Source of the DNA: Pseudanabaena frigida
GTDB taxonomy: Bacteria; Cyanobacteriota; Cyanobacteriia; Pseudanabaenales; Pseudanabaenaceae
Reading direction: 5' to 3'
Assembly: GCA_003242085.1 (NCBI GenBank)
Contig: QBML01000005.1
Coordinates: forward strand, 172,261-236,260
DNA: 64,000 nucleotides
The position numbers and the translations under genes were made by a program. This document shows, in pieces, positions 1 to 64,000 of the stretch (the first letter of the stretch is position 1; every line of letters starts with the position of its first letter). The notes beneath the pieces were generated by a model, which had not been told where the DNA came from, did no database searches, and was given only the letters and a program-made list of their open reading frames with translations.

Positions 1-265
1 TCATTGGTGCTAATAACTGATGTCCACGGCGAGCAGTAATCAGATTTTGCCTAACTTCTCGTTTACCAGTGATTTCACCATAGAGCTTTTGTCCTTTTTT
101 TGCCCAACCATAAACACTACTCACCCGATTATCAAATCCAGACTCATCAATGTATACGACATTCTTTGTCCCTTTTTCTTGGATAATTTTACGCAATCGT
201 CGCAGATGTAACTGTCTTGCTTGATGGTCTCTTTCTATATACTTTTGCTGTTTTTTTTCTCGTAA
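1..265 (-). CDS. IS630 transposase, DDE-domain frame (OrfB, partial)
   Basis: Reading the minus strand in the frame that contains CAG CAA AAG TAT just after the A8 run gives QQKYIERDHQARQ, then VVYIDESGFDNR and YGWAKKGQKLYG. YIDESGF carries the first catalytic Asp of the IS630 DDE domain, and YGWAKKGQ is a conserved family block. There is no stop between the A8 run and the window edge. This frame is +1 relative to the helix-turn-helix frame, so a full transposase would need frameshifting or transcript slippage on the A run, unless the copy is simply broken. The remaining DDE residues lie outside the window. Confidence 0.7.
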
Positions 266-551
266 TTTGTAATTGGTTTAAGGCATACCAGATGGCACTT
301 ACATTCACACCGAATTGTTTGGCTCGATCTTTGAGTGTGGCTTCTGGATATGTATTGACATGCATTTCTAGGGCTTGCCAGTCTATTTTGCGATGACGAC
401 GTTTCACTACTGTTGGCTGCAAATTTTCTCGCTTTAGCCATGCATAGATCGTTGCTTCACTGACTTCGTATCGCCTTGACGCTTCTGCCTTGCTTCCTCC
501 TCCTCTTACATAGTTCACCACTCTCTCTCGTAAGTCCATACTGTATGCCAT
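189..551 (-). CDS. IS630 transposase, N-terminal frame (OrfA, HTH)
   Basis: This 120-residue frame starts MAYSMDLRERVVNYV and has the helix-turn-helix signature of IS630/Tc1-type transposases (residues about 8-45, with SKAEASRRYEVSEATIYAWL), followed by a second winged-helix-like segment around 55-95. It binds the element's ends. The useful reading frame stops being transposase-like near base 258, where a run of eight A (minus strand) occurs; the DDE domain continues in another frame from there. The last 15 or so residues are probably out-of-frame tail. The start ATG at 551 is well placed with the rest of the family. Confidence 0.75.
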   Translation of the reverse strand: MAYSMDLRERVVNYVRGGGSKAEASRRYEVSEATIYAWLKRENLQPTVVKRRHRKIDWQALEMHVNTYPEATLKDRAKQFGVNVSAIWYALNQLQITRKKTAKVYRKRPSSKTVTSATIA

Positions 552-590
552 TTTTCTCCCTCTCTTTTCCTCTACTCCTTATTTGAATTT

Positions 591-687
591 ACTATAAATC
601 AAAACCCCAATAAATAGAGGCGGCGCAAAGAGCTAACTCTATTTATTGGGGTTTTATGTCCTAAGCAATACTTGCATTGCTATAGCT
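591..687. repeat. Family-A palindromic repeat, copy A1
   Basis: A perfect 19-bp stem (601-619 with 637-655) closes a 17-nt loop containing GGCGGCGCAAAG. The right flank, ATGTCCTAAGCAATACTTGC then ATTGCTATAGCT, matches the right flank of the copy at 20281. It lies between the transposase and the gene at 829 and has no gene of its own. Confidence 0.75.
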
Positions 688-828
688 ACTAGACAGATAT
701 GCTCAGTACCGCTATTTATGAAGGTTTGCAAAGCAAATCTGTACAATTTTGGAACTCTAGTTGAAAATCCCTACTCCCTAATCTATTGTGATACCAAATA
801 TCTCTTAAAGTAAAACATAACAATAGAT

Positions 829-1074
829 ATGGTAATCGCAGCAATTGTCTACATATCTATATCTGTACTTTTAGTAATTAGTGCAGGTATATTTTTCGTT
901 AAAGCAATTCAGTCATTGATGACTAAAGCGCAAACTTTGAATAATAAGCATCAGGATCGGGTAATGTTTTTACGTCCCACCTCTAACGATCCTTTAGCAA
1001 TTTCAACCCGACGAGAAGAAATCATTGCTATGCTGGAACGACAATTTGCTAGTAGCCCATCATCTGACTCCTAG
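829..1074 (+). CDS. Small single-span membrane protein upstream of ftsQ
   Basis: I do not recognise this 81-residue protein. Residues 3-25 form one hydrophobic segment (IAAIVYISISVLLVISAGIFF), and the rest is a short, charged, probably cytoplasmic tail with an STRREEIIAMLERQF stretch that could be helical. It ends 24 nt before the ftsQ start on the same strand, so the two may be cotranscribed, and a link to the cell envelope is a guess from position only. The ATG follows an A-rich leader without a clear ribosome binding site. A family-A repeat lies upstream. Confidence 0.6.
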   Translation: MVIAAIVYISISVLLVISAGIFFVKAIQSLMTKAQTLNNKHQDRVMFLRPTSNDPLAISTRREEIIAMLERQFASSPSSDS

Positions 1075-1098
1075 CAGCATGAACAGGTAGAACTAAAG

Positions 1099-1911
1099 AT
1101 GACGATTGAATTCCCTATCTCCACTGGAGAGGCTGACTATGTGGCTCGCCGCAAGCAACTGCGAAAACAACGCCGCCTTCGTATCTTCCAACGTATTTGG
1201 CAACTGACATTCATCACAGGACTTACAGGCAGTATGCTGTGGGTAGCAATGCTGCCAGAGTGGCAGTTACGCAGCCCTAGCCAGATTGAAATTCAGGGTA
1301 ATAATCTCCTCTCTAAAGAAATAATCAAGAAAGCGTTACCGATCCAATATCCGCAGTCAATTTTTCAAATTCAGCCACAGGCGATCGCCACCCAACTGGA
1401 GTCAAATGCCCCAGTCTACAAGGTTTTAGTTTCGCGTACAATTTTTCCATCAAAATTGACCATCCAAGTTCAAGAACGCTTGCCGATCGCTAACTCTACA
1501 CGCAAAGGTCAGCAAGGTTTTCTTGACGCTGAAGGTATATGGATGCCATCAAAGGCATACCCATCAAATATAGTTAAACCCAGTCTTGTAGTTTTAGAAC
1601 CGACTAATCGAGCAATACCCCAATGGTCAACTTTATATCGTCAAGTTAGTCAAAGTCAGGTCAAAATTTCACAAGTTGATGCAAGGGATGAATCAAATTT
1701 AGTTTTGATTACTGAGCTGGGCATTGTATATTTTGGTACATACAAACCATCATTGTTTACTACACAGTTAGAGACACTTGATAGACTGAGAACATTGCCT
1801 GAAAAGTTGAAGTCAAAAAGTTTTAAATATATTGACATTAGTCAGCCAGCCGATCCAATTTTAGAAATGAATATGCCTCCAAAAGATAAATCTTCCGAAA
1901 CAAAATTCTAA
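1099..1911 (+). CDS. ftsQ: Cell division protein FtsQ/DivIB
   Basis: FtsQ is a bitopic inner-membrane protein of the divisome. The 270 residues show a basic cytoplasmic head (residues 15-30, RRKQLRKQRRLRIFQR), one membrane span at about 32-52, and then a POTRA domain beginning RSPSQIEIQGNNLLSKEII, which is the standard FtsQ entry motif. The C-terminal part ends in a hydrophilic tail of about 20 residues. It precedes ftsZ by 140 nt, the usual cyanobacterial order. Length and domain order are normal. The start ATG at 1099 follows AACTAAAG, a weak binding site. Confidence 0.9.
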   Translation: MTIEFPISTGEADYVARRKQLRKQRRLRIFQRIWQLTFITGLTGSMLWVAMLPEWQLRSPSQIEIQGNNLLSKEIIKKALPIQYPQSIFQIQPQAIATQLESNAPVYKVLVSRTIFPSKLTIQVQERLPIANSTRKGQQGFLDAEGIWMPSKAYPSNIVKPSLVVLEPTNRAIPQWSTLYRQVSQSQVKISQVDARDESNLVLITELGIVYFGTYKPSLFTTQLETLDRLRTLPEKLKSKSFKYIDISQPADPILEMNMPPKDKSSETKF

Positions 1912-2051
1912 ATTGTCGTTTTAAGGCTATTATTATTTTTTTCTGGTAGGTTTAAACTTTTACCCAGACTTCTGTCTCGAATGTAGTTTAAGCTTAGCGA
2001 AATCTAGAGAGTTTCAGTAAAAACGATTCTATCTATGACATATCTTAATAA

Positions 2052-3338
2052 ATGACATCTCAAAACGACTGGTCAGATTTGGACTCAAATGGTTCAGAAA
2101 ATGGAGAAGTAGACGTGCAAATGGATGAACTTTCTGAGTTTTCAAATAACTCTAGACTACACCTAGGTCACTCTCACAATCGTATGAAGCAGCAGTTAAG
2201 CGTTGATGCAAAAGCGGATAATATCATGTTGGGCAGTGTTGCAAAAATTAAAGTAATTGGTGTTGGTGGCGGCGGCGGCAATGCTGTAAATCGCATGATC
2301 GCAAGTGACGTAGTTGGTGTAGAGTTCTGGTCGTTTAATACAGACGCTCAAGCACTGCTTCAGTCTTCCGCCTCTAAACGCTTTCAGATGGGTCAGAAGC
2401 TGACTAGAGGTTTAGGCGCTGGTGGTAATCCAGCGATCGGACAAAAAGCAGCCGAAGAGTCTCGTGATGATATCGCTCAAGCCGTGGAAGGAGCCGATCT
2501 TGTATTTATTACCGCAGGTATGGGTGGTGGCACTGGTACAGGAGCGGCTCCAATTATTGCGGAGGTAGCCAAAGAAGCAGGCGCGCTTACCGTTGGTATA
2601 GTGACACGGCCTTTTACTTTTGAGGGTAGGAGACGAGGTCAACAGGCTGAGGAGGGGATTGCGGGTTTACAAAGTCGTGTTGACACACTGATTGTGATCC
2701 CCAATGACAAATTGCTATCTGTAATTTCAGAGCAAACTCCAGTTCAAGAAGCCTTTCGTGTTGCCGATGATATTTTGCGACAGGGTGTACAAGGCATCTC
2801 TGACATAATCATGATCCCTGGCCTAGTTAATGTAGACTTTGCCGACATTAGAGCGGTTATGGCAGATGCAGGCTCCGCGATGATGGGTATTGGCATTGGC
2901 TCAGGTAAGTCTAGAGCTAGAGAAGCTGCCATGACTGCCATCTCTTCGCCTTTACTTGAAACCTCGGTTGAGGGCGCTAGTGGCGTTGTCTTTAACATTA
3001 CAGGGGGTGAAGATATGACACTTCATGAAGTAAACGCAGCAGCCGAAACAATTTATGAGGTTGTCGATCAAAATGCCAACATTATTTTTGGGGCAGTAAT
3101 TGATCCCAAGCTAGATGGTGAGATTCGGATTACTGTAATTGCTACTGGATTTGCACCTAAGACGCATCCTGCGATCCCACCTCAAATCTCTAAAAAGTTA
3201 CAGAGTACTACCTCAACACCTAAGACTTCATCGCCAGCTCCCAATATTTCGCAAAGTACTTCGCAATCGGAAATCAAGCTCAGTAAACCAGGATTAGACA
3301 TCCCAGATTTCCTGCAACGTCGCCGTCCTCCAAAATAA
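2052..3338 (+). CDS. ftsZ: Cell division GTPase FtsZ
   Basis: FtsZ polymerises with GTP into the division ring. The 428-residue protein has a variable acidic N-terminal extension of about 60 residues, as in other cyanobacteria, then the GTP-binding core: [15 protein letters not shown], the tubulin signature [12 protein letters not shown], the T7-loop region around [12 protein letters not shown], and the C-terminal domain. A Ser/Thr/Pro-rich linker (about 375-410) leads to the conserved tail [13 protein letters not shown], which binds partner proteins. Every key motif is present. It lies directly downstream of ftsQ and upstream of prs. Confidence 0.97.
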
Positions 3339-3503
3339 AAATGAATTATAAAATTAATCCTAATGGTGAAAATTGCTAGATTTTGACAAGTAATTAACGT
3401 TTTAATCTAAAAAATTCGTCTAAGTTAATCTCAAACTATGATGCGAATAGCGAATTAGGCACGACAATAGAATTATGGCTATGTTACCTTCTGATAAATT
3501 GCA

Positions 3504-4502
3504 GTGACACACTTAACGACTACTAGGCATGGACTTCACAGACTACCTTCTCTAAATAGTGGTGAAGATAGATTGAGGCTGTTTGCTGGCTCGGCAAACC
3601 TACCGCTTGCCCAAGAGATTTCCCGTTATTTGGGTATAGAACTAGGCCCTATGGTGCGAAAAAACTTCGCCGACGGAGAAGTCTATGTGCAAGTGCAGGA
3701 ATCAATACGAGGTTGTGATGTTTATTTGATCCAACCAACATGTCGCCCTGTTAATGACCATTTGACTGAATTGTTGATTATGATTGACGCTTGTCGTCGC
3801 GCATCTGCAAGACAAATTACCGCAGTAATGCCCTATTACGGCTATGCGCGTGCCGATCGCAAAACAGCAGGACGGGAGTCGATCACTGCGAAGTTGGTTG
3901 CAAACTTAATTGTGCAATCTGGTGCCGATCGCGTGATTGCAATGGATTTGCACTCAGCGCAGATTCAAGGATACTTTGATATTCCTTGTGATCACGTTTA
4001 TGGGGCTCCCGTTTTATTGGACTATCTTTGCGAAAAGAAGCTATCTGACTTGGTTGTAGTTTCACCTGATGTGGGGGGCGTGGCTCGTGCTCGCGCTTTT
4101 GCCAAAAAACTAAATGATGCACCTTTGGCAATCATTGATAAACGCCGACAAACTCACAATGTGGCGGAGGTAATGAATGTGATTGGGGATGTGGCAGGTA
4201 AGACTGCTGTACTTGTCGATGACATGATCGATACAGCAGGGACGATCTATGAAGCAGCTAAGTTGCTTAGAAAAGAAGGAGCCAGACAAGTTTATGCTTG
4301 TGCGACCCACGCGATTTTTTCTCCGCCAGCAATCGATCGACTATCTAGTGGTGTTTTTGAAGAAGTTATCGTTACTAACTCCACACCTGTAAGGCAAGAG
4401 AATTATTTCCCACAATTACGCGTGTTATCCGTTGCCGATCTATTGGGAGAGACAATTTGGCGAGTACATGAGGATACTTCTGTAAGTAGCATGTTCAGGT
4501 AG
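3504..4502 (+). CDS. prs: Ribose-phosphate pyrophosphokinase
   Basis: The enzyme makes PRPP from ribose 5-phosphate and ATP for purine, pyrimidine, His and Trp synthesis. The 332 residues contain the family blocks FADGEVYVQVQESIRG, the ATP-loop segment PYYGYARADRK, MDLHSAQIQGYFDIP, and the PRPP-binding loop VLVDDMIDTAGTI. The chosen start is GTG at 3504 because there is no ATG before the conserved RLRLFAGSAN region; the first 20 residues are variable in this family, so the exact start is uncertain. It follows ftsZ by 165 nt with no obvious terminator between them. Confidence 0.95.
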   Translation: MTHLTTTRHGLHRLPSLNSGEDRLRLFAGSANLPLAQEISRYLGIELGPMVRKNFADGEVYVQVQESIRGCDVYLIQPTCRPVNDHLTELLIMIDACRRASARQITAVMPYYGYARADRKTAGRESITAKLVANLIVQSGADRVIAMDLHSAQIQGYFDIPCDHVYGAPVLLDYLCEKKLSDLVVVSPDVGGVARARAFAKKLNDAPLAIIDKRRQTHNVAEVMNVIGDVAGKTAVLVDDMIDTAGTIYEAAKLLRKEGARQVYACATHAIFSPPAIDRLSSGVFEEVIVTNSTPVRQENYFPQLRVLSVADLLGETIWRVHEDTSVSSMFR

Positions 4503-4551
4503 CGATCACTTCATATATTTGCTAAGAAGCAATATTTACTTATGGCTCTCG

Positions 4552-4839
4552 TAGGAAAGTATGCATTTCATAATCATATTAAATTAGAGAAAATGTGCAT
4601 CACGATACAAACTACAATTGTGTAGTAAGTTTAAGTGAGAATACTTATTTTTTTAATCTAGACATTTGGTCTAGATTTCTCATTACCTGAGTGAATTAAG
4701 CAAGTTTTCTTTCGATCTCTGTACTAGATTTACCTTAATACAATCTATACAGTGAAATTCTCTTGTAAAGCTATTCTGCGTGTTAAGTGAAAACTAACAT
4801 GCATCACTCAAATTGATTGTGCGCTGGCATACTTTCCTA
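4552..4839. repeat. Long-range 13-nt inverted repeat flanking the ntcA leader
   Basis: TAGGAAAGTATGC at 4552-4564 is exactly complementary to GCATACTTTCCTA at 4827-4839. Both lie in the same 491-nt intergenic region. They could be paired binding sites or the ends of a degenerate element; nothing between them looks coding. Confidence 0.45.
4655..4677 (+). terminator. Possible hairpin downstream of prs
   Basis: AATCTAGAC (4655-4663) pairs with GTCTAGATT (4669-4677) around a 5-nt loop and is followed by a short T-rich stretch. It is 150 nt past the prs stop and has a weak T tract, so it is only a possible terminator. Confidence 0.3.
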
Positions 4840-4978
4840 TGAAATAGTCATCGCCGTCCGATTGATTCAGGTTATTGATAATGTATGCCTAATGCTTGCC
4901 ACTACTAAGGTGCAATAGGCATTGTTTAGATTAGCAAAAGCTATACGATGGTTTATATCTTGTTTTGTTTTTGGTTAA

Positions 4979-4984
4979 AGAGGG
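4979..4984 (+). promoter_or_regulatory. Ribosome binding site deciding the ntcA TTG start
   Basis: AGAGGG sits about 10 nt before a TTG codon at 4994. The frame is closed by TAA at 4976-4978 and no ATG lies between, so this site fixes TTG as the most likely ntcA start. Confidence 0.6.
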
Positions 4985-4993
4985 TATATAAGA

Positions 4994-5656
4994 TTGGCTG
5001 ACCGTGCTCTTGTTGAAGTCTTTCGCGAAATGAATGGGGGAATGTTCCCACCCATGACGGAAACGTTTGAACGCGGTAAGACGATTTTTTTTCCTGGAGA
5101 TCCTGCGGAACGTTTTTACTTTTTAGTAAAAGGTGCTGTCAAACTTTCTAGAGTTTATGAAGCAGGTGAAGAAATTACAGTGGCACTATTACGAGAGAAT
5201 AGTGTGTTTGGTGTTTTGTCATTAATTACTGGTAATCGCTCCGATCGCTTTTATCATGCGGTTGCCTTTACACCCGTTGAGCTGCTTTCTGTGCCGATCG
5301 ATCAGGTTGAGAAGGCGCTGAAGGAAGATCCCGAACTACCGATGGTACTGTTGCGTGGTTTGTCATCTCGAATTTTGCAAACAGAGATGATGATTGAAAC
5401 GCTTGCTCATCGCGATATGGGATCGCGTTTAGTTAGCTTCTTATTGATTCTTTGTCGTGATTTTGGTACGCCTTCTACAGAAGGGGTAACCATAGATTTG
5501 AAGTTGTCACATCAGGCGATCGCTGAGGCGATTGGCTCTACGCGAGTTACTGTGACTCGGTTGCTTGGTGATTTGCGAAAGCAGAAGATGATCGCCATCT
5601 CAAAAAAACGGATCACTGTGCATAACCCTATTGAACTTGGGCAACAGTTTGCTTAG
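4994..5656 (+). CDS. ntcA: Global nitrogen regulator NtcA (CRP/FNR family)
   Basis: NtcA activates nitrogen-assimilation genes when 2-oxoglutarate is high. The 220 residues show a cyclic-nucleotide-like effector domain (about 20-135, with [20 protein letters not shown]), a dimerisation helix ([20 protein letters not shown]), and a winged helix whose recognition helix reads [20 protein letters not shown], nearly invariant in NtcA. The start is TTG at 4994, supported by AGAGGG upstream and an in-frame stop at 4976. A rare start codon on a regulator may limit its translation. An imperfect hairpin follows the stop. Confidence 0.95.
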
Positions 5657-5657
5657 A

Positions 5658-5694
5658 TAAAGTAGGTGTGACCCTTTGCACTACATCTACTTTA
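5658..5694 (+). terminator. Hairpin after ntcA
   Basis: TAAAGTAGGTGTG (5658-5670) pairs with TACATCTACTTTA (5682-5694), with wobble pairs and an 11-nt loop. It begins two bases after the ntcA stop. There is no T tract, so termination is uncertain. Confidence 0.4.
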
Positions 5695-5756
5695 CTAATG
5701 TAATTGTTGATGCGTTAAGCTGTTTATAGAAAAATATTTAAAGAAAAATATCTAAA

Positions 5757-6119
5757 ATGTACGGAACATTAAAAGCAATCTGGGCAGTAGTTGCCATTTG
5801 CCTCGTAATTTTAATCCTATTACATAGTCCTAAGAGTGATGGTTTAGGTGGTTTTAGTGGGCAAGCCCAACTTTTTTCGAGTACCAAGAGCGCTGAAACT
5901 GCGTTAAATAGAGTAACTTGGTTTTTGACTGCTGCCTTCTTGGGCTTGACGGTAGTACTTAGTGGTGGTTGGTTTACAGCTCCAGCGCTAACAGCTCCAC
6001 CTGCTGCGGTACAAGTTGCACCTTCATCTCAAACAGCGCCTAATGCAAAGCCGATCCCATTAAATTTGCCAGCAACAACTCCAGCAACTCCTGCTGAAAA
6101 ACCTTCAGACAAGCCTTAG
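5757..6119 (+). CDS. secG: Protein-export membrane protein SecG
   Basis: SecG is the small non-essential subunit of the SecYEG translocon. The 120 residues contain two membrane segments (about 5-23 and 53-72) separated by the loop SPKSDGLGGFSG, which is the SecG hallmark. A tail of about 45 residues rich in Pro, Ala and Thr follows, longer than in the shortest cyanobacterial homologues. The ATG at 5757 follows an A-rich leader. It stands alone between ntcA and a dead Uma2 gene. Confidence 0.9.
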   Translation: MYGTLKAIWAVVAICLVILILLHSPKSDGLGGFSGQAQLFSSTKSAETALNRVTWFLTAAFLGLTVVLSGGWFTAPALTAPPAAVQVAPSSQTAPNAKPIPLNLPATTPATPAEKPSDKP

Positions 6120-6153
6120 AGTCGTAAGTTTTGAGTTTATCAATTTACTTGGA

Positions 6154-6518
6154 ATGACGCCAAGTCTTCCTAAATCAAGCGATCGCATTGTGCTTCTATC
6201 AATCAGATGGCAGACATATCGTGCGATCGCCTGCGATTTAGAAACGCGGCCTAGTAAGCGTTTGACCTATGACAATGGACTGCTCGAGATTCGGATGCCT
6301 TCTGAACTGCATGAAAGTTAAAAAATCTGTGCTATGACGGTCAGGCGGTTACTATTCATAACCTTGTTGGGGATCGTTACTCCTAATGCGATCGCAGTAT
6401 TGCATTTCCCTTCTTAGAAACAAGCGATCTCCAGAATTTCTTGGAATTAAAAAATACTCTCAAAGAAAATGCCTTGATTGGGCAAGTTCGTGATTGGGCA
6501 GCGTCAAATCACGTTTAA
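6154..6518 (+). pseudogene. Uma2-family endonuclease remnant
   Basis: From ATG at 6154 the frame gives MTPSLPKSSDRIVLLSIRWQ, then YRAIACDLETRPSKRLTYDN and GLLEIRMPS before a stop at 6319. This is a typical Uma2 (PD-(D/E)XK superfamily) N-terminus. From about 6327, in a different frame, LCYDGQAVTIHNLVGDRYS, one stop codon (TAA), then AFPFLETSDLQNFLELKN and a normal end at 6518 correspond to the Uma2 C-terminus. The central nuclease core is deleted. The tail overlaps the 3' end of coaE by 15 nt on the opposite strand. Confidence 0.75.
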
Positions 6519-7112
6519 AAATATGCCCAGCGGTGAGTGAAGCAGAGCGTTATCAACTTGAAAGAATAGCTCTTCAGGATTATCTGAGTTGATAATTACT
6601 ACATCGGCAAGTTCAATTTTTTCTGATTGGGACATTTGACTAGCAATTCTTTGCAAGGCTTCAGATTCTGATAGATGATTGCGATCGATAAGCCTCTGTA
6701 ATTGCTGATGGGGATCGCAGGCGATTGACCAAGTTTCCGTGACTAAGTCTTGCATTTTGGCTTCAAAAAGCAAGGGAATTACCATTACTACTGTGGATGG
6801 CTCTAATTGCTTTGCTTCAGCGATCAAGCATTCTTTGATATAGGGATGAATTAATTCTTCTAGCCATTGTCGATCGCTTTTACTGGCAAACACAATACTA
6901 GCCAGTTTGCGGCGATCTAAGTTCCCTTGTTCGTCTAGTACGGATTGACCGTAGCGATCGCTAATTTTTAAGAGGCGTTCATTATTTAAAGCTTGTCGAG
7001 CATATAAATCTGCGTCAAGAATTGGTAATCCATAGGTCTTATGTAAATAGTCGGAAACAGTAGTTTTTCCTGTGGCGATGCCTCCTGTGATGCCGATGAT
7101 CCGTTGTTTCAT
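6504..7112 (-). CDS. coaE: Dephospho-CoA kinase
   Basis: CoaE phosphorylates dephospho-CoA, the last step of coenzyme A synthesis. The 202 residues begin with the P-loop GITGGIATGKTTVSDYL and contain the family blocks LPILDADLYARQAL and VVMVIPLLFEAKM, followed by SIACDPHQQLQRLIDRN, which carries the lid-region Arg. Length is normal. The start ATG at 7112 is 70 nt from the divergent SemiSWEET start, so a shared promoter region is likely. Confidence 0.93.
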   Translation of the reverse strand: MKQRIIGITGGIATGKTTVSDYLHKTYGLPILDADLYARQALNNERLLKISDRYGQSVLDEQGNLDRRKLASIVFASKSDRQWLEELIHPYIKECLIAEAKQLEPSTVVMVIPLLFEAKMQDLVTETWSIACDPHQQLQRLIDRNHLSESEALQRIASQMSQSEKIELADVVIINSDNPEELFFQVDNALLHSPLGIFLNVI

Positions 7113-7182
7113 GTGATTTAATTCTAATTTGAGAGATTATTGCTGAGTGCAACACTCTCAAATTAGCTTATTTACGGAAATT

Positions 7183-7437
7183 ATGGATTTCACCAATATT
7201 CTTGGATTTACGGCTGCATCTCTCACAACTCTGGCTTTTTTGCCTCAAGTAATCCAAGTTTGGCGATCGCGTTCTACTAAAGATATTTCCTTGCCGATGT
7301 TAATTACATTTATTGCTGGGGTTTCTCTCTGGCTAATTTATGGGATGCTCGTAAATGCTGCACCGATCATTATTGCTAATGCGGTTACCCTGATCTTAAA
7401 TCTAGCAATTTTGCGTTTCAAACTTAAGCATGGCTGA
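7183..7437 (+). CDS. SemiSWEET-type PQ-loop transporter
   Basis: An 84-residue protein with three membrane helices and the PQ motif in LAFLPQVIQVWRSRSTKDIS, the hallmark of bacterial SemiSWEETs, which dimerise to pass sugars. I chose ATG at 7183, giving MDFTNILGFTAAS, because a longer frame from GTG at 7147 adds 12 residues that do not fit the family. The substrate cannot be read from sequence. It is transcribed divergently from coaE, and a family-B palindrome follows directly. Confidence 0.85.
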   Translation: MDFTNILGFTAASLTTLAFLPQVIQVWRSRSTKDISLPMLITFIAGVSLWLIYGMLVNAAPIIIANAVTLILNLAILRFKLKHG

Positions 7438-7442
7438 TTCTT

Positions 7443-7534
7443 TACAGCAATTACCGATCAAACGAACCGCAAGAAATTTTGGGAAAGTGTTTCAAAGCAA
7501 CACTTTCCCAAAATTTCTTGGTGCGGATTTTCAC
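7443..7534. repeat. Family-B palindromic repeat, copy B1 (inverted)
   Basis: ACAGCAATTACCGATCAAAC is the complement of the family-B right end seen at 19460 and 26305. The stem runs 7467-7491 with 7499-7526 (small bulge), apex TTTCAAAGCAA. It follows the SemiSWEET stop and could terminate its transcript. Confidence 0.65.
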
Positions 7535-7587
7535 TGGTGATTGCGATAAACTTTACTCAAACCTCTTTTTAACTTATTTTCCCTAGC

Positions 7588-8313
7588 ATGACCTCTCTTA
7601 GCACATTCTTTTCGACTTATCTTACGCATTTTGTAATGGTGGGAATGATCGTAATATTCGCGATCGCCCATAGCGGACTTGCCGAGTTACGGATGTGGGC
7701 AGAAGAAAGGATTGGAGCGAGGTTCTATCGAGTGATTTTTGCACTAGTGAGCATTCCTCTTGCTGTGCTACTTCTGATTTATTTCTTCAATCATCGCTAC
7801 GATGGCGAGCAATTGTGGAATGTGCAAGCAGTTGCGGGCGTGAATGAGTTTGTGTTGATTCTTTCCGCAATTTCCTTTCTCTTTCTCTATCCAGCTACAT
7901 TTAACTTGACTGAAGTTGCTGCGATAAAAAAACCAGAAGTACATTTGTTTGAAACGGGGATCATTCGCATCTGTCGTCACCCCCAGATGATCGGTCAATG
8001 TCTATGGGGAATTGCTCACGCCCTTTGGTTAGGAACATCTTTCACATTGACAACGGCGATCGCTTTGGTTGTATATCACCTATTTGCTGTTTGGCACGGC
8101 GATCGTCGTTTGTTTAAACGTTATGGTGATGCTTTCTTGGCGGTGAAGGAACGCACTTCAATTTTGCCATTTTTAGCGATCGCCCAAGGTCGTCAGCAAT
8201 TAGTGTTAAAAGAATTTGTGCGCCCCGCATATATTGGTGTGGCAATTACAATTGTCTTATTTCGTTGGCTACACCCGATTGTAATTACTGCCTCCGCAAA
8301 TCTAAATTTGTAA
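7588..8313 (+). CDS. NnrU-family membrane protein, Z-ISO-like
   Basis: The 241 residues contain about six or seven membrane segments and the NnrU core, with IFAIAHSGLAELR near the N-terminus and GIIRICRHPQMIGQCLWGIAHALWLG in the middle. The His residues in these segments fit the haem-coordinating positions proposed for 15-cis-zeta-carotene isomerase (Z-ISO), the plant branch of this family, and cyanobacterial members have been linked to that step. A carotenoid role is therefore plausible, but the family is broad. A strong terminator follows the stop directly. Confidence 0.75.
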   Translation: MTSLSTFFSTYLTHFVMVGMIVIFAIAHSGLAELRMWAEERIGARFYRVIFALVSIPLAVLLLIYFFNHRYDGEQLWNVQAVAGVNEFVLILSAISFLFLYPATFNLTEVAAIKKPEVHLFETGIIRICRHPQMIGQCLWGIAHALWLGTSFTLTTAIALVVYHLFAVWHGDRRLFKRYGDAFLAVKERTSILPFLAIAQGRQQLVLKEFVRPAYIGVAITIVLFRWLHPIVITASANLNL

Positions 8314-8344
8314 AAAAAGGCAGTATTTTATACTGCCTTTTTTT
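8312..8344 (+). terminator. Rho-independent terminator
   Basis: AAAAAAAGGCAGTA (8312-8325) pairs with TACTGCCTTTTTTT (8331-8344) over a 5-nt loop. It starts at the stop codon of the NnrU-type gene and works in both directions. A family-A repeat begins on its last base. Confidence 0.85.
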
Positions 8345-8459
8345 ATAGCTGTCGCCAAGTGTACTAGGACATAAAACCCAAGAATTGATTGGCGGTGCTC
8401 TGCGCCGCCAATCAATTCTTGGGTTTTGATTTGTTCTAAGACAAGTGGCTATAGCTATA
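8344..8459. repeat. Family-A palindromic repeat, copy A2 (fullest copy)
   Basis: Outer ends TATAGCTGTCGCCAAGTG and CAAGTGGCTATAGCTATA form imperfect terminal inverted repeats. The inner hairpin is a perfect 23-bp stem (8373-8395 with 8405-8427) with a 9-nt apex TGCTCTGCG. Its arm sequence AAGAATTGATTGGCGG recurs in the copy at 35257 and in no other. Confidence 0.8.
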
Positions 8460-8462
8460 GAT

Positions 8463-9575
8463 TTAATAGACGGGCAGAGTGAAACGAAAACAACTGCCTT
8501 TTTTGCCGATGGCATCATCGACCCAGATGTGACCATAATGAGCGGTAATAATGCGGCGACAGAGCGATAACCCGATGCCATAGCCTTCTGCTTCGTCATC
8601 ACGTTCTAGTCGATAGCGCTCTTCAAATACGCGATTGCGCATTTCCGCAGGAATTCCTGGCCCATTATCGGAAATACTAACTTCAATTTTTTGAGAAGTG
8701 CGATGCATCACAGTTAGCTCAATTTTGCCGCCTTCAGGGGTGTACTTGGTAGCGTTGCCTAAGAGATTGATTAAAACCTGACGTATTTTTTCTTGATCTA
8801 TATAAACAGGTGGCAGATCGGTAGGAATATCTTTGATCAGCTTTTGCATTTTTCCTTCCAAACATTTGCTGAAGTAAAAATCGCTCAACACGCTGTGACA
8901 AAGCTGATCGAGTTGAATTTTTTGGCGCTGAGTCCGAAACTCAGCATTAGCGCCGCGACCTGCTTCGAGAATATCAGTGATCATATTGTCAGCATCGCGC
9001 GCTTTATTCCTAGCATGTTTGAGCAAACGCGCCACCATCTGTGGATCGATTTTGTCGCCGCTCATTTCGATTGTATCTAGAGCTAGTAAAATTGCAGTTA
9101 AAGGATTTCGCAAATCGTGAGCTAACATTGCCAAAACCCGATCTTTAAAACGAATTTGTTCTTCGATCTCCGATTTCTCTTGTGTAAGACGAAATACTTC
9201 ATCTGCGAGTCTGCCGACTTGGGTCATATATTCAACATTCTGAGCTAGTTCTGGTGGATGGTTGAAAGTATTTTTCGTGACTTGATACTTCCAATTTTCC
9301 CAGCAGTTTTCTAGCTGTTTGAGTAAGTTCTTCCCCGCAATAGTTTGACGTGGCAAAGGTGATAATTTGAGTAATGCAGGAGACATGACTATCTTAAACA
9401 GTTCAGCGAGCTGTGGCTGACCAGCCACATTAATTACTTGCAATTCTGATAGACAATCGTTTTCCCGCTGCAAAAAATTCTCCACATCTTTGACTAAATC
9501 TTTCGCTTTTGGGCGATCGTCAATAAATAAAAGGAGTTGTAGCGTTGATTCGGGTGATGTTGAAATAGTCCTCAT
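8463..9575 (-). CDS. sasA: Circadian output sensor histidine kinase SasA
   Basis: SasA binds KaiC and phosphorylates RpaA to drive clock-controlled transcription. The 370 residues begin with a KaiB-like thioredoxin-fold domain (about 8-92, LQLLLFIDDRPKAKDLV), then a HisKA domain with MLAHDLRNPLTAI (phospho-acceptor His about 153) and a HATPase domain with NLLGNATKYTPEGG and ISDNGPGIP. This KaiB-HisKA-HATPase order defines SasA. I use ATG at 9575 rather than TTG at 9593. It is divergent from recJ, with 59 nt between starts, and its partners kaiABC and rpaA are not in this window. Confidence 0.93.
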   Translation of the reverse strand: MRTISTSPESTLQLLLFIDDRPKAKDLVKDVENFLQRENDCLSELQVINVAGQPQLAELFKIVMSPALLKLSPLPRQTIAGKNLLKQLENCWENWKYQVTKNTFNHPPELAQNVEYMTQVGRLADEVFRLTQEKSEIEEQIRFKDRVLAMLAHDLRNPLTAILLALDTIEMSGDKIDPQMVARLLKHARNKARDADNMITDILEAGRGANAEFRTQRQKIQLDQLCHSVLSDFYFSKCLEGKMQKLIKDIPTDLPPVYIDQEKIRQVLINLLGNATKYTPEGGKIELTVMHRTSQKIEVSISDNGPGIPAEMRNRVFEERYRLERDDEAEGYGIGLSLCRRIITAHYGHIWVDDAIGKKGSCFRFTLPVY

Positions 9576-9634
9576 TGACTTTCGGACTCGCAACGGATTT
9601 TTAATACATTCTTAATAATTATATTATTGTTCTC

Positions 9635-10801
9635 ATGCATTTACCTCAACAGCGATGGCAGATTTTCCCACCTCAGATAGATTTATCAGAAGCGATCGCT
9701 AATGCCACAGGACTATCACCCATAATTTCACAGGTATTACTAAATCGCGGGATTAACACGCCTGAAGCAGCCAAAGTGTTTCTCGATCCAGAATTAGAAG
9801 GCTTACCCGATCCTAAGCAAGAATTCCCCGATTTAATCGCTAGTATTGATTGCATCGAAAAAGCAATTAAAGACAGTGATCGTATCACGATTTGTGGTGA
9901 TTATGATGTCGATGGCATGACCAGTACAGCTCTGCTAATTCGCACATTGAGATTATTAGGGGCAATAGTCGAATATGAAATTCCGAGTCGGATGACTGAA
10001 GGCTATGGCATCAATTCACGTATTGTCCGAGATTGTCACGAACGTAATGTGAAATTAATTATCACAGTGGATAATGGCATTGCCGCTTACGAGGCGATCG
10101 CTCTTGCCAAATCCTTAAACATTTCTGTAATTGTTACCGATCACCACGAAGTTCCCGAAGATCTGACCAAAATTCCACCTGCAACGGCAATCCTCAATCC
10201 TAAGTATCATGTCGATCCTAATTCACCCTATGCGGCGATCGCTGGTGTTGGTGTTGCCTATGTTTTAGCGCTAGAACTTAGCGATCGCTTTGGCAAACGC
10301 ACTGAACTAGAAAATCCGTTACTCGAACTTTTTACCCTTGGTACGATCTCCGATCTTGCCTCCTTAACGGGTATCAATCGCCGCCTTGTCAAAAAAGGTT
10401 TGCGCTTGCTTTCACAATCAAAAGTAATTGGCATTATTGCACTGATCAATGAGACAGGAATCGCTAAAGACAAACAAACTGGAATGAAGCCTGAAGCGAT
10501 TGGCTTTGGTTTGGGGCCCCGCATTAATGCGATCGGACGGATCGGTAATCCACAAACAGTAATCGATCTTTTGACTTCCGACGAAATGGGAGAGGCGATC
10601 GCCTTGGCTCAGGAATGCGAAGCAACTAACCGCAGGCGACAAGACCTTTGTAAAGATATCGAACAAGAGGCGATCGCCTATATGTCAAAGCTCAAATCAG
10701 AGGGTTTTGATATTACCCAAGAGCGAGTTTTAGTAATAGTTGATCGGGAGGTGCAAGATACTCTCTATCCCTCTCCTAAGGGAAATAGAGAGATGTCGTA
10801 G
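9635..10801 (+). CDS. recJ: RecJ N-terminal half (DHH exonuclease domain), split gene
   Basis: RecJ is the 5'-3' single-strand DNA exonuclease of repair pathways. Residues 1-369 match its front: ITICGDYDVDGMTSTALLIR (motif I), TVDNGIAAYEAI, and VIVTDHHEVPEDL with the DHH triad. At ERVLVIV (base 10741) the homology stops. The last 19 residues, starting DREVQDTLYPSPK, are foreign and end at 10801. The continuation WHHGVIGIVASRL appears 1.8 kb downstream in another reading frame product. The motif residues are intact, so the half could fold, but without DHHA1 and OB domains activity is doubtful unless the halves reassemble. Confidence 0.88.
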   Translation: MHLPQQRWQIFPPQIDLSEAIANATGLSPIISQVLLNRGINTPEAAKVFLDPELEGLPDPKQEFPDLIASIDCIEKAIKDSDRITICGDYDVDGMTSTALLIRTLRLLGAIVEYEIPSRMTEGYGINSRIVRDCHERNVKLIITVDNGIAAYEAIALAKSLNISVIVTDHHEVPEDLTKIPPATAILNPKYHVDPNSPYAAIAGVGVAYVLALELSDRFGKRTELENPLLELFTLGTISDLASLTGINRRLVKKGLRLLSQSKVIGIIALINETGIAKDKQTGMKPEAIGFGLGPRINAIGRIGNPQTVIDLLTSDEMGEAIALAQECEATNRRRQDLCKDIEQEAIAYMSKLKSEGFDITQERVLVIVDREVQDTLYPSPKGNREMS

Positions 10802-10909
10802 CCATTTCTTTATTTGAAAACCCTTACTGGGTTTAGTTTTCAATACACAAACATTGTAGTCACACTTTTGTGTATTGGTATTATAAAGTTTAAGTTAGGT
10901 AAAGTCATT

Positions 10910-11554
10910 ATGAACACATTACTCAAACCAGCCTCAAACCAGCTAAACACATGGATTAGCGCACCTTGGACAGAATTTGTGGCGATCGCCGATGCGCCAG
11001 ATAGCGACAAACGCAAAAGCTACTATTACAAACAACAGATGAGATTTGAGGATATGTCCACAGGTTCCGATCATGCCAACGATCACGCATTAATTCTATT
11101 TGCCCTCTCCTTTTATGCCGCCACAAAGCAAATTCCCATGACTGCCAAAGATGGCTGTTCCTATCGCCAAAGCGGAAAAACTGAATTTCAGCCCGATGTC
11201 TCCTATTACATCGGTGACAATGCCGATGCGATCGCTTGGGGAACGCGCATCATTGACCTCGATCAATATCCCTTACCCGATCTCGTCATCGAAATATCTG
11301 ACACCACCTTCAACGATGACCTCGGAACAAAACGCCTGCAATACGAAGAACTAGGCATCAAAGAATACTGGATCGTCAATGTTCAAACCATGAAAATTTA
11401 CGCCTTTGCGATCGCCCCAGATGGCAGCAGCCATCATATTCGCCAATCCTTGGTGCTATCTGGATTAAAACTAGAAATTTTAGAACAAGCGATCGAACGC
11501 AGTCGCCAAGAAAATCAATCAACCGTCACCGCATGGCTAATGAAGCAATTCTGA
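10910..11554 (+). CDS. Uma2-family endonuclease-fold protein
   Basis: The 214-residue protein belongs to the Uma2 family (DUF820), a PD-(D/E)XK-like fold expanded in cyanobacteria, with unknown substrate. Visible blocks are FEDMSTGSDHANDHALILFA, EFQPDVSYYIGD (catalytic Asp region) and PDLVIEISDTTFNDDLGTKRLQYEELGIKEYW, where the ExS plus the following KxxxYxxxGxxEYW block is typical. I use ATG at 10910; the longer frame from 10814 has no support. It is inside the recJ insertion and 60 nt before the DUF4145 fusion gene, so it may have arrived with it. Confidence 0.85.
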   Translation: MNTLLKPASNQLNTWISAPWTEFVAIADAPDSDKRKSYYYKQQMRFEDMSTGSDHANDHALILFALSFYAATKQIPMTAKDGCSYRQSGKTEFQPDVSYYIGDNADAIAWGTRIIDLDQYPLPDLVIEISDTTFNDDLGTKRLQYEELGIKEYWIVNVQTMKIYAFAIAPDGSSHHIRQSLVLSGLKLEILEQAIERSRQENQSTVTAWLMKQF

Positions 11555-11614
11555 TGAGAGCTAAAGATTGGGAAGTTTGCCAGTTTGGAAGGAAGCAACT
11601 TAAGGTAGGAGCAA

Positions 11615-13762
11615 ATGGAAATAAAGTCAGCGAATTTTAGTTTTTTGCGCGAGCATGATCCACAATTGGTAAACCTTGCTGCCCGCGCTGAACAGTATTT
11701 CCATAGCGACAGTAATACCTGTATCCTCAAACTACGGCAATTTGCCGAGCGTCTTGCCCAGCACATCGCCGACGAGACAGGGCATTATCAATCACAAGAC
11801 GAAGCACAGGTAGAGTTGCTAAGACGACTTAAAGCAGAAGGTGTCATTTCTCGTGAAGTCGCTGAACTTTTCCATAGCATTCGCATCGGAGGCAACAATG
11901 CCGCCCATAAAGGCAAAGATGACAGACACGAAGCTCTCACCCTCCTCAAAAATGCGCGTGAGTTAGGCATCTGGTTTCATCGCGAATTTAGTAATGACAG
12001 GAATTTTAGACCAGAGCCATTCGTGCGACCTGTTGCGCACACAGATGCTGAAAACGAGAGATTGAAAAGGGATGCCGAACGATCGCGCCGCGAAGCAGAG
12101 GAAAAAGAGATCGCTCTGAAAACAGCTGAAGCACAAGCCCGTCAAGCCGAAGCAGAAAAGCAACGATTGGAAAAAATATTGCGCGATTCGGATGCCGAAC
12201 GATCGCGCCGCGAAGCCGAAGAAAAAGAGACCGCTCTGAAAATAGCTGAAGCACAAGCCCGTCAAGCCGAAGCAGAAAAGCAACGCTTGGAAAAAATAGC
12301 GATCGAAAAGGAAAAGCAAAGAATAGTAGAGAATATTACCAATCAAATTGATACACCTCCACAAACTGCGGATATTCCCAATCAACCACAAATTCACCCT
12401 AAAAATATCGATCTCGATGAAGATCGAACTGGTCAAATTAGCGATCCAAGTCGGGAAATCGCTCCCGCTCCCAAAGGGGAAACAGTCCTCATTCCTAGCC
12501 CCTCTGCGAAAAGGGGAGAGGTGAGCAAGAGAGGAGGGTGGCATCATGGCGTAATTGGTATAGTCGCTTCGCGCCTAGTGGAACGTTATGGCGCACCTGT
12601 ATTTATTGGCAGTTACGAAGATGTCCATGATGATGATTCTGAACAAGTTGCCACTGTGCGTTTTTCAGTGCGGGGAATTCCAGAATTTCATGTTTTCCAC
12701 GCCCTTGAATATGAACCGATTAAAACTATTCGCAACAAAGGTGGCGGACATAAGGCGGCGGGAGGTTTTACACTTCCTGCGGAGAATATGGAAAAACTGC
12801 GAGATGGACTAAGGGAATTTGCCGATCGCGAAAATATCTTACCTAGTCACATCATGCCCCTAGTTAATATTGATGTGCGTGTTGACCTCAGTGATATCTC
12901 CATGACACTTCTACAACAATGCGATCGCCTCCAACCCTGTGGCATTGGTAATCCCGACCCAGTATTTTATAGTCAAAATGTGCGCGTACTTTCTCAGCAA
13001 ACTCGCGGCAAGGATAAAGTCAAACATCTTTCTCTTTCGCTCGATAATGGCAATGGCGAAAAGCTAAAGGCGATCGCGTGGCGCTGGGGCGAATATTGTC
13101 CTGTGCCTGATTATATCGATATTGCATACAAGCTACGCGCTAATCAATGGCAAGATACAACTTCAGTAGAATTAGAAGTAGTTGGCATTCGCGAGGCAAC
13201 AGATACAGAAATGAAAAGTTCTCAAAATTCGCCCAAGCACTTGCAATTGCAGTATAAACCTGCACCCGTAATTACCAAGTTTCCTACATGGCAAAAACTC
13301 AGCGAAGCTCCGCGCCCATTGCCTCGTCCACTATTGCTATACGGATGCGATCGCCCTGCCGATAAGTTTCAAGGTGATGTCGATTGCGATCGCCCGAAGC
13401 GCGATAAAAAGTATGAAGCAGTTGTGTTATGGACTTTGCCGCCATCTTTCACCCATCTGCAATGGTTAATCGCTACAGCTAAATCTGACTATATTTATCT
13501 TGGTTCTCATATTCCGCCCGTTCCTTCCATCGAAGAATTTCGCGCTCAAGTTCAATCTCTTGATTTAGAGAATATAGAGAAATTAAATCTGTTAGATATC
13601 TCACAGCAATGGTGGATTTCTCCAAGTGCGATCGTTTCCGCTTTGCGCGAACTTGGCTATATCTGCGATTTTCCACTGACGCTATCTGTTGAAGGAGAAC
13701 TGCATCGAATGCACAAGTGGTATTCCATTCCAATCCAAAAACTTGATTCACTATTTGGATAG
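11615..13762 (+). CDS. DUF4145/coiled-coil (HsdR-like) fused to RecJ C-terminal half
   Basis: Residues 1-130 (FSFLREHDPQLVNLAARAEQ, LKLRQFAERLAQHIAD) match the DUF4145 domain found at the front of type I restriction R subunits. Residues about 145-245 are a charged coiled coil holding a 40-residue tandem repeat. A low-complexity link (IPSPSAKRGEVSKRGG) leads at residue 309 straight into RecJ: WHHGVIGIVASRLVERYG, the DHHA1 motif GGGHKAAGGF, the OB fold, and the cyanobacterial C-terminal extension to 715. No stop or frameshift interrupts the RecJ part. The helicase and nuclease parts of HsdR are absent. Whether the fusion still serves DNA repair is unknown. Confidence 0.85.
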   Translation: MEIKSANFSFLREHDPQLVNLAARAEQYFHSDSNTCILKLRQFAERLAQHIADETGHYQSQDEAQVELLRRLKAEGVISREVAELFHSIRIGGNNAAHKGKDDRHEALTLLKNARELGIWFHREFSNDRNFRPEPFVRPVAHTDAENERLKRDAERSRREAEEKEIALKTAEAQARQAEAEKQRLEKILRDSDAERSRREAEEKETALKIAEAQARQAEAEKQRLEKIAIEKEKQRIVENITNQIDTPPQTADIPNQPQIHPKNIDLDEDRTGQISDPSREIAPAPKGETVLIPSPSAKRGEVSKRGGWHHGVIGIVASRLVERYGAPVFIGSYEDVHDDDSEQVATVRFSVRGIPEFHVFHALEYEPIKTIRNKGGGHKAAGGFTLPAENMEKLRDGLREFADRENILPSHIMPLVNIDVRVDLSDISMTLLQQCDRLQPCGIGNPDPVFYSQNVRVLSQQTRGKDKVKHLSLSLDNGNGEKLKAIAWRWGEYCPVPDYIDIAYKLRANQWQDTTSVELEVVGIREATDTEMKSSQNSPKHLQLQYKPAPVITKFPTWQKLSEAPRPLPRPLLLYGCDRPADKFQGDVDCDRPKRDKKYEAVVLWTLPPSFTHLQWLIATAKSDYIYLGSHIPPVPSIEEFRAQVQSLDLENIEKLNLLDISQQWWISPSAIVSALRELGYICDFPLTLSVEGELHRMHKWYSIPIQKLDSLFG
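12071..12299 (+). repeat. 120-bp tandem duplication in the coiled coil
   Basis: Two near-identical units start at 12071 and 12191 (both GATGCCGAACGATCGCGCCG), differing at a few bases. Each codes for 40 residues of charged coiled coil. The in-phase duplication lengthens the helix. Confidence 0.85.
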
Positions 13763-13860
13763 CAACTACCACAAACTTAAAGCACAAGTGGAAAAGCGGC
13801 GTTTTGTGCCATCTCTCCTTTTTGTGCTTTAAGTTTATGTATTAAGCCAAGAGGCTATAT
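13758..13860. repeat. Family-A palindromic repeat, copy A8
   Basis: A 15-bp stem AAACTTAAAGCACAA (13773-13787) with its complement at 13822-13836 encloses GGAAAAGCGGCGTTTTGTGCC. The right flank ATGTATTAAGCCAAGAGGCTATA matches the family-A right end of 8344-8459. It lies between the recJ fusion gene and clpB. Confidence 0.65.
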
Positions 13861-13919
13861 TGTAAACTTATCTTAACTAACTTTATTTATTACACCCGAT
13901 CCTGCTGTAACCAAAGCTA

Positions 13920-16595
13920 ATGCAACCAACCGATCCGAAAAAATTTACTGAAAAAGCATGGGAAGCGATCGTCAAATCGCAAGAAGTCGCTAGGCGATCG
14001 CAACATCAGCAACTCGAAGTCGAGCATTTGCTGATGGCGTTATTGGAGCAGGAAGAGGGATTGACCACGACTGTATTTGCGGCAATGTCGGTACCGATGG
14101 CGAGAGCAAGAAGACAGATCGAAGAGTTTTTGCGGAGACAGCCTCGAGTGGCTAGCCCAGAACAGTTGTATTTGGGGCGCAATTTGGAAGTATGGCTTGA
14201 TCGTGCTGAAGAGAGTCGCAAGAGCTTTGGTGATGATTTTATGGCGGTTGAGCATATGTTGCTCGGCTTAGCTGATGACGATCGCATTGGTAAGCGGCTC
14301 TATCGCGATCTGAGCATCGATCGTAAGCGGTTAGAAGAAACAATTAAATCTTTGCGTGGTAGTCAGACTGTCACCGATCAAAATCCCGAAGCCAAGTATG
14401 CGGCGTTAGAAAAATACGGACGTGACCTCACCGAACAGGCAAAAGAAGGCAAACTCGACCCTGTAATTGGGCGCGATGATGAGATTCGGCGCGTGATGCA
14501 AGTATTATCACGGCGTACAAAAAATAATCCTGTGTTAATTGGTGAACCAGGGGTGGGTAAAACGGCGATCGCTGAAGGATTGGCTCAAAGAATTATTCGT
14601 GGTGATGTCCCAGAATCGCTTAAGGATCGCACAATTATTAGCCTTGATATGGGTTCGCTGATTGCGGGAGCAAAATATCGTGGTGAATTTGAAGATCGCT
14701 TGAAGGCAGTGCTGAAGGAAGTTCTCAATTCCGATGGCAAGATCGTGCTGTTTATTGATGAATTGCATACGGTTGTTGGCGCAGGAGCTACACAGCAGGG
14801 AGCGATGGATGCAGGCAATATCCTAAAACCAATGTTAGCAAGGGGAGAACTACGTTGTATTGGGGCGACAACTCTAGACGAATATCGCCAACATATTGAA
14901 AAAGATGCAGCACTCGAACGGCGGTTTCAACAGGTTTTGGTCGATCAACCGACTGTCGAAGATACAATCTCGATTTTGAGAGGGTTGAAAGAACGTTATG
15001 AAGTACATCATGGTGTGAGCATTTCTGATTCGGCACTAGTGGCAGCAGCGACACTTTCTAATCGTTATATTACCGATCGCTTCTTGCCAGATAAAGCGAT
15101 CGATCTTGTTGATGAATCAGCAGCAAAGTTAAAAATGGAAGTCGATTCTAGACCATTGGAACTGGATGAAATTGATCGCCGTTTGATGCAGTTGGAAATG
15201 GAAAGATTATCCTTACAAAGAGAAGGTGGTTCTACTCCCATCGAACGCACGGAAGCGGAAGGTAAAGTAATCTATAAAACAAAAAGCGGCAAGGCAGTTC
15301 AAGATCGCCTCGATCGCCTTGACAAAGAAATGAACGAGTTGCGCGATCGCCAAACTAGCCTCGATGATCGATGGCAACAGGAAAAAGATACCATTGATAA
15401 TTTGAGAAACCTCAAAGAACAAATCGATCAAACTAAGCTACAAATCGAACAATCAGAGCGTGAATTCAATCTCAATCGTGCTGCCGAATTGAAGTATGGC
15501 AAGCTGACAGAACTAGAGAAAAATCTCGATGAAGCTGAATTAGAACTCAATCGGGCAAGGGCTGATGGCTCGATTCTTTTCCGAGAACAAGTTACTGAAG
15601 ACGACATCGCCGAAATTGTAGCGCGTTGGACAGGCATTCCCCTCAAAAAGCTATTACTGTCGGAACGTCAAAAGCTCCTCACATTAGAGAAGCATCTCCA
15701 CGATCGCGTCATCGGTCAGGAAGAAGCTGTAACTTCTGTAGCATCAGCAATTCGCCGTGCCCGTGCAGGCATGAACGATCCCAATCGCCCACTTGGTTCA
15801 TTTCTGTTTTTGGGGCCAACGGGAGTTGGCAAAACGGAACTCGCTCGTGCCCTTGCCGAGTTTCTATTTGATTCCGATGCCTCAATGGTGCGGATCGACA
15901 TGTCGGAATATATGGAAAAACATTCCGTATCGCGTCTGATTGGTGCGCCCCCAGGGTATGTCGGTTATGAGGAAGGCGGACAGTTCTCGGAAGCGGTACG
16001 CCGCCATCCTTACTCAGTGGTGCTTTTTGATGAGGTCGAGAAAGCGCATCCTGATGTGTTTAATATTCTCTTGCAAGTGCTAGATGATGGGCGCATTACC
16101 GATAGTCAAGGGCGCTTAGTGGATTGCAAAAACACAGTGATCATCATGACCAGTAATATTGGTAGTGATCGCATTCTCGAAGTCTCAAAAGATTTACCCA
16201 GCGATCTTGATGGTGATTCTAAGTATGACGAAATGCGCGATCGCGTACTTGATGTTCTTCGCAATCACTTCCGCCCAGAGTTTCTCAATCGCATTGATGA
16301 AACGGTGATCTTCCACGCTTTACGACGCAATGAGATTCGATCGATCGCCACGTTGCAAATTAAACGCATTGAGAGCAGACTTAGCGATCGTAAGATCTCT
16401 CTAAAACTGAGCGAAGAAGCAAAAGACTATATCGCGGCTGTTGGTTACGATCCTTCCTATGGTGCGCGTCCTCTCAAACGAGCGATTCAAAGAGAGATCG
16501 AAAACCCGATCGCCACAAAAATTCTTGAGGGAACTTTTGCTGAAGGTCATACAATACAGATTACTGTCGAAGATGAGAAGCTCGTCTTTAGTTAG
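13920..16595 (+). CDS. clpB: ATP-dependent disaggregase ClpB
   Basis: ClpB threads aggregated proteins through its ring together with DnaK. The 891 residues show the Clp N-domain (1-150), AAA-1 with Walker [15 protein letters not shown] and Walker [10 protein letters not shown], the long M-domain coiled coil (about 410-540), which separates ClpB from ClpA/C, and AAA-2 with [14 protein letters not shown] and [11 protein letters not shown]. The sensor-2 motif [10 protein letters not shown] is near the end. Domain order is complete. Cyanobacteria often carry two clpB genes and I cannot say which this is. A perfect 26-bp hairpin follows the stop. Confidence 0.95.
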
Positions 16596-16601
16596 TTAAA
16601 G

Positions 16602-16672
16602 TGCTTTGCGCTCAAACCCAAAAAAATTGGCAAGCGTTGCAAAGCAACGCTTGCCAATTTTTTTGGGTTGCT
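16602..16672. repeat. Family-B palindromic repeat, copy B2
   Basis: Left end GTGCTTTGCGCTCAAACCC is the family-B signature. A perfect 26-bp stem (16615-16640 with 16644-16669) has only a 3-nt loop, AAA. Placed 19 nt after the clpB stop, it could terminate clpB transcription. Confidence 0.75.
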
Positions 16673-16715
16673 AAAAAGGATAGAGGTGGTGCAAAGCGCC
16701 ACCTCTATCCTTTTT
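16673..16715 (-). terminator. Terminator hairpin shared by cimA and clpB ends
   Basis: A 17-bp stem (16673-16689 with 16699-16715) with apex TGCAAAGCG and A/T-rich outer arms acts as a bidirectional terminator between convergent genes. Its apex resembles family A, and its last base is the first base of the cimA stop triplet on the plus strand. Confidence 0.75.
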
Positions 16716-18328
16716 TAAGCTTTGGTATAGCGAACAGCAGAGAGAAGTCCATACTCTAAACCTTCCCCAAGTGCTTTGCATGAAGCATCGATGATATTAT
16801 CCGATACACCAGCTGTTGACCAACGACGTTTGCCATTGCTGAATTCGATTAATACTCTGGTAGTAGCTTGCGTGCCTGAATCGCTATTAAGTATACGCAC
16901 CTTATAATCGGTAAGATAAAAATTAGCAATCTCAGGATAGAAACTAATCAGAGCTTTACGAAGAGCAACATCGAGAGCTGCGACTGGACCATTGCCTTCA
17001 GCAGCTGTGAGATGTTCTTCTCCATTTACGACTACTTTTACAGTTGCTTGGGAATTAACCGCTCCATCCAGACGATTAGCTGTAGTGGAGCAATAAACGT
17101 GGAAATTGCTAATTGTGAAAAACTTGGGGCGATCGCCTAATGCCTCACGAACTAGCAATTCAAAACTTGCCTCCGCAGATTCAAATTGATAGCCGATTTG
17201 TTCTAGGTCTTTCGTCATTTGCAAGATTTGCCGACAGGCAGGATCTTCTTTACGGAGGCAAATTCCAAAGGTTTCGACTTTAGAGATTACATTACTGATA
17301 CCTGCTTGCTCGGAGATGACGATGCGGCGGTTGTTACCGATACTCTCTGGAGCGATATGTTCGTATGTCAATGGGTTACGCTGGACGGCACTAACATGGA
17401 TACCGCCTTTATGCGCGAAGGCGGAAGCACCAACAAAAGGTGCATGGTCATCGGGTGCGAGATTTACGATTTCACTAACTTGACGAGAAACTTCGGTAAG
17501 TTGGAATAATTTCTCAGGCTCGATACAGTCATAGTCCATTTTTAGTTGCAAATTTGGAATGACCGTACAGAGATTGGCATTACCACAGCGCTCTCCATAA
17601 CCATTAATCGTACCTTGCACCATCTTCACGCCATGCTGTACGGCCGAGAGCGCATTGGCTACAGCCAATCCAGCGTCATTATGGGTATGAATTCCAATCT
17701 GCGGCGAGTTTCCATCACCCCATAGGCGTAGTGATTCATAAACAACTTGAGTAGTTTTGGCAACTTCATCGGGCAATGTTCCGCCGTTAGTGTCGCAGAG
17801 GACAAACCATTCAGCTCCTGCATTAAAGGCAGCTTTTAAAGTCTGTAGGGCATATTCGGGATTATTCTTATAACCATCAAACCAATGTTCGGCATCATAA
17901 ATAATCCTCCGATCGCAACTTTTAAGATAGGCGATCGTATCACCGATCATATTGAGATTTTCGGTAAGCGTAGTTCGTAATCCTTCAATGACATGAAGAT
18001 CCCAAGATTTACCAAAAATTGTAATCCACTTAGTGGCGGCAGCGATAATTGGGACGAGCATCGGATCTTCCTTGGCTTTAATACCCGCGCGTCTAGTCGA
18101 ACAAAAAACCACTAATTCTGCATTACTAAGAGGTTGTTCTTGCATCCGTCGAAAAAATTCGCCATCCTTAGGATTCGCTCCTGCCCAGCCACCTTCAATA
18201 AATTTAACTCCTAGGAGATCGAGACGATTGGCAATTTGCACTTTATCTTCCACTGATACAGATAACCCTTCGCGTTGCGTACCGTCGCGAAGGGTTGTGT
18301 CATATATCAAAATGCTTTGATTTTCCAT
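16715..18328 (-). CDS. cimA: Citramalate synthase
   Basis: CimA condenses pyruvate and acetyl-CoA to citramalate, giving 2-oxobutyrate for isoleucine without threonine. The 537 residues have the homocitrate/isopropylmalate synthase opening IYDTTLRDGTQREGLSVS, the metal-binding HTHNDAGLAVANAL, the TINGYGERCGNANL block, a long linker and a LeuA regulatory dimer domain (about 420-530), normally the site of amino-acid feedback. I use ATG at 18328; the longer frame adds 21 residues encoded by a GC-rich palindrome. Family CimA rather than LeuA is judged from the FIEGGWAGANPKD region. Confidence 0.88.
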   Translation of the reverse strand: MENQSILIYDTTLRDGTQREGLSVSVEDKVQIANRLDLLGVKFIEGGWAGANPKDGEFFRRMQEQPLSNAELVVFCSTRRAGIKAKEDPMLVPIIAAATKWITIFGKSWDLHVIEGLRTTLTENLNMIGDTIAYLKSCDRRIIYDAEHWFDGYKNNPEYALQTLKAAFNAGAEWFVLCDTNGGTLPDEVAKTTQVVYESLRLWGDGNSPQIGIHTHNDAGLAVANALSAVQHGVKMVQGTINGYGERCGNANLCTVIPNLQLKMDYDCIEPEKLFQLTEVSRQVSEIVNLAPDDHAPFVGASAFAHKGGIHVSAVQRNPLTYEHIAPESIGNNRRIVISEQAGISNVISKVETFGICLRKEDPACRQILQMTKDLEQIGYQFESAEASFELLVREALGDRPKFFTISNFHVYCSTTANRLDGAVNSQATVKVVVNGEEHLTAAEGNGPVAALDVALRKALISFYPEIANFYLTDYKVRILNSDSGTQATTRVLIEFSNGKRRWSTAGVSDNIIDASCKALGEGLEYGLLSAVRYTKA

Positions 18329-18362
18329 CTTTAAAATTTTTGATTTCGATAAAAGTACGCTT

Positions 18363-18391
18363 GTGTGTAGGCGGCGAAGCCGTCCACGCAC
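18363..18391. repeat. GC-rich palindrome between tatC and cimA
   Basis: GTGTGTAGGCGGC (18363-18375) pairs, with G-T wobbles, with GCCGTCCACGCAC (18379-18391) over GAA. Its apex GGCGGCGAAGCC resembles the family-A apex. It lies only 10 nt from the tatC stop. Confidence 0.5.
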
Positions 18392-18400
18392 AATAGTTCT

Positions 18401-19228
18401 CTATTTACCCATAGCCTTGACTAAGAAAATGCCACCAAAGTACAAAAGACCAACTGCTCCAGCCAGTAAACTCTGAGTCATCGGATCGGTTGAAGGAGTA
18501 AGCACTGCACCGAGGATAACTGCACCAAGAACAACGTATCGCCAACCTGCTAGCATTCGGGCAGAGTTAACAATGCCCGTCATCGCTAACAAAGCTTGAA
18601 TAACGGGAATTTGAAACGCCAAACCAGTACTAAATAGCAGCAACAGTACAAACTCAAAATAGCGATCGATTGACCAAAACTGTTCGACTACATCGCCACC
18701 ATAGCTAATGAAGAAATTGAGTGCAGCAGGGATTAACAACTCGTAAGCAAAAACAATTCCTAGGACAAATAAAATACTTGAGCCAAATACGATTGGGGCG
18801 ATCGCCCGTTTTTCTTTTCGAGTGAGTCCTGGCAAAATGAAGCGGACGATCTGATATAAAATCGCAGGACTTGCGACTAATAAGCCGCTATAACCAGCTA
18901 CCTTGATCGATACAAAGAAATATTCACCTGGGGCAAGCTGTAAAAATTTGACCCCTTGGGCAGGAATTTCCAGTAGAGCCACAATTTTGTTAACAAAAGC
19001 AAAGCAGACGATTACGCCAGCAAAAACTGCTATCAGGGCATAAAAAATTCGCGATCGCAGTTCTTCAAGATGATCGAACAAAGACATCTCGACATCCTCA
19101 ATTGCCTCATCAACAATTGGCTCATCGTCGCTATCTGCAATGGCGATCGCTGACTTACCTATTTGCTCAATTGCTTGTCCACCTGACAAATCATTTGGTT
19201 GCTCTGCTTCACTTAACGTCTCTAGCAT
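18401..19228 (-). CDS. tatC: Twin-arginine translocase subunit TatC
   Basis: TatC recognises twin-arginine signal peptides and with TatA/B moves folded proteins across thylakoid and plasma membranes. The 275 residues contain the conserved entry [15 protein letters not shown] at about 48, six membrane helices, and the periplasmic ALNFFISYG block. An unusual acidic stretch of 47 residues precedes the usual start; ATG at 19087 would give the standard length, so the long start is uncertain. It is on the same strand as and upstream of cimA, 73 nt away, so the two may share a transcript. Confidence 0.93.
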
Positions 19229-19375
19229 GGTGTCATTACTAAAATCTACTTGCCAATTGTTGAACCCGATTGCTTAAAACTATCAAATAATCGAAGTATA
19301 TCGATACTATAACAATCAAAACCAATTGTAGAGCTTTCAACACGCAGGCATTGAAAGCTCTAACCTACAGCAATC

Positions 19376-19482
19376 TTACAGCGCTTTGCGCTCAAACCCA
19401 AACCAAGAGAAAGCTTAAAAGTATTGTAAAACAATGCTTTTAAGCTTTCTCTTATGGTTTGTTTGCTCGGTAATTGTTGTCA
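19376..19482. repeat. Family-B palindromic repeat, copy B3
   Basis: Left end CAGCGCTTTGCGCTCAAACC and right end GTTTGCTCGGTAATTGTTGT bracket an imperfect stem of about 28 bp (19401-19427 with 19431-19459) around AAA. Its arms (AAGAGAAAGCTTAAAAG) differ from all other copies. Confidence 0.75.
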
Positions 19483-19569
19483 ATGAGGAGCAAAAGGCTG
19501 CGATTTTTCTCAACTAAAGTGAACCAATGAGCGCTGAGTTGCGTCAAAACTCCTATTAAGCTCCCATAT

Positions 19570-19676
19570 TGCCTGCGATCGCTATATTTACAGCAATTAA
19601 TGAACAAACGAGCCATAGGAATTTTTTGAAAATATTGCTTTGCAATGCTTTGAAAAAATTTTCTTAAGTTCTAGTT
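19570..19676. repeat. Family-B palindromic repeat, copy B4 (inverted, decayed)
   Basis: ACAGCAATTAATGAACAAAC is a diverged complement of the family-B right end. The stem AATTTTTTGAAAATATTGC with GCAATGCTTTGAAAAAATT around TTT has several mismatches, so the copy looks old. Confidence 0.55.
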
Positions 19677-19872
19677 TCAACACAAAGTGCTGTCAATAGC
19701 TTTTCTTGAAAAAGCCTAATAGCAAAGAGATTGCAGGATGTTTTCTTTAACTTTTTTCTATGTTAACTTTCTGACATTTGGCGGTAATTACTAATCGTTA
19801 ATGTTATGTTTAAGAGAGTTGGCTAGAAACTTCATGTTGCTGTTCACCATGTAAAGTTTTAGGGGATTCTAA

Positions 19873-20274
19873 ATGGCTTCATTTAAAATTTTGGGTTTCT
19901 TTGCGATTGCGGGCAGCATGTTTTCCTTAAATATAGGTAGTCTAAACGCCCAAGTGACAATTGGTAACGGTCAGTCTAATAACTTGTCACCCGCTCAGCA
20001 AATGCTATTGGATATGCGACAAACTAACGCACCAGCTATTGGTGGCGGTAGTATGCAGTTGTTTCGGTTTACGGAAAATAATCTCTCCTTTGCCCCGTTG
20101 GAGGGATTAGATCGGCTGTTCAATTGGCAGGCTTCGGAAGATGTTGGGATCTCAGCGGATAAAACTATGGGCGATCGCGTTGAGACCTTTAAATTAGAGC
20201 AACGCCGCCAGATTGTTTCAGATAGCAAGATCTTGGATGCTATTAATCGAATTAATCAACCTACTGGGAAATAG
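19873..20274 (+). CDS. Secreted or periplasmic protein of unknown function
   Basis: I do not recognise the 133-residue product. Residues 1-26 look like a signal peptide (a Lys at 5, then a hydrophobic core FFAIAGSMFSLNIGSL), with likely cleavage after LNA before QVTIGNG. The mature part is polar, with a Gly/Asn/Ser-rich stretch, no Cys, and a helical C-terminus. GGGGATT lies about 5 nt before the ATG. It stands alone, with a family-A hairpin just after its stop that could end its transcript. Confidence 0.6.
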   Translation: MASFKILGFFAIAGSMFSLNIGSLNAQVTIGNGQSNNLSPAQQMLLDMRQTNAPAIGGGSMQLFRFTENNLSFAPLEGLDRLFNWQASEDVGISADKTMGDRVETFKLEQRRQIVSDSKILDAINRINQPTGK

Positions 20275-20364
20275 CGATTCAAAACCCAAATAAAGAAAGG
20301 TGGCGTTTCGCGTCGCCTTTCTTTATTTGGGTTTTATGTCTTAAGCTAAATTTGCATTGCTACA
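20272..20364. repeat. Family-A palindromic repeat, copy A3
   Basis: A 25-bp stem (20281-20305 with 20311-20335, two wobble pairs) has the apex TTTCG. The right flank ATGTCTTAAGCTAAATTTGC matches that of copy A1. It starts at the stop codon of the preceding gene. Confidence 0.75.
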
Positions 20365-20459
20365 TTTAATGCGATCGCTGGGGTGGGCTGCGACATTTGT
20401 CCCTAGATCTGAGAAAATTAAGTCAATATTTTAATTATCATTTTTATTTTTTAGACATT

Positions 20460-20696
20460 ATGACTGATATGTTTGATATTCCAGAGTTAACCTCGATCGC
20501 GGAAGCAAAACCAGAAGAATTGGCAGAAATGATCTCTGATTTAGAGGAATATCGAGAAAGGATTGTAAGTGATACTCTTGCTATGGCACAGCGAGCTAAA
20601 ATCATGAAAAGCCAAGCTTTAGCTAATTTAGAGCCAAACTTAGCCAAAATTGATGCCACTCTTCAGTCACTGCGTCAGCAACAAAGTAAAGCTTGA
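20460..20696 (+). CDS. Small helical protein paired with a HEAT-repeat gene
   Basis: The 78-residue product MTDMFDIPELTSIAEAKPEE onwards is almost entirely predicted helix, Glu/Ala/Leu-rich, with heptad-like spacing at about 20-75. I do not recognise a family. I use ATG at 20460; the longer frame from TTG at 20397 adds 21 residues with no binding site. It precedes the HEAT-repeat gene by 57 nt on the same strand, which suggests a joint role, perhaps as a partner, but this is inference only. Confidence 0.6.
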   Translation: MTDMFDIPELTSIAEAKPEELAEMISDLEEYRERIVSDTLAMAQRAKIMKSQALANLEPNLAKIDATLQSLRQQQSKA

Positions 20697-20753
20697 GAAA
20701 AGTTTTTGTAGCTACGGAACCAGTTTTCATCAATTCGATATATACCTTCAACA

Positions 20754-21617
20754 ATGGATAATCTAGTTCTCGAAATTCAATCAGCAAACGATCTCCTAAT
20801 TCAAAGAGTTAACGATCAAATTTCCCTCGGTACCTTCGATCATAACGATCGCCAACTGATGATTAAACTAGTGGAAGGACTAGGAGATCCTCGTGGTTTA
20901 GTTAGACTCAGATTTGCAGAGACTCTTGGCGAAATAGGAGAACCTGCTACAACATTTTTAATGGAAGCTTTGAGTAACGATCGGGATGTAGTCGTGCGTA
21001 GAGCTGCCGCCAAGACTCTGACGATCATCGCCGATCCCAAGGCTGTCCCTACCTTGATAGACTCGTTCTTAAACGATCCAGATACGGTTGTGAGAAGTTC
21101 TTCGGCAGGAGCATTGGCAAGAACTGGTGAAGCTTCTGTTACGGCACTACTGGAGATTTTGGCGTCACCTGATCGCCCTCAAGATACTAAAGGTCATGCG
21201 GCATGGGCTCTAGCGTTTATCGGATCTGAAGCATCGGAATATCTGTATCAAGCTTTAAATTCCGAATCTCTTGATGTTCGTTGCGCGGTAATTGGTGCAC
21301 TTGGTCATGTCGCACAAGAGCAATCTGATGAAAAGTCATGTAGTATCTTGGTGTCTGCGTTAACCGATCCTGAAGCAATTATCCGTACTGAGGCGGCGGC
21401 AGCCTTGGGGCAGGTAGATTACCCTGCGGCTACTCCACATTTAATTTTGGCTCTTCAAGACTCAGATTTAGATGTCCGTAAGGCTGCGATTAATTCTCTT
21501 GGTAAGACTGGTAACTCTAGTGTTATAGAACCCTTACAAGAACTGCTTAATAACGAACAAGAAGTTTTGCGAGTTCTAGCAAGATTAGCGATCGCCCAAA
21601 TTAATCGTCAAAACTAA
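20754..21617 (+). CDS. HEAT-repeat (PBS-lyase-type) protein
   Basis: The 287 residues consist of about seven HEAT-like repeats of roughly 31 residues, such as VVRRAAAKTLTIIADPKAVP and IIRTEAAAALGQVDYPAATP. This repeat class includes bilin lyases (CpcE/F) and phycobilisome-degradation proteins (NblB), but it does not resemble the CpcE or CpcF sequences I know, so an NblB-like or general scaffold role is more likely. No catalytic residue is known in this fold. It may be cotranscribed with the small helical gene upstream. A bidirectional terminator follows. Confidence 0.75.
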   Translation: MDNLVLEIQSANDLLIQRVNDQISLGTFDHNDRQLMIKLVEGLGDPRGLVRLRFAETLGEIGEPATTFLMEALSNDRDVVVRRAAAKTLTIIADPKAVPTLIDSFLNDPDTVVRSSSAGALARTGEASVTALLEILASPDRPQDTKGHAAWALAFIGSEASEYLYQALNSESLDVRCAVIGALGHVAQEQSDEKSCSILVSALTDPEAIIRTEAAAALGQVDYPAATPHLILALQDSDLDVRKAAINSLGKTGNSSVIEPLQELLNNEQEVLRVLARLAIAQINRQN

Positions 21618-21618
21618 T

Positions 21619-21647
21619 AAAGAAAGTGCGTTTAACGCACTTTCTTT
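21619..21647. terminator. Bidirectional terminator between convergent genes
   Basis: AAAGAAAGTGCG (21619-21630) pairs with CGCACTTTCTTT (21636-21647) over a 5-nt loop. It fills the whole gap between the HEAT gene (plus) and the bestrophin gene (minus). Confidence 0.85.
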
Positions 21648-22529
21648 CTAACAATGGTAAGCGATTACTTGTTCGACATTATCAGTTACACTTTCACAAA
21701 TTGCATCAATTGGTAAATCGTTGAGATCTCGACCAAATGGATTCTCGATCTCGTTGCCAATCTGTTCCACTCCTAAAAGAATAAAGCTAACTAATCCCAC
21801 AGCGATCGCCGTCAGCCAATCAATCTCAATCACAAGATGGAATGGTAAACCGATACAGTAAATTAATATTAATCGTTTTAGATAGACGCAATATGCGATC
21901 GGTAATGGGGTTTTGAGAATGCGTTCGCAACTATTTAGCCCTTCAACCAAAGCATTGATATGGTTATTCATAGCCACAAAATAATTGGTATCAATGCGAT
22001 TATTCTGAACTTGTGTGTGTACGTATTTGCCCAACCAAAGAGTTAGTTCTAGGTGAGCATGTTTCGCATTCCGTAATTTAATTATGTCTTCTTCCGTGAG
22101 AATTGTGTCAAGATCCTGCTCGATCGCTTCATTGCGAAGATGTCGTTTTGTGGCGATCGCAAAAGCAGTTAAAAACTTAATCGATTGTTCTTTTTGCTGC
22201 TGTTCTTCACCTTCAGAGGCGGCGATCGCTACCTGCATTAATCTTGATAAATTGCGAATATTTACTACTAAAGTTCCCCATGCCTTGCGTCCCTCCCAAT
22301 AGCGATCATAGGCTGTATTTGTCCGAAATACTAAAAGCAAACCTAAAACTAAATTAAAGACGACATTATTGGTCAGATCGCCTAAAACTTTGAGAGATAT
22401 CTGTGGTTCGTAATGATGAAATAAAGAAACTCCAAAGGCAAACCCTGCAAAAATCAGAACCCTTGGCATAATAAGCGGTGCGACGGAACCTTTAAGCTTA
22501 AACGCAAGATCGAACCATTGCAAAGTCAT
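21648..22529 (-). CDS. Bestrophin-family chloride channel
   Basis: Bestrophins form pentameric anion channels; plant and cyanobacterial relatives are thought to balance charge across thylakoids. The 293 residues carry the family signature NTAYDRYWEGRKAWGTLVVNIRNL after the second membrane helix, further hydrophobic helices at about 210-255, and the conserved NEIENPFGRDLNDLPID near the C-terminus, which corresponds to the regulatory loop. Length is normal for the bacterial branch. Transcribed on the minus strand, with its own start 103 nt after the GH57 stop. Confidence 0.85.
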   Translation of the reverse strand: MTLQWFDLAFKLKGSVAPLIMPRVLIFAGFAFGVSLFHHYEPQISLKVLGDLTNNVVFNLVLGLLLVFRTNTAYDRYWEGRKAWGTLVVNIRNLSRLMQVAIAASEGEEQQQKEQSIKFLTAFAIATKRHLRNEAIEQDLDTILTEEDIIKLRNAKHAHLELTLWLGKYVHTQVQNNRIDTNYFVAMNNHINALVEGLNSCERILKTPLPIAYCVYLKRLILIYCIGLPFHLVIEIDWLTAIAVGLVSFILLGVEQIGNEIENPFGRDLNDLPIDAICESVTDNVEQVIAYHC

Positions 22530-22591
22530 TATCTCGATATTCGTAAAATTTGAGTGACTTCAGAATTGTATAGCGATTTGTACTCTACAAC

Positions 22592-22638
22592 TTGTAACGA
22601 AAAGGGCGGAACTATAAACTCCGCCCTTTTCGTTACAA
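22592..22638 (-). terminator. Terminator overlapping the GH57 stop codon
   Basis: A 19-bp stem TTGTAACGAAAAGGGCGGA (22592-22610) with its complement at 22620-22638, 9-nt loop. The GH57 stop (22633-22635) is inside the arm. Confidence 0.75.
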
Positions 22639-24102
22639 AGCTTCTCCGCGTCGATAGAGTTCACGGGCATAGTCTGTCCATGTGCCCTGCCCCCAATAAC
22701 GGAAGCAACTAGTTTGAACTAAGAGGTTATAAAGCAAAGCTTGTTGATAATCCGATCGCTTTGTAATTGTGGGATCTTCAGCTACGAGTGGATCGAACTT
22801 CGCATGGAACTTAGCACTGAGTTTATTCATTGGTTCCAATACATTCTCATAGCCATTTACCCAACTCATGCTATTTGTCCATGAAGCACCATCCATATGA
22901 AATTGATGGTCACTTGCTTTTAGATCGGTAATTGCCTGTTCTACGTCAGCGGTATTAAGATTTTGGCGATCGCACTTATTCCAGACCTTATGCTGTTGCA
23001 CTGCTTGAATAGTGGGGTAATCGAGTGGACTAACACCTGCCGCTTCGAGCATTTCCAAATATTCGGTTCCATTTAAACCAACAACACCCGAACTACTGCG
23101 ACCATTATTTTTGAGTCGATCCCATACCAATGGATAGTCGCGGGGGAATTCATTCATTATCACACCACCATTCTCACCATCGGCGATCTGTGAAACTAGA
23201 GAAGGGATGGAAACATTCCCTAACATCTGTCTAGATCGTCCTTTTGCCTCATGATAAGGTTGCATTTGAGCGACTAGTTTCGTGTCTGAACCTTGGGTTT
23301 TTACGAGGGCAGTAATACTTATAGATTCGCCATTAGAGTTCATCGCTACTAAGCGATTTGGTATATATTTTCGATCTTGAGACAGTCCTGAGCCATCGAG
23401 ACATTCTACAGAATGTTCTTGTACCATCAGCCAACGATAGCCACATTCCTTGAGTGCTTTAATATACTCATAGAGAGTATCGGGATGATTGGGAAGATGC
23501 ATTTCAGGTGGCGAAAATCCCTTAACCCGTTTCAGAGCTTCAATTCCAAAAATAGAAGCAAAATGACTTTGCCATGCTTGAATATGTAATTTGATATCGG
23601 GAATCGGCGTGGATGGAATTACAGCATGGCTCCACATTGTACCGAGCCATTCTACATAGGGCTGATATTGGCGATCGCAAGTTATCCGCTTGAGGTTATC
23701 CAAAATGTCATGTCGCTGCATCTGCTGGAAACCCCAGAGCAAGTTTCCAGAATAGTCCAGCATAATCCGAGGATTGCTCCCTTGAGCTACTAATTGAGGG
23801 ATAAAATCTCCCATACGGCTATAGCACCAAGCAAATACAGAAGCGTTATGGTTATCGCCTTCACCTTGATGCTCAAACATATGCTGAAGGTTACAAATTA
23901 AAGCTCCATTTGCTCCTGCGGGAATCGTTGGCTGGTGCATATGCAAAGCACAAGCAAAGGCGGCTGTAATATTTTCAAGACGCAAATTATTATTTAAGAA
24001 TATGGGAGCGTCATCTCGGACAGCGCGTTGAATTACGTCTTCATTTCCACAAATTGCAGGGAAATCAGAGGCGATAAAGCTTGACGGTGTAGTTGTAATC
24101 AA
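22633..24102 (-). CDS. Glycoside hydrolase family 57 protein
   Basis: GH57 enzymes act on alpha-glucans (amylase, branching enzyme, alpha-galactosidase). The protein has the family HQP motif in FACALHMHQPTIPAGANG, an LDYSGNLLWG block and the WSHAVIPSTP segment. The longest frame starts at 24195 inside a family-B palindrome and its first 31 residues look like translated repeat. I prefer TTG at 24102 (MITTTPSSFIASDFP), which has GAGG 11 nt upstream and gives 489 residues. The substrate cannot be decided here; polysaccharide or glycogen metabolism is likely. Confidence 0.8.
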   Translation of the reverse strand: MITTTPSSFIASDFPAICGNEDVIQRAVRDDAPIFLNNNLRLENITAAFACALHMHQPTIPAGANGALICNLQHMFEHQGEGDNHNASVFAWCYSRMGDFIPQLVAQGSNPRIMLDYSGNLLWGFQQMQRHDILDNLKRITCDRQYQPYVEWLGTMWSHAVIPSTPIPDIKLHIQAWQSHFASIFGIEALKRVKGFSPPEMHLPNHPDTLYEYIKALKECGYRWLMVQEHSVECLDGSGLSQDRKYIPNRLVAMNSNGESISITALVKTQGSDTKLVAQMQPYHEAKGRSRQMLGNVSIPSLVSQIADGENGGVIMNEFPRDYPLVWDRLKNNGRSSSGVVGLNGTEYLEMLEAAGVSPLDYPTIQAVQQHKVWNKCDRQNLNTADVEQAITDLKASDHQFHMDGASWTNSMSWVNGYENVLEPMNKLSAKFHAKFDPLVAEDPTITKRSDYQQALLYNLLVQTSCFRYWGQGTWTDYARELYRRGEAL

Positions 24103-24130
24103 AACTTCTAAAACCTCAATATAAAGTTGT

Positions 24131-24210
24131 ACAGCGCTTTGCGCTTTCTCAAAACCCAAGAAATTTTTGAAAGTGTTGCTTAGCAACACTTTCAAAAATT
24201 TCTCGTAGTA
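24131..24210. repeat. Family-B palindromic repeat, copy B5
   Basis: Left end ACAGCGCTTTGCGCTTTCTC is followed by a perfect 21-bp stem (24159-24179 with 24183-24203), loop TTA. It overlaps the longest possible GH57 reading frame. Confidence 0.75.
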
Positions 24211-24229
24211 TATAAAAACTAAACAGGCT

Positions 24230-24273
24230 ATAGCGGCTCTTAAGTTAGTGTGAACTAACTTAAGAGCCGCTAT
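24230..24273. repeat. Perfect 20-bp palindrome upstream of GH57
   Basis: ATAGCGGCTCTTAAGTTAGT (24230-24249) pairs exactly with 24254-24273 over GTGA. It belongs to neither repeat family by its ends and lies between two other hairpins. Confidence 0.65.
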
Positions 24274-24303
24274 ATTACATTTTGACAGTACTTTGGGCTA
24301 ATG

Positions 24304-24340
24304 AATTAAAAAAGGTGTGCATGGCACACCTTTTTTAATT
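24304..24340 (-). terminator. Terminator of hsp20
   Basis: A 17-bp stem AATTAAAAAAGGTGTGC (24304-24320) with 24324-24340, loop ATG, ending in a T run when read on the minus strand. It sits at the hsp20 stop. Confidence 0.85.
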
Positions 24341-24788
24341 ACGAAGCAGGTAACTCGTTGGTAACATTGACCTTGAAAGCTTTGACTTCATTAGCTTTTG
24401 GTAGGGTCAATGTGAGAATGCCGTTGGTATAATCTGCCTTTACTTGCTCATTTTCGATCGCTACAGGTAGAGCAAACACACGACGGAATTTACCATAGCT
24501 GATTTCACTCCAGTAGTAACCTTTTTCAGATTCTTCCTTCCGCTCAATATGACGTTCACCAGCGATCGTTAGAGAATCCTTAGTTACTTGAATGTCAAGA
24601 TCCTTAGCTTCGATATCTGGAATCGAGAGCCTTAGGGTCAAACGATCTCCATCGTCTCGCAGTTCGCTGGCAGGAACCCATCCGCCCTTTGCCGTTTCTC
24701 GATCTAAGGTTGCAAAGTCACGGAACAAGCGATCGAATTGACGACGGACTTCTTCTACCTCTTGAAAGGGTTGAAAACGTACTAGCAT
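24339..24788 (-). CDS. hspA: Small heat-shock protein, Hsp20/alpha-crystallin
   Basis: Small heat-shock proteins hold unfolding clients and, in cyanobacteria, also stabilise thylakoid membranes. The 149 residues begin MLVRFQPFQEVEEVRRQFDR, the usual start of this group, then an alpha-crystallin domain (about 40-130) with YYWSEISYGKFRRVFALP and the closing motif NGILTLTLPK. I use ATG at 24788, because AAGG at 24797-24800 is a well-placed binding site, over GTG at 24797. I saw no CIRCE element (TTAGCACTC-N9-GAGTGCTAA) upstream. Confidence 0.92.
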   Translation of the reverse strand: MLVRFQPFQEVEEVRRQFDRLFRDFATLDRETAKGGWVPASELRDDGDRLTLRLSIPDIEAKDLDIQVTKDSLTIAGERHIERKEESEKGYYWSEISYGKFRRVFALPVAIENEQVKADYTNGILTLTLPKANEVKAFKVNVTNELPAS

Positions 24789-24959
24789 AAATATCACCTT
24801 GAACTATTTCTAAACAACAATGAGAATTAATGAAAATGAACATTAAGAAGTAGATTTAGAATTTAGTTGATATTTCGTACTTCTCTTTCGTTCACATGTT
24901 TATTATGGAATAAGCTCAAACCTATGAGTAGCAGGAGAACCGAACTTTTTGAGTGGGGT

Positions 24960-26186
24960 TCACCTCACCGTTTTGACTGCATAGCTTTGGCGTTTTACAT
25001 ATGCCCAAATTAGGACTAGAAATGTGCAAATACCTGCTAAATAAAGTGGATAACCATAGGAATGTGGATTGTTTTGATTGACAACTAAGCCAGCAATGAC
25101 GGGGCCAAAGGCGTTGGATACACTTAGGTAGGAAGAGTTTAAACCTAAAACTGTGCCTTGCTCTTCAGGATTAGCATTAAGAGATATGAGAGCACTAATC
25201 ATTGGCTGTACGACTGAGTTGAGCAACGAGAATAAAATGCAAACGGCAACAAAGTAGTATATATCTTCCCAAATTGGCATTAACACAAAAGAAAGACTAC
25301 GGATAAACAGTCCTAAAAAGAGGATTTGAGCTATTTGAAAGTGTTTTGTCAGTTGGGCAATGCCAAGTGTTTGCATGATTACACCTAACACACCAAACAA
25401 AAAGAACATAAGAGTTAGGGCATCACTATTTTGTTTGAGAACTACAATAAAGTAAGGTTGGAAGGCAAACGTGAAGAGGGTGAATGTTAATCCTGTGAGG
25501 AAATTAACAACTAATAAGATGCCAATCTTAGGCATAAATAAGCCTTCGATCAGTTTCTCCAAACCGAGATCGAAGATATTTTGAGCTTTTTGAGCTTTGG
25601 TTTTGAGGGTTTCAGGTAAAAAGAAAATGGTAAGACCTAAAGCGATCGCCGCGATCGTTCCCGATACCAAAAAAGACGCGCCAAAGGACTTTCCCAGAGG
25701 CGTATTGAGCGCGGCTTTTTGAGCGAGTAAACTAATTGCAGGACCAAGAATAAAACCTAGCCCAAAAGCAGCCCCATTGATTCCAAAAGCTTTAGCACGG
25801 GTTTCTGGCGTGGTCACGTCAGAAATGACAGCTTGGGCAACAGAGGCATTCCCTCCCGTAATTCCGTCTAAAAATCTTGCAAAAAATAAAACTGCAGCAC
25901 TGGCGGCTGTCCCTGCCATCAGATTTGCCAATACTGTCCCCGCTAAGCTAATAATCAATAATGGTTTGCGTCCAAAGCGATCGCTAAGTTTACCAATGAT
26001 TGGAGTGGCAAAAAATTGGGCGATCGAATAAATCGCAAATAGTAAGCTGGTCTGAAAATCATCTAACTTGAATTGTCTGCCGTAGAGATACAAAACAGGA
26101 ATCAGAATCGTAAAACTAAGAGAGTTGATGAAAGAAATGAGGGCGATAATCCAAAAATTACGATTCATGCGCTTAGGAATTGGCAT
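24960..26186 (-). CDS. Major facilitator superfamily transporter
   Basis: A 408-residue MFS protein with 12 predicted membrane helices. The A-motif between helices 2 and 3 reads GKLSDRFGRKPLLI, and FLDGITGGNASVAQAVISDV in helix 4-5 resembles the drug-proton antiporters of the TetA group. Substrate is unknown, and multidrug or metabolite efflux is the default inference. It is preceded upstream by a family-B palindrome. It does not appear to share an operon with hsp20, which has its own leader 160 nt away. Confidence 0.85.
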   Translation of the reverse strand: MPIPKRMNRNFWIIALISFINSLSFTILIPVLYLYGRQFKLDDFQTSLLFAIYSIAQFFATPIIGKLSDRFGRKPLLIISLAGTVLANLMAGTAASAAVLFFARFLDGITGGNASVAQAVISDVTTPETRAKAFGINGAAFGLGFILGPAISLLAQKAALNTPLGKSFGASFLVSGTIAAIALGLTIFFLPETLKTKAQKAQNIFDLGLEKLIEGLFMPKIGILLVVNFLTGLTFTLFTFAFQPYFIVVLKQNSDALTLMFFLFGVLGVIMQTLGIAQLTKHFQIAQILFLGLFIRSLSFVLMPIWEDIYYFVAVCILFSLLNSVVQPMISALISLNANPEEQGTVLGLNSSYLSVSNAFGPVIAGLVVNQNNPHSYGYPLYLAGICTFLVLIWAYVKRQSYAVKTVR

Positions 26187-26224
26187 ATAGTCCTTGTCTA
26201 TACTACATGCCCATCACAGGCTTT

Positions 26225-26330
26225 TATAGCGCTTTGTGCTCAAACCTAAACCAATAAAAATTTTGAAAGCGTTGCTTTGCAATACTTTCAAAATTTTTAT
26301 TGGTTTAGGTTTGCTCGGTAATTACTATAG
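26225..26330. repeat. Family-B palindromic repeat, copy B6 (fullest copy)
   Basis: Ends TATAGCGCTTTGTGCTCAAA and GTTTGCTCGGTAATTACTAT flank a 34-bp stem (26242-26275 with 26279-26312; 32 Watson-Crick pairs), loop TTT. This is the best-preserved copy of the family. Confidence 0.8.
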
Positions 26331-26341
26331 AAGAATAAAAA

Positions 26342-26380
26342 TAAAAAGAGATAAAGAGCAACGCTCTTTATCTCTTTTTA
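26342..26380 (-). terminator. Terminator of the cpc operon
   Basis: A perfect 18-bp stem TAAAAAGAGATAAAGAGC (26342-26359) with 26363-26380, loop AAC, T-rich on the minus strand. It follows cpcD by 61 nt. Confidence 0.8.
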
Positions 26381-26440
26381 TAATCTTAAATTTAGCGAAG
26401 CTATGCGTACTTCTCTCGAATTGCAGCTATTTGCTGTAAT

Positions 26441-26671
26441 TTATTCGCCTTCAGACAAATGTTCGTTGAGTGGACGGATACTGACAATTGTTCCGCCGAG
26501 GCGACTGATAGTACGCATTTTTTCATTCATGCGATTGTATGGGACTTGCACGAAAACGTTATCACTAGGACGGATCGCATAATTACTATTGTCAGGTTGC
26601 TGATAGCGATTTAGTCCTGAAACTTCATAAATGAAGAAGCGAGTATCTGAAGATGAAGTTGGAGGTATCAT
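26441..26671 (-). CDS. cpcD: Phycobilisome rod-capping linker CpcD
   Basis: CpcD caps the outer end of phycocyanin rods and limits their length. The 76 residues match the family throughout: RFFIYEVSGLNRY at the start and QVPYNRMNEKMRTISRLGGTIVSIRPL in the core. It is the last gene of the cpc operon; 191 nt containing a degenerate family-B palindrome separate it from the linker upstream, a place where message levels could drop. Length is typical. Confidence 0.93.
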   Translation of the reverse strand: MIPPTSSSDTRFFIYEVSGLNRYQQPDNSNYAIRPSDNVFVQVPYNRMNEKMRTISRLGGTIVSIRPLNEHLSEGE

Positions 26672-26741
26672 AAAAACAAGTCTTCAATAATATAGATTGT
26701 TGAAATTGATTAATATGTCTATCTATTGGATATACATATAA

Positions 26742-26846
26742 CAACGCTTTAGGTTTAAACTCGAACCGAGCAATTTTTTAAAACTATGGCAAAGCAACGG
26801 TTTTAAAAAATTGCTTGTGATTCTTTCGATCGACAACTGCTGTAAG
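26742..26846. repeat. Family-B palindromic repeat, copy B7 (diverged)
   Basis: The stem 26770-26790 with 26794-26814 (loop AAA, a few mismatches near the apex) lies in the cpcC-cpcD gap. The outer ends AACGCTTTAGGTTTAAACTC and CGATCGACAACTGCTGTAAG are diverged from the family. Confidence 0.6.
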
Positions 26847-26862
26847 TTTCTATAGACAGCCC

Positions 26863-27723
26863 TTAAGCGATCGTGATACTGGCAACCTTGCCACCCATTT
26901 TACTAATGCGTTGTAAGGTGTTCGAAAGATCCTCATAGGAGACAATGTACTCTCTATTGCTACGGCGCACTTGAGGATATCTTGGTAGAGAAATCGAAGA
27001 AACTTCGACTCTATAAAGACGATCGGTTGAACCGACAGAAGAGCGGCCAAAAGCACGAGGAGTCATCGAACCTTTAGCAGGACGATATGCCCAACCTTCG
27101 TTACCGCCAGAAGCACCAACGATCGCTGAAGCGCTATTTTGAGCAAGTTCAGACGCTAATCTCGAATTGTTACCTTCGATTTGAGAGCGATCGCTATTGG
27201 CATATCCACGATAGAGGCGGAACATTCTTGTAAAGCCCACAGTTCTATCGCCAGTTTTGGTATCAAAGCCACGATAGTAAGGAGCAGTTGCATCACCAAA
27301 GTTTGCTTCGTACTCAGCCGAATCGATATAAGAGTCAATATCTGCATCAAAACCTTCATTTTGATAGCGATCGAGATGCTCAACGACTTCAGCCTCATCA
27401 TAGGGAGCGCGTCCCAATAGATGTTTGAAATTTAGCTCGATCACGCGAGTATGAAAGTTTGGATAGAGAAACTTAGTTTTGTACAACTCTGATTTCGCAA
27501 CAGAACGGACGAAATCACGAACTGTGATTTGACCATTAGTGAGCAAGGACTCAAGAGCGGTCAAGCGCTCTGCTTCCATGAGGTAATCATTTCCCAATAC
27601 ATGGCGATAAACAGCGTTAATCACAACTTTGGCATCTTCTGGAGTCCAATTTGGACGCAGTTCTTTGATGCTGTCATTAGCATAAGCAGATGTTCCCAAA
27701 CGGGAAGCAGCATTTGTAATCAC
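26863..27723 (-). CDS. cpcC: Phycocyanin-associated rod linker CpcC (distal gene)
   Basis: This linker joins phycocyanin hexamers along a rod. The 286 residues have the phycobilisome linker domain (about 20-180, with [20 protein letters not shown] and [13 protein letters not shown]) and a C-terminal CpcD-like domain (about 235-286, [32 protein letters not shown]). The start is GTG at 27723, with AGGAG 11 nt before it, giving [14 protein letters not shown]. It is one of two tandem linkers, about half identical to its neighbour by eye, so they likely sit at different positions in the rod. Confidence 0.93.
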
Positions 27724-27765
27724 TATAGTTTATTCTCCTTTTATGTTAGGCAAATTGAAGTAAAA

Positions 27766-27827
27766 CCCAAACTTATATGACTTATATTAAGGGTATGGCT
27801 CTGCCATACCCTTAATATAGGTTTGGG
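27766..27827 (-). repeat. Palindrome between the two rod-linker genes
   Basis: A perfect 17-bp stem (27783-27799 with 27803-27819, loop TCT) is bracketed by CCCAAAC and GTTTGGG, the outer pairing of family A. It ends 9 nt before the stop of the upstream linker gene and may attenuate or stabilise the operon message. Confidence 0.6.
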
Positions 27828-27835
27828 CGATCGCA

Positions 27836-28654
27836 TTAAGCAAGAGAAACTTGCGTAATACGGCTACCACGTTGACTTAGTCTCTGAAGAGTAGCCGAAA
27901 GTTGGTCGTAGGAAACCAAGTACTCACTTACACTGCGACGAATTTGAGTAGTCCGTCCGCGATCGGCTTGAATTGCGCGTACTCGATAGAGTTGTCCGCG
28001 ATCGTCACCAGAGTTGCCAGCCAAACCTTGTCCAAAGGTAGCGGTGCGAATGGGAGTAGCACTATTACGTGCTAGATCGTCAGCCAGCCAAGTGGATTTG
28101 TTTTTGCCTTGAGTGTTATCGCTGTTGGCAAATCCACGATACAGCTGAAACATGCGAGTAAACCCTACGGTTCTTTGACCGCTTTGGTATGAGAACCCAC
28201 GGAAATAAGGAACAATCGAATCGCCAAAATTATCTTGATATTCAGCTGAATCAATGTATGAATTGATTTCTGCTTCATATCCTTCTTCAACATAGCGATT
28301 TAAATGCTCTGAGATCTCCGCTTCATCATTGGGAGCGCGTCCCAAAAGATGTTTAAAGTTCAATTCAATAAAACGAGTGTTTGGAATAGATGAAAAGAAC
28401 TTTGTCCGATACAATTCTGACTGAGCTAAGGCACGGACAAAATCGCGTACCGAGATATTGCCACTAGCAAGCAAAGACTCAGCACCAACTAAACGTTCTG
28501 ATGCCATTAGATGGGAATTACCAAAAACTTGGCGATTAGCAGCAGCAATTACTGCTATGACATCCGCTCCAGTCCAATTCGATCTCAACTCTACAGGAGA
28601 AGCATTAACAAAAGGCTCAATTCCCAAACGGGTAGCAGCCATAGAACTTGTCAT
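27836..28654 (-). CDS. cpcC: Phycocyanin-associated rod linker CpcC (proximal gene)
   Basis: The 272-residue rod linker has the same plan as its neighbour: linker domain with [20 protein letters not shown] and YIDSAEYQDNFGD, then a CpcD-like end (LYRVRAIQADRGRTTQIRR, SEYLVSYDQLSATLQRL). ATG at 28654 follows AAGGAG about 9 nt upstream. It lies between cpcA and the second linker. Two strong hairpins stand in the 177-nt gap from cpcA, a usual place for processing that keeps linker message below that of cpcBA. Confidence 0.93.
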   Translation of the reverse strand: MTSSMAATRLGIEPFVNASPVELRSNWTGADVIAVIAAANRQVFGNSHLMASERLVGAESLLASGNISVRDFVRALAQSELYRTKFFSSIPNTRFIELNFKHLLGRAPNDEAEISEHLNRYVEEGYEAEINSYIDSAEYQDNFGDSIVPYFRGFSYQSGQRTVGFTRMFQLYRGFANSDNTQGKNKSTWLADDLARNSATPIRTATFGQGLAGNSGDDRGQLYRVRAIQADRGRTTQIRRSVSEYLVSYDQLSATLQRLSQRGSRITQVSLA

Positions 28655-28710
28655 ATCTAAAAGCTCCTTAGATATAGTTTTTTATAATCTTTTAAAAATT
28701 TTTATAGCTT

Positions 28711-28736
28711 GGATTAGTGCAACTTAGCACTAATCC
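28711..28736 (-). repeat. Hairpin between cpcA and the first linker (distal)
   Basis: GGATTAGTGC (28711-28720) pairs exactly with GCACTAATCC (28727-28736) over 6 nt. It is nearer to the linker gene. Confidence 0.65.
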
Positions 28737-28746
28737 CAACAACGCA

Positions 28747-28788
28747 GAAGACGGTAAGCACTCCCCGCAGGGCGCACTTACCGTCTTC
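28747..28788 (-). terminator. Strong GC-rich hairpin after cpcA, probable attenuator
   Basis: GAAGACGGTAAG (28747-28758) pairs with CTTACCGTCTTC (28777-28788); the 18-nt loop contains a further CCCCGCAGGG pairing. It lies 43 nt after the cpcA stop, without a long T run on the message strand, so partial termination or RNA protection is more likely than a full stop. Confidence 0.65.
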
Positions 28789-28831
28789 GGGGTTTTCTTT
28801 ATTCTGTAGTTATGAACTAGAAGAAAACCGA

Positions 28832-29320
28832 TTAGCTTAGGGCATTGATTGCATAGTCGATGTAGGAGTTAGCTTCCAAAGCTGCGTCGCCGCTCAAGCC
28901 GTGGTTAGCTTTAACAAACTTCAAAGCTTCTACATACCAGCTAGGAGCAAGGTCAAATTGACGATTGATTTCGGTCAAGCCGCTGATGAGATAATCATCT
29001 AGAGGACCTGTGCTTCCAGCAATCAAGCTATAGGTGATCAAACGGACGTAGTAGCCGATGTCACGAACGCACTTTGCTTTACCACGAGGAGTAGAAGCGA
29101 AGTTGCTGCCTTGTTGTTGGGTGGTGTAGGGATATTTTTGGTAAACAGCATTTGCTGCGCCTTCAGCCAAGCTAGAAGCTTTAGCACTGATAGCTTTAGC
29201 AGCATCGAGGCTTGCAGTTGCTGTACGCAAACGACCAAAAGCGGCTTGCATTTCAGGAACTCCAAGGTAACGACCTTGGGAATCTGCTGTATTAACTGCT
29301 TCAGTTAAAGGAGTTTTCAT
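28832..29320 (-). CDS. cpcA: C-phycocyanin alpha subunit
   Basis: CpcA binds one phycocyanobilin and forms the alpha-beta unit of the rods. I use ATG at 29320 ([18 protein letters not shown]), giving 162 residues, the standard length, with AGAGG at 29331-29335 ten nt upstream; the frame could be extended two codons to a TTG. The bilin-binding Cys is residue 84 in [15 protein letters not shown]. The C-terminus [18 protein letters not shown] is canonical. It follows cpcB by 171 nt in the same operon. Confidence 0.97.
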
Positions 29321-29491
29321 GCTCAATGTACCTCTAAAAAATTATGTAAGACTTGGATGGAACAAAAAGAAAAGAAAATAGTGCAAAAAATTATGAGAAA
29401 AATTTATGCAAAGAGAAAGAATAGATTAAAGTTGTTGTTCAGCTTCAAAAACTGAGTTCTAAGAGTCAATTTAATAGGCTGATCGAAGAAC

Positions 29492-30013
29492 TTAGCCTAC
29501 TGATGCTGCTGCTTTATCGAAGTAGCTAGATAGTTCTGCGATAAGAGAGCTACAATCGCCACGAGTAACGCCATTAGGATCGTTAGCAATTGCGATCGCT
29601 GCATTCTTCATCTTTTCGATGCCAACTGCAACTGATCCACCAGGTACGCCCAATGCGCTGTAGGTTTCACGCAAACCGTTAAGGCAACGATCTTCCAAAA
29701 TGCTAGCATCGCCAGAGAAGATGGCGTAGGTTACATAGCGAAGGATGATGTCCATATCGCGAATACATGCAGCGATACGACGGTGGGTATAAGCATTTCC
29801 ACCAGGAGCAATCAATTGAGGTTGATCGTCAAACAAAGAGCGAGCTGCATCAGTTACGATCGCTGAAGAGCTGGATGTGATGCGATTAACAACATCCAAA
29901 CGCTTTGTCCCATCTGCAACTACTTGCTTCAATGCATCAATTTGAGAATCGGTTACATAAGCACCGCGAGTATCTGCCTGAGCAACTACTTTAGTAAAAA
30001 CATCAAGAGCCAT
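29492..30013 (-). CDS. cpcB: C-phycocyanin beta subunit
   Basis: CpcB carries two phycocyanobilins. The 173 residues include Cys83 in [17 protein letters not shown] and Cys154 in [16 protein letters not shown], the two attachment sites, and Asn73 in APGGNAYTH, the residue that is usually methylated. A third Cys at 110 is also conserved. ATG at 30013 is preceded by TAGGAGA nine to ten nt upstream, a strong site fitting high expression. It is the first gene of the cpc operon and has a long leader. Confidence 0.97.
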
Positions 30014-30585
30014 TTAATGAATCTCCTATTTTTTGATATATAAATTGAGAATGATTCCAAGCCGCACTATTTTGATTAGATATTAAGTTTCAAAATATAT
30101 CTAAATACAAATAGATTCTTAAGCTGAATTAAATAAACGATAACCAATCTATTCAATTTACTTAAGGGAACTAAACCTAAACTGTATAAGTCTTTGGCTT
30201 GGCGGCTTTTGGATTAAGTTGATTAAAACAACTAATTTGTGCAGATTTTGTGCAGTCGATGAGCTGAGAATAATTAAGTTAAATAAAAAAAGATAAGGAT
30301 GATATCAAACCTTTACCGTGAGGGTATTCTAGGAAATCCTGTTTAAGCTCTAAATATTAAGTGAACGTTGCATTCAGTCTTATTTCTTAACATAAAGTTT
30401 AATAACAAATCAGATTTTCGAGCCGTTTTCCTCTATAGCTGCAAGTAATAATAAAGATAAAAATGGCTTAGGGTATAGTTCCCTTCTTTAAGGCTTGTAG
30501 TAGTTGAAGAATCACGTAAATGATTGTTAAGAGAATTACGTTACAGTATGCTTAACAATTATTTGGTTTATATAGTAATAAATAC
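30014..30585 (-). promoter_or_regulatory. 572-nt leader and promoter region of the cpc operon
   Basis: No gene is seen between the ATPase gene and cpcB. Both genes read leftwards, so the region must end one transcript and start the cpc message. It is AT-rich, with the ribosome binding site CTCCT (complement) at 30023-30027. Long leaders are usual for cpc operons. I could not place the start of transcription, and I saw no clear terminator for the ATPase gene. Confidence 0.6.
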
Positions 30586-31857
30586 CTATTGCTTAGGCTC
30601 GTTTAGGGACAACTCTTCATCTGCGGCAGGTAACGGGATGGGTGCAAATGCTTTGGTGTCATCCTGATTTAGTTGATGGGCGAGATCGGCTTCTTCTAGT
30701 CTTTCTAATATGGGGAGAAGTTCGCTAAAGGTACGGACTCCTAACTGTTGGAGATCTTCCATTAGGACTGTTTCATCAGAAAGACCGCCGCGTGCTAGTA
30801 ATAAAGCGCGGACTCGCTCTTCTTGAAATGTTAGCGCTGCCTGTAGAGGCAAAGAATGGGCAGCAGCTTTTAGCCCTTTTTCTAGGACTTCTTGGGTAAT
30901 TGTTTCTGCGTGCAGATCTGCGGCGGTAGAGAGAACGATGCTGCCTAAGCGATTGAATAGGCGAGGTTTACCGAACGATGCCTCACAAAACTTTTTGGCT
31001 GTTTTAGGTAGAAACGGTAAAACAGCACGAGGATCGTTAGGATCTTTACAGTCATTATTGATTCGGGCGCTATTGAGATAGTTGATCAACATTTTGTAAG
31101 TGGTGGGTTGATCTAGCTCTTCGAGTTTGAGTTGGAGATCGAACAAGCCACGCTCACTGGTGAGCAGGTCGCCTGTCATGCCCATAGGATGCCCTGTCAG
31201 CATAAACCATGCTCTACCTTTGAGCATTCCTTGAGCATCATGCATCAGTTTTCTGACTGTGCTTGGATCTTGTTTGTCTAAATCATCGATCGCAATCAGA
31301 ACTCCTTCAGGATATTTTTGCTGCGATCGCTCAAGCAAAGTTTCTAAACTGACGGTGGGATATTGTGGTTTGGTAACGGGTAAATCTTTTTCGCCTAATT
31401 TGCCACCAAAGACCATATTTGCCGTGACTTCTGAATTTCTCTCTTTCAAAATCATGGCTGTGGGAATGCCCATTTGATAAAGCTGTTGTTGCGCCCATTC
31501 ATCATTAGGCATGTCTCTAGCTAGGGCAATTAAGGCGGTGGTGGCAAGATCTAAATTGGCGGGTAAAGAGATGTAGGTTGTTAACATCTGCTTCTTTTTG
31601 CGACGTAATACAGATAGTACTTCTAGTAAGAATGCACTTTTGCCGATGCCGATACGTCCATAGACGAGGATGCGGCGGCGATCGCGACTTTTAAACAAAT
31701 TAAAAGTTTGGAGTAGTTTGTCTTCTCTTCCAGTGAAAATACGCTGTAATGTTTCGCTTTGTAAGTCAATAGGACTTTCCGTAAATGGAATTTCCCTTAG
31801 CCCTAGTCGCTCAATGTTGTTAGAGGCTTGGTCAAACAGATCGTCGGCATTGGTCAT
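30586..31857 (-). CDS. AAA/STAND-type ATPase coupled to a TPR gene
   Basis: The 423-residue protein has one P-loop ATPase domain (about 25-290): Walker A VYGRIGIGKSAFLL at 66-76 and Walker B GVLIAIDDLDKQD near 195, similar to archaeal/ORC-like ATPases. A probable winged-helix region (about 330-400) follows, with LLLARGGLSDETVLMEDLQQLG. I do not recognise a named family. Its ATG overlaps the stop of the TPR gene (ATGA at 31854-31857), so the two are translationally coupled. A regulatory or defence switch is plausible; nothing shows the trigger. Confidence 0.7.
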   Translation of the reverse strand: MTNADDLFDQASNNIERLGLREIPFTESPIDLQSETLQRIFTGREDKLLQTFNLFKSRDRRRILVYGRIGIGKSAFLLEVLSVLRRKKKQMLTTYISLPANLDLATTALIALARDMPNDEWAQQQLYQMGIPTAMILKERNSEVTANMVFGGKLGEKDLPVTKPQYPTVSLETLLERSQQKYPEGVLIAIDDLDKQDPSTVRKLMHDAQGMLKGRAWFMLTGHPMGMTGDLLTSERGLFDLQLKLEELDQPTTYKMLINYLNSARINNDCKDPNDPRAVLPFLPKTAKKFCEASFGKPRLFNRLGSIVLSTAADLHAETITQEVLEKGLKAAAHSLPLQAALTFQEERVRALLLARGGLSDETVLMEDLQQLGVRTFSELLPILERLEEADLAHQLNQDDTKAFAPIPLPAADEELSLNEPKQ

Positions 31858-34043
31858 ACATTTACCTCATTATTTGAGCGTTCTAGGGCGCGTTTGGCAG
31901 CTTGATAGATATTATCAAGTTCGGTTACTTGATCGTCTTTTTGTAAAAGCAGATAACCATCACGGGCTTTCTCTAGTTCATTAAGCCCTTTTTCGAGATA
32001 GCCTTGGGATACGAGGACGCTGCCTAGTCCTGCGCGACTTTGGGTTGTGCCAAGTTGATCTTTGAGGTGTTCGTATAGGCGGAGTGCATCGCGGTAATAG
32101 GTTCGGGCTTTGTCTAGGTCTGCCATGACTTCATAGGCGCGTCCTGTTTGATAGAGTGCGTTAGCATGGGCAAGATGATCGCCATCTGTGCCAAGTTGGT
32201 TGAGGCTATTGAGTAGTAGTTGCAGTCCTTCTTGCCATTGTCCATCGCGCACGAGACGGCTACCTAAAATGGCTCGGATGGATGGTAGGGCTTGCCAAAT
32301 TTTCTGTCTATCGTAATGTTCGGGGCTGATTGCGTCTAGTGCAATCTTATAGGCTTGCATTGCTTTTTCTAGTTCATCTACATTTTTGGTGTGTTCATAG
32401 CGACGGGAGAGGGCATTGCCTAGGCGATAGTTTGTATCAATGTAGTCAGGACTGCCAACGACAGCCAATTCTAGAGATGATTGAAGTAACTCAATGGCGG
32501 TATCTAAGTCTGCGCAGCTATTCGTTAACTCGGCACGTTTTAACAATGCTTCTGCTAGGTCTGCCTGATTGGTTGACCAATTTTCAGGATATGACTCACG
32601 AGTGAAAATTTGAGCGGCTTGATTGTAGAAATAAATTGCTTGTTCGAGATTATCAGTGCTATTGCCTTGAATACGATCTCTATAGGCAGTACCTAAACTT
32701 TTTTGCGTGTTTGCCCACATTTCAGGAAAACCATCACGGGTATAGACCTGTAAAGCTAATTCCAAATAAATAATTGCCTGTTCAATATTATCTGCACGTT
32801 CACCCCTGATGCGATTCCAAGAAGCCGCCGCTAAATTGTTTTGAGTCATTGCCCACTTTTCAGGAAAAGTATCACGGGTTTTAACCTGTAAAGCTAATTC
32901 ATAGCAAGATATCGCCTTTTCAATATTATCTGCACGTTCGCCTCTGATGCGATCACAATAAGCAATACCTAAATTGTTTTGAGTATCTGCCCAATCTTCA
33001 GGAAAAGCATCACGGGTTCTAACCTGTAAAGCTAATTCATAGCAAGCGATCGCCTGTTCATTATTATCTGCGCGTTTGCCTCTGATGCGATTCCAATAAG
33101 CCGCTGCTAAGTTGTTTTGAATACCTGCCCACTTTTCAGGAAAAGCATCACGGGTTCTAACCTGTAAAGCTAATTCATAGCAAGTGATCGCCTGTTCAAT
33201 ATTATCCGCACGTTCCCCACTGATACGATTCCAATAAGCCGCTGCTAAGTTGTTTTGAGTATCTGCCCAATCTTCAGGAAAAACATCACGGGTTCTAACC
33301 TGTAAAGCTAACTCAAAGGAGGAGATCGCCTGTTCAATATTATCCGCACGTTCGCCTCTGATGCGATAACAGTAGGCAGCAGCTAAGTTGTTTAGAGTAT
33401 CTGCCCACTTTTCAGGAAAAGCATCACGGGTTCTAACCTGTAAAGCTAACTCAAAGGAGGAGATCGCTTGTTCGATATTATCCGCACGTTCGCCTCTGAT
33501 GCGATTCCAATAAGCTAGACCTAAGTTGTTTTGAGTCTCTGCCCACTTTTCGGGAAGAGCATCACGGGTTCTAACCTGTAGAGCGAGTTCATAGGAAGCG
33601 ATCGCCTGTTCAATATTATCTGCACGTTCATCTCTAATGAGATCGCCATAGGCATTACCCACATTGTTTTGAGTCGTTGCCCATTCTTCGGGAAAAAAGT
33701 TTTGAGTAAAAACTTTAAGAATTAGCTGTAATGAGGTGATGCTTAACTCTAGATTGAGAGCGCGATCACCCAAAGGAAAATCTCGAATTACTGTACCAAA
33801 GTTTCCAAATAATGCGGCTATTGGATATTGTTCTTGAGAAGTTTTATTTTTTGTAAGATCTCGAAATATTGATGGTAAAGACTTTAATAAGGACTCATTT
33901 AGATCTGACAAATGGGATGAGAAAAACTGGTGAGCCTTTTTAAGATCTGGATTAGCTTGCCAATATTTTTTGAATGCAAGTATAAATTGCTTAGCACTTT
34001 GACTCGATTCAGATTTAGCGCCGCCAAAGCCCTTATTTGCCAT
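31854..34043 (-). CDS. Tetratricopeptide-repeat protein coupled to the ATPase
   Basis: The 729 residues are nearly all TPR. Residues about 110-450 hold at least seven units of exactly 46 residues with the pattern WADTQNNLAAAYWNRIRGER, ADNIEQAISCYELALQVRTR; units 3-8 are almost identical. The rest (450-729) is more diverged TPR. The N-terminal 100 residues have a predicted helical region with no clear match. It probably serves as the sensor or scaffold for the ATPase, whose start overlaps its stop. The gene starts at 34043 with no near upstream partner. Confidence 0.75.
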   Translation of the reverse strand: MANKGFGGAKSESSQSAKQFILAFKKYWQANPDLKKAHQFFSSHLSDLNESLLKSLPSIFRDLTKNKTSQEQYPIAALFGNFGTVIRDFPLGDRALNLELSITSLQLILKVFTQNFFPEEWATTQNNVGNAYGDLIRDERADNIEQAIASYELALQVRTRDALPEKWAETQNNLGLAYWNRIRGERADNIEQAISSFELALQVRTRDAFPEKWADTLNNLAAAYCYRIRGERADNIEQAISSFELALQVRTRDVFPEDWADTQNNLAAAYWNRISGERADNIEQAITCYELALQVRTRDAFPEKWAGIQNNLAAAYWNRIRGKRADNNEQAIACYELALQVRTRDAFPEDWADTQNNLGIAYCDRIRGERADNIEKAISCYELALQVKTRDTFPEKWAMTQNNLAAASWNRIRGERADNIEQAIIYLELALQVYTRDGFPEMWANTQKSLGTAYRDRIQGNSTDNLEQAIYFYNQAAQIFTRESYPENWSTNQADLAEALLKRAELTNSCADLDTAIELLQSSLELAVVGSPDYIDTNYRLGNALSRRYEHTKNVDELEKAMQAYKIALDAISPEHYDRQKIWQALPSIRAILGSRLVRDGQWQEGLQLLLNSLNQLGTDGDHLAHANALYQTGRAYEVMADLDKARTYYRDALRLYEHLKDQLGTTQSRAGLGSVLVSQGYLEKGLNELEKARDGYLLLQKDDQVTELDNIYQAAKRALERSNNEVNV
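32680..33700 (-). repeat. 138-bp tandem TPR-coding repeats
   Basis: The string CACGGGT or a close variant recurs at 32735, 32873, 33011, 33149, 33287, 33425 and 33563, each exactly 138 bp apart. Several units differ by only a few bases, showing recent copying between units. Confidence 0.9.
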
Positions 34044-34177
34044 GTGCTACACACCCTTTTTCATTGAGAAAAGAATGCTTAATATTTTAGGCTAAGTAAC
34101 TAGGTAAAAGGGTGATGTCAACACACAGATCGACGAAAGAACAATTAAATCGGCAGAAGAAAACTATAAAAGCGCCT

Positions 34178-34243
34178 AGATCCCCGACTTTTTGTGTGAC
34201 TTGCAAAAGTGAGCTGTAATTGCAAAGAAAAAGTCGGGGATCT
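34178..34243. repeat. 16-bp inverted repeat in the pcyA-TPR gap
   Basis: AGATCCCCGACTTTTT (34178-34193) pairs exactly with 34228-34243, 34-nt loop. The GATCCCCGACTTTTT palindrome is a motif I associate with interspersed repeats in several cyanobacterial genomes. The 387-nt gap holds no gene. Confidence 0.7.
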
Positions 34244-34278
34244 TAATCTCTGCTTTAAAAATAGATGGATTACACAGT

Positions 34279-34396
34279 AGCCCTGCACTCAAGTGCGGGC
34301 TAAAAGCTCAAACCCGTTGAAACGGGTTAATTAAATCTATTTTGTAGTCCACTTCAGTGGAGTTAAGCTTTTAGCCAAGAACTTGAGTTCTTGGCT
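34279..34396. repeat. Cloverleaf-like nested palindrome
   Basis: An outer 10-bp stem GCTAAAAGCT (34300-34309) with AGCTTTTAGC (34366-34375) encloses two inner stems, AACCCGTT (34311-34318 with 34321-34328) and TCCACT (34348-34353 with 34356-34361). It is flanked by two more: AGCCCTGCACT at 34279 and a perfect 11-bp AGCCAAGAACT at 34373-34383 with 34386-34396. The unit resembles dispersed repeats known from other cyanobacteria. Confidence 0.65.
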
Positions 34397-34430
34397 TCTC
34401 TACAAAATAATTGACCGCTAATCTCCCGAT

Positions 34431-35171
34431 TTATACGGCGAAATCAAACAGCATGGTGGTCATATACCGCTCAGTCCATTCTGTGCCAAAGGACTTTTCG
34501 AGAACACGACGAGTTTTATCATTTTGCTGTTGCTTCTCGCAGTAATAGCGCTGACCAGCCAAAATTTGATCGATTTCTAAGGAAGTCGTTAACGGCTCAG
34601 TCGCAACCGCTAGCTGACAATGCAAAGTCAAATACTCGCGTACTCTTTGCAAGAAGTTAGCCTCTTCGCGATCGCCCATTGGACGCACAAACAAACAAAA
34701 ATCTGAAAAGATATCGCCCCATTGCGGCAACTCACGAGTCTGCTCAAAATGCATCGCAGGCAAATTTGACAAAGCATTGTGATAACTACGAGGTAAAGCG
34801 CGTTCGGGATGCACAGGAGATAGATCGGCGATCGCCGCACTAATACTTCCTCTTCCACCAACTAAGTCGGCTCCAAAAATAGGAATGCCATATTCAGGAT
34901 TAGGAAACATGACGCAGTGCAAAATATCTAACCCACTTCCAACTCTGGCTAGCTCTAAATGAAGCTTCCGAAATTGGGGTGTGCTGTAGCAATGATTTTC
35001 AATGACGAGACGCTCGCCTTCTAAAGCCCCTTCCACATAGCCTAGATCCTCTGGAACTTGATAAGGAGACAAATCTAGGTTTTCTCGCCATACCGATTCG
35101 ATACAGTTGGCTAAGTTGTGAATTAAGGGATATTGTTGCTCTCGCAGCGACGCTTGTGTGGCTTGAGTCAT
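34431..35171 (-). CDS. pcyA: Phycocyanobilin:ferredoxin oxidoreductase
   Basis: PcyA reduces biliverdin IX-alpha to phycocyanobilin with four electrons from ferredoxin, supplying the pigment for the cpc products. The 246 residues carry Glu73 (LELARVG), His85 (LDILHCVMFP) and Asp102 (FGADLVGGRG), which match Glu76, His88 and Asp105 of the well-studied enzyme with a constant offset of three. FDFAV at the end is normal. It lies on the same strand as the cpc operon, 5 kb upstream, with the ATPase/TPR pair between. Confidence 0.95.
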   Translation of the reverse strand: MTQATQASLREQQYPLIHNLANCIESVWRENLDLSPYQVPEDLGYVEGALEGERLVIENHCYSTPQFRKLHLELARVGSGLDILHCVMFPNPEYGIPIFGADLVGGRGSISAAIADLSPVHPERALPRSYHNALSNLPAMHFEQTRELPQWGDIFSDFCLFVRPMGDREEANFLQRVREYLTLHCQLAVATEPLTTSLEIDQILAGQRYYCEKQQQNDKTRRVLEKSFGTEWTERYMTTMLFDFAV

Positions 35172-35256
35172 GCGATTTTATCTCAATGTATGTGAATTTT
35201 AAAAAAGTATTTATTGTTTGACCATGACTGATTTATTGTGCAAAATACGTGCAATT

Positions 35257-35351
35257 TATAGCTGCCGCCAAGTGTACTAGGATATAAAACCCAAGAATTG
35301 ATTGGCGGCGCGAAGTGCCGTCAATCTTTAAGACAAGTGACTGTAGTTATA
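35257..35351. repeat. Family-A palindromic repeat, copy A4 (3' arm truncated)
   Basis: Left end TATAGCTGCCGCCAAGTG and arm AAAACCCAAGAATTGATTGG match copy A2 almost exactly, and the right end CAAGTGACTGTAGTTATA matches too, but the second arm is shortened after CAATC. It is a recent relative of A2 with a deletion. Confidence 0.75.
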
Positions 35352-35388
35352 ACAAGTAAAAGGTGCGCGAAGCGCACCTTTTACTTGT
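35352..35388 (-). terminator. Terminator overlapping the response-regulator stop
   Basis: A perfect 17-bp stem ACAAGTAAAAGGTGCGC (35352-35368) with 35372-35388, loop GAA. The stop codon at 35381-35383 lies within the arm. Confidence 0.8.
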
Positions 35389-36931
35389 ATTGGTAAGCTC
35401 TAACTCGTTGTAGTCGATTATTAATCCGATTAGCTAGATCTATGCCCACAACTGGTTTACATAAATAGTCATCAGCCCCAACTCCAAACGCCAAATTTTG
35501 AGTATTAGCATCCGTCATCACACTTAGAAATAGAACTGGTAAGCGCTGCCAATCGAGATTACTTCTGAGAGCTTGACAAAGTTCAAATCCATTTAGTTGC
35601 GGCATATTTATATCTAAAACCAGTACATCAGGCAATACCGCTTGCAAAACCGTCCAAAATTCCTGCGGATCGTCTAGAGTTGTCACTTTAAAGCCCCAAG
35701 GTTTGAGAAGCTTCGGCAGCGATCGCAAACAATCGACATCATCATCGACGATCATCACTTTTGGTGCTACTTGTGTTTGATCTAGTTCAAATATTGAGGA
35801 TGATGCCGATGATATTGAGGAAATTGCCCCCATAGGAGAGCTTTGGAGCAAATCAGTATTTTGAATTGATTTCTCTAAGTCAACTACTAAAGCTTCTAGT
35901 ATTTCTAATTGTGCTTTTTTGAGTAATTGTTGACTTTTGAGCAAGTTTTCCAATTGCCGTGCCAGTTGCATCGCGATCGCTAATCCCATCGTTCCTAGAG
36001 TTCCAGCCAATTTGTGAGCTGTTTGATAAGCTAGTAACTGAAACTGCGGATCGAGTGAGCCAGATGCTAATTTCTCGATCGCTTGAAATAATATTTGCAA
36101 TTGTTCGAGACTTTTAGGCTTGGTGGTTATCCAAAGCTCATTTAAGAATTCTAAATACTGTTCTTGTTGATTTTTGTAAGAATTTAATTTAGGCAAATTA
36201 GATGGAGAAGTTGCAATTTGCTGTGGCATCACGGCGTCTTGCTTCGGGATTACGACATCTGGTGCTTTTAGGTAATAGCCGCGCCCGTGCACTGTAGCAA
36301 TAAAATCTGATGGAGCACCTGCGGCTACTAATTTGTGGCGCAATCTGCGAATATGCGATCGCACAGTTGCTTCTGACGGAAATTCATCTGAAGACCATAG
36401 GCGATCGAGGATCTCATCGGCACTAAGTAAATGTTGACTATCCCGTAACAAAAGTTCTAACAACTCATATTCTTTATTTGTGAGTGTCAGGGGTTGATTG
36501 TTGTAAGAAACTTCACAGGTACTGGGGTTTAGCAGCAAATCTCCCCAAACTAGCAAAGGAAATGAACTCGCATTGCTGCGTCTCAATAATGCCCGAATCC
36601 TTGCAATTAGTTCGGGTACATCAAAGGGCTTGACTACATAGTCATCTGCGCCTGCGTCTAACCCACTTACTTTGGCTGTACTGGCATTTTGTGAGGTAAG
36701 TAATAGAATTGGCGTGGTATATCCTTCAGACCGAAAGCGCTGACAGAGGCTTATTCCATCTAATTTGGGCAAAACGATATCTAGTACGATGAGGTCATAT
36801 TCAAAGGCTGAACCATAACTCCACCCCATTTCGCCATCTTTAACCACATCGACAATATAGTGATGCTCTGTCAGGCTCTTGGTCAAGACAGCTATTAATA
36901 CATCATCATCTTCTACTAGCAATATCTTCAT
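35381..36931 (-). CDS. Hybrid response regulator REC-wHTH-HPt-REC
   Basis: The 516 residues have four parts. REC-1 (1-120) has the acid pocket EDDD, phospho-acceptor Asp51 in IVLDIVLPKLDG and Lys near 102. An OmpR-type winged helix (about 130-225, SEATVRSHIRRLRHKL, TVHGRGYYL) binds DNA. An HPt-like domain (about 255-350) has TAHKLAGTLGTMG with the candidate His. REC-2 (about 385-510) has VMIVDDDVDCL and VLVLDINMPQLNG. The protein could therefore receive, relay and act on DNA alone. It has no kinase neighbour; the next genes upstream are a toxin module. Confidence 0.85.
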   Translation of the reverse strand: MKILLVEDDDVLIAVLTKSLTEHHYIVDVVKDGEMGWSYGSAFEYDLIVLDIVLPKLDGISLCQRFRSEGYTTPILLLTSQNASTAKVSGLDAGADDYVVKPFDVPELIARIRALLRRSNASSFPLLVWGDLLLNPSTCEVSYNNQPLTLTNKEYELLELLLRDSQHLLSADEILDRLWSSDEFPSEATVRSHIRRLRHKLVAAGAPSDFIATVHGRGYYLKAPDVVIPKQDAVMPQQIATSPSNLPKLNSYKNQQEQYLEFLNELWITTKPKSLEQLQILFQAIEKLASGSLDPQFQLLAYQTAHKLAGTLGTMGLAIAMQLARQLENLLKSQQLLKKAQLEILEALVVDLEKSIQNTDLLQSSPMGAISSISSASSSIFELDQTQVAPKVMIVDDDVDCLRSLPKLLKPWGFKVTTLDDPQEFWTVLQAVLPDVLVLDINMPQLNGFELCQALRSNLDWQRLPVLFLSVMTDANTQNLAFGVGADDYLCKPVVGIDLANRINNRLQRVRAYQYK

Positions 36932-37028
36932 AGGTCTTTTTATAGTTCGATCTCGCTTACGCCGTCAAGGGGAAGATTTTTGGATAATGTGGTGATTGGT
37001 AGGATTTATGATGTGGTCATTGTGTGAT

Positions 37029-37241
37029 TTAAGCTGCTAATGTCTCAAACGAAAATCTGAGATTAGATGATTCTTGAAGGCTGTAATTAAGTTTCTCAAA
37101 ACCAATTACTACACCAGATTTATTTTTCATCAGGATTACTTCATCACCTGTTTCTTCACAGATATATTCTTGGTTAGGATCGCCAAACCAGACGGTGAGA
37201 GTGTTTCCTAGCTTGTCGTAGTAGACTTTTACTTCTGCCAT
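37029..37241 (-). CDS. DUF2283 protein
   Basis: This 70-residue protein matches DUF2283 along its length: KVYYDKLGNTLTVWFGDPNQ, EVILMKNKSGVVIGFEKLNY. Function is unknown, but DUF2283 genes often sit beside toxin-antitoxin genes, as here, 10 nt after the MazF-type toxin stop. GGAGAAAACC is the binding site before ATG 37241. It could be an extra antitoxin or a stand-alone small protein. Confidence 0.75.
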   Translation of the reverse strand: MAEVKVYYDKLGNTLTVWFGDPNQEYICEETGDEVILMKNKSGVVIGFEKLNYSLQESSNLRFSFETLAA

Positions 37242-37251
37242 AGGTTTTCTC

Positions 37252-37584
37252 CTATTGACTGATTATCTCGATAACTTTAGCGATCGCTTGATTTGTCTTG
37301 ATGGATTTGAGATGTCCCGCAATGGATAAAATAATCGACTGATCGGCGGTAAATATGCGATTTGGTCTAATATTGCTGGGTTTGTTTAAGCTTCCTGTCT
37401 CAAAGTCGTTGTTGTTGATGGCTACGGCATAGGCATCGGTAAGATTTTGGCTGGTAATCTGACACAAGATGAGATCGTCACCGCGTAAGGTTGCGATTAC
37501 TAAGGCTGGGCGGCGTTTGTTTTGAGATAGATCAGAGAATGGGAAAGGGACAATAACAATATCTCCTTTCACAAATCTTGCCAT
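37252..37584 (-). CDS. PemK/MazF-family endoribonuclease toxin
   Basis: MazF-type toxins cut mRNA at short motifs when the antitoxin is lost. The 110 residues begin with the family pattern FVKGDIVIVPFPFSDLSQNK, RRPALVIAT and continue with the beta-barrel core LILCQITSQNLTDA, then SNIRPNRIFTADQSII. The Arg in KRRPALV and the Thr/Ser of the ITSQ block fit the active-site area. Its start overlaps the upstream small gene by 16 nt, which is the likely antitoxin. Confidence 0.85.
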   Translation of the reverse strand: MARFVKGDIVIVPFPFSDLSQNKRRPALVIATLRGDDLILCQITSQNLTDAYAVAINNNDFETGSLNKPSNIRPNRIFTADQSIILSIAGHLKSIKTNQAIAKVIEIISQ

Positions 37585-37763
37585 GCTTCGTCTTCCTCTG
37601 GGCTAAGCCAGTCTTTAGCTAGGGATGATTCGCTCATCATGGTAATTTCTAGTTTTTCTTGTTGGTATTGAGATTTGAGGGATAGTAAAAATTCTAGTAC
37701 TTGTTCTAATAATGGTTCAGGTACTTGTTCGATTTCATGGGCGATCGCTTCTTTAGTGTTCAT
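37569..37763 (-). CDS. Probable antitoxin, DUF2281-like
   Basis: The 64-residue protein begins MNTKEAIAHEIEQVPEPLLE, then QVLEFLLSLKSQY, the form of DUF2281-type antitoxins, and ends in an acidic unstructured tail (LSPEEDEAWQDL) suited to wrapping a toxin. It lies upstream of and overlaps the MazF-type gene. No DNA-binding domain is obvious, so autoregulation is uncertain. Confidence 0.75.
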   Translation of the reverse strand: MNTKEAIAHEIEQVPEPLLEQVLEFLLSLKSQYQQEKLEITMMSESSLAKDWLSPEEDEAWQDL

Positions 37764-37778
37764 TTTATTTCTCCTGTC

Positions 37779-40700
37779 TTACATTTCAGATAGCCAAGCA
37801 TTGATTTTAAAGATGAGTTCTTGGGTGCTTTTTTCTCCTGTGAATGGGCGTATTGGGATTGAATCTGTTAGGCTTTGGCAGAGTTGATGGATCGCCTCAT
37901 TAGGACTTTTGCCATAAAGGGCGATCGCTAATTTCTCGACACCAAGATCGAACTTTAGATTAAGTAATTCACGCTCTAAACAAGAGACATCTTGAACTAC
38001 TGGAATCCTACGACCGATAGAGTTAAAAATTTTGTTGGTTAATTTTTTCGCAATTACATTAGGATCGCTTTCTTGTTCGAGATGGCGAACATCGACAACT
38101 AAACAGCGTATTTCGGGATGGTTAGCCTTGCGATCGAGTTCTTTTTGGATTACTTCACAATCTATAAATTGACTTTCTAAGATTTGAATTTTGTTTGTGT
38201 TGTTTGAAGGGTTAGTCTCTGCAATTTCGAGATGTGTATATATGATCTGAGAATGCCATGCTTTATAAAAGTCTGGATAACTCATATTTTTGGAGCAAAG
38301 CCAAATTAATTGATGATAATTTTCTTCAATAACTTCAATAGAATCATAACCATATTTTTTTACATTATTAAGTGCATTTTGATAATTATTTTTTAAGAAA
38401 GAAACTATCAAAGATAAAACTTTAATACTAGAGTTAGGGATTGTATCTATCAAACATTCGTAAGAATCCCAACTCTCCCCTGACCTAGTAAGTATATCTC
38501 CAATAAGTATCTGAGTAGCTAACATATTATTGTGGTTAATAGTTTTAATAACTTTGGCTGTTTCTGGTTCATTATAAGTAATAAGTTTATTCATGAAAAA
38601 TGTTTCGTATTTGGAAATATTACATCCAAGCTTATGTAAACTTATAGCAGCTTGAATACTTCCATAGTCCATTCTTTTGGGATACATAGATTCCACAATA
38701 TTTTCAAGTGTCTCTATCACTTGTTGACTAGCTATACCAATATTGCCCAATGCTTTAGCTATATGACGACAAATTAATTCTGGATCTCCATTACTAATTA
38801 AAGATAACGACATCTCAATTAGCTTTTCTAAAATACCAGAGTTAACAATCTCATTCTGCTTTTTACTTCCCATGCTTTCTATATATTCAATGCAATTTCT
38901 TAATATTTCAATATCATCTGAGTCCAACAATCTATAAATGACAATAAATGGTTCCAAGGAAGGTTCAGAAGCTTTTAGAAGCAGTTTCACATTAGCAAAA
39001 AGAGAGGATTCATCTTCACTTTTTGCAAGCCATACATTAGTTACTTTTCTACTTAATTCTGGATCTACTTCGGCTAAAGCGTATAATGCTTGTTCATGGT
39101 TTATTCTTCCACCGATTGAACTGGCTGAGTCGGTTTTTAAAATAATTTCAAACAATATTTTTTTTACTACAGTATGATATTTATTTGTTTTTGCAATACT
39201 TTTAAGGCTAAAAAAAACAATAAAGAAGTAATCTTCATTAAAATCATTTAATCTAATTTTTTCTAGGACATTAAAAAATATAGACTCAATTTCAATAAAA
39301 CCTTCTATTCCAGATATTTTTATTAAATCATTGATGCAGACCCATAATTCAATATGATTTTCTGCAATGGCATATTCACTAATTACTTTTTTAAGGCATG
39401 ACTTAACAACTAAAGAATTAGGATATACTTCACCTAGAGAAACTGCTAGTTGAGCTATATTTTTATTTGATTCACTAACTTTAATAAGATCATTAAAAAT
39501 TGATTCAATCAAAGAAAAATTTATAAATTTTAAGCTCTTTAAAGCTGATTGGTTTATTTCTTGAGAGATATTAGTAATCCAAATATTTATAGTTTTGTTA
39601 ATAATATTTTCTGAGATTTTATCTGATCTAATTTCTCCTACGCAGATAGTAGCTATAAAATGAGCTTGATAGCTATAAGGACTCTCTAGCCCCATCAAAT
39701 CATTAAAATCAGATAAGGAATATATAAATTCTAACACTATATCTGTATGACCTAATTGGAGTTGGTTCCCTATCCATAAAATTATTATTTCAATCCATTC
39801 AGGTTTAAAAACTCGATATATACCATTCTCTAAATTGTATATATCATGATGTAAAAAGAACCTCCAACTAGGGATCGCTAATGCTGCAAAATACTCTTGA
39901 AAAGTTGTATGAAAGAAAGAGTAAACTTGTCGATCATTTTCATCACGTTCGATTGGAATTAACCAATTTAGCCTTATAGCTAACTCAAACAAGCGATCGC
40001 CCATCTCCTTAATAGCCAAACTACGCGACAGCCGAAAACCTGCATCACCATCAATACCAGCGATCGCTAATTTCCCTAACGCGAGATGTAATTCTTCTCG
40101 TAATGTATCCTGAGTTAAATCCTCATCAACATTATTAGGCTTCCATTCATAAAAATAAAGAACAAATAGATCATATAATCCCGCTTTCGTTTCAGGAAGT
40201 TCCGTATTCAGATCGCGATCAAAAGCCTGACACAACAAAGCCAACCGCAAAGGATGCCTTACCATATCCCGAATGCGATCGCGATTAGGTTCCTTGAGCT
40301 TAGCTTGCAAAATTGGCGCACTTTCAGGCTTTCCAGCCTCAACAAACCAATCACCGATAAATTTATCCACTTGCTCAGGCGAGAAATCTCCCATTCTGAA
40401 CGTATCAAAACCTGACAACCTGTTCAGATAAGTATCCCAAACATTTAACCGAGAAGTTAACACCACTCGCGATTGACCAATCACCTCTCTAATTTCGCGA
40501 TTAATCTTCTCTAACGCATCCGCAGAAGACTTAGCCCTCATTTCATCCAAACCATCCAACAGCAACCAAATCTCACCAGATTGAAACTGTTGAAATAAAT
40601 CGTTCTTTTGCTCTGCATTTATGGAATCTTTTTGCACACCTAGCGCCTCAGATAGCCATTTCCCATAGATATGATCTTCTAGCGATCTCCCTTGCAGATC

Positions 40701-41348
40701 AGCCAAACTCACAAAAATTTGTAACTTCTGCTTTTTATCCAACTCATCAGCAATTCTTGCTAACAACGTAGTTTTACCAGCCCCCGCCTCACCCACGATG
40801 GCAATATGCTTATTTTTACTCTGCCGATCAACTAGCGATAGTAAAAAATCATCATGCTCGAAAGTTTTTACTACCTTTGGTTCTTGATATTGATTGCGCT
40901 GATCTGAATCTGATTTGTCTTGCTTACTACGAGTCTGTTCTTTGTGTTCTAAAAGATCGAGTGGCACATAAACATTCACCTCCGCACCAATAGAAGTCGC
41001 CTCTTTCCGCAATTGTCTAGCCTCTTTCTGTTTAGCCAACATTTCCCCACAGATTTTTTGCCATCCCATTAGATTTCTATCCAAAGAGGATTTACTGTGT
41101 GTTGAGACTTTCTTTGCTGGTAAGTCAATCAGATCGTTAAAATTAAGTCCTAAAGCATTAGCAATTTTCTTAATAGATTTTTGATCTATAGCAATGCCTT
41201 GCAATGCTCGATCAATCGTCTTTTTATCTTGAAATTCCGCGTTACCTGCTAAATCTTCTCTATCCCAACCTTTAGCTTGCATTGCTTCTTCTATAAGAGC
41301 AATACCTTCCGCTGTAAAACATTTGCCTCGATCACGTTCTTGTCCCAT
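37779..41348 (-). CDS. NACHT NTPase with N-terminal HTH-like domain (bNACHT-type)
   Basis: Bacterial NACHT proteins are STAND NTPases, several of them antiphage. I use ATG at 41348 (MGQERDRGK, 1189 residues) over TTG at 41369. Domains: a small helical Xre-like region (1-75), NACHT (about 165-480) with Walker A IVGEAGAGKTTLLAR (186-194) and Walker B EIWLLLDGLDEMR (261-270), a long helical repeat region (about 490-1050), then an alpha/beta C-terminal domain (CLVVDVRHLEQES to the end). The helical region is markedly AT-rich and has no HIP1 site, unlike the NACHT part. No effector domain is visible. Confidence 0.85.
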   Translation of the reverse strand: MGQERDRGKCFTAEGIALIEEAMQAKGWDREDLAGNAEFQDKKTIDRALQGIAIDQKSIKKIANALGLNFNDLIDLPAKKVSTHSKSSLDRNLMGWQKICGEMLAKQKEARQLRKEATSIGAEVNVYVPLDLLEHKEQTRSKQDKSDSDQRNQYQEPKVVKTFEHDDFLLSLVDRQSKNKHIAIVGEAGAGKTTLLARIADELDKKQKLQIFVSLADLQGRSLEDHIYGKWLSEALGVQKDSINAEQKNDLFQQFQSGEIWLLLDGLDEMRAKSSADALEKINREIREVIGQSRVVLTSRLNVWDTYLNRLSGFDTFRMGDFSPEQVDKFIGDWFVEAGKPESAPILQAKLKEPNRDRIRDMVRHPLRLALLCQAFDRDLNTELPETKAGLYDLFVLYFYEWKPNNVDEDLTQDTLREELHLALGKLAIAGIDGDAGFRLSRSLAIKEMGDRLFELAIRLNWLIPIERDENDRQVYSFFHTTFQEYFAALAIPSWRFFLHHDIYNLENGIYRVFKPEWIEIIILWIGNQLQLGHTDIVLEFIYSLSDFNDLMGLESPYSYQAHFIATICVGEIRSDKISENIINKTINIWITNISQEINQSALKSLKFINFSLIESIFNDLIKVSESNKNIAQLAVSLGEVYPNSLVVKSCLKKVISEYAIAENHIELWVCINDLIKISGIEGFIEIESIFFNVLEKIRLNDFNEDYFFIVFFSLKSIAKTNKYHTVVKKILFEIILKTDSASSIGGRINHEQALYALAEVDPELSRKVTNVWLAKSEDESSLFANVKLLLKASEPSLEPFIVIYRLLDSDDIEILRNCIEYIESMGSKKQNEIVNSGILEKLIEMSLSLISNGDPELICRHIAKALGNIGIASQQVIETLENIVESMYPKRMDYGSIQAAISLHKLGCNISKYETFFMNKLITYNEPETAKVIKTINHNNMLATQILIGDILTRSGESWDSYECLIDTIPNSSIKVLSLIVSFLKNNYQNALNNVKKYGYDSIEVIEENYHQLIWLCSKNMSYPDFYKAWHSQIIYTHLEIAETNPSNNTNKIQILESQFIDCEVIQKELDRKANHPEIRCLVVDVRHLEQESDPNVIAKKLTNKIFNSIGRRIPVVQDVSCLERELLNLKFDLGVEKLAIALYGKSPNEAIHQLCQSLTDSIPIRPFTGEKSTQELIFKINAWLSEM

Positions 41349-41452
41349 AGTTACAGTAGAAATTAACAAACTAAATCAATAATCAAAGCTTGTCACAAGT
41401 GACTTAAACATGGAAGGACGAATAACGACAGTTAAGGACAAATAAGCAATAT

Positions 41453-41743
41453 CTAAGGTTTAACCGTTACCGACAGTTTTAGCCCCAAACTATCCAACCA
41501 CGTCGCCAACTCATACACCGCTTGACTTTTATCACTTGCACGAAAATCTTTTACCCATTCGCGATCACCTTCACCACCCAACGCGATCGCCAGATCATCA
41601 AGTGCCGAAGCTAACAACTCAGGCTCAGGATCGGATTCCTCCAAAATTGCCGCAATATAGCCAGCCGCCCTTTCAGGCTCTTTGAGCGAATTAACTAAAT
41701 ACTCTTGATAATCTCTACTAGTCGGAACCTTCACGCTTTGCAT
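41453..41743 (-). CDS. HTH antitoxin of a HigBA-like module
   Basis: The 96-residue product has a helical core, REPERAAGYIAAILEES-like (residues 18-35) and ELLASALDDLAIALGG, which fits the addiction-module antidote family of Xre-like proteins. GGAGAGATT directly precedes ATG 41743. It overlaps the upstream toxin by 26 nt, so the order is toxin first, antitoxin second, as in HigBA. The tail VYELATWLDSLGLKLSVTVKP is typical for this subfamily. Confidence 0.75.
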   Translation of the reverse strand: MQSVKVPTSRDYQEYLVNSLKEPERAAGYIAAILEESDPEPELLASALDDLAIALGGEGDREWVKDFRASDKSQAVYELATWLDSLGLKLSVTVKP

Positions 41744-42059
41744 AATCTCTCCAATACTCCTTAGCTAACTTAATATCTCGATCCTGCGTACTCTTATCAC
41801 CACCACACAGCAACAGCACCACCACAGAGCCAACTTGCCCAAAATAAACCCGATAACCCGCACCATAATCGATCTTGAGTTCGCATACACCCTCACCAAC
41901 AGATCTGTAATTACCTAAATTTCCCAGCGTTACTCTTTTAAGTCTAGCTGCTATTTTATCCTGTGCTACCCGATCGCGTAAGCTATCAAGCCATTGAGTA
42001 AAAGGACGCGAGCCATCAGACTTTGTATATTCACGAATTTTCTTGGGTTGTGACTCCAT
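41718..42059 (-). CDS. RelE/HigB-type toxin (phage Gp49-like)
   Basis: The 113-residue protein matches the addiction-module killer subfamily of RelE/ParE folds: FTQWLDSLRDRVAQDKIAAR, LKRVTLGNLGNYRSVGEGVC, ELKIDYGAGYRVYFG, VVLLLCGGDKSTQDRDI and AKEYWRDY. These toxins cut mRNA on the ribosome or bind gyrase. It lies upstream of and overlaps its antitoxin, and is divergent from the gene at 42180 with about 120 nt between, which likely holds both promoters. Confidence 0.85.
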   Translation of the reverse strand: MESQPKKIREYTKSDGSRPFTQWLDSLRDRVAQDKIAARLKRVTLGNLGNYRSVGEGVCELKIDYGAGYRVYFGQVGSVVVLLLCGGDKSTQDRDIKLAKEYWRDYAKREGSD

Positions 42060-42179
42060 AAAGTAAATGATTGAGTAGGGACAGATAACGACATTTAAGA
42101 CAGATATTATCTTCCCTCAAATGTCCTTCACTTCCACAATTACAAACGCTAAGTTAAGCACATCGAATTTAGCTTAGTC

Positions 42180-42536
42180 ATGAACACCCACAAACAAATC
42201 CAACAAATCGCCGCAACCGACGAACTCCTCGATCAAGCGATCGCAATTACCCCCATCTGCAACCCCAAAGACCACAACCACCTCCAACGCCGCCAACAAC
42301 AACGCGCCATCAGCAACGACATGATCCGCGTTGCGATCGCCTACGGACAACAACGCAGTGATCGGCATGGCGCGATCGTCTACACATTAAGCGATCGCCA
42401 ACTCAAAACCAGTCCCTACGCCAAATTCACCGATACCCTCAGAGGCTTGCAAGTCATCTGTTTACCAGACCTGCAAACCCTGCAAATCCTCACCACCTAT
42501 TGGAACTTCGACAGCAAACGCAAAGCCAGAAAATAA
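42180..42536 (+). CDS. DUF4258-like small protein
   Basis: The 118-residue product has a core HLQRRQQQRAISNDMIRVAI, AYGQQRSD, AIVYTLSDRQLK, then LRGLQVICLPD and LQILTTYW. This H-R-I-x-V/G/R/V pattern resembles DUF4258, a small RelE/BrnT-like fold; the match is by eye and not certain. Its stop is 4 nt before the start of the PLD gene, so the two are an operon. A toxin-like RNase, an antitoxin or a substrate-binding partner are all possible. Confidence 0.6.
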   Translation: MNTHKQIQQIAATDELLDQAIAITPICNPKDHNHLQRRQQQRAISNDMIRVAIAYGQQRSDRHGAIVYTLSDRQLKTSPYAKFTDTLRGLQVICLPDLQTLQILTTYWNFDSKRKARK

Positions 42537-42540
42537 ACCC

Positions 42541-43230
42541 ATGCAAAACTCCAAAGACCTCAGAGCCATCTCCCAACTGCTCAAACAAGCCCAAACCATG
42601 ATCGACAAATACAACCTTCCACCACAAAAATTTCTCGAACAATTGGGATTGCTGCAAACTCAACCCGAAACCGAAATTGTCTTTGAGAGAACTGGCGGAA
42701 GGTTCCATCTCTTCAAAGCACTCGAAGAAGCCAAAGAACGAGTCGTGATCAAATGTCCTTGGGCAAGCGATCGCGCGATCGACAACGACCTGATGCTACG
42801 GCTCAACTATGCCCTCGACCAAGGCGTACAAATCGACCTCGGTTGGGGCTACCAATATGACATCGGCACGATCATCAAAAAAGACCGTCACGGCAATCTC
42901 ACTTTCGCCACCGAAGGACAATATCGCTATAGCGCCATGTCCAAACTCTTCCAACTGCAAAAATGCTACAGCGATCGCCTCCACCTCAAACTCACAGGCG
43001 GACATAGCAAATACTTTGTCTGCGATCGCCAATTCGCCTATGTCGGCAGTCACAACATCCTCAGTTCCACCATTCCCAATCTTAAAAGCACCTATCCTGA
43101 CCTCCAAGGAGATGAAACAGGTACAATCCATCGAAATATAGAAATCATCCAGAAACTGATTACTCGCTACGAACAAGCGATCGATCTCACAGATTCCCTA
43201 ACACCTCAAAACATGAAATTGCGTGCCTAA
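42541..43230 (+). CDS. Phospholipase-D-fold protein with one HKD motif
   Basis: The 229 residues contain one complete PLD motif, H155-S-K157 then D162 and the following GSHN (169-172), in GGHSKYFVCDRQFAYVGSHN. A single HKD protein of this size would act as a dimer, like the nucleases Nuc and BfiI, on DNA, RNA or lipid. An upstream helical region (about 1-60) may be a recognition domain. The ALDQGVQIDLGWGYQYD segment is the first strand pair of the fold. It is directly downstream of the DUF4258-like gene and lies between two STAND NTPase genes. Confidence 0.7.
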   Translation: MQNSKDLRAISQLLKQAQTMIDKYNLPPQKFLEQLGLLQTQPETEIVFERTGGRFHLFKALEEAKERVVIKCPWASDRAIDNDLMLRLNYALDQGVQIDLGWGYQYDIGTIIKKDRHGNLTFATEGQYRYSAMSKLFQLQKCYSDRLHLKLTGGHSKYFVCDRQFAYVGSHNILSSTIPNLKSTYPDLQGDETGTIHRNIEIIQKLITRYEQAIDLTDSLTPQNMKLRA

Positions 43231-43262
43231 ATATCTCAACGAATGTCTAATTTGATGATGAT

Positions 43263-46200
43263 TTAAACTTCCTCAACTGCTCCTAGTGCCTTCAGTGTGG
43301 ACTTTTGAGCATCAGTTAGTCCCCTGACTCCATTAATATTCATCTCTTCGTAGGGCTTAGGAATTTTCAATAACTTAAAGCTCTTTCCAGTTTGCACATA
43401 CCAAAGCCGATTAGTCCCATCTTCGCCGCCAATGGCTAAAAACTGTCCGTCGGCACTAAAAATAACATCACCCATATAACCAAGGCACGAATCTCCTTCC
43501 AAATTGTTTAAATATTGATGAGTTTGCAAACACCAAAGCTTTACCCCTGAGGCATATCCACAAAATGCGAGAATCGGAGAAGTTGAACTTAAAGCAATTG
43601 TCCAGATGGGAAATTGGCATTGCAGAGTTCCCGTACAAATCCCCGTTGCTAGATTCCAGAACTTGATGGTGCGATCTACACTGCCACTGATTAACATTCC
43701 CTCTTGACTAAAAGCTAAACTTTCGATGCGATCGCTATGTCCTGCTAACGTGATTAGACATTCAGGCGATCGCAGATCCCAAACTTTAATCGTGCCATCC
43801 CAACTGCCACTAGCAAAGGTTTCACCATTGGCATCGATTGCTAGAGCTTGGATTGGACTCGTATGACCGCACAAAGTATGTAAGCATTCTCCCGTTTGCA
43901 GATGCCAGATCTTAATCGTGCGATCGCCACTTCCTGAAATCAACATCTCGCCATTAGGAGAGAAAATCACAAATCTCACCCAAGTCGAATGTCCTTGGAG
44001 GATTTGCGAACAGGTTCCATTTTTAGTATCAAAAATCTTGATCGTATGGTCATAGTTACCACAGGCAAAGGTTTGCTGGTCAGGGCTAAAGGCAACTTGC
44101 ATCACTCCCGATGTACCGAGATCGAAGTTTCTTAAACATTTTGCATTTTGGATATCCCAAACCCTAACGCTCTGCTCTTCATAACTAAAGGAGAAGAGAA
44201 GATCACCATCATGACTAAAAACAACAGGCTTCGTGGCTTTGTGATATCCCTGAATCGTTCTAATACATTGACCAGTTTCCACATCCCATAACTTCACAAT
44301 CCGATCTTCACTACCACTCACTAACACCTTAGCATCGGGACTAAAGGCAACCGACCAAATGCGATTTTTGTGACCATACAGAGTTCTAATTACTTCACCC
44401 GTACTTACTGACCACAGCTTCACCGTTTCATCGTCACCCGCACTCGCTAACATCTCACCGTCAGCACTGAAAGCGATCGCCCAAATCTGTTTCTGATGTC
44501 CTGCGATCGCACTCACAATTTGCCCAGTACTAGCATCCCAAATCTTGATCAGACCATCTTCGCCAGCACTAGCAAGCAGTCCTTCTGAACTATGAGCAGG
44601 GGGCGCAAAGGCTAGGGAATAGACCGCACTAGAATCGACAATTGTTCGTAGACATGCACCCGTTTGCACGTTCCATAGCTTAATGGTGTGATCCAAACTG
44701 CAACTGGAAACCATTTGACCATCAGGGCTAAAGGCAACCGATCGCACGATCTGCTCATGTCCTTCTAAAGTCATCAAGCATTTGCCCGTCTTGACTTCAG
44801 TTAACTTGACGGTGCGATCGCCACCACAACTTGCAATCAAGCGATCGTCAGGACTAAAGGCGATACTCGCAACCCCAAGGGCATGGGCTTCCATCGCAAG
44901 GAGACATTCTCCTGTCTGCACATTCCATAGCTTAATCGTGCGATCGAGGCTACCACTAGCCATCATCTGACCATCATGACTGAAGGCAAGCGCAAATATA
45001 AATTCGCTATGGGCTTCAGTTTTGAAGAGTTGACAGCCATCAGCCACCAGCCAAAAATAAATCCAACCCCTGACATCGCTGGTGGCTAAAATCTTGCCAT
45101 CGGGACTAAAGGCAGTCGCCATCACACTGCTAAAGGTGACTCGAAAAGCGGATTTAGCCAGATCGCAGTTAGAGAAGTTTACTCGATGCAGTTCCACTTC
45201 TCTAAGATCAGCTTGCCAAATCGATAAATTAGAGAAATCGTAACCAGTCAGATCGATATGTAGATAGCAGAGGAGGTTCAGCAAGTTACCGCCTGCATAA
45301 CCTTGCTTCGGTGGAATTTCTGCCTTTAGTCTCGTTAAAGCTGCCGCGATCGCTTGATAGCCCACCTTATCCGCAACAGATTGGAGGATAAAGCGAGTTT
45401 GAACATCATGAATGTAATCTTTGGCGGTGGCTTCGATGAGAGCATGACTATGGAGCAAATTCAGTTTCTGTTCGGTGCAGTTAATCTCCTGACAAATCTT
45501 TTCGATGAATTGATAATTGACATATTCCATCACCACAGGCTGAAGGGTAAATCCAGTCGTCGTAACTTCCATGAGCGATCGCTTAGCTATAACTTCGATT
45601 AGCGATCGCTTTTTCAACAATTCCAGAGTTGCGATTAGTCTTTGCTTGGATTCTCGCGATAGTAAGCTCTCCTTGAGACTGAGAATCGAAATTGGTTCGC
45701 GGGCGATCGCTAGCCAATACATCACCTCCTGCTCCGCTTCCGATAGCCTCAAAAATTGCCGATGCAGCAAATCCTGAATATCGCCAAAGGTAAGCCCACC
45801 TTCCCTCATCAAGGCTAGCATTTGAGCAACATCACCCCCCAATAAATCGCGAATCCCTGCGGCGACAATTTTTAGAGCGAGGGGATTGCCCGCATAGTGG
45901 GTGATGATTTCCTGCCATTCCGCATCGTTTGCCGCAATCGATTCTCGCGCAAATATCTGCAAGCCGTCCTGCTGTGATAAGCCCGATAAATGTAGCGATC
46001 GCACTTTGTCTCCCATCAATCTCGATAATTCGGGTGGTGCTTCGCGGCTGGTCATCACCAAACAGCTTTGATGGCTACGTTCGCCGATATATCTAATCAA
46101 ATCGCCATAGCCTTCACAACCAGATCGATAGTAATAGCGATCGCTCAGAATCGATTCCCAATTATCAATCACCAGCAAACATCGCCGCGCATCTAGATAG

Positions 46201-46730
46201 CGCATCAGGAGGTCAAGCTGTGCGGGTAAATTATCTGGTAGTTCAAGCGGTTGTGGATGGGAGAGAAACTGCAAAATATCGGTGAGGATACTCTCAAAGG
46301 ATGGGGCATTGCGGAGCGATCGCCAGATCGTAAATTCAAATTCTTCTTTTAATTGATGAGCTAGTTGCGACGCTAACGAAGTTTTGCCCATGCCACCCAT
46401 GCCCAAAATGGTGACAATTTGATAGCGATCGCTAATTACCCATTGCTCTAACTGTTGCAGTTCGGCAGTGCGCCCATAGAAGTTACCAACCTGCTGCGCC
46501 TCCTTTAAATCGACTTGTGGAGTCCTTGCGATCGCCTCTTGCCAATCTACACCCAAAAATTCACAGATCTGCGTGAAGGTCTCTTGGCGAATATCATCCC
46601 CCTGAAAAAAACGCTTAGCCACGCCAATCGATCCAGCCCTTTCTAGGACTTGGCTAGCAGTCTGGGACAGTCCAAGCTGACGTAATTTGTCCTTGAGTAT
46701 TTGCTGTCCTCGTTTAGACGCTTTTGCCAT
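43263..46730 (-). CDS. NB-ARC/WD40 STAND protein
   Basis: The 1155-residue protein has a small N-terminal helical domain (1-75) like that at the front of other cyanobacterial STAND proteins, an NB-ARC ATPase (about 80-420) with Walker A GMGGMGKTSLASQL at 110-123 and Walker B RRCLLVIDNWES, then about 13-14 WD40 repeats (from roughly 525, each near HSEFIFALAFSHDGQMMASG) forming one or two propellers. This plan is that of an inflammasome- or apoptosome-like sensor; ligands bind the propeller and the NTPase oligomerises. No effector domain is clear. It ends 33 nt from the PLD gene. Confidence 0.9.
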   Translation of the reverse strand: MAKASKRGQQILKDKLRQLGLSQTASQVLERAGSIGVAKRFFQGDDIRQETFTQICEFLGVDWQEAIARTPQVDLKEAQQVGNFYGRTAELQQLEQWVISDRYQIVTILGMGGMGKTSLASQLAHQLKEEFEFTIWRSLRNAPSFESILTDILQFLSHPQPLELPDNLPAQLDLLMRYLDARRCLLVIDNWESILSDRYYYRSGCEGYGDLIRYIGERSHQSCLVMTSREAPPELSRLMGDKVRSLHLSGLSQQDGLQIFARESIAANDAEWQEIITHYAGNPLALKIVAAGIRDLLGGDVAQMLALMREGGLTFGDIQDLLHRQFLRLSEAEQEVMYWLAIAREPISILSLKESLLSRESKQRLIATLELLKKRSLIEVIAKRSLMEVTTTGFTLQPVVMEYVNYQFIEKICQEINCTEQKLNLLHSHALIEATAKDYIHDVQTRFILQSVADKVGYQAIAAALTRLKAEIPPKQGYAGGNLLNLLCYLHIDLTGYDFSNLSIWQADLREVELHRVNFSNCDLAKSAFRVTFSSVMATAFSPDGKILATSDVRGWIYFWLVADGCQLFKTEAHSEFIFALAFSHDGQMMASGSLDRTIKLWNVQTGECLLAMEAHALGVASIAFSPDDRLIASCGGDRTVKLTEVKTGKCLMTLEGHEQIVRSVAFSPDGQMVSSCSLDHTIKLWNVQTGACLRTIVDSSAVYSLAFAPPAHSSEGLLASAGEDGLIKIWDASTGQIVSAIAGHQKQIWAIAFSADGEMLASAGDDETVKLWSVSTGEVIRTLYGHKNRIWSVAFSPDAKVLVSGSEDRIVKLWDVETGQCIRTIQGYHKATKPVVFSHDGDLLFSFSYEEQSVRVWDIQNAKCLRNFDLGTSGVMQVAFSPDQQTFACGNYDHTIKIFDTKNGTCSQILQGHSTWVRFVIFSPNGEMLISGSGDRTIKIWHLQTGECLHTLCGHTSPIQALAIDANGETFASGSWDGTIKVWDLRSPECLITLAGHSDRIESLAFSQEGMLISGSVDRTIKFWNLATGICTGTLQCQFPIWTIALSSTSPILAFCGYASGVKLWCLQTHQYLNNLEGDSCLGYMGDVIFSADGQFLAIGGEDGTNRLWYVQTGKSFKLLKIPKPYEEMNINGVRGLTDAQKSTLKALGAVEEV

Positions 46731-46919
46731 ATTTTCTCGCCATAGTTTTGAAGGGCTAGCAAAGAGTGCTAGCCCTATTTTACAGATCGCGGCAATAGCG
46801 ATCGCAAAATGCCGATCCTATTAGCGATCCTTCTACCGATCCTAAAAGTGAGTCTTTTGCCCAAATTAACTCAGGCATCCTATTAGACAAGCGTTATACA
46901 TAGCTAATCGGAGTTAGAC

Positions 46920-47105
46920 ATGAACAAGAATTTTTGGCTCAAGAGCTTTCAAGTAAAAGCAATCATCATTTCGCTATCGTTAGCTTTACCAGTAGTCGTC
47001 ATGGCACAAAACTTTAGCGATCGCCAAGCCAATTCCACTCCTGACGTACCTGCATATTCCTACTCAATCGCTGACTTAGCCAATGCGCTGCGCTGGCATT
47101 GGTAA
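46920..47105 (+). CDS. Small secreted peptide
   Basis: A 61-residue product with a typical signal peptide: Lys at 3, 8 and 13, hydrophobic core AIIISLSLALPVVVMAQ and likely cleavage after VMA. The mature 30 or so residues are polar and end in the aromatic tail NALRWHW. CGGAG lies about 8 nt before the ATG. It precedes the serine hydrolase by 47 nt to its preferred start. I do not recognise a family; a small envelope or signalling peptide is possible, and the gene may be spurious. Confidence 0.5.
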   Translation: MNKNFWLKSFQVKAIIISLSLALPVVVMAQNFSDRQANSTPDVPAYSYSIADLANALRWHW

Positions 47106-47151
47106 TTGATTAAAAGATGAGATATTGAGAAACTCCAAAAGTATTGACGAA

Positions 47152-48348
47152 ATGCAAATACAAAAATGGCAAATAGTTTCTAGTCTAGTAATTTTTCTGC
47201 TAGCAGTGTCAGGTTTTAGTTGGTGGAGAATTTATCTCTATCCTAAACAGACTTTATTTCAGTCAGGGAAAATAGCTGAGAACTTCCGTTCGATGGAAAG
47301 CATCTTTCCTAGTAGACCGATCGCAAAATCTACTAATCCTTACAAGCTACAAGAGAACATTCGCGAATTAAATGTTTCCTACAAATTCAGCGGCAAAAAC
47401 TACACAATGCCCGATCTGCTCGATCGCACTTTCACCACTGGCATTTTAGTCGTTAAAAATGATGCGATCGTCTATGAGCGATATTTTCGAGGTAACTCGG
47501 TAAGCGCTCGGAATACCTCTTGGTCGATGGCAAAATCATTTATATCAGCACTAGTCGGTATTGCGATCGCTGAAGGCAAAATCAATAGCATCAACGATCC
47601 GATTACTAAGTACGTTCCTGAACTAGTTAATTCTGGCTATAACAACGTTCCCATCAAGCATATTCTGCAAATGTCTTCAGGTGTTCGCTTTGATGAAGGT
47701 TATTCCAATCCGAAATCTGATATTAATGAACTCCTGCCTAAGTTGTTTCTCTATGCCCGTCCGATGGATCGAACTATATTTGATTTTCCATCAGAAAAAG
47801 CCTCTGGCAAAGAATTTCACTATATGAGTTTAGACTCCCACGTATTGGGATTATTACTCAGGCGTGCCACAGGAAGGAATGTTGCTGATTACTTTCAAGA
47901 AAAGCTATGGCAACCTCTCGGATCTGAATCTGATGCATCTTGGTTGACCGATCTGTATGGTACTGAAGTTACTTTTTGTGGGCTTAATGCGACTCTACGG
48001 GACTTTGCCAAATTTGGACTACTTTACCTTCATGAAGGCAAATTTAATGGCAAGCAAATCATTCCTCAAAGTTGGGTCAAAGAATCTACTATCCCCGATC
48101 GCCCAGATTTGCAAGCTGGTGTCACTGATATCAAAGAGTATGGAGGTTTTGGCTATCAATACCAATGGTGGATTCCACCTGATACCGATGGAGATTTCGT
48201 CGCATTAGGTCATCGCGGACAGTTTCTCTACATTAATCCGAAGCATCAAGTGGTAATAGTCAAAACTAGCGCCGCAGAGAAACCCTTAACTAGTGAGATA
48301 AGATTGGAAACAATTACACTTTTACGAGCGATCGCAAATTCTCTCTAA
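47152..48348 (+). CDS. Secreted serine hydrolase, class C beta-lactamase fold
   Basis: The protein belongs to the beta-lactamase/DD-peptidase superfamily and is closest in pattern to 6-aminohexanoate-oligomer hydrolases. It has an N-terminal membrane segment (WQIVSSLVIFLLAVSGFSWW), the SxxK motif SMAK (Ser about 125, Lys 128), a Y-x-S in HYMSLDSHVLG in place of the usual YxN, and the HxG motif in ALGHRGQFLY. I use ATG at 47152 (398 residues) over TTG at 47125. Substrate is unknown; peptidoglycan or a small amide is likely. The periplasmic side is expected from the N-terminal anchor. Confidence 0.8.
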   Translation: MQIQKWQIVSSLVIFLLAVSGFSWWRIYLYPKQTLFQSGKIAENFRSMESIFPSRPIAKSTNPYKLQENIRELNVSYKFSGKNYTMPDLLDRTFTTGILVVKNDAIVYERYFRGNSVSARNTSWSMAKSFISALVGIAIAEGKINSINDPITKYVPELVNSGYNNVPIKHILQMSSGVRFDEGYSNPKSDINELLPKLFLYARPMDRTIFDFPSEKASGKEFHYMSLDSHVLGLLLRRATGRNVADYFQEKLWQPLGSESDASWLTDLYGTEVTFCGLNATLRDFAKFGLLYLHEGKFNGKQIIPQSWVKESTIPDRPDLQAGVTDIKEYGGFGYQYQWWIPPDTDGDFVALGHRGQFLYINPKHQVVIVKTSAAEKPLTSEIRLETITLLRAIANSL

Positions 48349-48490
48349 TCACCTATTTACATTACTCTGCAATGACTGATATGCAGAGCACGTAAAAAAG
48401 TTTTCAAGCGGTTTTATATCATTAAAAACTGAAATCTCGACAAATCCATAGATTGACATTATTCATAAGCATTATTGAAGGAACATACCC

Positions 48491-49534
48491 ATGCAAATTG
48501 ACAAAGAGGATCTGGATTGGGCAGTTGCCGAAGATTTGATCGATGCAAATGTAGCTGAGCATCTCTGGCAGGCTTGGCTGCTAAGGAAACAGCATGTTCC
48601 CAAATTTAATTTTGCGAATGTAGCTTACTACTTTGGCGCACTAATCGTCATTTTTGGGATGGTTTTCTTTCTGACCCTTGCTTGGGAATCCCTAGGTGGA
48701 AAAGGTATTTTTGCCATAGCTTGTATCTATATACTAATTTTTGCCATGACTGGACGACATTTGTGGTTCGATCGCGGTCTAAAAGTTCCTGGAGGTTTGC
48801 TCACAACTATTGCCGTGTGCATGGTTCCACTGGCAATTTATGGCTTTCAGCGCATGACAGGCATCTGGCCATATGGAGATCCTGGTAGCTATCGCAACTA
48901 CCATGTGTGGGTAAAAGCCAGTTGGTTTTATATGGAGTTGGGCACAATTGTCTCTGGTCTGCTAGCACTTTGGTGGATTCGCTTTCCATTCCTAACAATG
49001 CCGATCGCGTACTCACTATGGTACATGTCGATGGATTTGACACCGTTGATTTTCGGTAAAAATGAATATGCTTGGAATGAGCGCTGTCTGGTTTCTTTCT
49101 GGTTTGGCATTGCCACTATCGTCATTGCTTTTTTCATCGATCGGCGCATCCGCCGCAGTCAGGGTGACTTTGCCTTTTGGCTTTACTTGTCTGGACTAAT
49201 GGCTTTTTGGGGAGGTTTAACGCTGATGAATTCTGGTGGCGAATGGGAGCGCTTCCTCTACTTCCTAATCAATCTATTTTTGATTCTACTTTCTGTTGTG
49301 CTGAGGAGACGTGTATTTGTTATCTTCGGTGCTATGGGAGTTATCGGTTATGTGGGACATCTTGCGTATACAGTATTTAGCAATTCGCTAATGTTTCCAA
49401 TCGCGCTTTCTTTTGTCGGTGTTTTAATAATTTTTGCTGGGATACAATACCAAAAAAATTACACAACTTGGGAATTATGGTTACATCGCTTCCTTCCTGA
49501 ATCATTACTGCAACTCTTACCAAAGGATATTTGA
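48491..49534 (+). CDS. DUF2157-like multi-span membrane protein
   Basis: The 347 residues have a short N-terminal cytoplasmic helix pair (DWAVAEDLIDANVAEHLWQAW) typical of DUF2157, followed by about nine hydrophobic segments, with a charged loop near residues 210-225 (DRRIRRSQGDF). Function is unknown. AAGGAA lies about 8 nt before the ATG. It follows the serine hydrolase by 142 nt and is followed by a family-A hairpin that could end its transcript. Confidence 0.7.
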   Translation: MQIDKEDLDWAVAEDLIDANVAEHLWQAWLLRKQHVPKFNFANVAYYFGALIVIFGMVFFLTLAWESLGGKGIFAIACIYILIFAMTGRHLWFDRGLKVPGGLLTTIAVCMVPLAIYGFQRMTGIWPYGDPGSYRNYHVWVKASWFYMELGTIVSGLLALWWIRFPFLTMPIAYSLWYMSMDLTPLIFGKNEYAWNERCLVSFWFGIATIVIAFFIDRRIRRSQGDFAFWLYLSGLMAFWGGLTLMNSGGEWERFLYFLINLFLILLSVVLRRRVFVIFGAMGVIGYVGHLAYTVFSNSLMFPIALSFVGVLIIFAGIQYQKNYTTWELWLHRFLPESLLQLLPKDI

Positions 49535-49537
49535 GCC

Positions 49538-49608
49538 CATAGCAATACCCCAAATAGAAGGAGGCGGTGCTTTGCGCCGCCTCCTTCTATTTGGGGTATT
49601 ACTATACA
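49538..49608. repeat. Family-A palindromic repeat, copy A5
   Basis: A perfect 24-bp stem (49544-49567 with 49577-49600) with apex TGCTTTGCG; arms CCCCAAATAGAAGGAGGCGG occur in no other copy. It lies 9 nt after the DUF2157 stop. Confidence 0.75.
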
Positions 49609-49668
49609 ATCTTTTGTTAATTGTGCGGTGAACTATAAGGAAGATTTGTAGATAGTGATCTAGAGGTT

Positions 49669-49699
49669 AGTATAGGCGGAGCTTTGCTCCGTCTATACT
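49669..49699. repeat. Short palindrome with a family-A-like apex
   Basis: AGTATAGGCGGAGC (49669-49682) pairs, with one wobble, with 49686-49699 over TTT. It is a small stem in the gap before the P450 gene, and its GGCGG apex links it to family A. Confidence 0.5.
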
Positions 49700-49764
49700 G
49701 GTACTAAAGTTCTGCCATCTTTAGCGCTACCAAAAAAAATAAAAACCGAAATTAACACTGACAT

Positions 49765-51126
49765 ATGCTCAAATTAATTAATCCAATCGATACAATTCCT
49801 TTTGTGCAGCAAGTTCAGTGGGTCGTCAACCCTGTTGGTTACATGGAAGCCGCAGTGCAAAAATATCCAGATATTTTTACAGCTCAAATTATTGGCTTTG
49901 GTAATGCGATTGTTTTTGTAAACGAACCCCAAGCGATCCAACAGATTTTGATCGGCGATCGCAAACAATTTAGTGCCCCTGGTGAATTGAATGGTATTTT
50001 AAGACCGATATTAGGCAATTCTTCAGTAATTATGTTGGATGGAGATCCCCATAAAAAACGCAGACAATTGGTCATGCCAGCTTTCCACGGCTCAAGGATG
50101 CAAAATTACGGGCAGTTAGTCTATGACTTAACCACAAAAGTATTCGATCGCTTAGCTGCCAATAAAGCCTTAAATCGCCCATTTCTAGCCCGTGATGCTA
50201 TGCAGGAGATCTCTCTGCAAATCATTTTGGAAGCAGTATTTGGTTTGTATTCGGGCGATCGCAGTCAGCAGCTTAAAAAGCTCATGACCAAGATGACAGA
50301 ACTGTTTACTTCACCGTTAACTTCTGGGCTTCTATTTTTTCCATCTCTCCAAAAAGATTTAGGTGCTTGGAGTCCTTGGGGAAACTTTGTACGCCAAAGA
50401 GAACAAATTGACAAATTAATCTATCTAGAAATAGCCGAACGTCGGGCTAATAATGATCCAAGTCGTACCGATATTCTATCGATGCTGCTATCTTCCAGTG
50501 ACGAAGAAGGGAAGGGCATGACCGATGGAGAATTGCGCGACGAACTACTAGCACTTCTATTTGCTGGGCATGAGACGACAGCCACAGCTATGTCTTGGGC
50601 TTTATATTGGATTTATCGGCTACCATCTGTCAAAGAAAAACTGTTGCAAGAGTTAAAGAGCGTGAGCGATCCTACGGATTGGATGAGTATTTTTAAATTG
50701 CCATATTTGACAGCGGTTTGCAATGAAACTTTGCGGATTCATCCTGTAGGAATGTTGACTTTCCCAAGAGTTGTCACAGAATCTACGGAATTATTGGGAT
50801 ATAAGTTAGAACCAAATACAATTTTGTCGGGTTGTATTTACCTGCTCCATCATCGTGAGGATTTATATCCTGATGCCGAGCAGTTTAGGCCAGAACGCTT
50901 TCTCGAACGCCAATTTTCTCCCTATGAGTTTATGCCCTTTGGCGGCGGTGCGCGTCGCTGTGTTGGTGAAGCTTTGGCGCAATTTGAGATGAAGATTGTT
51001 CTTGCAACGATTCTTTCTCGTTACGAGTTAGCACTGTGCGATCGCCATCCTGTCAAGCCTCAACGTCGAGGTGTTACCCTAGCTCCTGCTGGTGGCATTA
51101 AAATGACTTTTGGGGATGCGTATTAA
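49765..51126 (+). CDS. Cytochrome P450, CYP110-like
   Basis: The 453-residue monooxygenase carries all the P450 signatures: I-helix AGHETTATAMSWAL (267-280), ExxR in ETLRIHP (321-324) and the haem loop FMPFGGGARRCVGEAL with Cys399. Length and the short hydrophobic start fit the CYP110 family, which is widespread in cyanobacteria and hydroxylates fatty acids or alkanes; this assignment is from overall likeness. ATG at 49765 lies after an A-rich leader. It needs ferredoxin and its reductase, not seen here. It seems to be a single-gene unit. Confidence 0.9.
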   Translation: MLKLINPIDTIPFVQQVQWVVNPVGYMEAAVQKYPDIFTAQIIGFGNAIVFVNEPQAIQQILIGDRKQFSAPGELNGILRPILGNSSVIMLDGDPHKKRRQLVMPAFHGSRMQNYGQLVYDLTTKVFDRLAANKALNRPFLARDAMQEISLQIILEAVFGLYSGDRSQQLKKLMTKMTELFTSPLTSGLLFFPSLQKDLGAWSPWGNFVRQREQIDKLIYLEIAERRANNDPSRTDILSMLLSSSDEEGKGMTDGELRDELLALLFAGHETTATAMSWALYWIYRLPSVKEKLLQELKSVSDPTDWMSIFKLPYLTAVCNETLRIHPVGMLTFPRVVTESTELLGYKLEPNTILSGCIYLLHHREDLYPDAEQFRPERFLERQFSPYEFMPFGGGARRCVGEALAQFEMKIVLATILSRYELALCDRHPVKPQRRGVTLAPAGGIKMTFGDAY

Positions 51127-51190
51127 AATAAAGAACCAGATTTTTTCGACGTGCCATCAAAAATCTAAATTGCAGACCCCTTACATAAGT

Positions 51191-51286
51191 TTTATAACGC
51201 TTTGCAGTCTGAATATGATTGAAAAATTTCCAAAAAGCTTTGTTTTTCAGGGCTTTTTGGAAATTTTTAGGTTTAGTCCTCACGAC
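51191..51286. repeat. Family-B palindromic repeat, copy B8 (diverged)
   Basis: A 17-bp stem AAAAATTTCCAAAAAGC (51222-51238) with 51252-51268; left end TTATAACGCTTTGCAG is family-B-like. It follows the P450 gene by about 65 nt. Confidence 0.6.
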
Positions 51287-51340
51287 ACGCAAAAGGAGAT
51301 CGCTTTACAATAGAACCAACAAAATTTAGGAGAAACCCAG

Positions 51341-52927
51341 ATGCGACATTCTCTTTTATGGTTTCTTTCTTTCACATTGACAATGCTTTCGCTGACTGTC
51401 GCTCAACCCGCGCGATCGCAGAGATCTACATATCCTTCACAAGATCCTAATCGTTCATCTTCTTCTGGTAATGGATTCGACCCATTTATCATTTTAAATT
51501 TGATCAATTCATTAAGTCGTTCCAGCAATACTACATCACCACAACAGGTCGATTTATCGCCTGATATTGCCGAAATTCGCGGTCAAATCGGTCGATTGTA
51601 TTTTCTGTTAGCAAGGCAATATGCCGCTCAAGATCGATTGCCTGCCGCTTGTAATGCTCTAGAAAAAGGATATAGTGCCGAACTGGAAGCCTATTTGCAC
51701 AAGCGACTGCGATCGCTCCAGCCCGATAGCAATGACTGTTATGCCTCTGAGGTACAGCGTATCTCCAAGCTTACAGGTAGCCCGACCGCGCTAATTTATG
51801 CCACGACTTCTAAAGGTGGTCTAGAACTGATTGCGGTACCACCACTTAGCTTCAACAAACCTGCTGGCTTGTTTGGACGTACTCGGATTGGCACCAAGTC
51901 ATTACAGGAAAAAGTTGGCATACCTTTTGCTCAAAGTTCTCAAACTAATGGCGTGCCCGTGCGGAAAGTTGCCTATAACGTGACTACCGAGCAAGTAGAT
52001 CGGGTCATTATGGACTTTCGCAATAATTTACAAGATTCCAGTTCCTATGATTTTTTGCCCCAGTCTCAGCAGCTTTATGATTGGGTCGTGCGTCCAATGG
52101 AACCCGAACTAGAGAAAGCACAAGTCAAGACAATCGTATTTGTGATGAATGGGAATTTGCGTGTTGTCCCACCTGCGGCTTTTCATGATGGCAAACGTTA
52201 TCTGATTGAGAAATATGCAGTTACCTCGATCGCCTCTTGGCAACTAACCGAACCAAACCGTCCCGATCGTACTTTGACTCCTCAAATCCTAGCAATGGGT
52301 TTATCAGAAGCAGTCGAAGGCTTGTCGCCACTGCCCGCAACTAAAGTGGAGATTGAAACAATTTCTTCCAAAGTGCTGACTGGCAAGAATTTTCTTAATA
52401 GTGCTTTTACCAAAGATAATTTGCGATCGCAAACGAGCAGCCAAAAATTTGGGATTATTCATCTCGCTACCCACGCTAAGTTTCTCAGTCAGTCGCCTGA
52501 AAAATCATTCATTCAATTTTGGGGCGATCGCCTCCAAATGGATCAAATCTCCAAAATGAATCTGGTTCCCGATCTGCTCACTCTTAGTGCTTGTGAAACC
52601 GCAGTCGGACAAAATCTGGGCTTGGCGGGTTTAGTTGTAGATTCAGGTGCTAAGAGTGTTTTAGCATCCCTATGGGCAGTTAGCGATGCAGGAACTGCAC
52701 CGCTGATGATTCGTTTTTATCGATCATTACCAACTGCACCCAGCAAAGCGATCGCCCTTCAAGAAGCCCAACTAGCATTTTTGCGTGGTGAAGTCACCAT
52801 TACCAACAATCAAATTGTTGGGATTAAAGGATTCCCAAATATTCCATTTCAAATTAACGCCAATGGTGTCGATCTCAAGCATCCTTATTTTTGGTCGTCA
52901 TTCACCCTAATTGGGAATTGGTTATAA
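51341..52927 (+). CDS. Secreted CHAT-domain protein (caspase-like peptidase)
   Basis: CHAT domains are cysteine peptidases of the caspase clan. The 528 residues begin with a signal peptide (LLWFLSFTLTMLSLTVAQPA, cleavage near QPA-RS), then a helical region (70-145), then CHAT (about 235-528) with the catalytic His378 in HLATHAKF and Cys418 in TLSACETAVG, followed by a VLASLWAVSD block. Both catalytic residues are present. AGGAGA lies 7-8 nt before ATG 51341. Most bacterial CHAT proteins act inside the cell with TPR or NTPase partners, so an exported one is less usual. It ends the rightward block. Confidence 0.85.
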   Translation: MRHSLLWFLSFTLTMLSLTVAQPARSQRSTYPSQDPNRSSSSGNGFDPFIILNLINSLSRSSNTTSPQQVDLSPDIAEIRGQIGRLYFLLARQYAAQDRLPAACNALEKGYSAELEAYLHKRLRSLQPDSNDCYASEVQRISKLTGSPTALIYATTSKGGLELIAVPPLSFNKPAGLFGRTRIGTKSLQEKVGIPFAQSSQTNGVPVRKVAYNVTTEQVDRVIMDFRNNLQDSSSYDFLPQSQQLYDWVVRPMEPELEKAQVKTIVFVMNGNLRVVPPAAFHDGKRYLIEKYAVTSIASWQLTEPNRPDRTLTPQILAMGLSEAVEGLSPLPATKVEIETISSKVLTGKNFLNSAFTKDNLRSQTSSQKFGIIHLATHAKFLSQSPEKSFIQFWGDRLQMDQISKMNLVPDLLTLSACETAVGQNLGLAGLVVDSGAKSVLASLWAVSDAGTAPLMIRFYRSLPTAPSKAIALQEAQLAFLRGEVTITNNQIVGIKGFPNIPFQINANGVDLKHPYFWSSFTLIGNWL

Positions 52928-52988
52928 AGCCCATATCAGGAAATAGCATAGTCAGGAAATAGAAATCTATACTATTTTCTGATTTGAT

Positions 52989-53444
52989 TTAAGAAACTGG
53001 CGATCGATTAATCAAAACCCAATAAAAGCCTAACTGTTCAACAGCTTTGTTAAATTGTTCAAAATCAACAGGCTTAACAATGTAACTATTCACCCCCAAT
53101 TTGTAACTTTCGATGACATCACTATCTTGAGCAGAAGAAGTCATTACTACAATGGGAATCATTTGAGTGCGCGGATCGGATTTCAGTTGTCGTAAAACTT
53201 CTAACCCACTAACCTTAGGTAACTTTAAATCCAACAAAATTACTTTGGGATGATTTGTGATTTGACGATGGTCATAGATCCCCCGACAAAAGATAAAATC
53301 AAGTGCTTCTGCACCATCCGTTAATAACTGAATATCATTAGTAATTCTACCTCGACGTAAGGCTCGAATCGCAAGCTCAGCATCAGCAGGATTGTCTTCC
53401 ACTAGCAATATAAAAACAGTTTGCTCAGAGATTAAGTCGGTCAT
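52989..53444 (-). CDS. Rcp1-type single-domain response regulator
   Basis: A 151-residue stand-alone receiver with the acid pocket VEDNPADAE, phospho-acceptor Asp about 72 in VILLDLKLPKVSG, and Lys about 125 in SYIVKPVDFEQF. The long loop after the third strand (FCRGIYDHRQITNHPK) is that of the Rcp1 group, which are the partners of cyanobacterial phytochromes. It is the last gene of the three-gene signalling operon, 70 nt after the histidine kinase stop. It has no output domain, so it probably shuttles phosphate to another protein. Confidence 0.9.
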   Translation of the reverse strand: MTDLISEQTVFILLVEDNPADAELAIRALRRGRITNDIQLLTDGAEALDFIFCRGIYDHRQITNHPKVILLDLKLPKVSGLEVLRQLKSDPRTQMIPIVVMTSSAQDSDVIESYKLGVNSYIVKPVDFEQFNKAVEQLGFYWVLINRSPVS

Positions 53445-53514
53445 TAGGTGATTTGTCTCATACAGGTTTTTAAGATTTGTTAGATGCTTGTCCCTCGATT
53501 AGTTTATACACAAA

Positions 53515-56454
53515 TTATTGATCAGGAATCATAAAGTAAAAAGTCGCTCCTTGATTAATAGCTGCGTCTGCCCAAATGCTTCCTCCATGCCGTTGAATAA
53601 TACGTTGGACGATCGCTAGTCCAATGCCAGTACCTTCAAACTCATTTTCGAGATGCATTCTTTGAAACACACCAAACAATTTGTCGGCATATTGCATGTC
53701 AAACCCAGCCCCATTATCGCGGATAAAGTATACTCCTTTGGCATCAATTACTTGATAACCAATTTCAATTCGTGCTTTTTCAGTTTTACTCGTGTATTTG
53801 ATTGCATTTGATAACAGATTGACCCAAACTTGGGTTAACAAAGAAATATCAGCTTCACAGTCTGGCAAATCGTCAACGAGTAACTCAATTTGCTGCAATT
53901 CTATTGCTGATGAAAAGTCAGTTAGGATTTTGTGAATCAGATTGTTCATAGAGAGCCTTTGCCGTGAAAGTTCTTTACGATTCAGTCGTGACAAGTTTAA
54001 GAGATCGTCAATCAACTCACCCATGCGTTTCGCATTATCACGCACAATTTTGAGATAGCGATTACCTTCGCTGTCTAAGCGATCGGCATAGTCTTCTTGT
54101 AATATTTTTGAAAATCCATTGATCGCTCTTAACGGAGCGCGTAAGTCATGGGAAATAGAATAGGAGAAAGATTCTAGCTCTTTATTCGCCGCTTCTAGCT
54201 CTGCGGTGCGTTGCGACACAAGATTTTCCAGTTGTTCGTTGAGATACTGTAAAGATTGTTCGTTTTGGCGGAGGTTAATGACAAGTTCACTTTGAAATAT
54301 AGCTATACTCAATTGGTTTGCTAATTGCAATAAAAATTTGATTTCAAATGGTAACCAATGACGTGGGCGATCGCATTGATGGACAACTAATAATCCCCAA
54401 AGCCGATCGGCTTGCAAAATTGGCACAATGATGTTTGCTTTGACATCAAATTGTTTAAGAAAATCAAGATAGCAAGGTTTAAGCTCGCAGTTATCGATGT
54501 CATTAATAATACTGGTATGCCCTTGAATATAATCATCTATACAAGCTGGAAAGCAAGGATCGAATATTTTAAAACCGATTAAAGCTGGATAGGAGGAAAC
54601 CACAGATTCCTCAACAATATCACCTGTTAAATCAGGATTAAATTGGTAAATAAATACGCGATCGGTGTGGAGAATTTTCTGGATTTCGATAACTGTTCTG
54701 TGCAGAATTTCTTTGAGTTCAATCGATTGACGGATGTTTAATGTGACTTCTGCAAAAATTTCTGTACGTTGATTTTGTTCGCGTAGAGCTTGAGTTCGTT
54801 CTTGAACTCGTAATTCCAAAAGTTCATTTGCTTGATTGATTTCTCGGAATTTCTGCTGCAAACTAGAAGACATGGATCGGAAATTCTTGATTAATATTAC
54901 TAACTCCGTAACTGAGCTTCTCAGCCAATAGATTGGTTCTTGATCTAGGAGCTTATTTGGCAAGTTGGTGGTGATTTCGGCTAACTGGAGTAACGGTTTT
55001 GCTATTTGACGACTGACAAGGGTTGCCGAAATTAGTGCTAATGCCGACACCAGTAGCAGTACCGCCATGTTGCGGGTGTGAATACGTTCAATTTGTTGGA
55101 CATAAGGAGTTGCGGCTATCTGTACGATCATTGTCCAAGGAAAATTTGTATTTAATTTAAACTCTTTTATAAACTGAGATTTTTGCCACTGAACCATCAC
55201 TAGATAGCTAATTTTAACAGGAAGTAAATGGTAAGATTTTTCGTCAATTTGACTGATTTTGCCATCCTTACGCCAGTCAAATTTTGGAATGCCAATTAAT
55301 GCTGGTTCGGTGCTAGAAGCAACGGTTTGCTGTTGATCTAGCAGCAAAATTTCTAGGTTTTCTTCACTCAAACTAGACTGAAATAAATTTGTCAGTTTGC
55401 TTAAATCTATCTCGCTTAAAACTGCACCGACGAATTTACCATCATGTTTGATTGGCACACCTAATAGAGCGATTGGGAATTTAGATTTATCAGGCTGAAA
55501 CTTTACAGGCGAGAGAATAGGCTGAGGAGATTTCTTAAGCTGCTCGAAATAGTCATTTTGATTAAAAGCGCTTTCAACTATCGTATTATCACTGTTAAAA
55601 TCAAAAGCAGTAGTTCCTGTCTCATCTAAAATATAAATATGTTTGAAATCAGGAAAGTTAAGTCGCGTAAATGCAGCTCTTTGACGAATTAAATTGTCCT
55701 GTATTGGTGCAGTTGATGCTAATTCGGCAAGTCCGTTTGCCGCCACTAACCGTCTTTCATACCAGCCTTGTACTTCGACAGTTAAATAACGCGATGCATC
55801 ATTTAGATCTAAGCGAACTGTATTTTTGATGTCATCAACGACCTGATTGCTTGAAAAGACAATTAACAAAAGTGTTGGGATTGAGACAAATAAAACTAAT
55901 AAATTAAAAAGAGTTTGTTGTAATGATAAGGTGTTGATAGCGGCAGATCGTTTTACCCAATGATGAATTGGCAAGTGAGTAAGCATTAAACTTGCCATGA
56001 GGGCATTAAAAATCCCATTGACAGGTTGCTTCATTAAAATAATCAAAACTTGGGTTTGATCGATCTTTAAAAAGACCCCGTAAAATAGCCAGACCAACGG
56101 CATTCCCATTACCAGCCAAAAAAGAGCATCTAGCAAAACAATATTATTTTGCTGTCGATTGTGAAATAACCATCCGACAAATAAGGCTTCGGCGGTAAAG
56201 GTTACGGTGGTATAGGGATGATGCCAAATTACATAAGTACAATATCCCGCAATAAATCCTGCTAAGGTTCCCCATCTAACCCCATAGAGACAAACAACAA
56301 TCCAAACCGCGATCGAACCAAATATAAAATCAATGTCAAAAAATAATGTCCAGCGACAATAGTTGCCAAGAAATCCTGCGATTATAAGGATAATTAAGGC
56401 GATCGCTTGGCGACTGAGAGACATCCTTGATTTCAAACTTTTTGTTAAGTTCAT
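53515..56454 (-). CDS. Membrane histidine kinase with a cyanobacteriochrome-like GAF
   Basis: The 979-residue kinase has about seven hydrophobic segments (15-165, MASE-like), an eighth at 180-200, an extracytoplasmic sensor (about 205-455, double-Cache-like), another span (462-480), a HAMP-like linker, a coiled coil (525-565), GAF (about 570-725), then HisKA with His769 in YSISHDLRAPLRAI and HATPase (NLLSNAIKYT). In the GAF, DPCF at 632-635 and Cys661 in KPCYLDFLKQFDVKANIIVPI match the DXCF-type cyanobacteriochrome pattern, though Tyr replaces the usual His after Cys661. Its stop is 14 nt... counting from the giant kinase, its start is 14 nt after that gene's stop. Confidence 0.85.
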   Translation of the reverse strand: MNLTKSLKSRMSLSRQAIALIILIIAGFLGNYCRWTLFFDIDFIFGSIAVWIVVCLYGVRWGTLAGFIAGYCTYVIWHHPYTTVTFTAEALFVGWLFHNRQQNNIVLLDALFWLVMGMPLVWLFYGVFLKIDQTQVLIILMKQPVNGIFNALMASLMLTHLPIHHWVKRSAAINTLSLQQTLFNLLVLFVSIPTLLLIVFSSNQVVDDIKNTVRLDLNDASRYLTVEVQGWYERRLVAANGLAELASTAPIQDNLIRQRAAFTRLNFPDFKHIYILDETGTTAFDFNSDNTIVESAFNQNDYFEQLKKSPQPILSPVKFQPDKSKFPIALLGVPIKHDGKFVGAVLSEIDLSKLTNLFQSSLSEENLEILLLDQQQTVASSTEPALIGIPKFDWRKDGKISQIDEKSYHLLPVKISYLVMVQWQKSQFIKEFKLNTNFPWTMIVQIAATPYVQQIERIHTRNMAVLLLVSALALISATLVSRQIAKPLLQLAEITTNLPNKLLDQEPIYWLRSSVTELVILIKNFRSMSSSLQQKFREINQANELLELRVQERTQALREQNQRTEIFAEVTLNIRQSIELKEILHRTVIEIQKILHTDRVFIYQFNPDLTGDIVEESVVSSYPALIGFKIFDPCFPACIDDYIQGHTSIINDIDNCELKPCYLDFLKQFDVKANIIVPILQADRLWGLLVVHQCDRPRHWLPFEIKFLLQLANQLSIAIFQSELVINLRQNEQSLQYLNEQLENLVSQRTAELEAANKELESFSYSISHDLRAPLRAINGFSKILQEDYADRLDSEGNRYLKIVRDNAKRMGELIDDLLNLSRLNRKELSRQRLSMNNLIHKILTDFSSAIELQQIELLVDDLPDCEADISLLTQVWVNLLSNAIKYTSKTEKARIEIGYQVIDAKGVYFIRDNGAGFDMQYADKLFGVFQRMHLENEFEGTGIGLAIVQRIIQRHGGSIWADAAINQGATFYFMIPDQ

Positions 56455-56467
56455 TTTTATCTACAAC

Positions 56468-59400
56468 TTAGTCAGGAATCGTGAAGTAAAAAGTCGCGCC
56501 TTGATTAACTGCTGCCTCAGCCCAAATACGCCCGCCGTGACGTTGAATGATTCTTTGCACAATCGCTAGTCCAATGCCAGTACCTTCAAACTCGTGTTCT
56601 AGGTGCATTCTTTGAAATACGCCAAACAATTTGTCGGCATATTGCATGTCAAACCCAGCTCCATTGTCGCGGATAAAGTATTGGGTTTCGTCATCAACTA
56701 CTTGATAGCCAATTTCAATGCGAGCGTTTGTAATTTTACTTGTGTATTTGATCGCATTTGATAATAGGTTGAGCCAAACTTGGGTTAACAAAGAAATATC
56801 AGCCTGACAATCGGGCAAATCAGCTACTATGAAGTCGATTTGGCGATCTCCGATCTCTGATTCTAAATTGCTTAATAACTTTTGGATAAGTTGATTTACC
56901 GAAATAGAACGACGAGTTATTTCTTTACGGTTTAAGCGCGATAAATTCAAGAGATCGTCAATCAATTCGCCCATGCGTTTAGCATTGTCGCGCACAATTT
57001 TGAGAAATCTACTGCCTTCAGAATTTAAGCGATCGCTATAGTCTTCTTGCAAAATACGGGAAAATCCATCGATTGCCCGCAGCGGTGCACGCAGGTCATG
57101 GGAAACAGAATAGGAGAAAGATTCTAATTCTTTATTAGCGGATTCTAGCTGAGCCGTACGTTGAATTACCCGATTTTCCAGCGATTGATTGAGTTGATTT
57201 AATGCCTCATTAGCGGCTTTGCGTTGCAATTCTGCTGATGCTCTCGCTGCAAATACTTTTAGTAGATTACGCGCACGTTGAATATCTTGGAGCGGATTGA
57301 CATCAAGGATACAAAGATTCCCAATCGAATTTCCATCAGCATCTTGAAGAGCAATCCCCAAATACCCATCTGCTTGCATATTGACCAAATCGATATCTTC
57401 AGGAAACATCTGCTGCACCAAGCGATCGCAAATAAATTCTCCATCTTGCAATGCTCGCTCGCAAGGTGTACGAGCGGGAAAGTATTTGGCATGTGGTTTT
57501 ATTGCACCATGCGCCCAAAATGCCAAAGGATGGAGTTGTTCTTCAAATAGCTCTGTGACTAGTGCATACTTGACATGCAGTGCTTCGGCGATATGCCGCA
57601 CCAAGGCAGGGAAAAAGTCATCGCCTGTGACTGCCGCAGTGCCAGCAACTAAATTTTGCAACGTCATTTCCGATCGCATCAGTGCCGCTTCCCGTTCTTT
57701 TGCCTCGCTAATGTCGCGCATGATCGTAGAAATATATTCCAACTCTCCATTGGGTGATTTATGCGCGATAATCATTTGCGAAACTGGGATCTCTATTCCC
57801 TCATGGGTTAATAGAGCTGTTTCTCCTATCCATGTGCCATGTTGGAGTGCAGCGGGAATACCTTGATTTCTAATAATTTCTAAAGCCCATTCGGGGTGAT
57901 AAGTTGGAATGTTTAACTTGGAAACATCTGCATCGGGTGCTAATCCTTGGATTTTATTCGCCTGAGCATTATTCCAAAGTACTTTCCAATCTGGAGAAGA
58001 CATACCGATAATATCGGTTGAGGCTTGAATGATTGCGATCAAGCGATCGCGTTCTTTTTCGGCTAGTTGGCGATCGTAAATTTCTGCTTGTAAGGACTGA
58101 TTTAACTCAGCTTGCTGCTTTAATAATCTGGATTTAACGATCGAAATCGCAGCTTGAGTTGACAGTAAATTCAGAATCTCTAAGCGCTCAGGTGTAAATG
58201 CATCAGTGATGAGATTATTCTCTAGAATTACGATCGCTGTCAGGTTCCCCTGATTTAGCAAAGGCATACATAGGACTGATTTCAATTGGTGTTGTACGAT
58301 CCAAGGATCGTTTTGGAAATCACCAACTTGAGTTGCATTATTGAGAACAATTCTCTCTTGGGTACGGATTACATAATTAATTAATGAAATGGGAACTAGA
58401 GAAATTGGCGAGAAGTAGCTACCTGTAGAAGTTAGATCGATGGGAATCGACTGCATGACCGAAACATTCTCATCGTTAATCATCTTAATTGCTTCAATAC
58501 GCCATTCACTATGACTTAATACGTGACTTGATAAGTCATTTGGTAATAGTAAATAACCAGTCTGCGCTCCAGCATTCTCAATCAAAATATTCATTAAAGC
58601 AGATAAAAGTCGATCGAGATGGATTTCATTATTAATGGCTTGAGAAGCTCGCAACACGGCATCTAGATCGAGGGATTCTAACTTATTTGAAGATGATTGC
58701 GTAGAGATAGATTTACGCGAACTTTTATTGACTGAAGCTGTTGTTAAAATTTCGGCATATTTATTTTCAAGCTGCTGAACTTTTGCTGATGCTCCCCATT
58801 GTAAATAGCAATATCTCGCTTCTTGCATATAGACTTTCGCGATCGCAACTCGATTTTGAGCTAAATAAAACTTTGCAGCTAGCTCATTAGCTAATGCTTC
58901 TTCTTGGATATAGCCATTCTGTTTGGCTCCTGCGATCGCTAAGTCATAGGCTTCCATTGCTTCTAATATTTGTCCTAATACCCGATAGCGCTCGGCTTCA
59001 ATTAGATGCCATTTATGTAAATAGTTCATCGGTGCACGATCTGCCCAGAGTCTGATCTTTTCCTGATTAGTGTTTATTTCGATCGTAGTCTGTTCGCGGT
59101 CCGCGATCGCCAGATCGCCATAGCTGGCTAATCTCGTAAGAGTGTCGTAAAAATAGAAGACTACATAGGATGTTAGACCAATAGCCGCATCCTGATAGAG
59201 ACTCACTTGGGAAGCATTATCGATTGCTTGGTTATAGTTCTCAAATAGATAGCAAAGAATTAGTTGATTGAGATGTAACATGTGTAGCGAGCTACGATCT
59301 CCAGTTTGTATATGGATTGGCTGCATAGTATCTACGTTGTAGATTTCACCTATTAACTGACATGGATCTTGGGAATTCCCTAGAAGATTTAAGATGCCTT

Positions 59401-62400
59401 GGTGATATATTAAGAGCCAATCTAGGGTTGTTTGTTGCTTTATCTGTCTAATCAGGGTTCCATAGTTTGATATTTCCAGTACGAGACCTCCTAATTCTTT
59501 GCCCATAAAGTAAAGATGATGGCAGTGTAGGCATAAACCATAGGCGGCAAATTCGTAATCACCTATTTCAATCCCGACTGTATAAGAATTTAATAGAGGC
59601 TGCACAGTCTCTTGTAGATGATATTTCCAGTGATTGACAAATACATTAACAATGACCAGTGTTTTTGCTCTTAAATCTTGAGCCTCAAGACGTTCTAACA
59701 ATCCTAAAGCTAGTTGACCAAATTGAAACCCAAGCTCCATTTGATTCATCAGTCCGCAGAGAATCAATCCACAAGATGCATATCCATAGGTCGATCCCTG
59801 TGCATTCCCTTTAGCGATCGATAACTTGACTAATTGCAATACAACCAAAATATATAGCTCTGGAGAAGCCACATATGCAGCCGCAGCGATACTTAAAAGG
59901 ATGCTAACTGCTGCCAATGGGATGGGTTCTGTCATCAATGGCAGTTCTAATAAATCTTCAATACGATGCAGTGTAAGGATTTCTTGAAAATTTTGTAGAG
60001 CCAATCCCACATCTGTTTGAGAAGGTTGCGTCGGTAATTCAATCTCTAATAGTTTTAAAGTATCAACGCCAATTCTAATCGCTTCTAATCTCTGGTTTTT
60101 GGCAACAAATGCTTGAATCTGAACTTCGTAGACTCCGATCTTATCTAATAAAGTTTTGGCGCGGTCGAAAATAACTGTTGCCCAATCTTCCATTCGCTCA
60201 AAATCACCATTTAAAAAGGCCGCCTCTACGGCTAACTGATATAGGTCTAGCGATAGCTCGTATTGATTCTGCCAGCTTAATTCGGTGAGTAACTGCACTC
60301 CAGTTTTTGCATAGTTTAGCGCGGCACCATAAGCAGTTGAAGCTTTGGCTTTCTGGCTGGCTAAAAGGTTGAGTTGAGCAAGTTGTTCGCGCTCTGTCTG
60401 ACTTGAAATTAGATCTAAGCCGAGATTGAGTTGATTGACAATATCAAAAATTTTTGATTCAAGTTCCGAAGGTGAAGTGTTTTTGAGGAGCTGCTGTCCG
60501 ATTTTTTGGTGGATTTCGGCTTGATTAGCATCAGGAATCAGTGAGTATGCAGCTTGCTGAATCCGATCGTGCACAAATTTATAGGCGATCGCACAGTGCT
60601 TATTAGTTAGCTCAATGGCATAATGAATCGACTGATGGGCATTACTAAGTGGCAATATCAATCCTTCGGCGATCGCATCTTTGAGAGCACGAACAGTCTG
60701 GACGTGGGATAACTCTGCTCCTAGAGAGAGTGTATCGAGATCGAACTGATTGCCAATACAAGCTGCAATTTGTAATAAATGCTGGGCGCGATCGCTAAGT
60801 TTTTGGATTTTCCCAGTCATCAAGCTCACAACGTTATCCGTTATTCCTCGTTCTTGAATCTGGGCAATAGACCATTGCCACTGGCACAATTGATAATCAA
60901 ATCTAATTAATTTCTCGTCATAAAGAGACTTTAGAAATTCATTGATAAAGAAGGGATTGCCTCCTGTCTTTTGTTGCACTAGTTGCGCTAGAGATCGAGA
61001 ATCTGTCTCGGAGCAATGGAGAGTATCAGCAATTAGTTGATTGATATCTGTGAGATTCAGTACTGACAAGGAAAATTTATCAATCTCTCCTCCATTTAAC
61101 TGCTGAATATTATCAACCATTTGCATCATCGGATGAACGGTATTTACCTCATTATCTCGATAGGCTCCGATTAAAAGTAAAGATTGTTTGGTGATTGTGG
61201 TTGCTAATATTTCTAGCAGTCTTAAAGAAGCACGGTCTGCCCATTGCAAATCGTCTAAAAAGATCGTCAGTGGATGCTCTGGCTGAGCAAAAACACGAAT
61301 AAAGTTCTGAAAAACGCGATTAAATCGATTCTGGGCTTCACTAGCGAGTATATTTGTTGATATTGCAGGTTTATCAGTTTGTTTGCCAATAATCATTGCC
61401 AGTGATGGAATTACTTGCGTAATGATGTGACTGTTTGCTCCCAATGCTGCGATCAGTTGCGATCGCCATTTATCTAAACTATTTTCACTCTCAGTAAGTA
61501 ATTGCTTGATCAATCCCTGAAAAGCTTGAATGATTGCTAAATAAGGAATATTTCGTTGATATTGGTCGAATTTACCAGATATAAAGTAGCCTCGGCTTTT
61601 GGCAATTGATTTGTGGATCTCTTGCACTAATCGTGATTTACCAATCCCAGAATAGCCAGATACTAAAATCATCTCAACGCGATCGCTATCCTCATTAATT
61701 GCGGCAACCCTAGAGAATGCTGCTAGTAAACCCTCAATTTCTTTCGTTCTGCCATATAGCTTTTCGGAAATCAAAAATTTATCGGCGATATCCTGTTGTG
61801 CTAATGCAAAAGGTTCTATTCTGCCACTTAGTTGCAACTGATTTAGACAATAATCCAGATCTGCTTTGATTCCCCACGCACTCTGATATCTCTCTTCAGC
61901 AGTCTTGGCTAATAATTTCAGTACTATCTGTGACAGGATTGGTGGAATTTCGGGATTAATTAAATGCGGGGCGATCGGTTCTAGAGCTAAATGATGATGA
62001 ATTAGCTCCAGAGGATCGTTAGATTCAAATGGTAAGCGTTGAGTTAATAGTTGATAAAAAGTTACTCCCATCGAATAAATATCCGTGCGGTAATCTAGCG
62101 ATCGATTCATCCGCCCCGTTTGCTCGGGCGATATGTAAGCTAAAGTTCCTTCGATTACTTCCTTATGGCTGAATACTAATGTTTCTCTCCGCAAAGTAGA
62201 AGCAATTCCAAAATCGATTGTTTTTAATTGAGTAGTTTCGGGATTAAAAACTATATTTGATGGATTAATATCTTTGTGAATAATATTAGCTGCATGGATT
62301 TGACCTACGCTTTCACTAATCTGAGATGCTAAGGTTAGAGCTTCCATTAAACTTAGCTTTCTCATCGCTATAATACTGGCTAGAGAAGCTCCACCAAAGT

Positions 62401-62656
62401 CTTCTAATATAATTGCAAAGCTATTCTGATGTGGGGTCAAATCATAGGCATTAACAATAAGATTTGACGCAAGACTTTTGGTAATTTCGTACTCTAACTT
62501 ATATCGACCTATTATTTCGGATGTAGGAAATTCCGAATTTAGGAATTTAAGGATTACAGGTAAGTTGTCTTGCTGACGAATGCCTCGATAAACTTGCGAG
62601 TTTGAACTTTCATACAGTTTTTCAATAACTCGATATTCAGGGATATTTACCATCAT
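56468..62656 (-). CDS. Giant Ser/Thr kinase-ATPase-histidine kinase hybrid
   Basis: The 2062-residue protein begins with a Hanks-type kinase domain (1-275): Lys37, the catalytic loop HKDINPSN (Asp129) and DFG at 148-150. A STAND-like AAA ATPase (about 300-510) follows, with Walker A VSGYSGIGKSRLV and LTIFLDDLQWADR, then a long TPR-like helical region (about 700-1330), a GAF (about 1370-1560), PAS (about 1600-1730), a second GAF (about 1735-1890 overlapping the linker) and HisKA/HATPase (His near 1853). This plan is that of the two-kinase hybrids of filamentous cyanobacteria. Its last 250 residues are a near copy of the next gene's. Substrates are unknown. Confidence 0.88.
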   Translation of the reverse strand: MMVNIPEYRVIEKLYESSNSQVYRGIRQQDNLPVILKFLNSEFPTSEIIGRYKLEYEITKSLASNLIVNAYDLTPHQNSFAIILEDFGGASLASIIAMRKLSLMEALTLASQISESVGQIHAANIIHKDINPSNIVFNPETTQLKTIDFGIASTLRRETLVFSHKEVIEGTLAYISPEQTGRMNRSLDYRTDIYSMGVTFYQLLTQRLPFESNDPLELIHHHLALEPIAPHLINPEIPPILSQIVLKLLAKTAEERYQSAWGIKADLDYCLNQLQLSGRIEPFALAQQDIADKFLISEKLYGRTKEIEGLLAAFSRVAAINEDSDRVEMILVSGYSGIGKSRLVQEIHKSIAKSRGYFISGKFDQYQRNIPYLAIIQAFQGLIKQLLTESENSLDKWRSQLIAALGANSHIITQVIPSLAMIIGKQTDKPAISTNILASEAQNRFNRVFQNFIRVFAQPEHPLTIFLDDLQWADRASLRLLEILATTITKQSLLLIGAYRDNEVNTVHPMMQMVDNIQQLNGGEIDKFSLSVLNLTDINQLIADTLHCSETDSRSLAQLVQQKTGGNPFFINEFLKSLYDEKLIRFDYQLCQWQWSIAQIQERGITDNVVSLMTGKIQKLSDRAQHLLQIAACIGNQFDLDTLSLGAELSHVQTVRALKDAIAEGLILPLSNAHQSIHYAIELTNKHCAIAYKFVHDRIQQAAYSLIPDANQAEIHQKIGQQLLKNTSPSELESKIFDIVNQLNLGLDLISSQTEREQLAQLNLLASQKAKASTAYGAALNYAKTGVQLLTELSWQNQYELSLDLYQLAVEAAFLNGDFERMEDWATVIFDRAKTLLDKIGVYEVQIQAFVAKNQRLEAIRIGVDTLKLLEIELPTQPSQTDVGLALQNFQEILTLHRIEDLLELPLMTEPIPLAAVSILLSIAAAAYVASPELYILVVLQLVKLSIAKGNAQGSTYGYASCGLILCGLMNQMELGFQFGQLALGLLERLEAQDLRAKTLVIVNVFVNHWKYHLQETVQPLLNSYTVGIEIGDYEFAAYGLCLHCHHLYFMGKELGGLVLEISNYGTLIRQIKQQTTLDWLLIYHQGILNLLGNSQDPCQLIGEIYNVDTMQPIHIQTGDRSSLHMLHLNQLILCYLFENYNQAIDNASQVSLYQDAAIGLTSYVVFYFYDTLTRLASYGDLAIADREQTTIEINTNQEKIRLWADRAPMNYLHKWHLIEAERYRVLGQILEAMEAYDLAIAGAKQNGYIQEEALANELAAKFYLAQNRVAIAKVYMQEARYCYLQWGASAKVQQLENKYAEILTTASVNKSSRKSISTQSSSNKLESLDLDAVLRASQAINNEIHLDRLLSALMNILIENAGAQTGYLLLPNDLSSHVLSHSEWRIEAIKMINDENVSVMQSIPIDLTSTGSYFSPISLVPISLINYVIRTQERIVLNNATQVGDFQNDPWIVQHQLKSVLCMPLLNQGNLTAIVILENNLITDAFTPERLEILNLLSTQAAISIVKSRLLKQQAELNQSLQAEIYDRQLAEKERDRLIAIIQASTDIIGMSSPDWKVLWNNAQANKIQGLAPDADVSKLNIPTYHPEWALEIIRNQGIPAALQHGTWIGETALLTHEGIEIPVSQMIIAHKSPNGELEYISTIMRDISEAKEREAALMRSEMTLQNLVAGTAAVTGDDFFPALVRHIAEALHVKYALVTELFEEQLHPLAFWAHGAIKPHAKYFPARTPCERALQDGEFICDRLVQQMFPEDIDLVNMQADGYLGIALQDADGNSIGNLCILDVNPLQDIQRARNLLKVFAARASAELQRKAANEALNQLNQSLENRVIQRTAQLESANKELESFSYSVSHDLRAPLRAIDGFSRILQEDYSDRLNSEGSRFLKIVRDNAKRMGELIDDLLNLSRLNRKEITRRSISVNQLIQKLLSNLESEIGDRQIDFIVADLPDCQADISLLTQVWLNLLSNAIKYTSKITNARIEIGYQVVDDETQYFIRDNGAGFDMQYADKLFGVFQRMHLEHEFEGTGIGLAIVQRIIQRHGGRIWAEAAVNQGATFYFTIPD

Positions 62657-62859
62657 GATTTAGTCGCCCCTCTGCTTGGCTATACTATTGACTTAGGCAC
62701 TTACACCTAAATTTTGAGATATCCGATCTCTATGTAAATTATTACTATATCAATCCTAAATGATTCGTGGAAGGATTTGACTTAACGAGAGTTCGACGAA
62801 TTAAAAGATATCGGAAAGCAGAGCAGGCAAACCTTTGAACGGCAAACCTAAAGTAGACT

Positions 62860-62891
62860 TATAGCACTTTGTGTTCTCGGTAATTGTTGTA
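62860..62891. repeat. Family-B site lacking its hairpin
   Basis: TATAGCACTTTGTGTT is joined directly to CTCGGTAATTGTTGTAG. These are the family-B left and right ends with the whole palindrome missing. Confidence 0.65.
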
Positions 62892-63019
62892 GTTAGTCGA
62901 TAGATATAAGCAACTGCCCTGAAAGTAAGTTGACGAGGAAATTAAAAACACTGCTATGCCTTGATACTTCGATAAGCTCATTAACTAAGGTCAATCTAAG
63001 ACATAACATACTTTCAATG

Positions 63020-63115
63020 TATAGCCATAGCCAACCTAAAAGATGAGAGGCGGCGCGAAGTGCCGCCTCTCATCTTTTAGGTTTTATGTTCTAACAAGAC
63101 TAGCGACAGCTATAG
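63020..63115. repeat. Family-A palindromic repeat, copy A6
   Basis: A perfect 22-bp stem (63033-63054 with 63062-63083) with loop GCGAAGT; ends TATAGCCATAGCC and GACTAGCGACAGCTATAG. The arm AAAAGATGAGAGGCGG is unique to this copy. Confidence 0.75.
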
Positions 63116-63201
63116 TATCCTACTCAATTTTCTTTTACTTTCCTATTTCTCTCCTCGCCCGATTAATCGAAACTAAAGTACGAATTCTAAATTTTGGAAA
63201 T

Positions 63202-63229
63202 AAAAAAGCCGCCCTAAGGCGGCTTTTTT
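63202..63229 (-). terminator. Terminator of hemA
   Basis: AAAAAAGCCGCC (63202-63213) pairs with GGCGGCTTTTTT (63218-63229) over CTAA. It touches the hemA stop at 63229. Confidence 0.85.
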
Positions 63230-64000
63230 TAACCTTCCTTAAGTTGACTAGAGGGAGAATCTAGGTCAAATAGGACTTGTAACATTTGCATTGCACGGCG
63301 GCGCGTCTCGATGTCTTGTTGAGCGCGTAACTGTACCATTGGATCGTGCAAGATCTTATTAATGATGCCGCGAGTCATGCTCTCGATTACATCCTGATGT
63401 TTGTCTGCGAAGTCATTACCAAGGCGAGATAATGCTTTCTCCATCTCTTGCTCGCGGATGATTTCCATCTTTTGACGCAGCTTGCTGATTGTGGGGACAG
63501 TTTCTAGCGATCGCCACCAGCTATCAAACTCAGCCACACAACCTTCTAGCAAAATCTCCGCTTGCATTGCCATTTGGCGACGGCTTTCTTGATTCTCCGC
63601 AACCACCGCCTGCAAATCGTCAACGTTGAAAGCTCTGGTATTCGGCAACTCATTCACATCAGAACTGATATTGCGCGGTACGGAAATATCAACAAGGGTC
63701 AAGCCAGTATGATTTAAAGCGATCGCTTCCAAATTTTTGCGGCTAAGAATCACTTCTGTTGAAGCAGTACTGGTAAATACAAGATCGGAAATTGACACAC
63801 AGTCGAGCATTTGTTCGAGAGGACGAATATCAAACTGGGCATCGCTAGTTTCAAATTCCTTGAGCATGGCAGCAGCGCGATCGCGCGATCGATTAACAAT
63901 CGCAATTTTTTGCGCCCCTTTAGAAATCAAATGCTTCACCAGTAGTCTGGACATTTTGCCAGCACCAACGATCGTCGTGTGTTTATCCGATAAGTTTTTT
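63229..64000 (-). CDS. hemA: Glutamyl-tRNA reductase (5' part outside the window)
   Basis: HemA reduces Glu-tRNA to glutamate-1-semialdehyde, the first step of tetrapyrrole synthesis for chlorophyll, haem and bilins. The frame is open to the right edge: reading beyond the first internal ATG gives [20 protein letters not shown], the NADPH-binding Rossmann loop. Then come [16 protein letters not shown], the DLVFTSTAS block, [10 protein letters not shown], the spinal helix, and the C-terminal dimerisation domain. The catalytic Cys domain lies beyond the window. It is the source of precursors used by pcyA elsewhere in this window. Confidence 0.93.

Follow-up and report, generated by a model that had tools for sequence, protein, structure and literature searches.

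The window analysed here, a stretch of 64,000 nt from Pseudanabaena frigida, encodes a sensor histidine kinase whose GAF domain carries two cysteines arranged much as in DXCF-type cyanobacteriochromes (CBCRs). This raises the questions of whether the domain is a bilin-binding light sensor, a possibility put forward in an earlier note, which photocycle it would follow and how the domain relates to the kinase and receiver genes around it.

Architecture and genomic context of the kinase

The kinase, its domains and its immediate neighbours are located in the window as follows.
52989..53444, minus strand: single-domain response regulator of 151 aa, expected phospho-acceptor Asp72 (ORF, Pfam)
53515..56454, minus strand: sensor histidine kinase of 979 aa (ORF, Pfam, hydropathy)
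53521..53850, minus strand: HATPase_c, residues 869–978, carrying strings for the N, G1 and G2 boxes (Pfam, motif)
53980..54174, minus strand: HisKA, residues 761–825, expected phospho-acceptor His769 (Pfam, motif)
54298..54720, minus strand: CBCR-type GAF, residues 579–719 (PF01590, E 8e-23; best solved matches are CBCRs)
55276..55830, minus strand: dCache_1-like sensor domain, residues 209–393 (Pfam, 42 bits, below the cut-off of 45)
56468..62656, minus strand: upstream hybrid of 2062 aa, Ser/Thr-kinase/AAA/GAF/histidine-kinase (ORF, Pfam)

This membrane histidine kinase consists of four N-terminal hydrophobic segments, the dCache-like domain, a fifth hydrophobic segment (residues 463–481 by hydropathy), a linker, the GAF, HisKA and HATPase. 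Pfam detected no PHY domain in the 979 aa, indicating that this is not a PAS-GAF-PHY phytochrome; the two PHY matches of the genome are on other contigs. The named proteins closest to the whole kinase are those of Pseudanabaena sp. FACHB-1998 (86 %) and P. biceps O153 (81 %). The hybrid gene ends 13 nt before the start of the kinase gene and the receiver gene begins 70 nt downstream of it; as all three lie on one strand and are separated by gaps of this size, they likely form one operon. The kinase core of the hybrid is 80 % identical to that of the target kinase, with 78.5 % identity between the DNA of the two cores over 717 bp.

Relationship of the GAF domain to cyanobacteriochromes

The best solved matches of the GAF were 8k9o (3e-41), 6oap (6e-40), 7ckv (2e-35), 6bhn (1e-30) and 3vv4 (3e-24), which are CBCRs, with 8k9o and 7ckv representing RcaE and 3vv4 representing TePixJ. 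Cys634, Cys638 and Cys661-Tyr662 are all retained in two full-length orthologs (L033, the same as L004, and L034, the same as L005), and Cys634 and Cys661 are also present in the two next-nearest GAFs and hence in 5/5 clade members, target included. The dN/dS ratio was 0.11–0.16 among the three orthologs and 0.11–0.19 in comparisons with L114, indicating purifying selection. Since the entire domain is homologous to CBCRs and the cysteines are kept in relatives, the pairing of DPCF with a downstream cysteine is not a chance occurrence.

A careful tree of 60 rows placed the target in a five-member clade (support 100/99) nested within a group of 29 rows (99/98), of which 24 have DPCF. RcaE was the nearest characterised row and joined the five-member clade weakly (91/63). 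Eight rows, mostly long-branched, were left out of this tree (TePixJ, 6bhn, L147, L148, L011, L167, L120 and L032), and because TePixJ was among them the tree gives no placement of the target relative to it. In a quick tree of 68 rows TePixJ stood alone, and support for the group containing the target was lower (86, or 82 with RcaE). Both trees exclude rows shorter than 130 residues and a small number of second GAF repeats. In a search of the family (38 genomes), the GAFs listed besides these (E up to 1e-40) were at most 49 % identical to the target GAF, and among the matches listed from 386 genomes of the phylum, in a search that scored at most nine candidates per genome, GAFs outside the clade were at most 51 % identical.

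The GAFs of L009/L114 and L010/L145 belong to hybrid kinases of ~1970 aa from two further Pseudanabaena genomes. They share DPCFxxC and a spacing of 27 residues with the target GAF, to which they are 64–67 % identical, and they have the same neighbours, a receiver gene and a CHAT gene. They differ in having C-H rather than C-Y and in being joined, with their kinase core, to a Ser/Thr-hybrid kinase rather than to a Cache kinase. The L010/L145 GAF also contains six extra residues, an apparent in-frame duplication (LQTDQLLQTDQL) just past the VVPI strand, which is absent in L114.

Sequence motifs and pocket residues

Three sites within the GAF are central to its assignment.
54469..54474, minus strand: Cys661-Tyr662, with Cys661 the canonical bilin-attachment cysteine (motif, alignment)
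54541..54543, minus strand: Cys638, an extra cysteine beside a one-residue deletion (alignment, 5/5 clade members)
54550..54561, minus strand: DPCF, residues 632–635, with Cys634 the DXCF second cysteine (motif, alignment)

The cysteine of DPCF is expected to form an adduct with C10 of the bilin. Cys634 and Cys661 are 27 residues apart, close to the usual 28, and KANIIVPI stands after Cys661-Tyr662; both features had been pointed out previously and are borne out here. Alignment with the TePixJ GAF (3vv4) gave identical residues at five positions, with Asp632, Cys634, Tyr642, Cys661 and Asn674 corresponding to D492, C494, Y503, C522 and N535, and the expected dual-Cys chemistry would be common to both proteins. 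TePixJ, however, has a spacing of 28, C-H and His498/Trp499 at the propionate, whereas the target has a spacing of 27, C-Y and Cys638 together with the deletion; in addition, H523 is replaced by Tyr662, Q526 by Phe665 and R507 by His646. Both orthologs have Arg at position 646, where the C-H pair within the clade has Gly and Ala. TePixJ is named as a methyl-accepting protein, while the target is a histidine kinase.

Features of two other CBCR classes were absent. WXDXXL, given in the available text of PMC11284453 as the defining motif of extended red/green (XRG) CBCRs, does not occur around Asp632, where Ile630 and Phe635 stand in place of Trp and Leu. Insert-Cys CBCRs carry their second cysteine in an inserted loop, according to the available text of PMC5240096; the aligned motif region of the target has no insertion and its second cysteine lies within DPCF. 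An AlphaFold model built from three sequences had a pLDDT of 42.2, which is too low to judge pocket geometry.

Variation among dual-cysteine GAF domains

The sample of GAFs consisted of 71 distinct CBCR-like domains from the loci analysed (66 with the motif region in a first alignment) and 80 further stretches chosen from the listed rows of the phylum search outside these loci. After realignment of these 151 GAFs, the motif region was present in 148, three were set aside and 117 were classed as dual-Cys (D-x-C-F/L plus the canonical cysteine). The residue after the canonical cysteine was His in 65 and Tyr in 52 of the 117, and C-Y was found in 20 of the 61 dual-Cys GAFs from the 80 later stretches; these fractions are not phylum-wide rates because sampling followed similarity to the target GAF, and one Pseudanabaena family with C-Y is heavily represented. 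Tyr662, which the earlier note had read as a deviation from the usual His, is thus not an anomaly. An engineered example of such a tyrosine is described in the available text of PMC6336887, where H87Y of miRFP670nano, whose parent has His, stacks on biliverdin bound to Cys86. A Tyr after the bilin cysteine is compatible with a covalent bilin and need not mean loss of binding, although miRFP670nano is silent on photoconversion because it was evolved for fluorescence. Spacing between the two cysteines was 28 in 103 of the 117 GAFs, with the remainder at 27 (six), 29 (six), 30 (one) and 33 (one).

Genes for bilin supply

One gene for bilin synthesis is present in the window, outside the kinase operon.
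34431..35171, minus strand: pcyA, phycocyanobilin:ferredoxin oxidoreductase (PF05996; NF002760, 334 bits against a cut-off of 206; ORF)

The host genome has four bilin reductases, including this PcyA, and two heme oxygenases. The NCBIfam comparison covered the bilin reductase of the window (contig C55); an adjacent pair on contig C20 may be pebA/pebB, and a further reductase on contig C5 appears PcyA-like by eye. An ORF at window positions 29492–30013 appears from its sequence to encode phycocyanin beta.

Predicted photochemistry and alternative readings

Homology, tree position, purifying selection, retention of the cysteine pair and the host's bilin genes back the suggestion of a DXCF CBCR, and the GAF is very probably a covalently bilin-binding member of this known type. 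Covalent binding, colours and photocycle are predicted here from characterised relatives. The GAF would take up phycocyanobilin, with Cys661 attaching it to ring A, and Cys634 would add to C10, probably with isomerisation of phycocyanobilin to phycoviolobilin. The resulting dual-Cys adduct would give a blue-absorbing dark state, and light would then flip C15=C16 and cause release of Cys634, producing a green- or teal-absorbing state. DXCF chemistry is described in the available portions of PMC11284453 and PMC6955287. We lean towards this classical blue/green cycle, against which count the missing residue in the propionate stretch and the presence of Phe665 for Q526 and His646 for R507 relative to TePixJ, as well as the tree, where among characterised proteins RcaE comes nearest, albeit through a weak join.

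A bilin-binding CBCR that departs from the classical blue/green DXCF photocycle has a lesser but appreciable chance of being correct. The changes at the propionate site, along with Tyr662 and Cys638, might shift the colour pair, keep the chromophore as phycocyanobilin or tie up Cys634. Such a departure is consistent with the occurrence of the deletion and Cys638 in 5/5 clade members and with a range of DXCF photoproducts from teal to orange (PMC6628166, available text), but the DXCF motif and canonical cysteine are intact and five of the pocket positions compared agree with TePixJ. Conversion of the GAF to a dimerisation, linker or small-ligand domain without bilin binding is improbable, as both cysteines are kept in 5/5 clade members under purifying selection, even though in some related kinases the corresponding slot, between the Cache part and the kinase core, lacks a GAF (L036–L038) or is occupied by a GAF that is not of the CBCR type (L035). 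A green/red protochromic sensor like RcaE or CcaS is highly improbable: RcaE, a green/red CBCR, is named as a histidine kinase and is both the best solved match (3e-41) and a weakly supported sister in the tree, but it has QEVF without the DXCF cysteine, Leu past the canonical cysteine and Lys at the position of Asn674, and the protochromic triad of RcaE/CcaS, E217, L249 and K261 (Glu/Leu/Lys), is replaced by Pro633, Tyr662 and Asn674 at the aligned places of the target.

For the preferred DXCF photosensor, we infer that the signal would run via the linker to His769 of the HisKA/HATPase core and then to Asp72 of the receiver as phosphotransfer partner, and that this light input would be integrated with the stimulus perceived by the dCache-like domain. 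Among the papers listed in a literature search on Pseudanabaena, none was a CBCR study by title.

An additional cysteine beside a one-residue deletion

The target GAF is unusual in two respects, the loss of one residue between its cysteines and the presence of Cys638, which the earlier note does not mention. Cys638 lies four residues after Cys634 and is invariant in the five-member clade. The spacing of 27 reflects the loss of one residue between Cys634 and Tyr642, in the same stretch as Cys638, and this missing residue falls in the stretch aligned with H498 and W499 of TePixJ, which bond to the B-ring propionate according to the available text of PMC6955287. Deletion and Cys638 occur together in 5 of the 117 dual-Cys GAFs (target, two orthologs, L114 and L145), and since these five are close kin the invariance of Cys638 is weak evidence. 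A sixth GAF with a spacing of 27 (L187) has no cysteine in this column.

A cysteine in the Cys638 column without the deletion was found in the dual-Cys GAFs L179, L208 and L239, which hints at repeated origin, and also in two GAFs lacking DXCF (L011 and L222). In L179, L208 and L239, from three other genomes, the extra cysteine lies five residues past the DXCF cysteine. The column thus contains Cys in 3 of the 112 dual-Cys GAFs that do not belong to the clade, compared with a mean of ~1 in 112 over the 157 well-filled columns left after exclusion of 634 and 661, a mean that comes mostly from Cys694 (110/110). Recurrence outside the clade is weak evidence, because six of the 157 columns reach at least three cysteines and three others among them reach eight.

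A thiol in the alpha 3 region is also a feature of AM1_1186g2, a dual-Cys CBCR of the red/green lineage in which, as described in the available text of PMC6628166 and PMC5240096, a cysteine in helix alpha 3 adds to C10 of the bilin. AM1_1186g2 differs from the target in that this alpha-3 cysteine, and not a DXCF cysteine, is its second cysteine (PMC6628166, available text). Judged by the substitution names printed for it and by the aligned 6bhn row, its Cys2510 would fall in the column of Tyr642, four positions past Cys638. Cys638 is therefore flanked by the DXCF cysteine and the presumed place of Cys2510, two positions whose thiols reportedly add to C10. A three-cysteine CBCR, in which Cys638 forms the C10 adduct of the other photostate or a disulfide with Cys634, is a speculative reading and unlikely to be correct. 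The deletion would bring Cys638 into register, and Cys634, Cys638 and Tyr642 (i, i+4, i+8), if helical, would form one stripe that could face the bilin, while a Cys634–Cys638 disulfide would let redox state set the colour of the sensor. Among the papers listed in the literature searches, made in part with optional terms and with many unrelated matches, no title concerned a third cysteine in a CBCR.

The receiver gene and the sensor slot in related kinases

The downstream receiver gene had been described as Rcp1-type and as a pointer to a phytochrome. The gene is present, but the best solved matches of its product were 5ic5 (8e-42) and 5brj (8e-41) rather than the Rcp1/RcpA/RcpB structures (1k66, 3e-25; 1jlk/1i3c, 1e-24; 1k68, 3e-24). 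Its use as a mark of a phytochrome is ruled out by L036, L037 and L038, in which the same Cache kinase is followed by a close relative of the receiver but has no GAF, and by L034, in which the GAF-bearing kinase stands amid unrelated genes and the 18.9-kb locus yielded no receiver. As the GAF-less kinases keep it, the receiver tracks the kinase rather than the light sensor. A Cache kinase with a CBCR GAF followed by the receiver was observed in the window and in L033, while in L035 the Cache kinase, likewise followed by a close relative of the receiver, contains a different, non-CBCR GAF in its slot. This GAF of L035 resembles one GAF of the adjoining hybrid kinase.

The tandem kinase cores of FACHB-1998 (L033:6945-11694) share a 696-bp tract with 95.5 % identity (97 % of residues). 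The identity of these cores to their counterparts in the window is 79 % for the hybrid and 76 % for the target kinase. This contrast between 95.5 % within the pair and 76–79 % to the window indicates probable gene conversion between the cores of FACHB-1998, and exchange of this type is a plausible route for shuffling sensors.

On the ordinary reading, the GAF is a further probable blue/green light sensor. Participation of Cys638 in bilin or redox chemistry, if true, would make the domain a redox-gated light sensor with a natural third thiol close to C10. The locus itself presents one sensor-kinase slot in which the light-sensor domain is present, absent or replaced while the receiver mostly stays.
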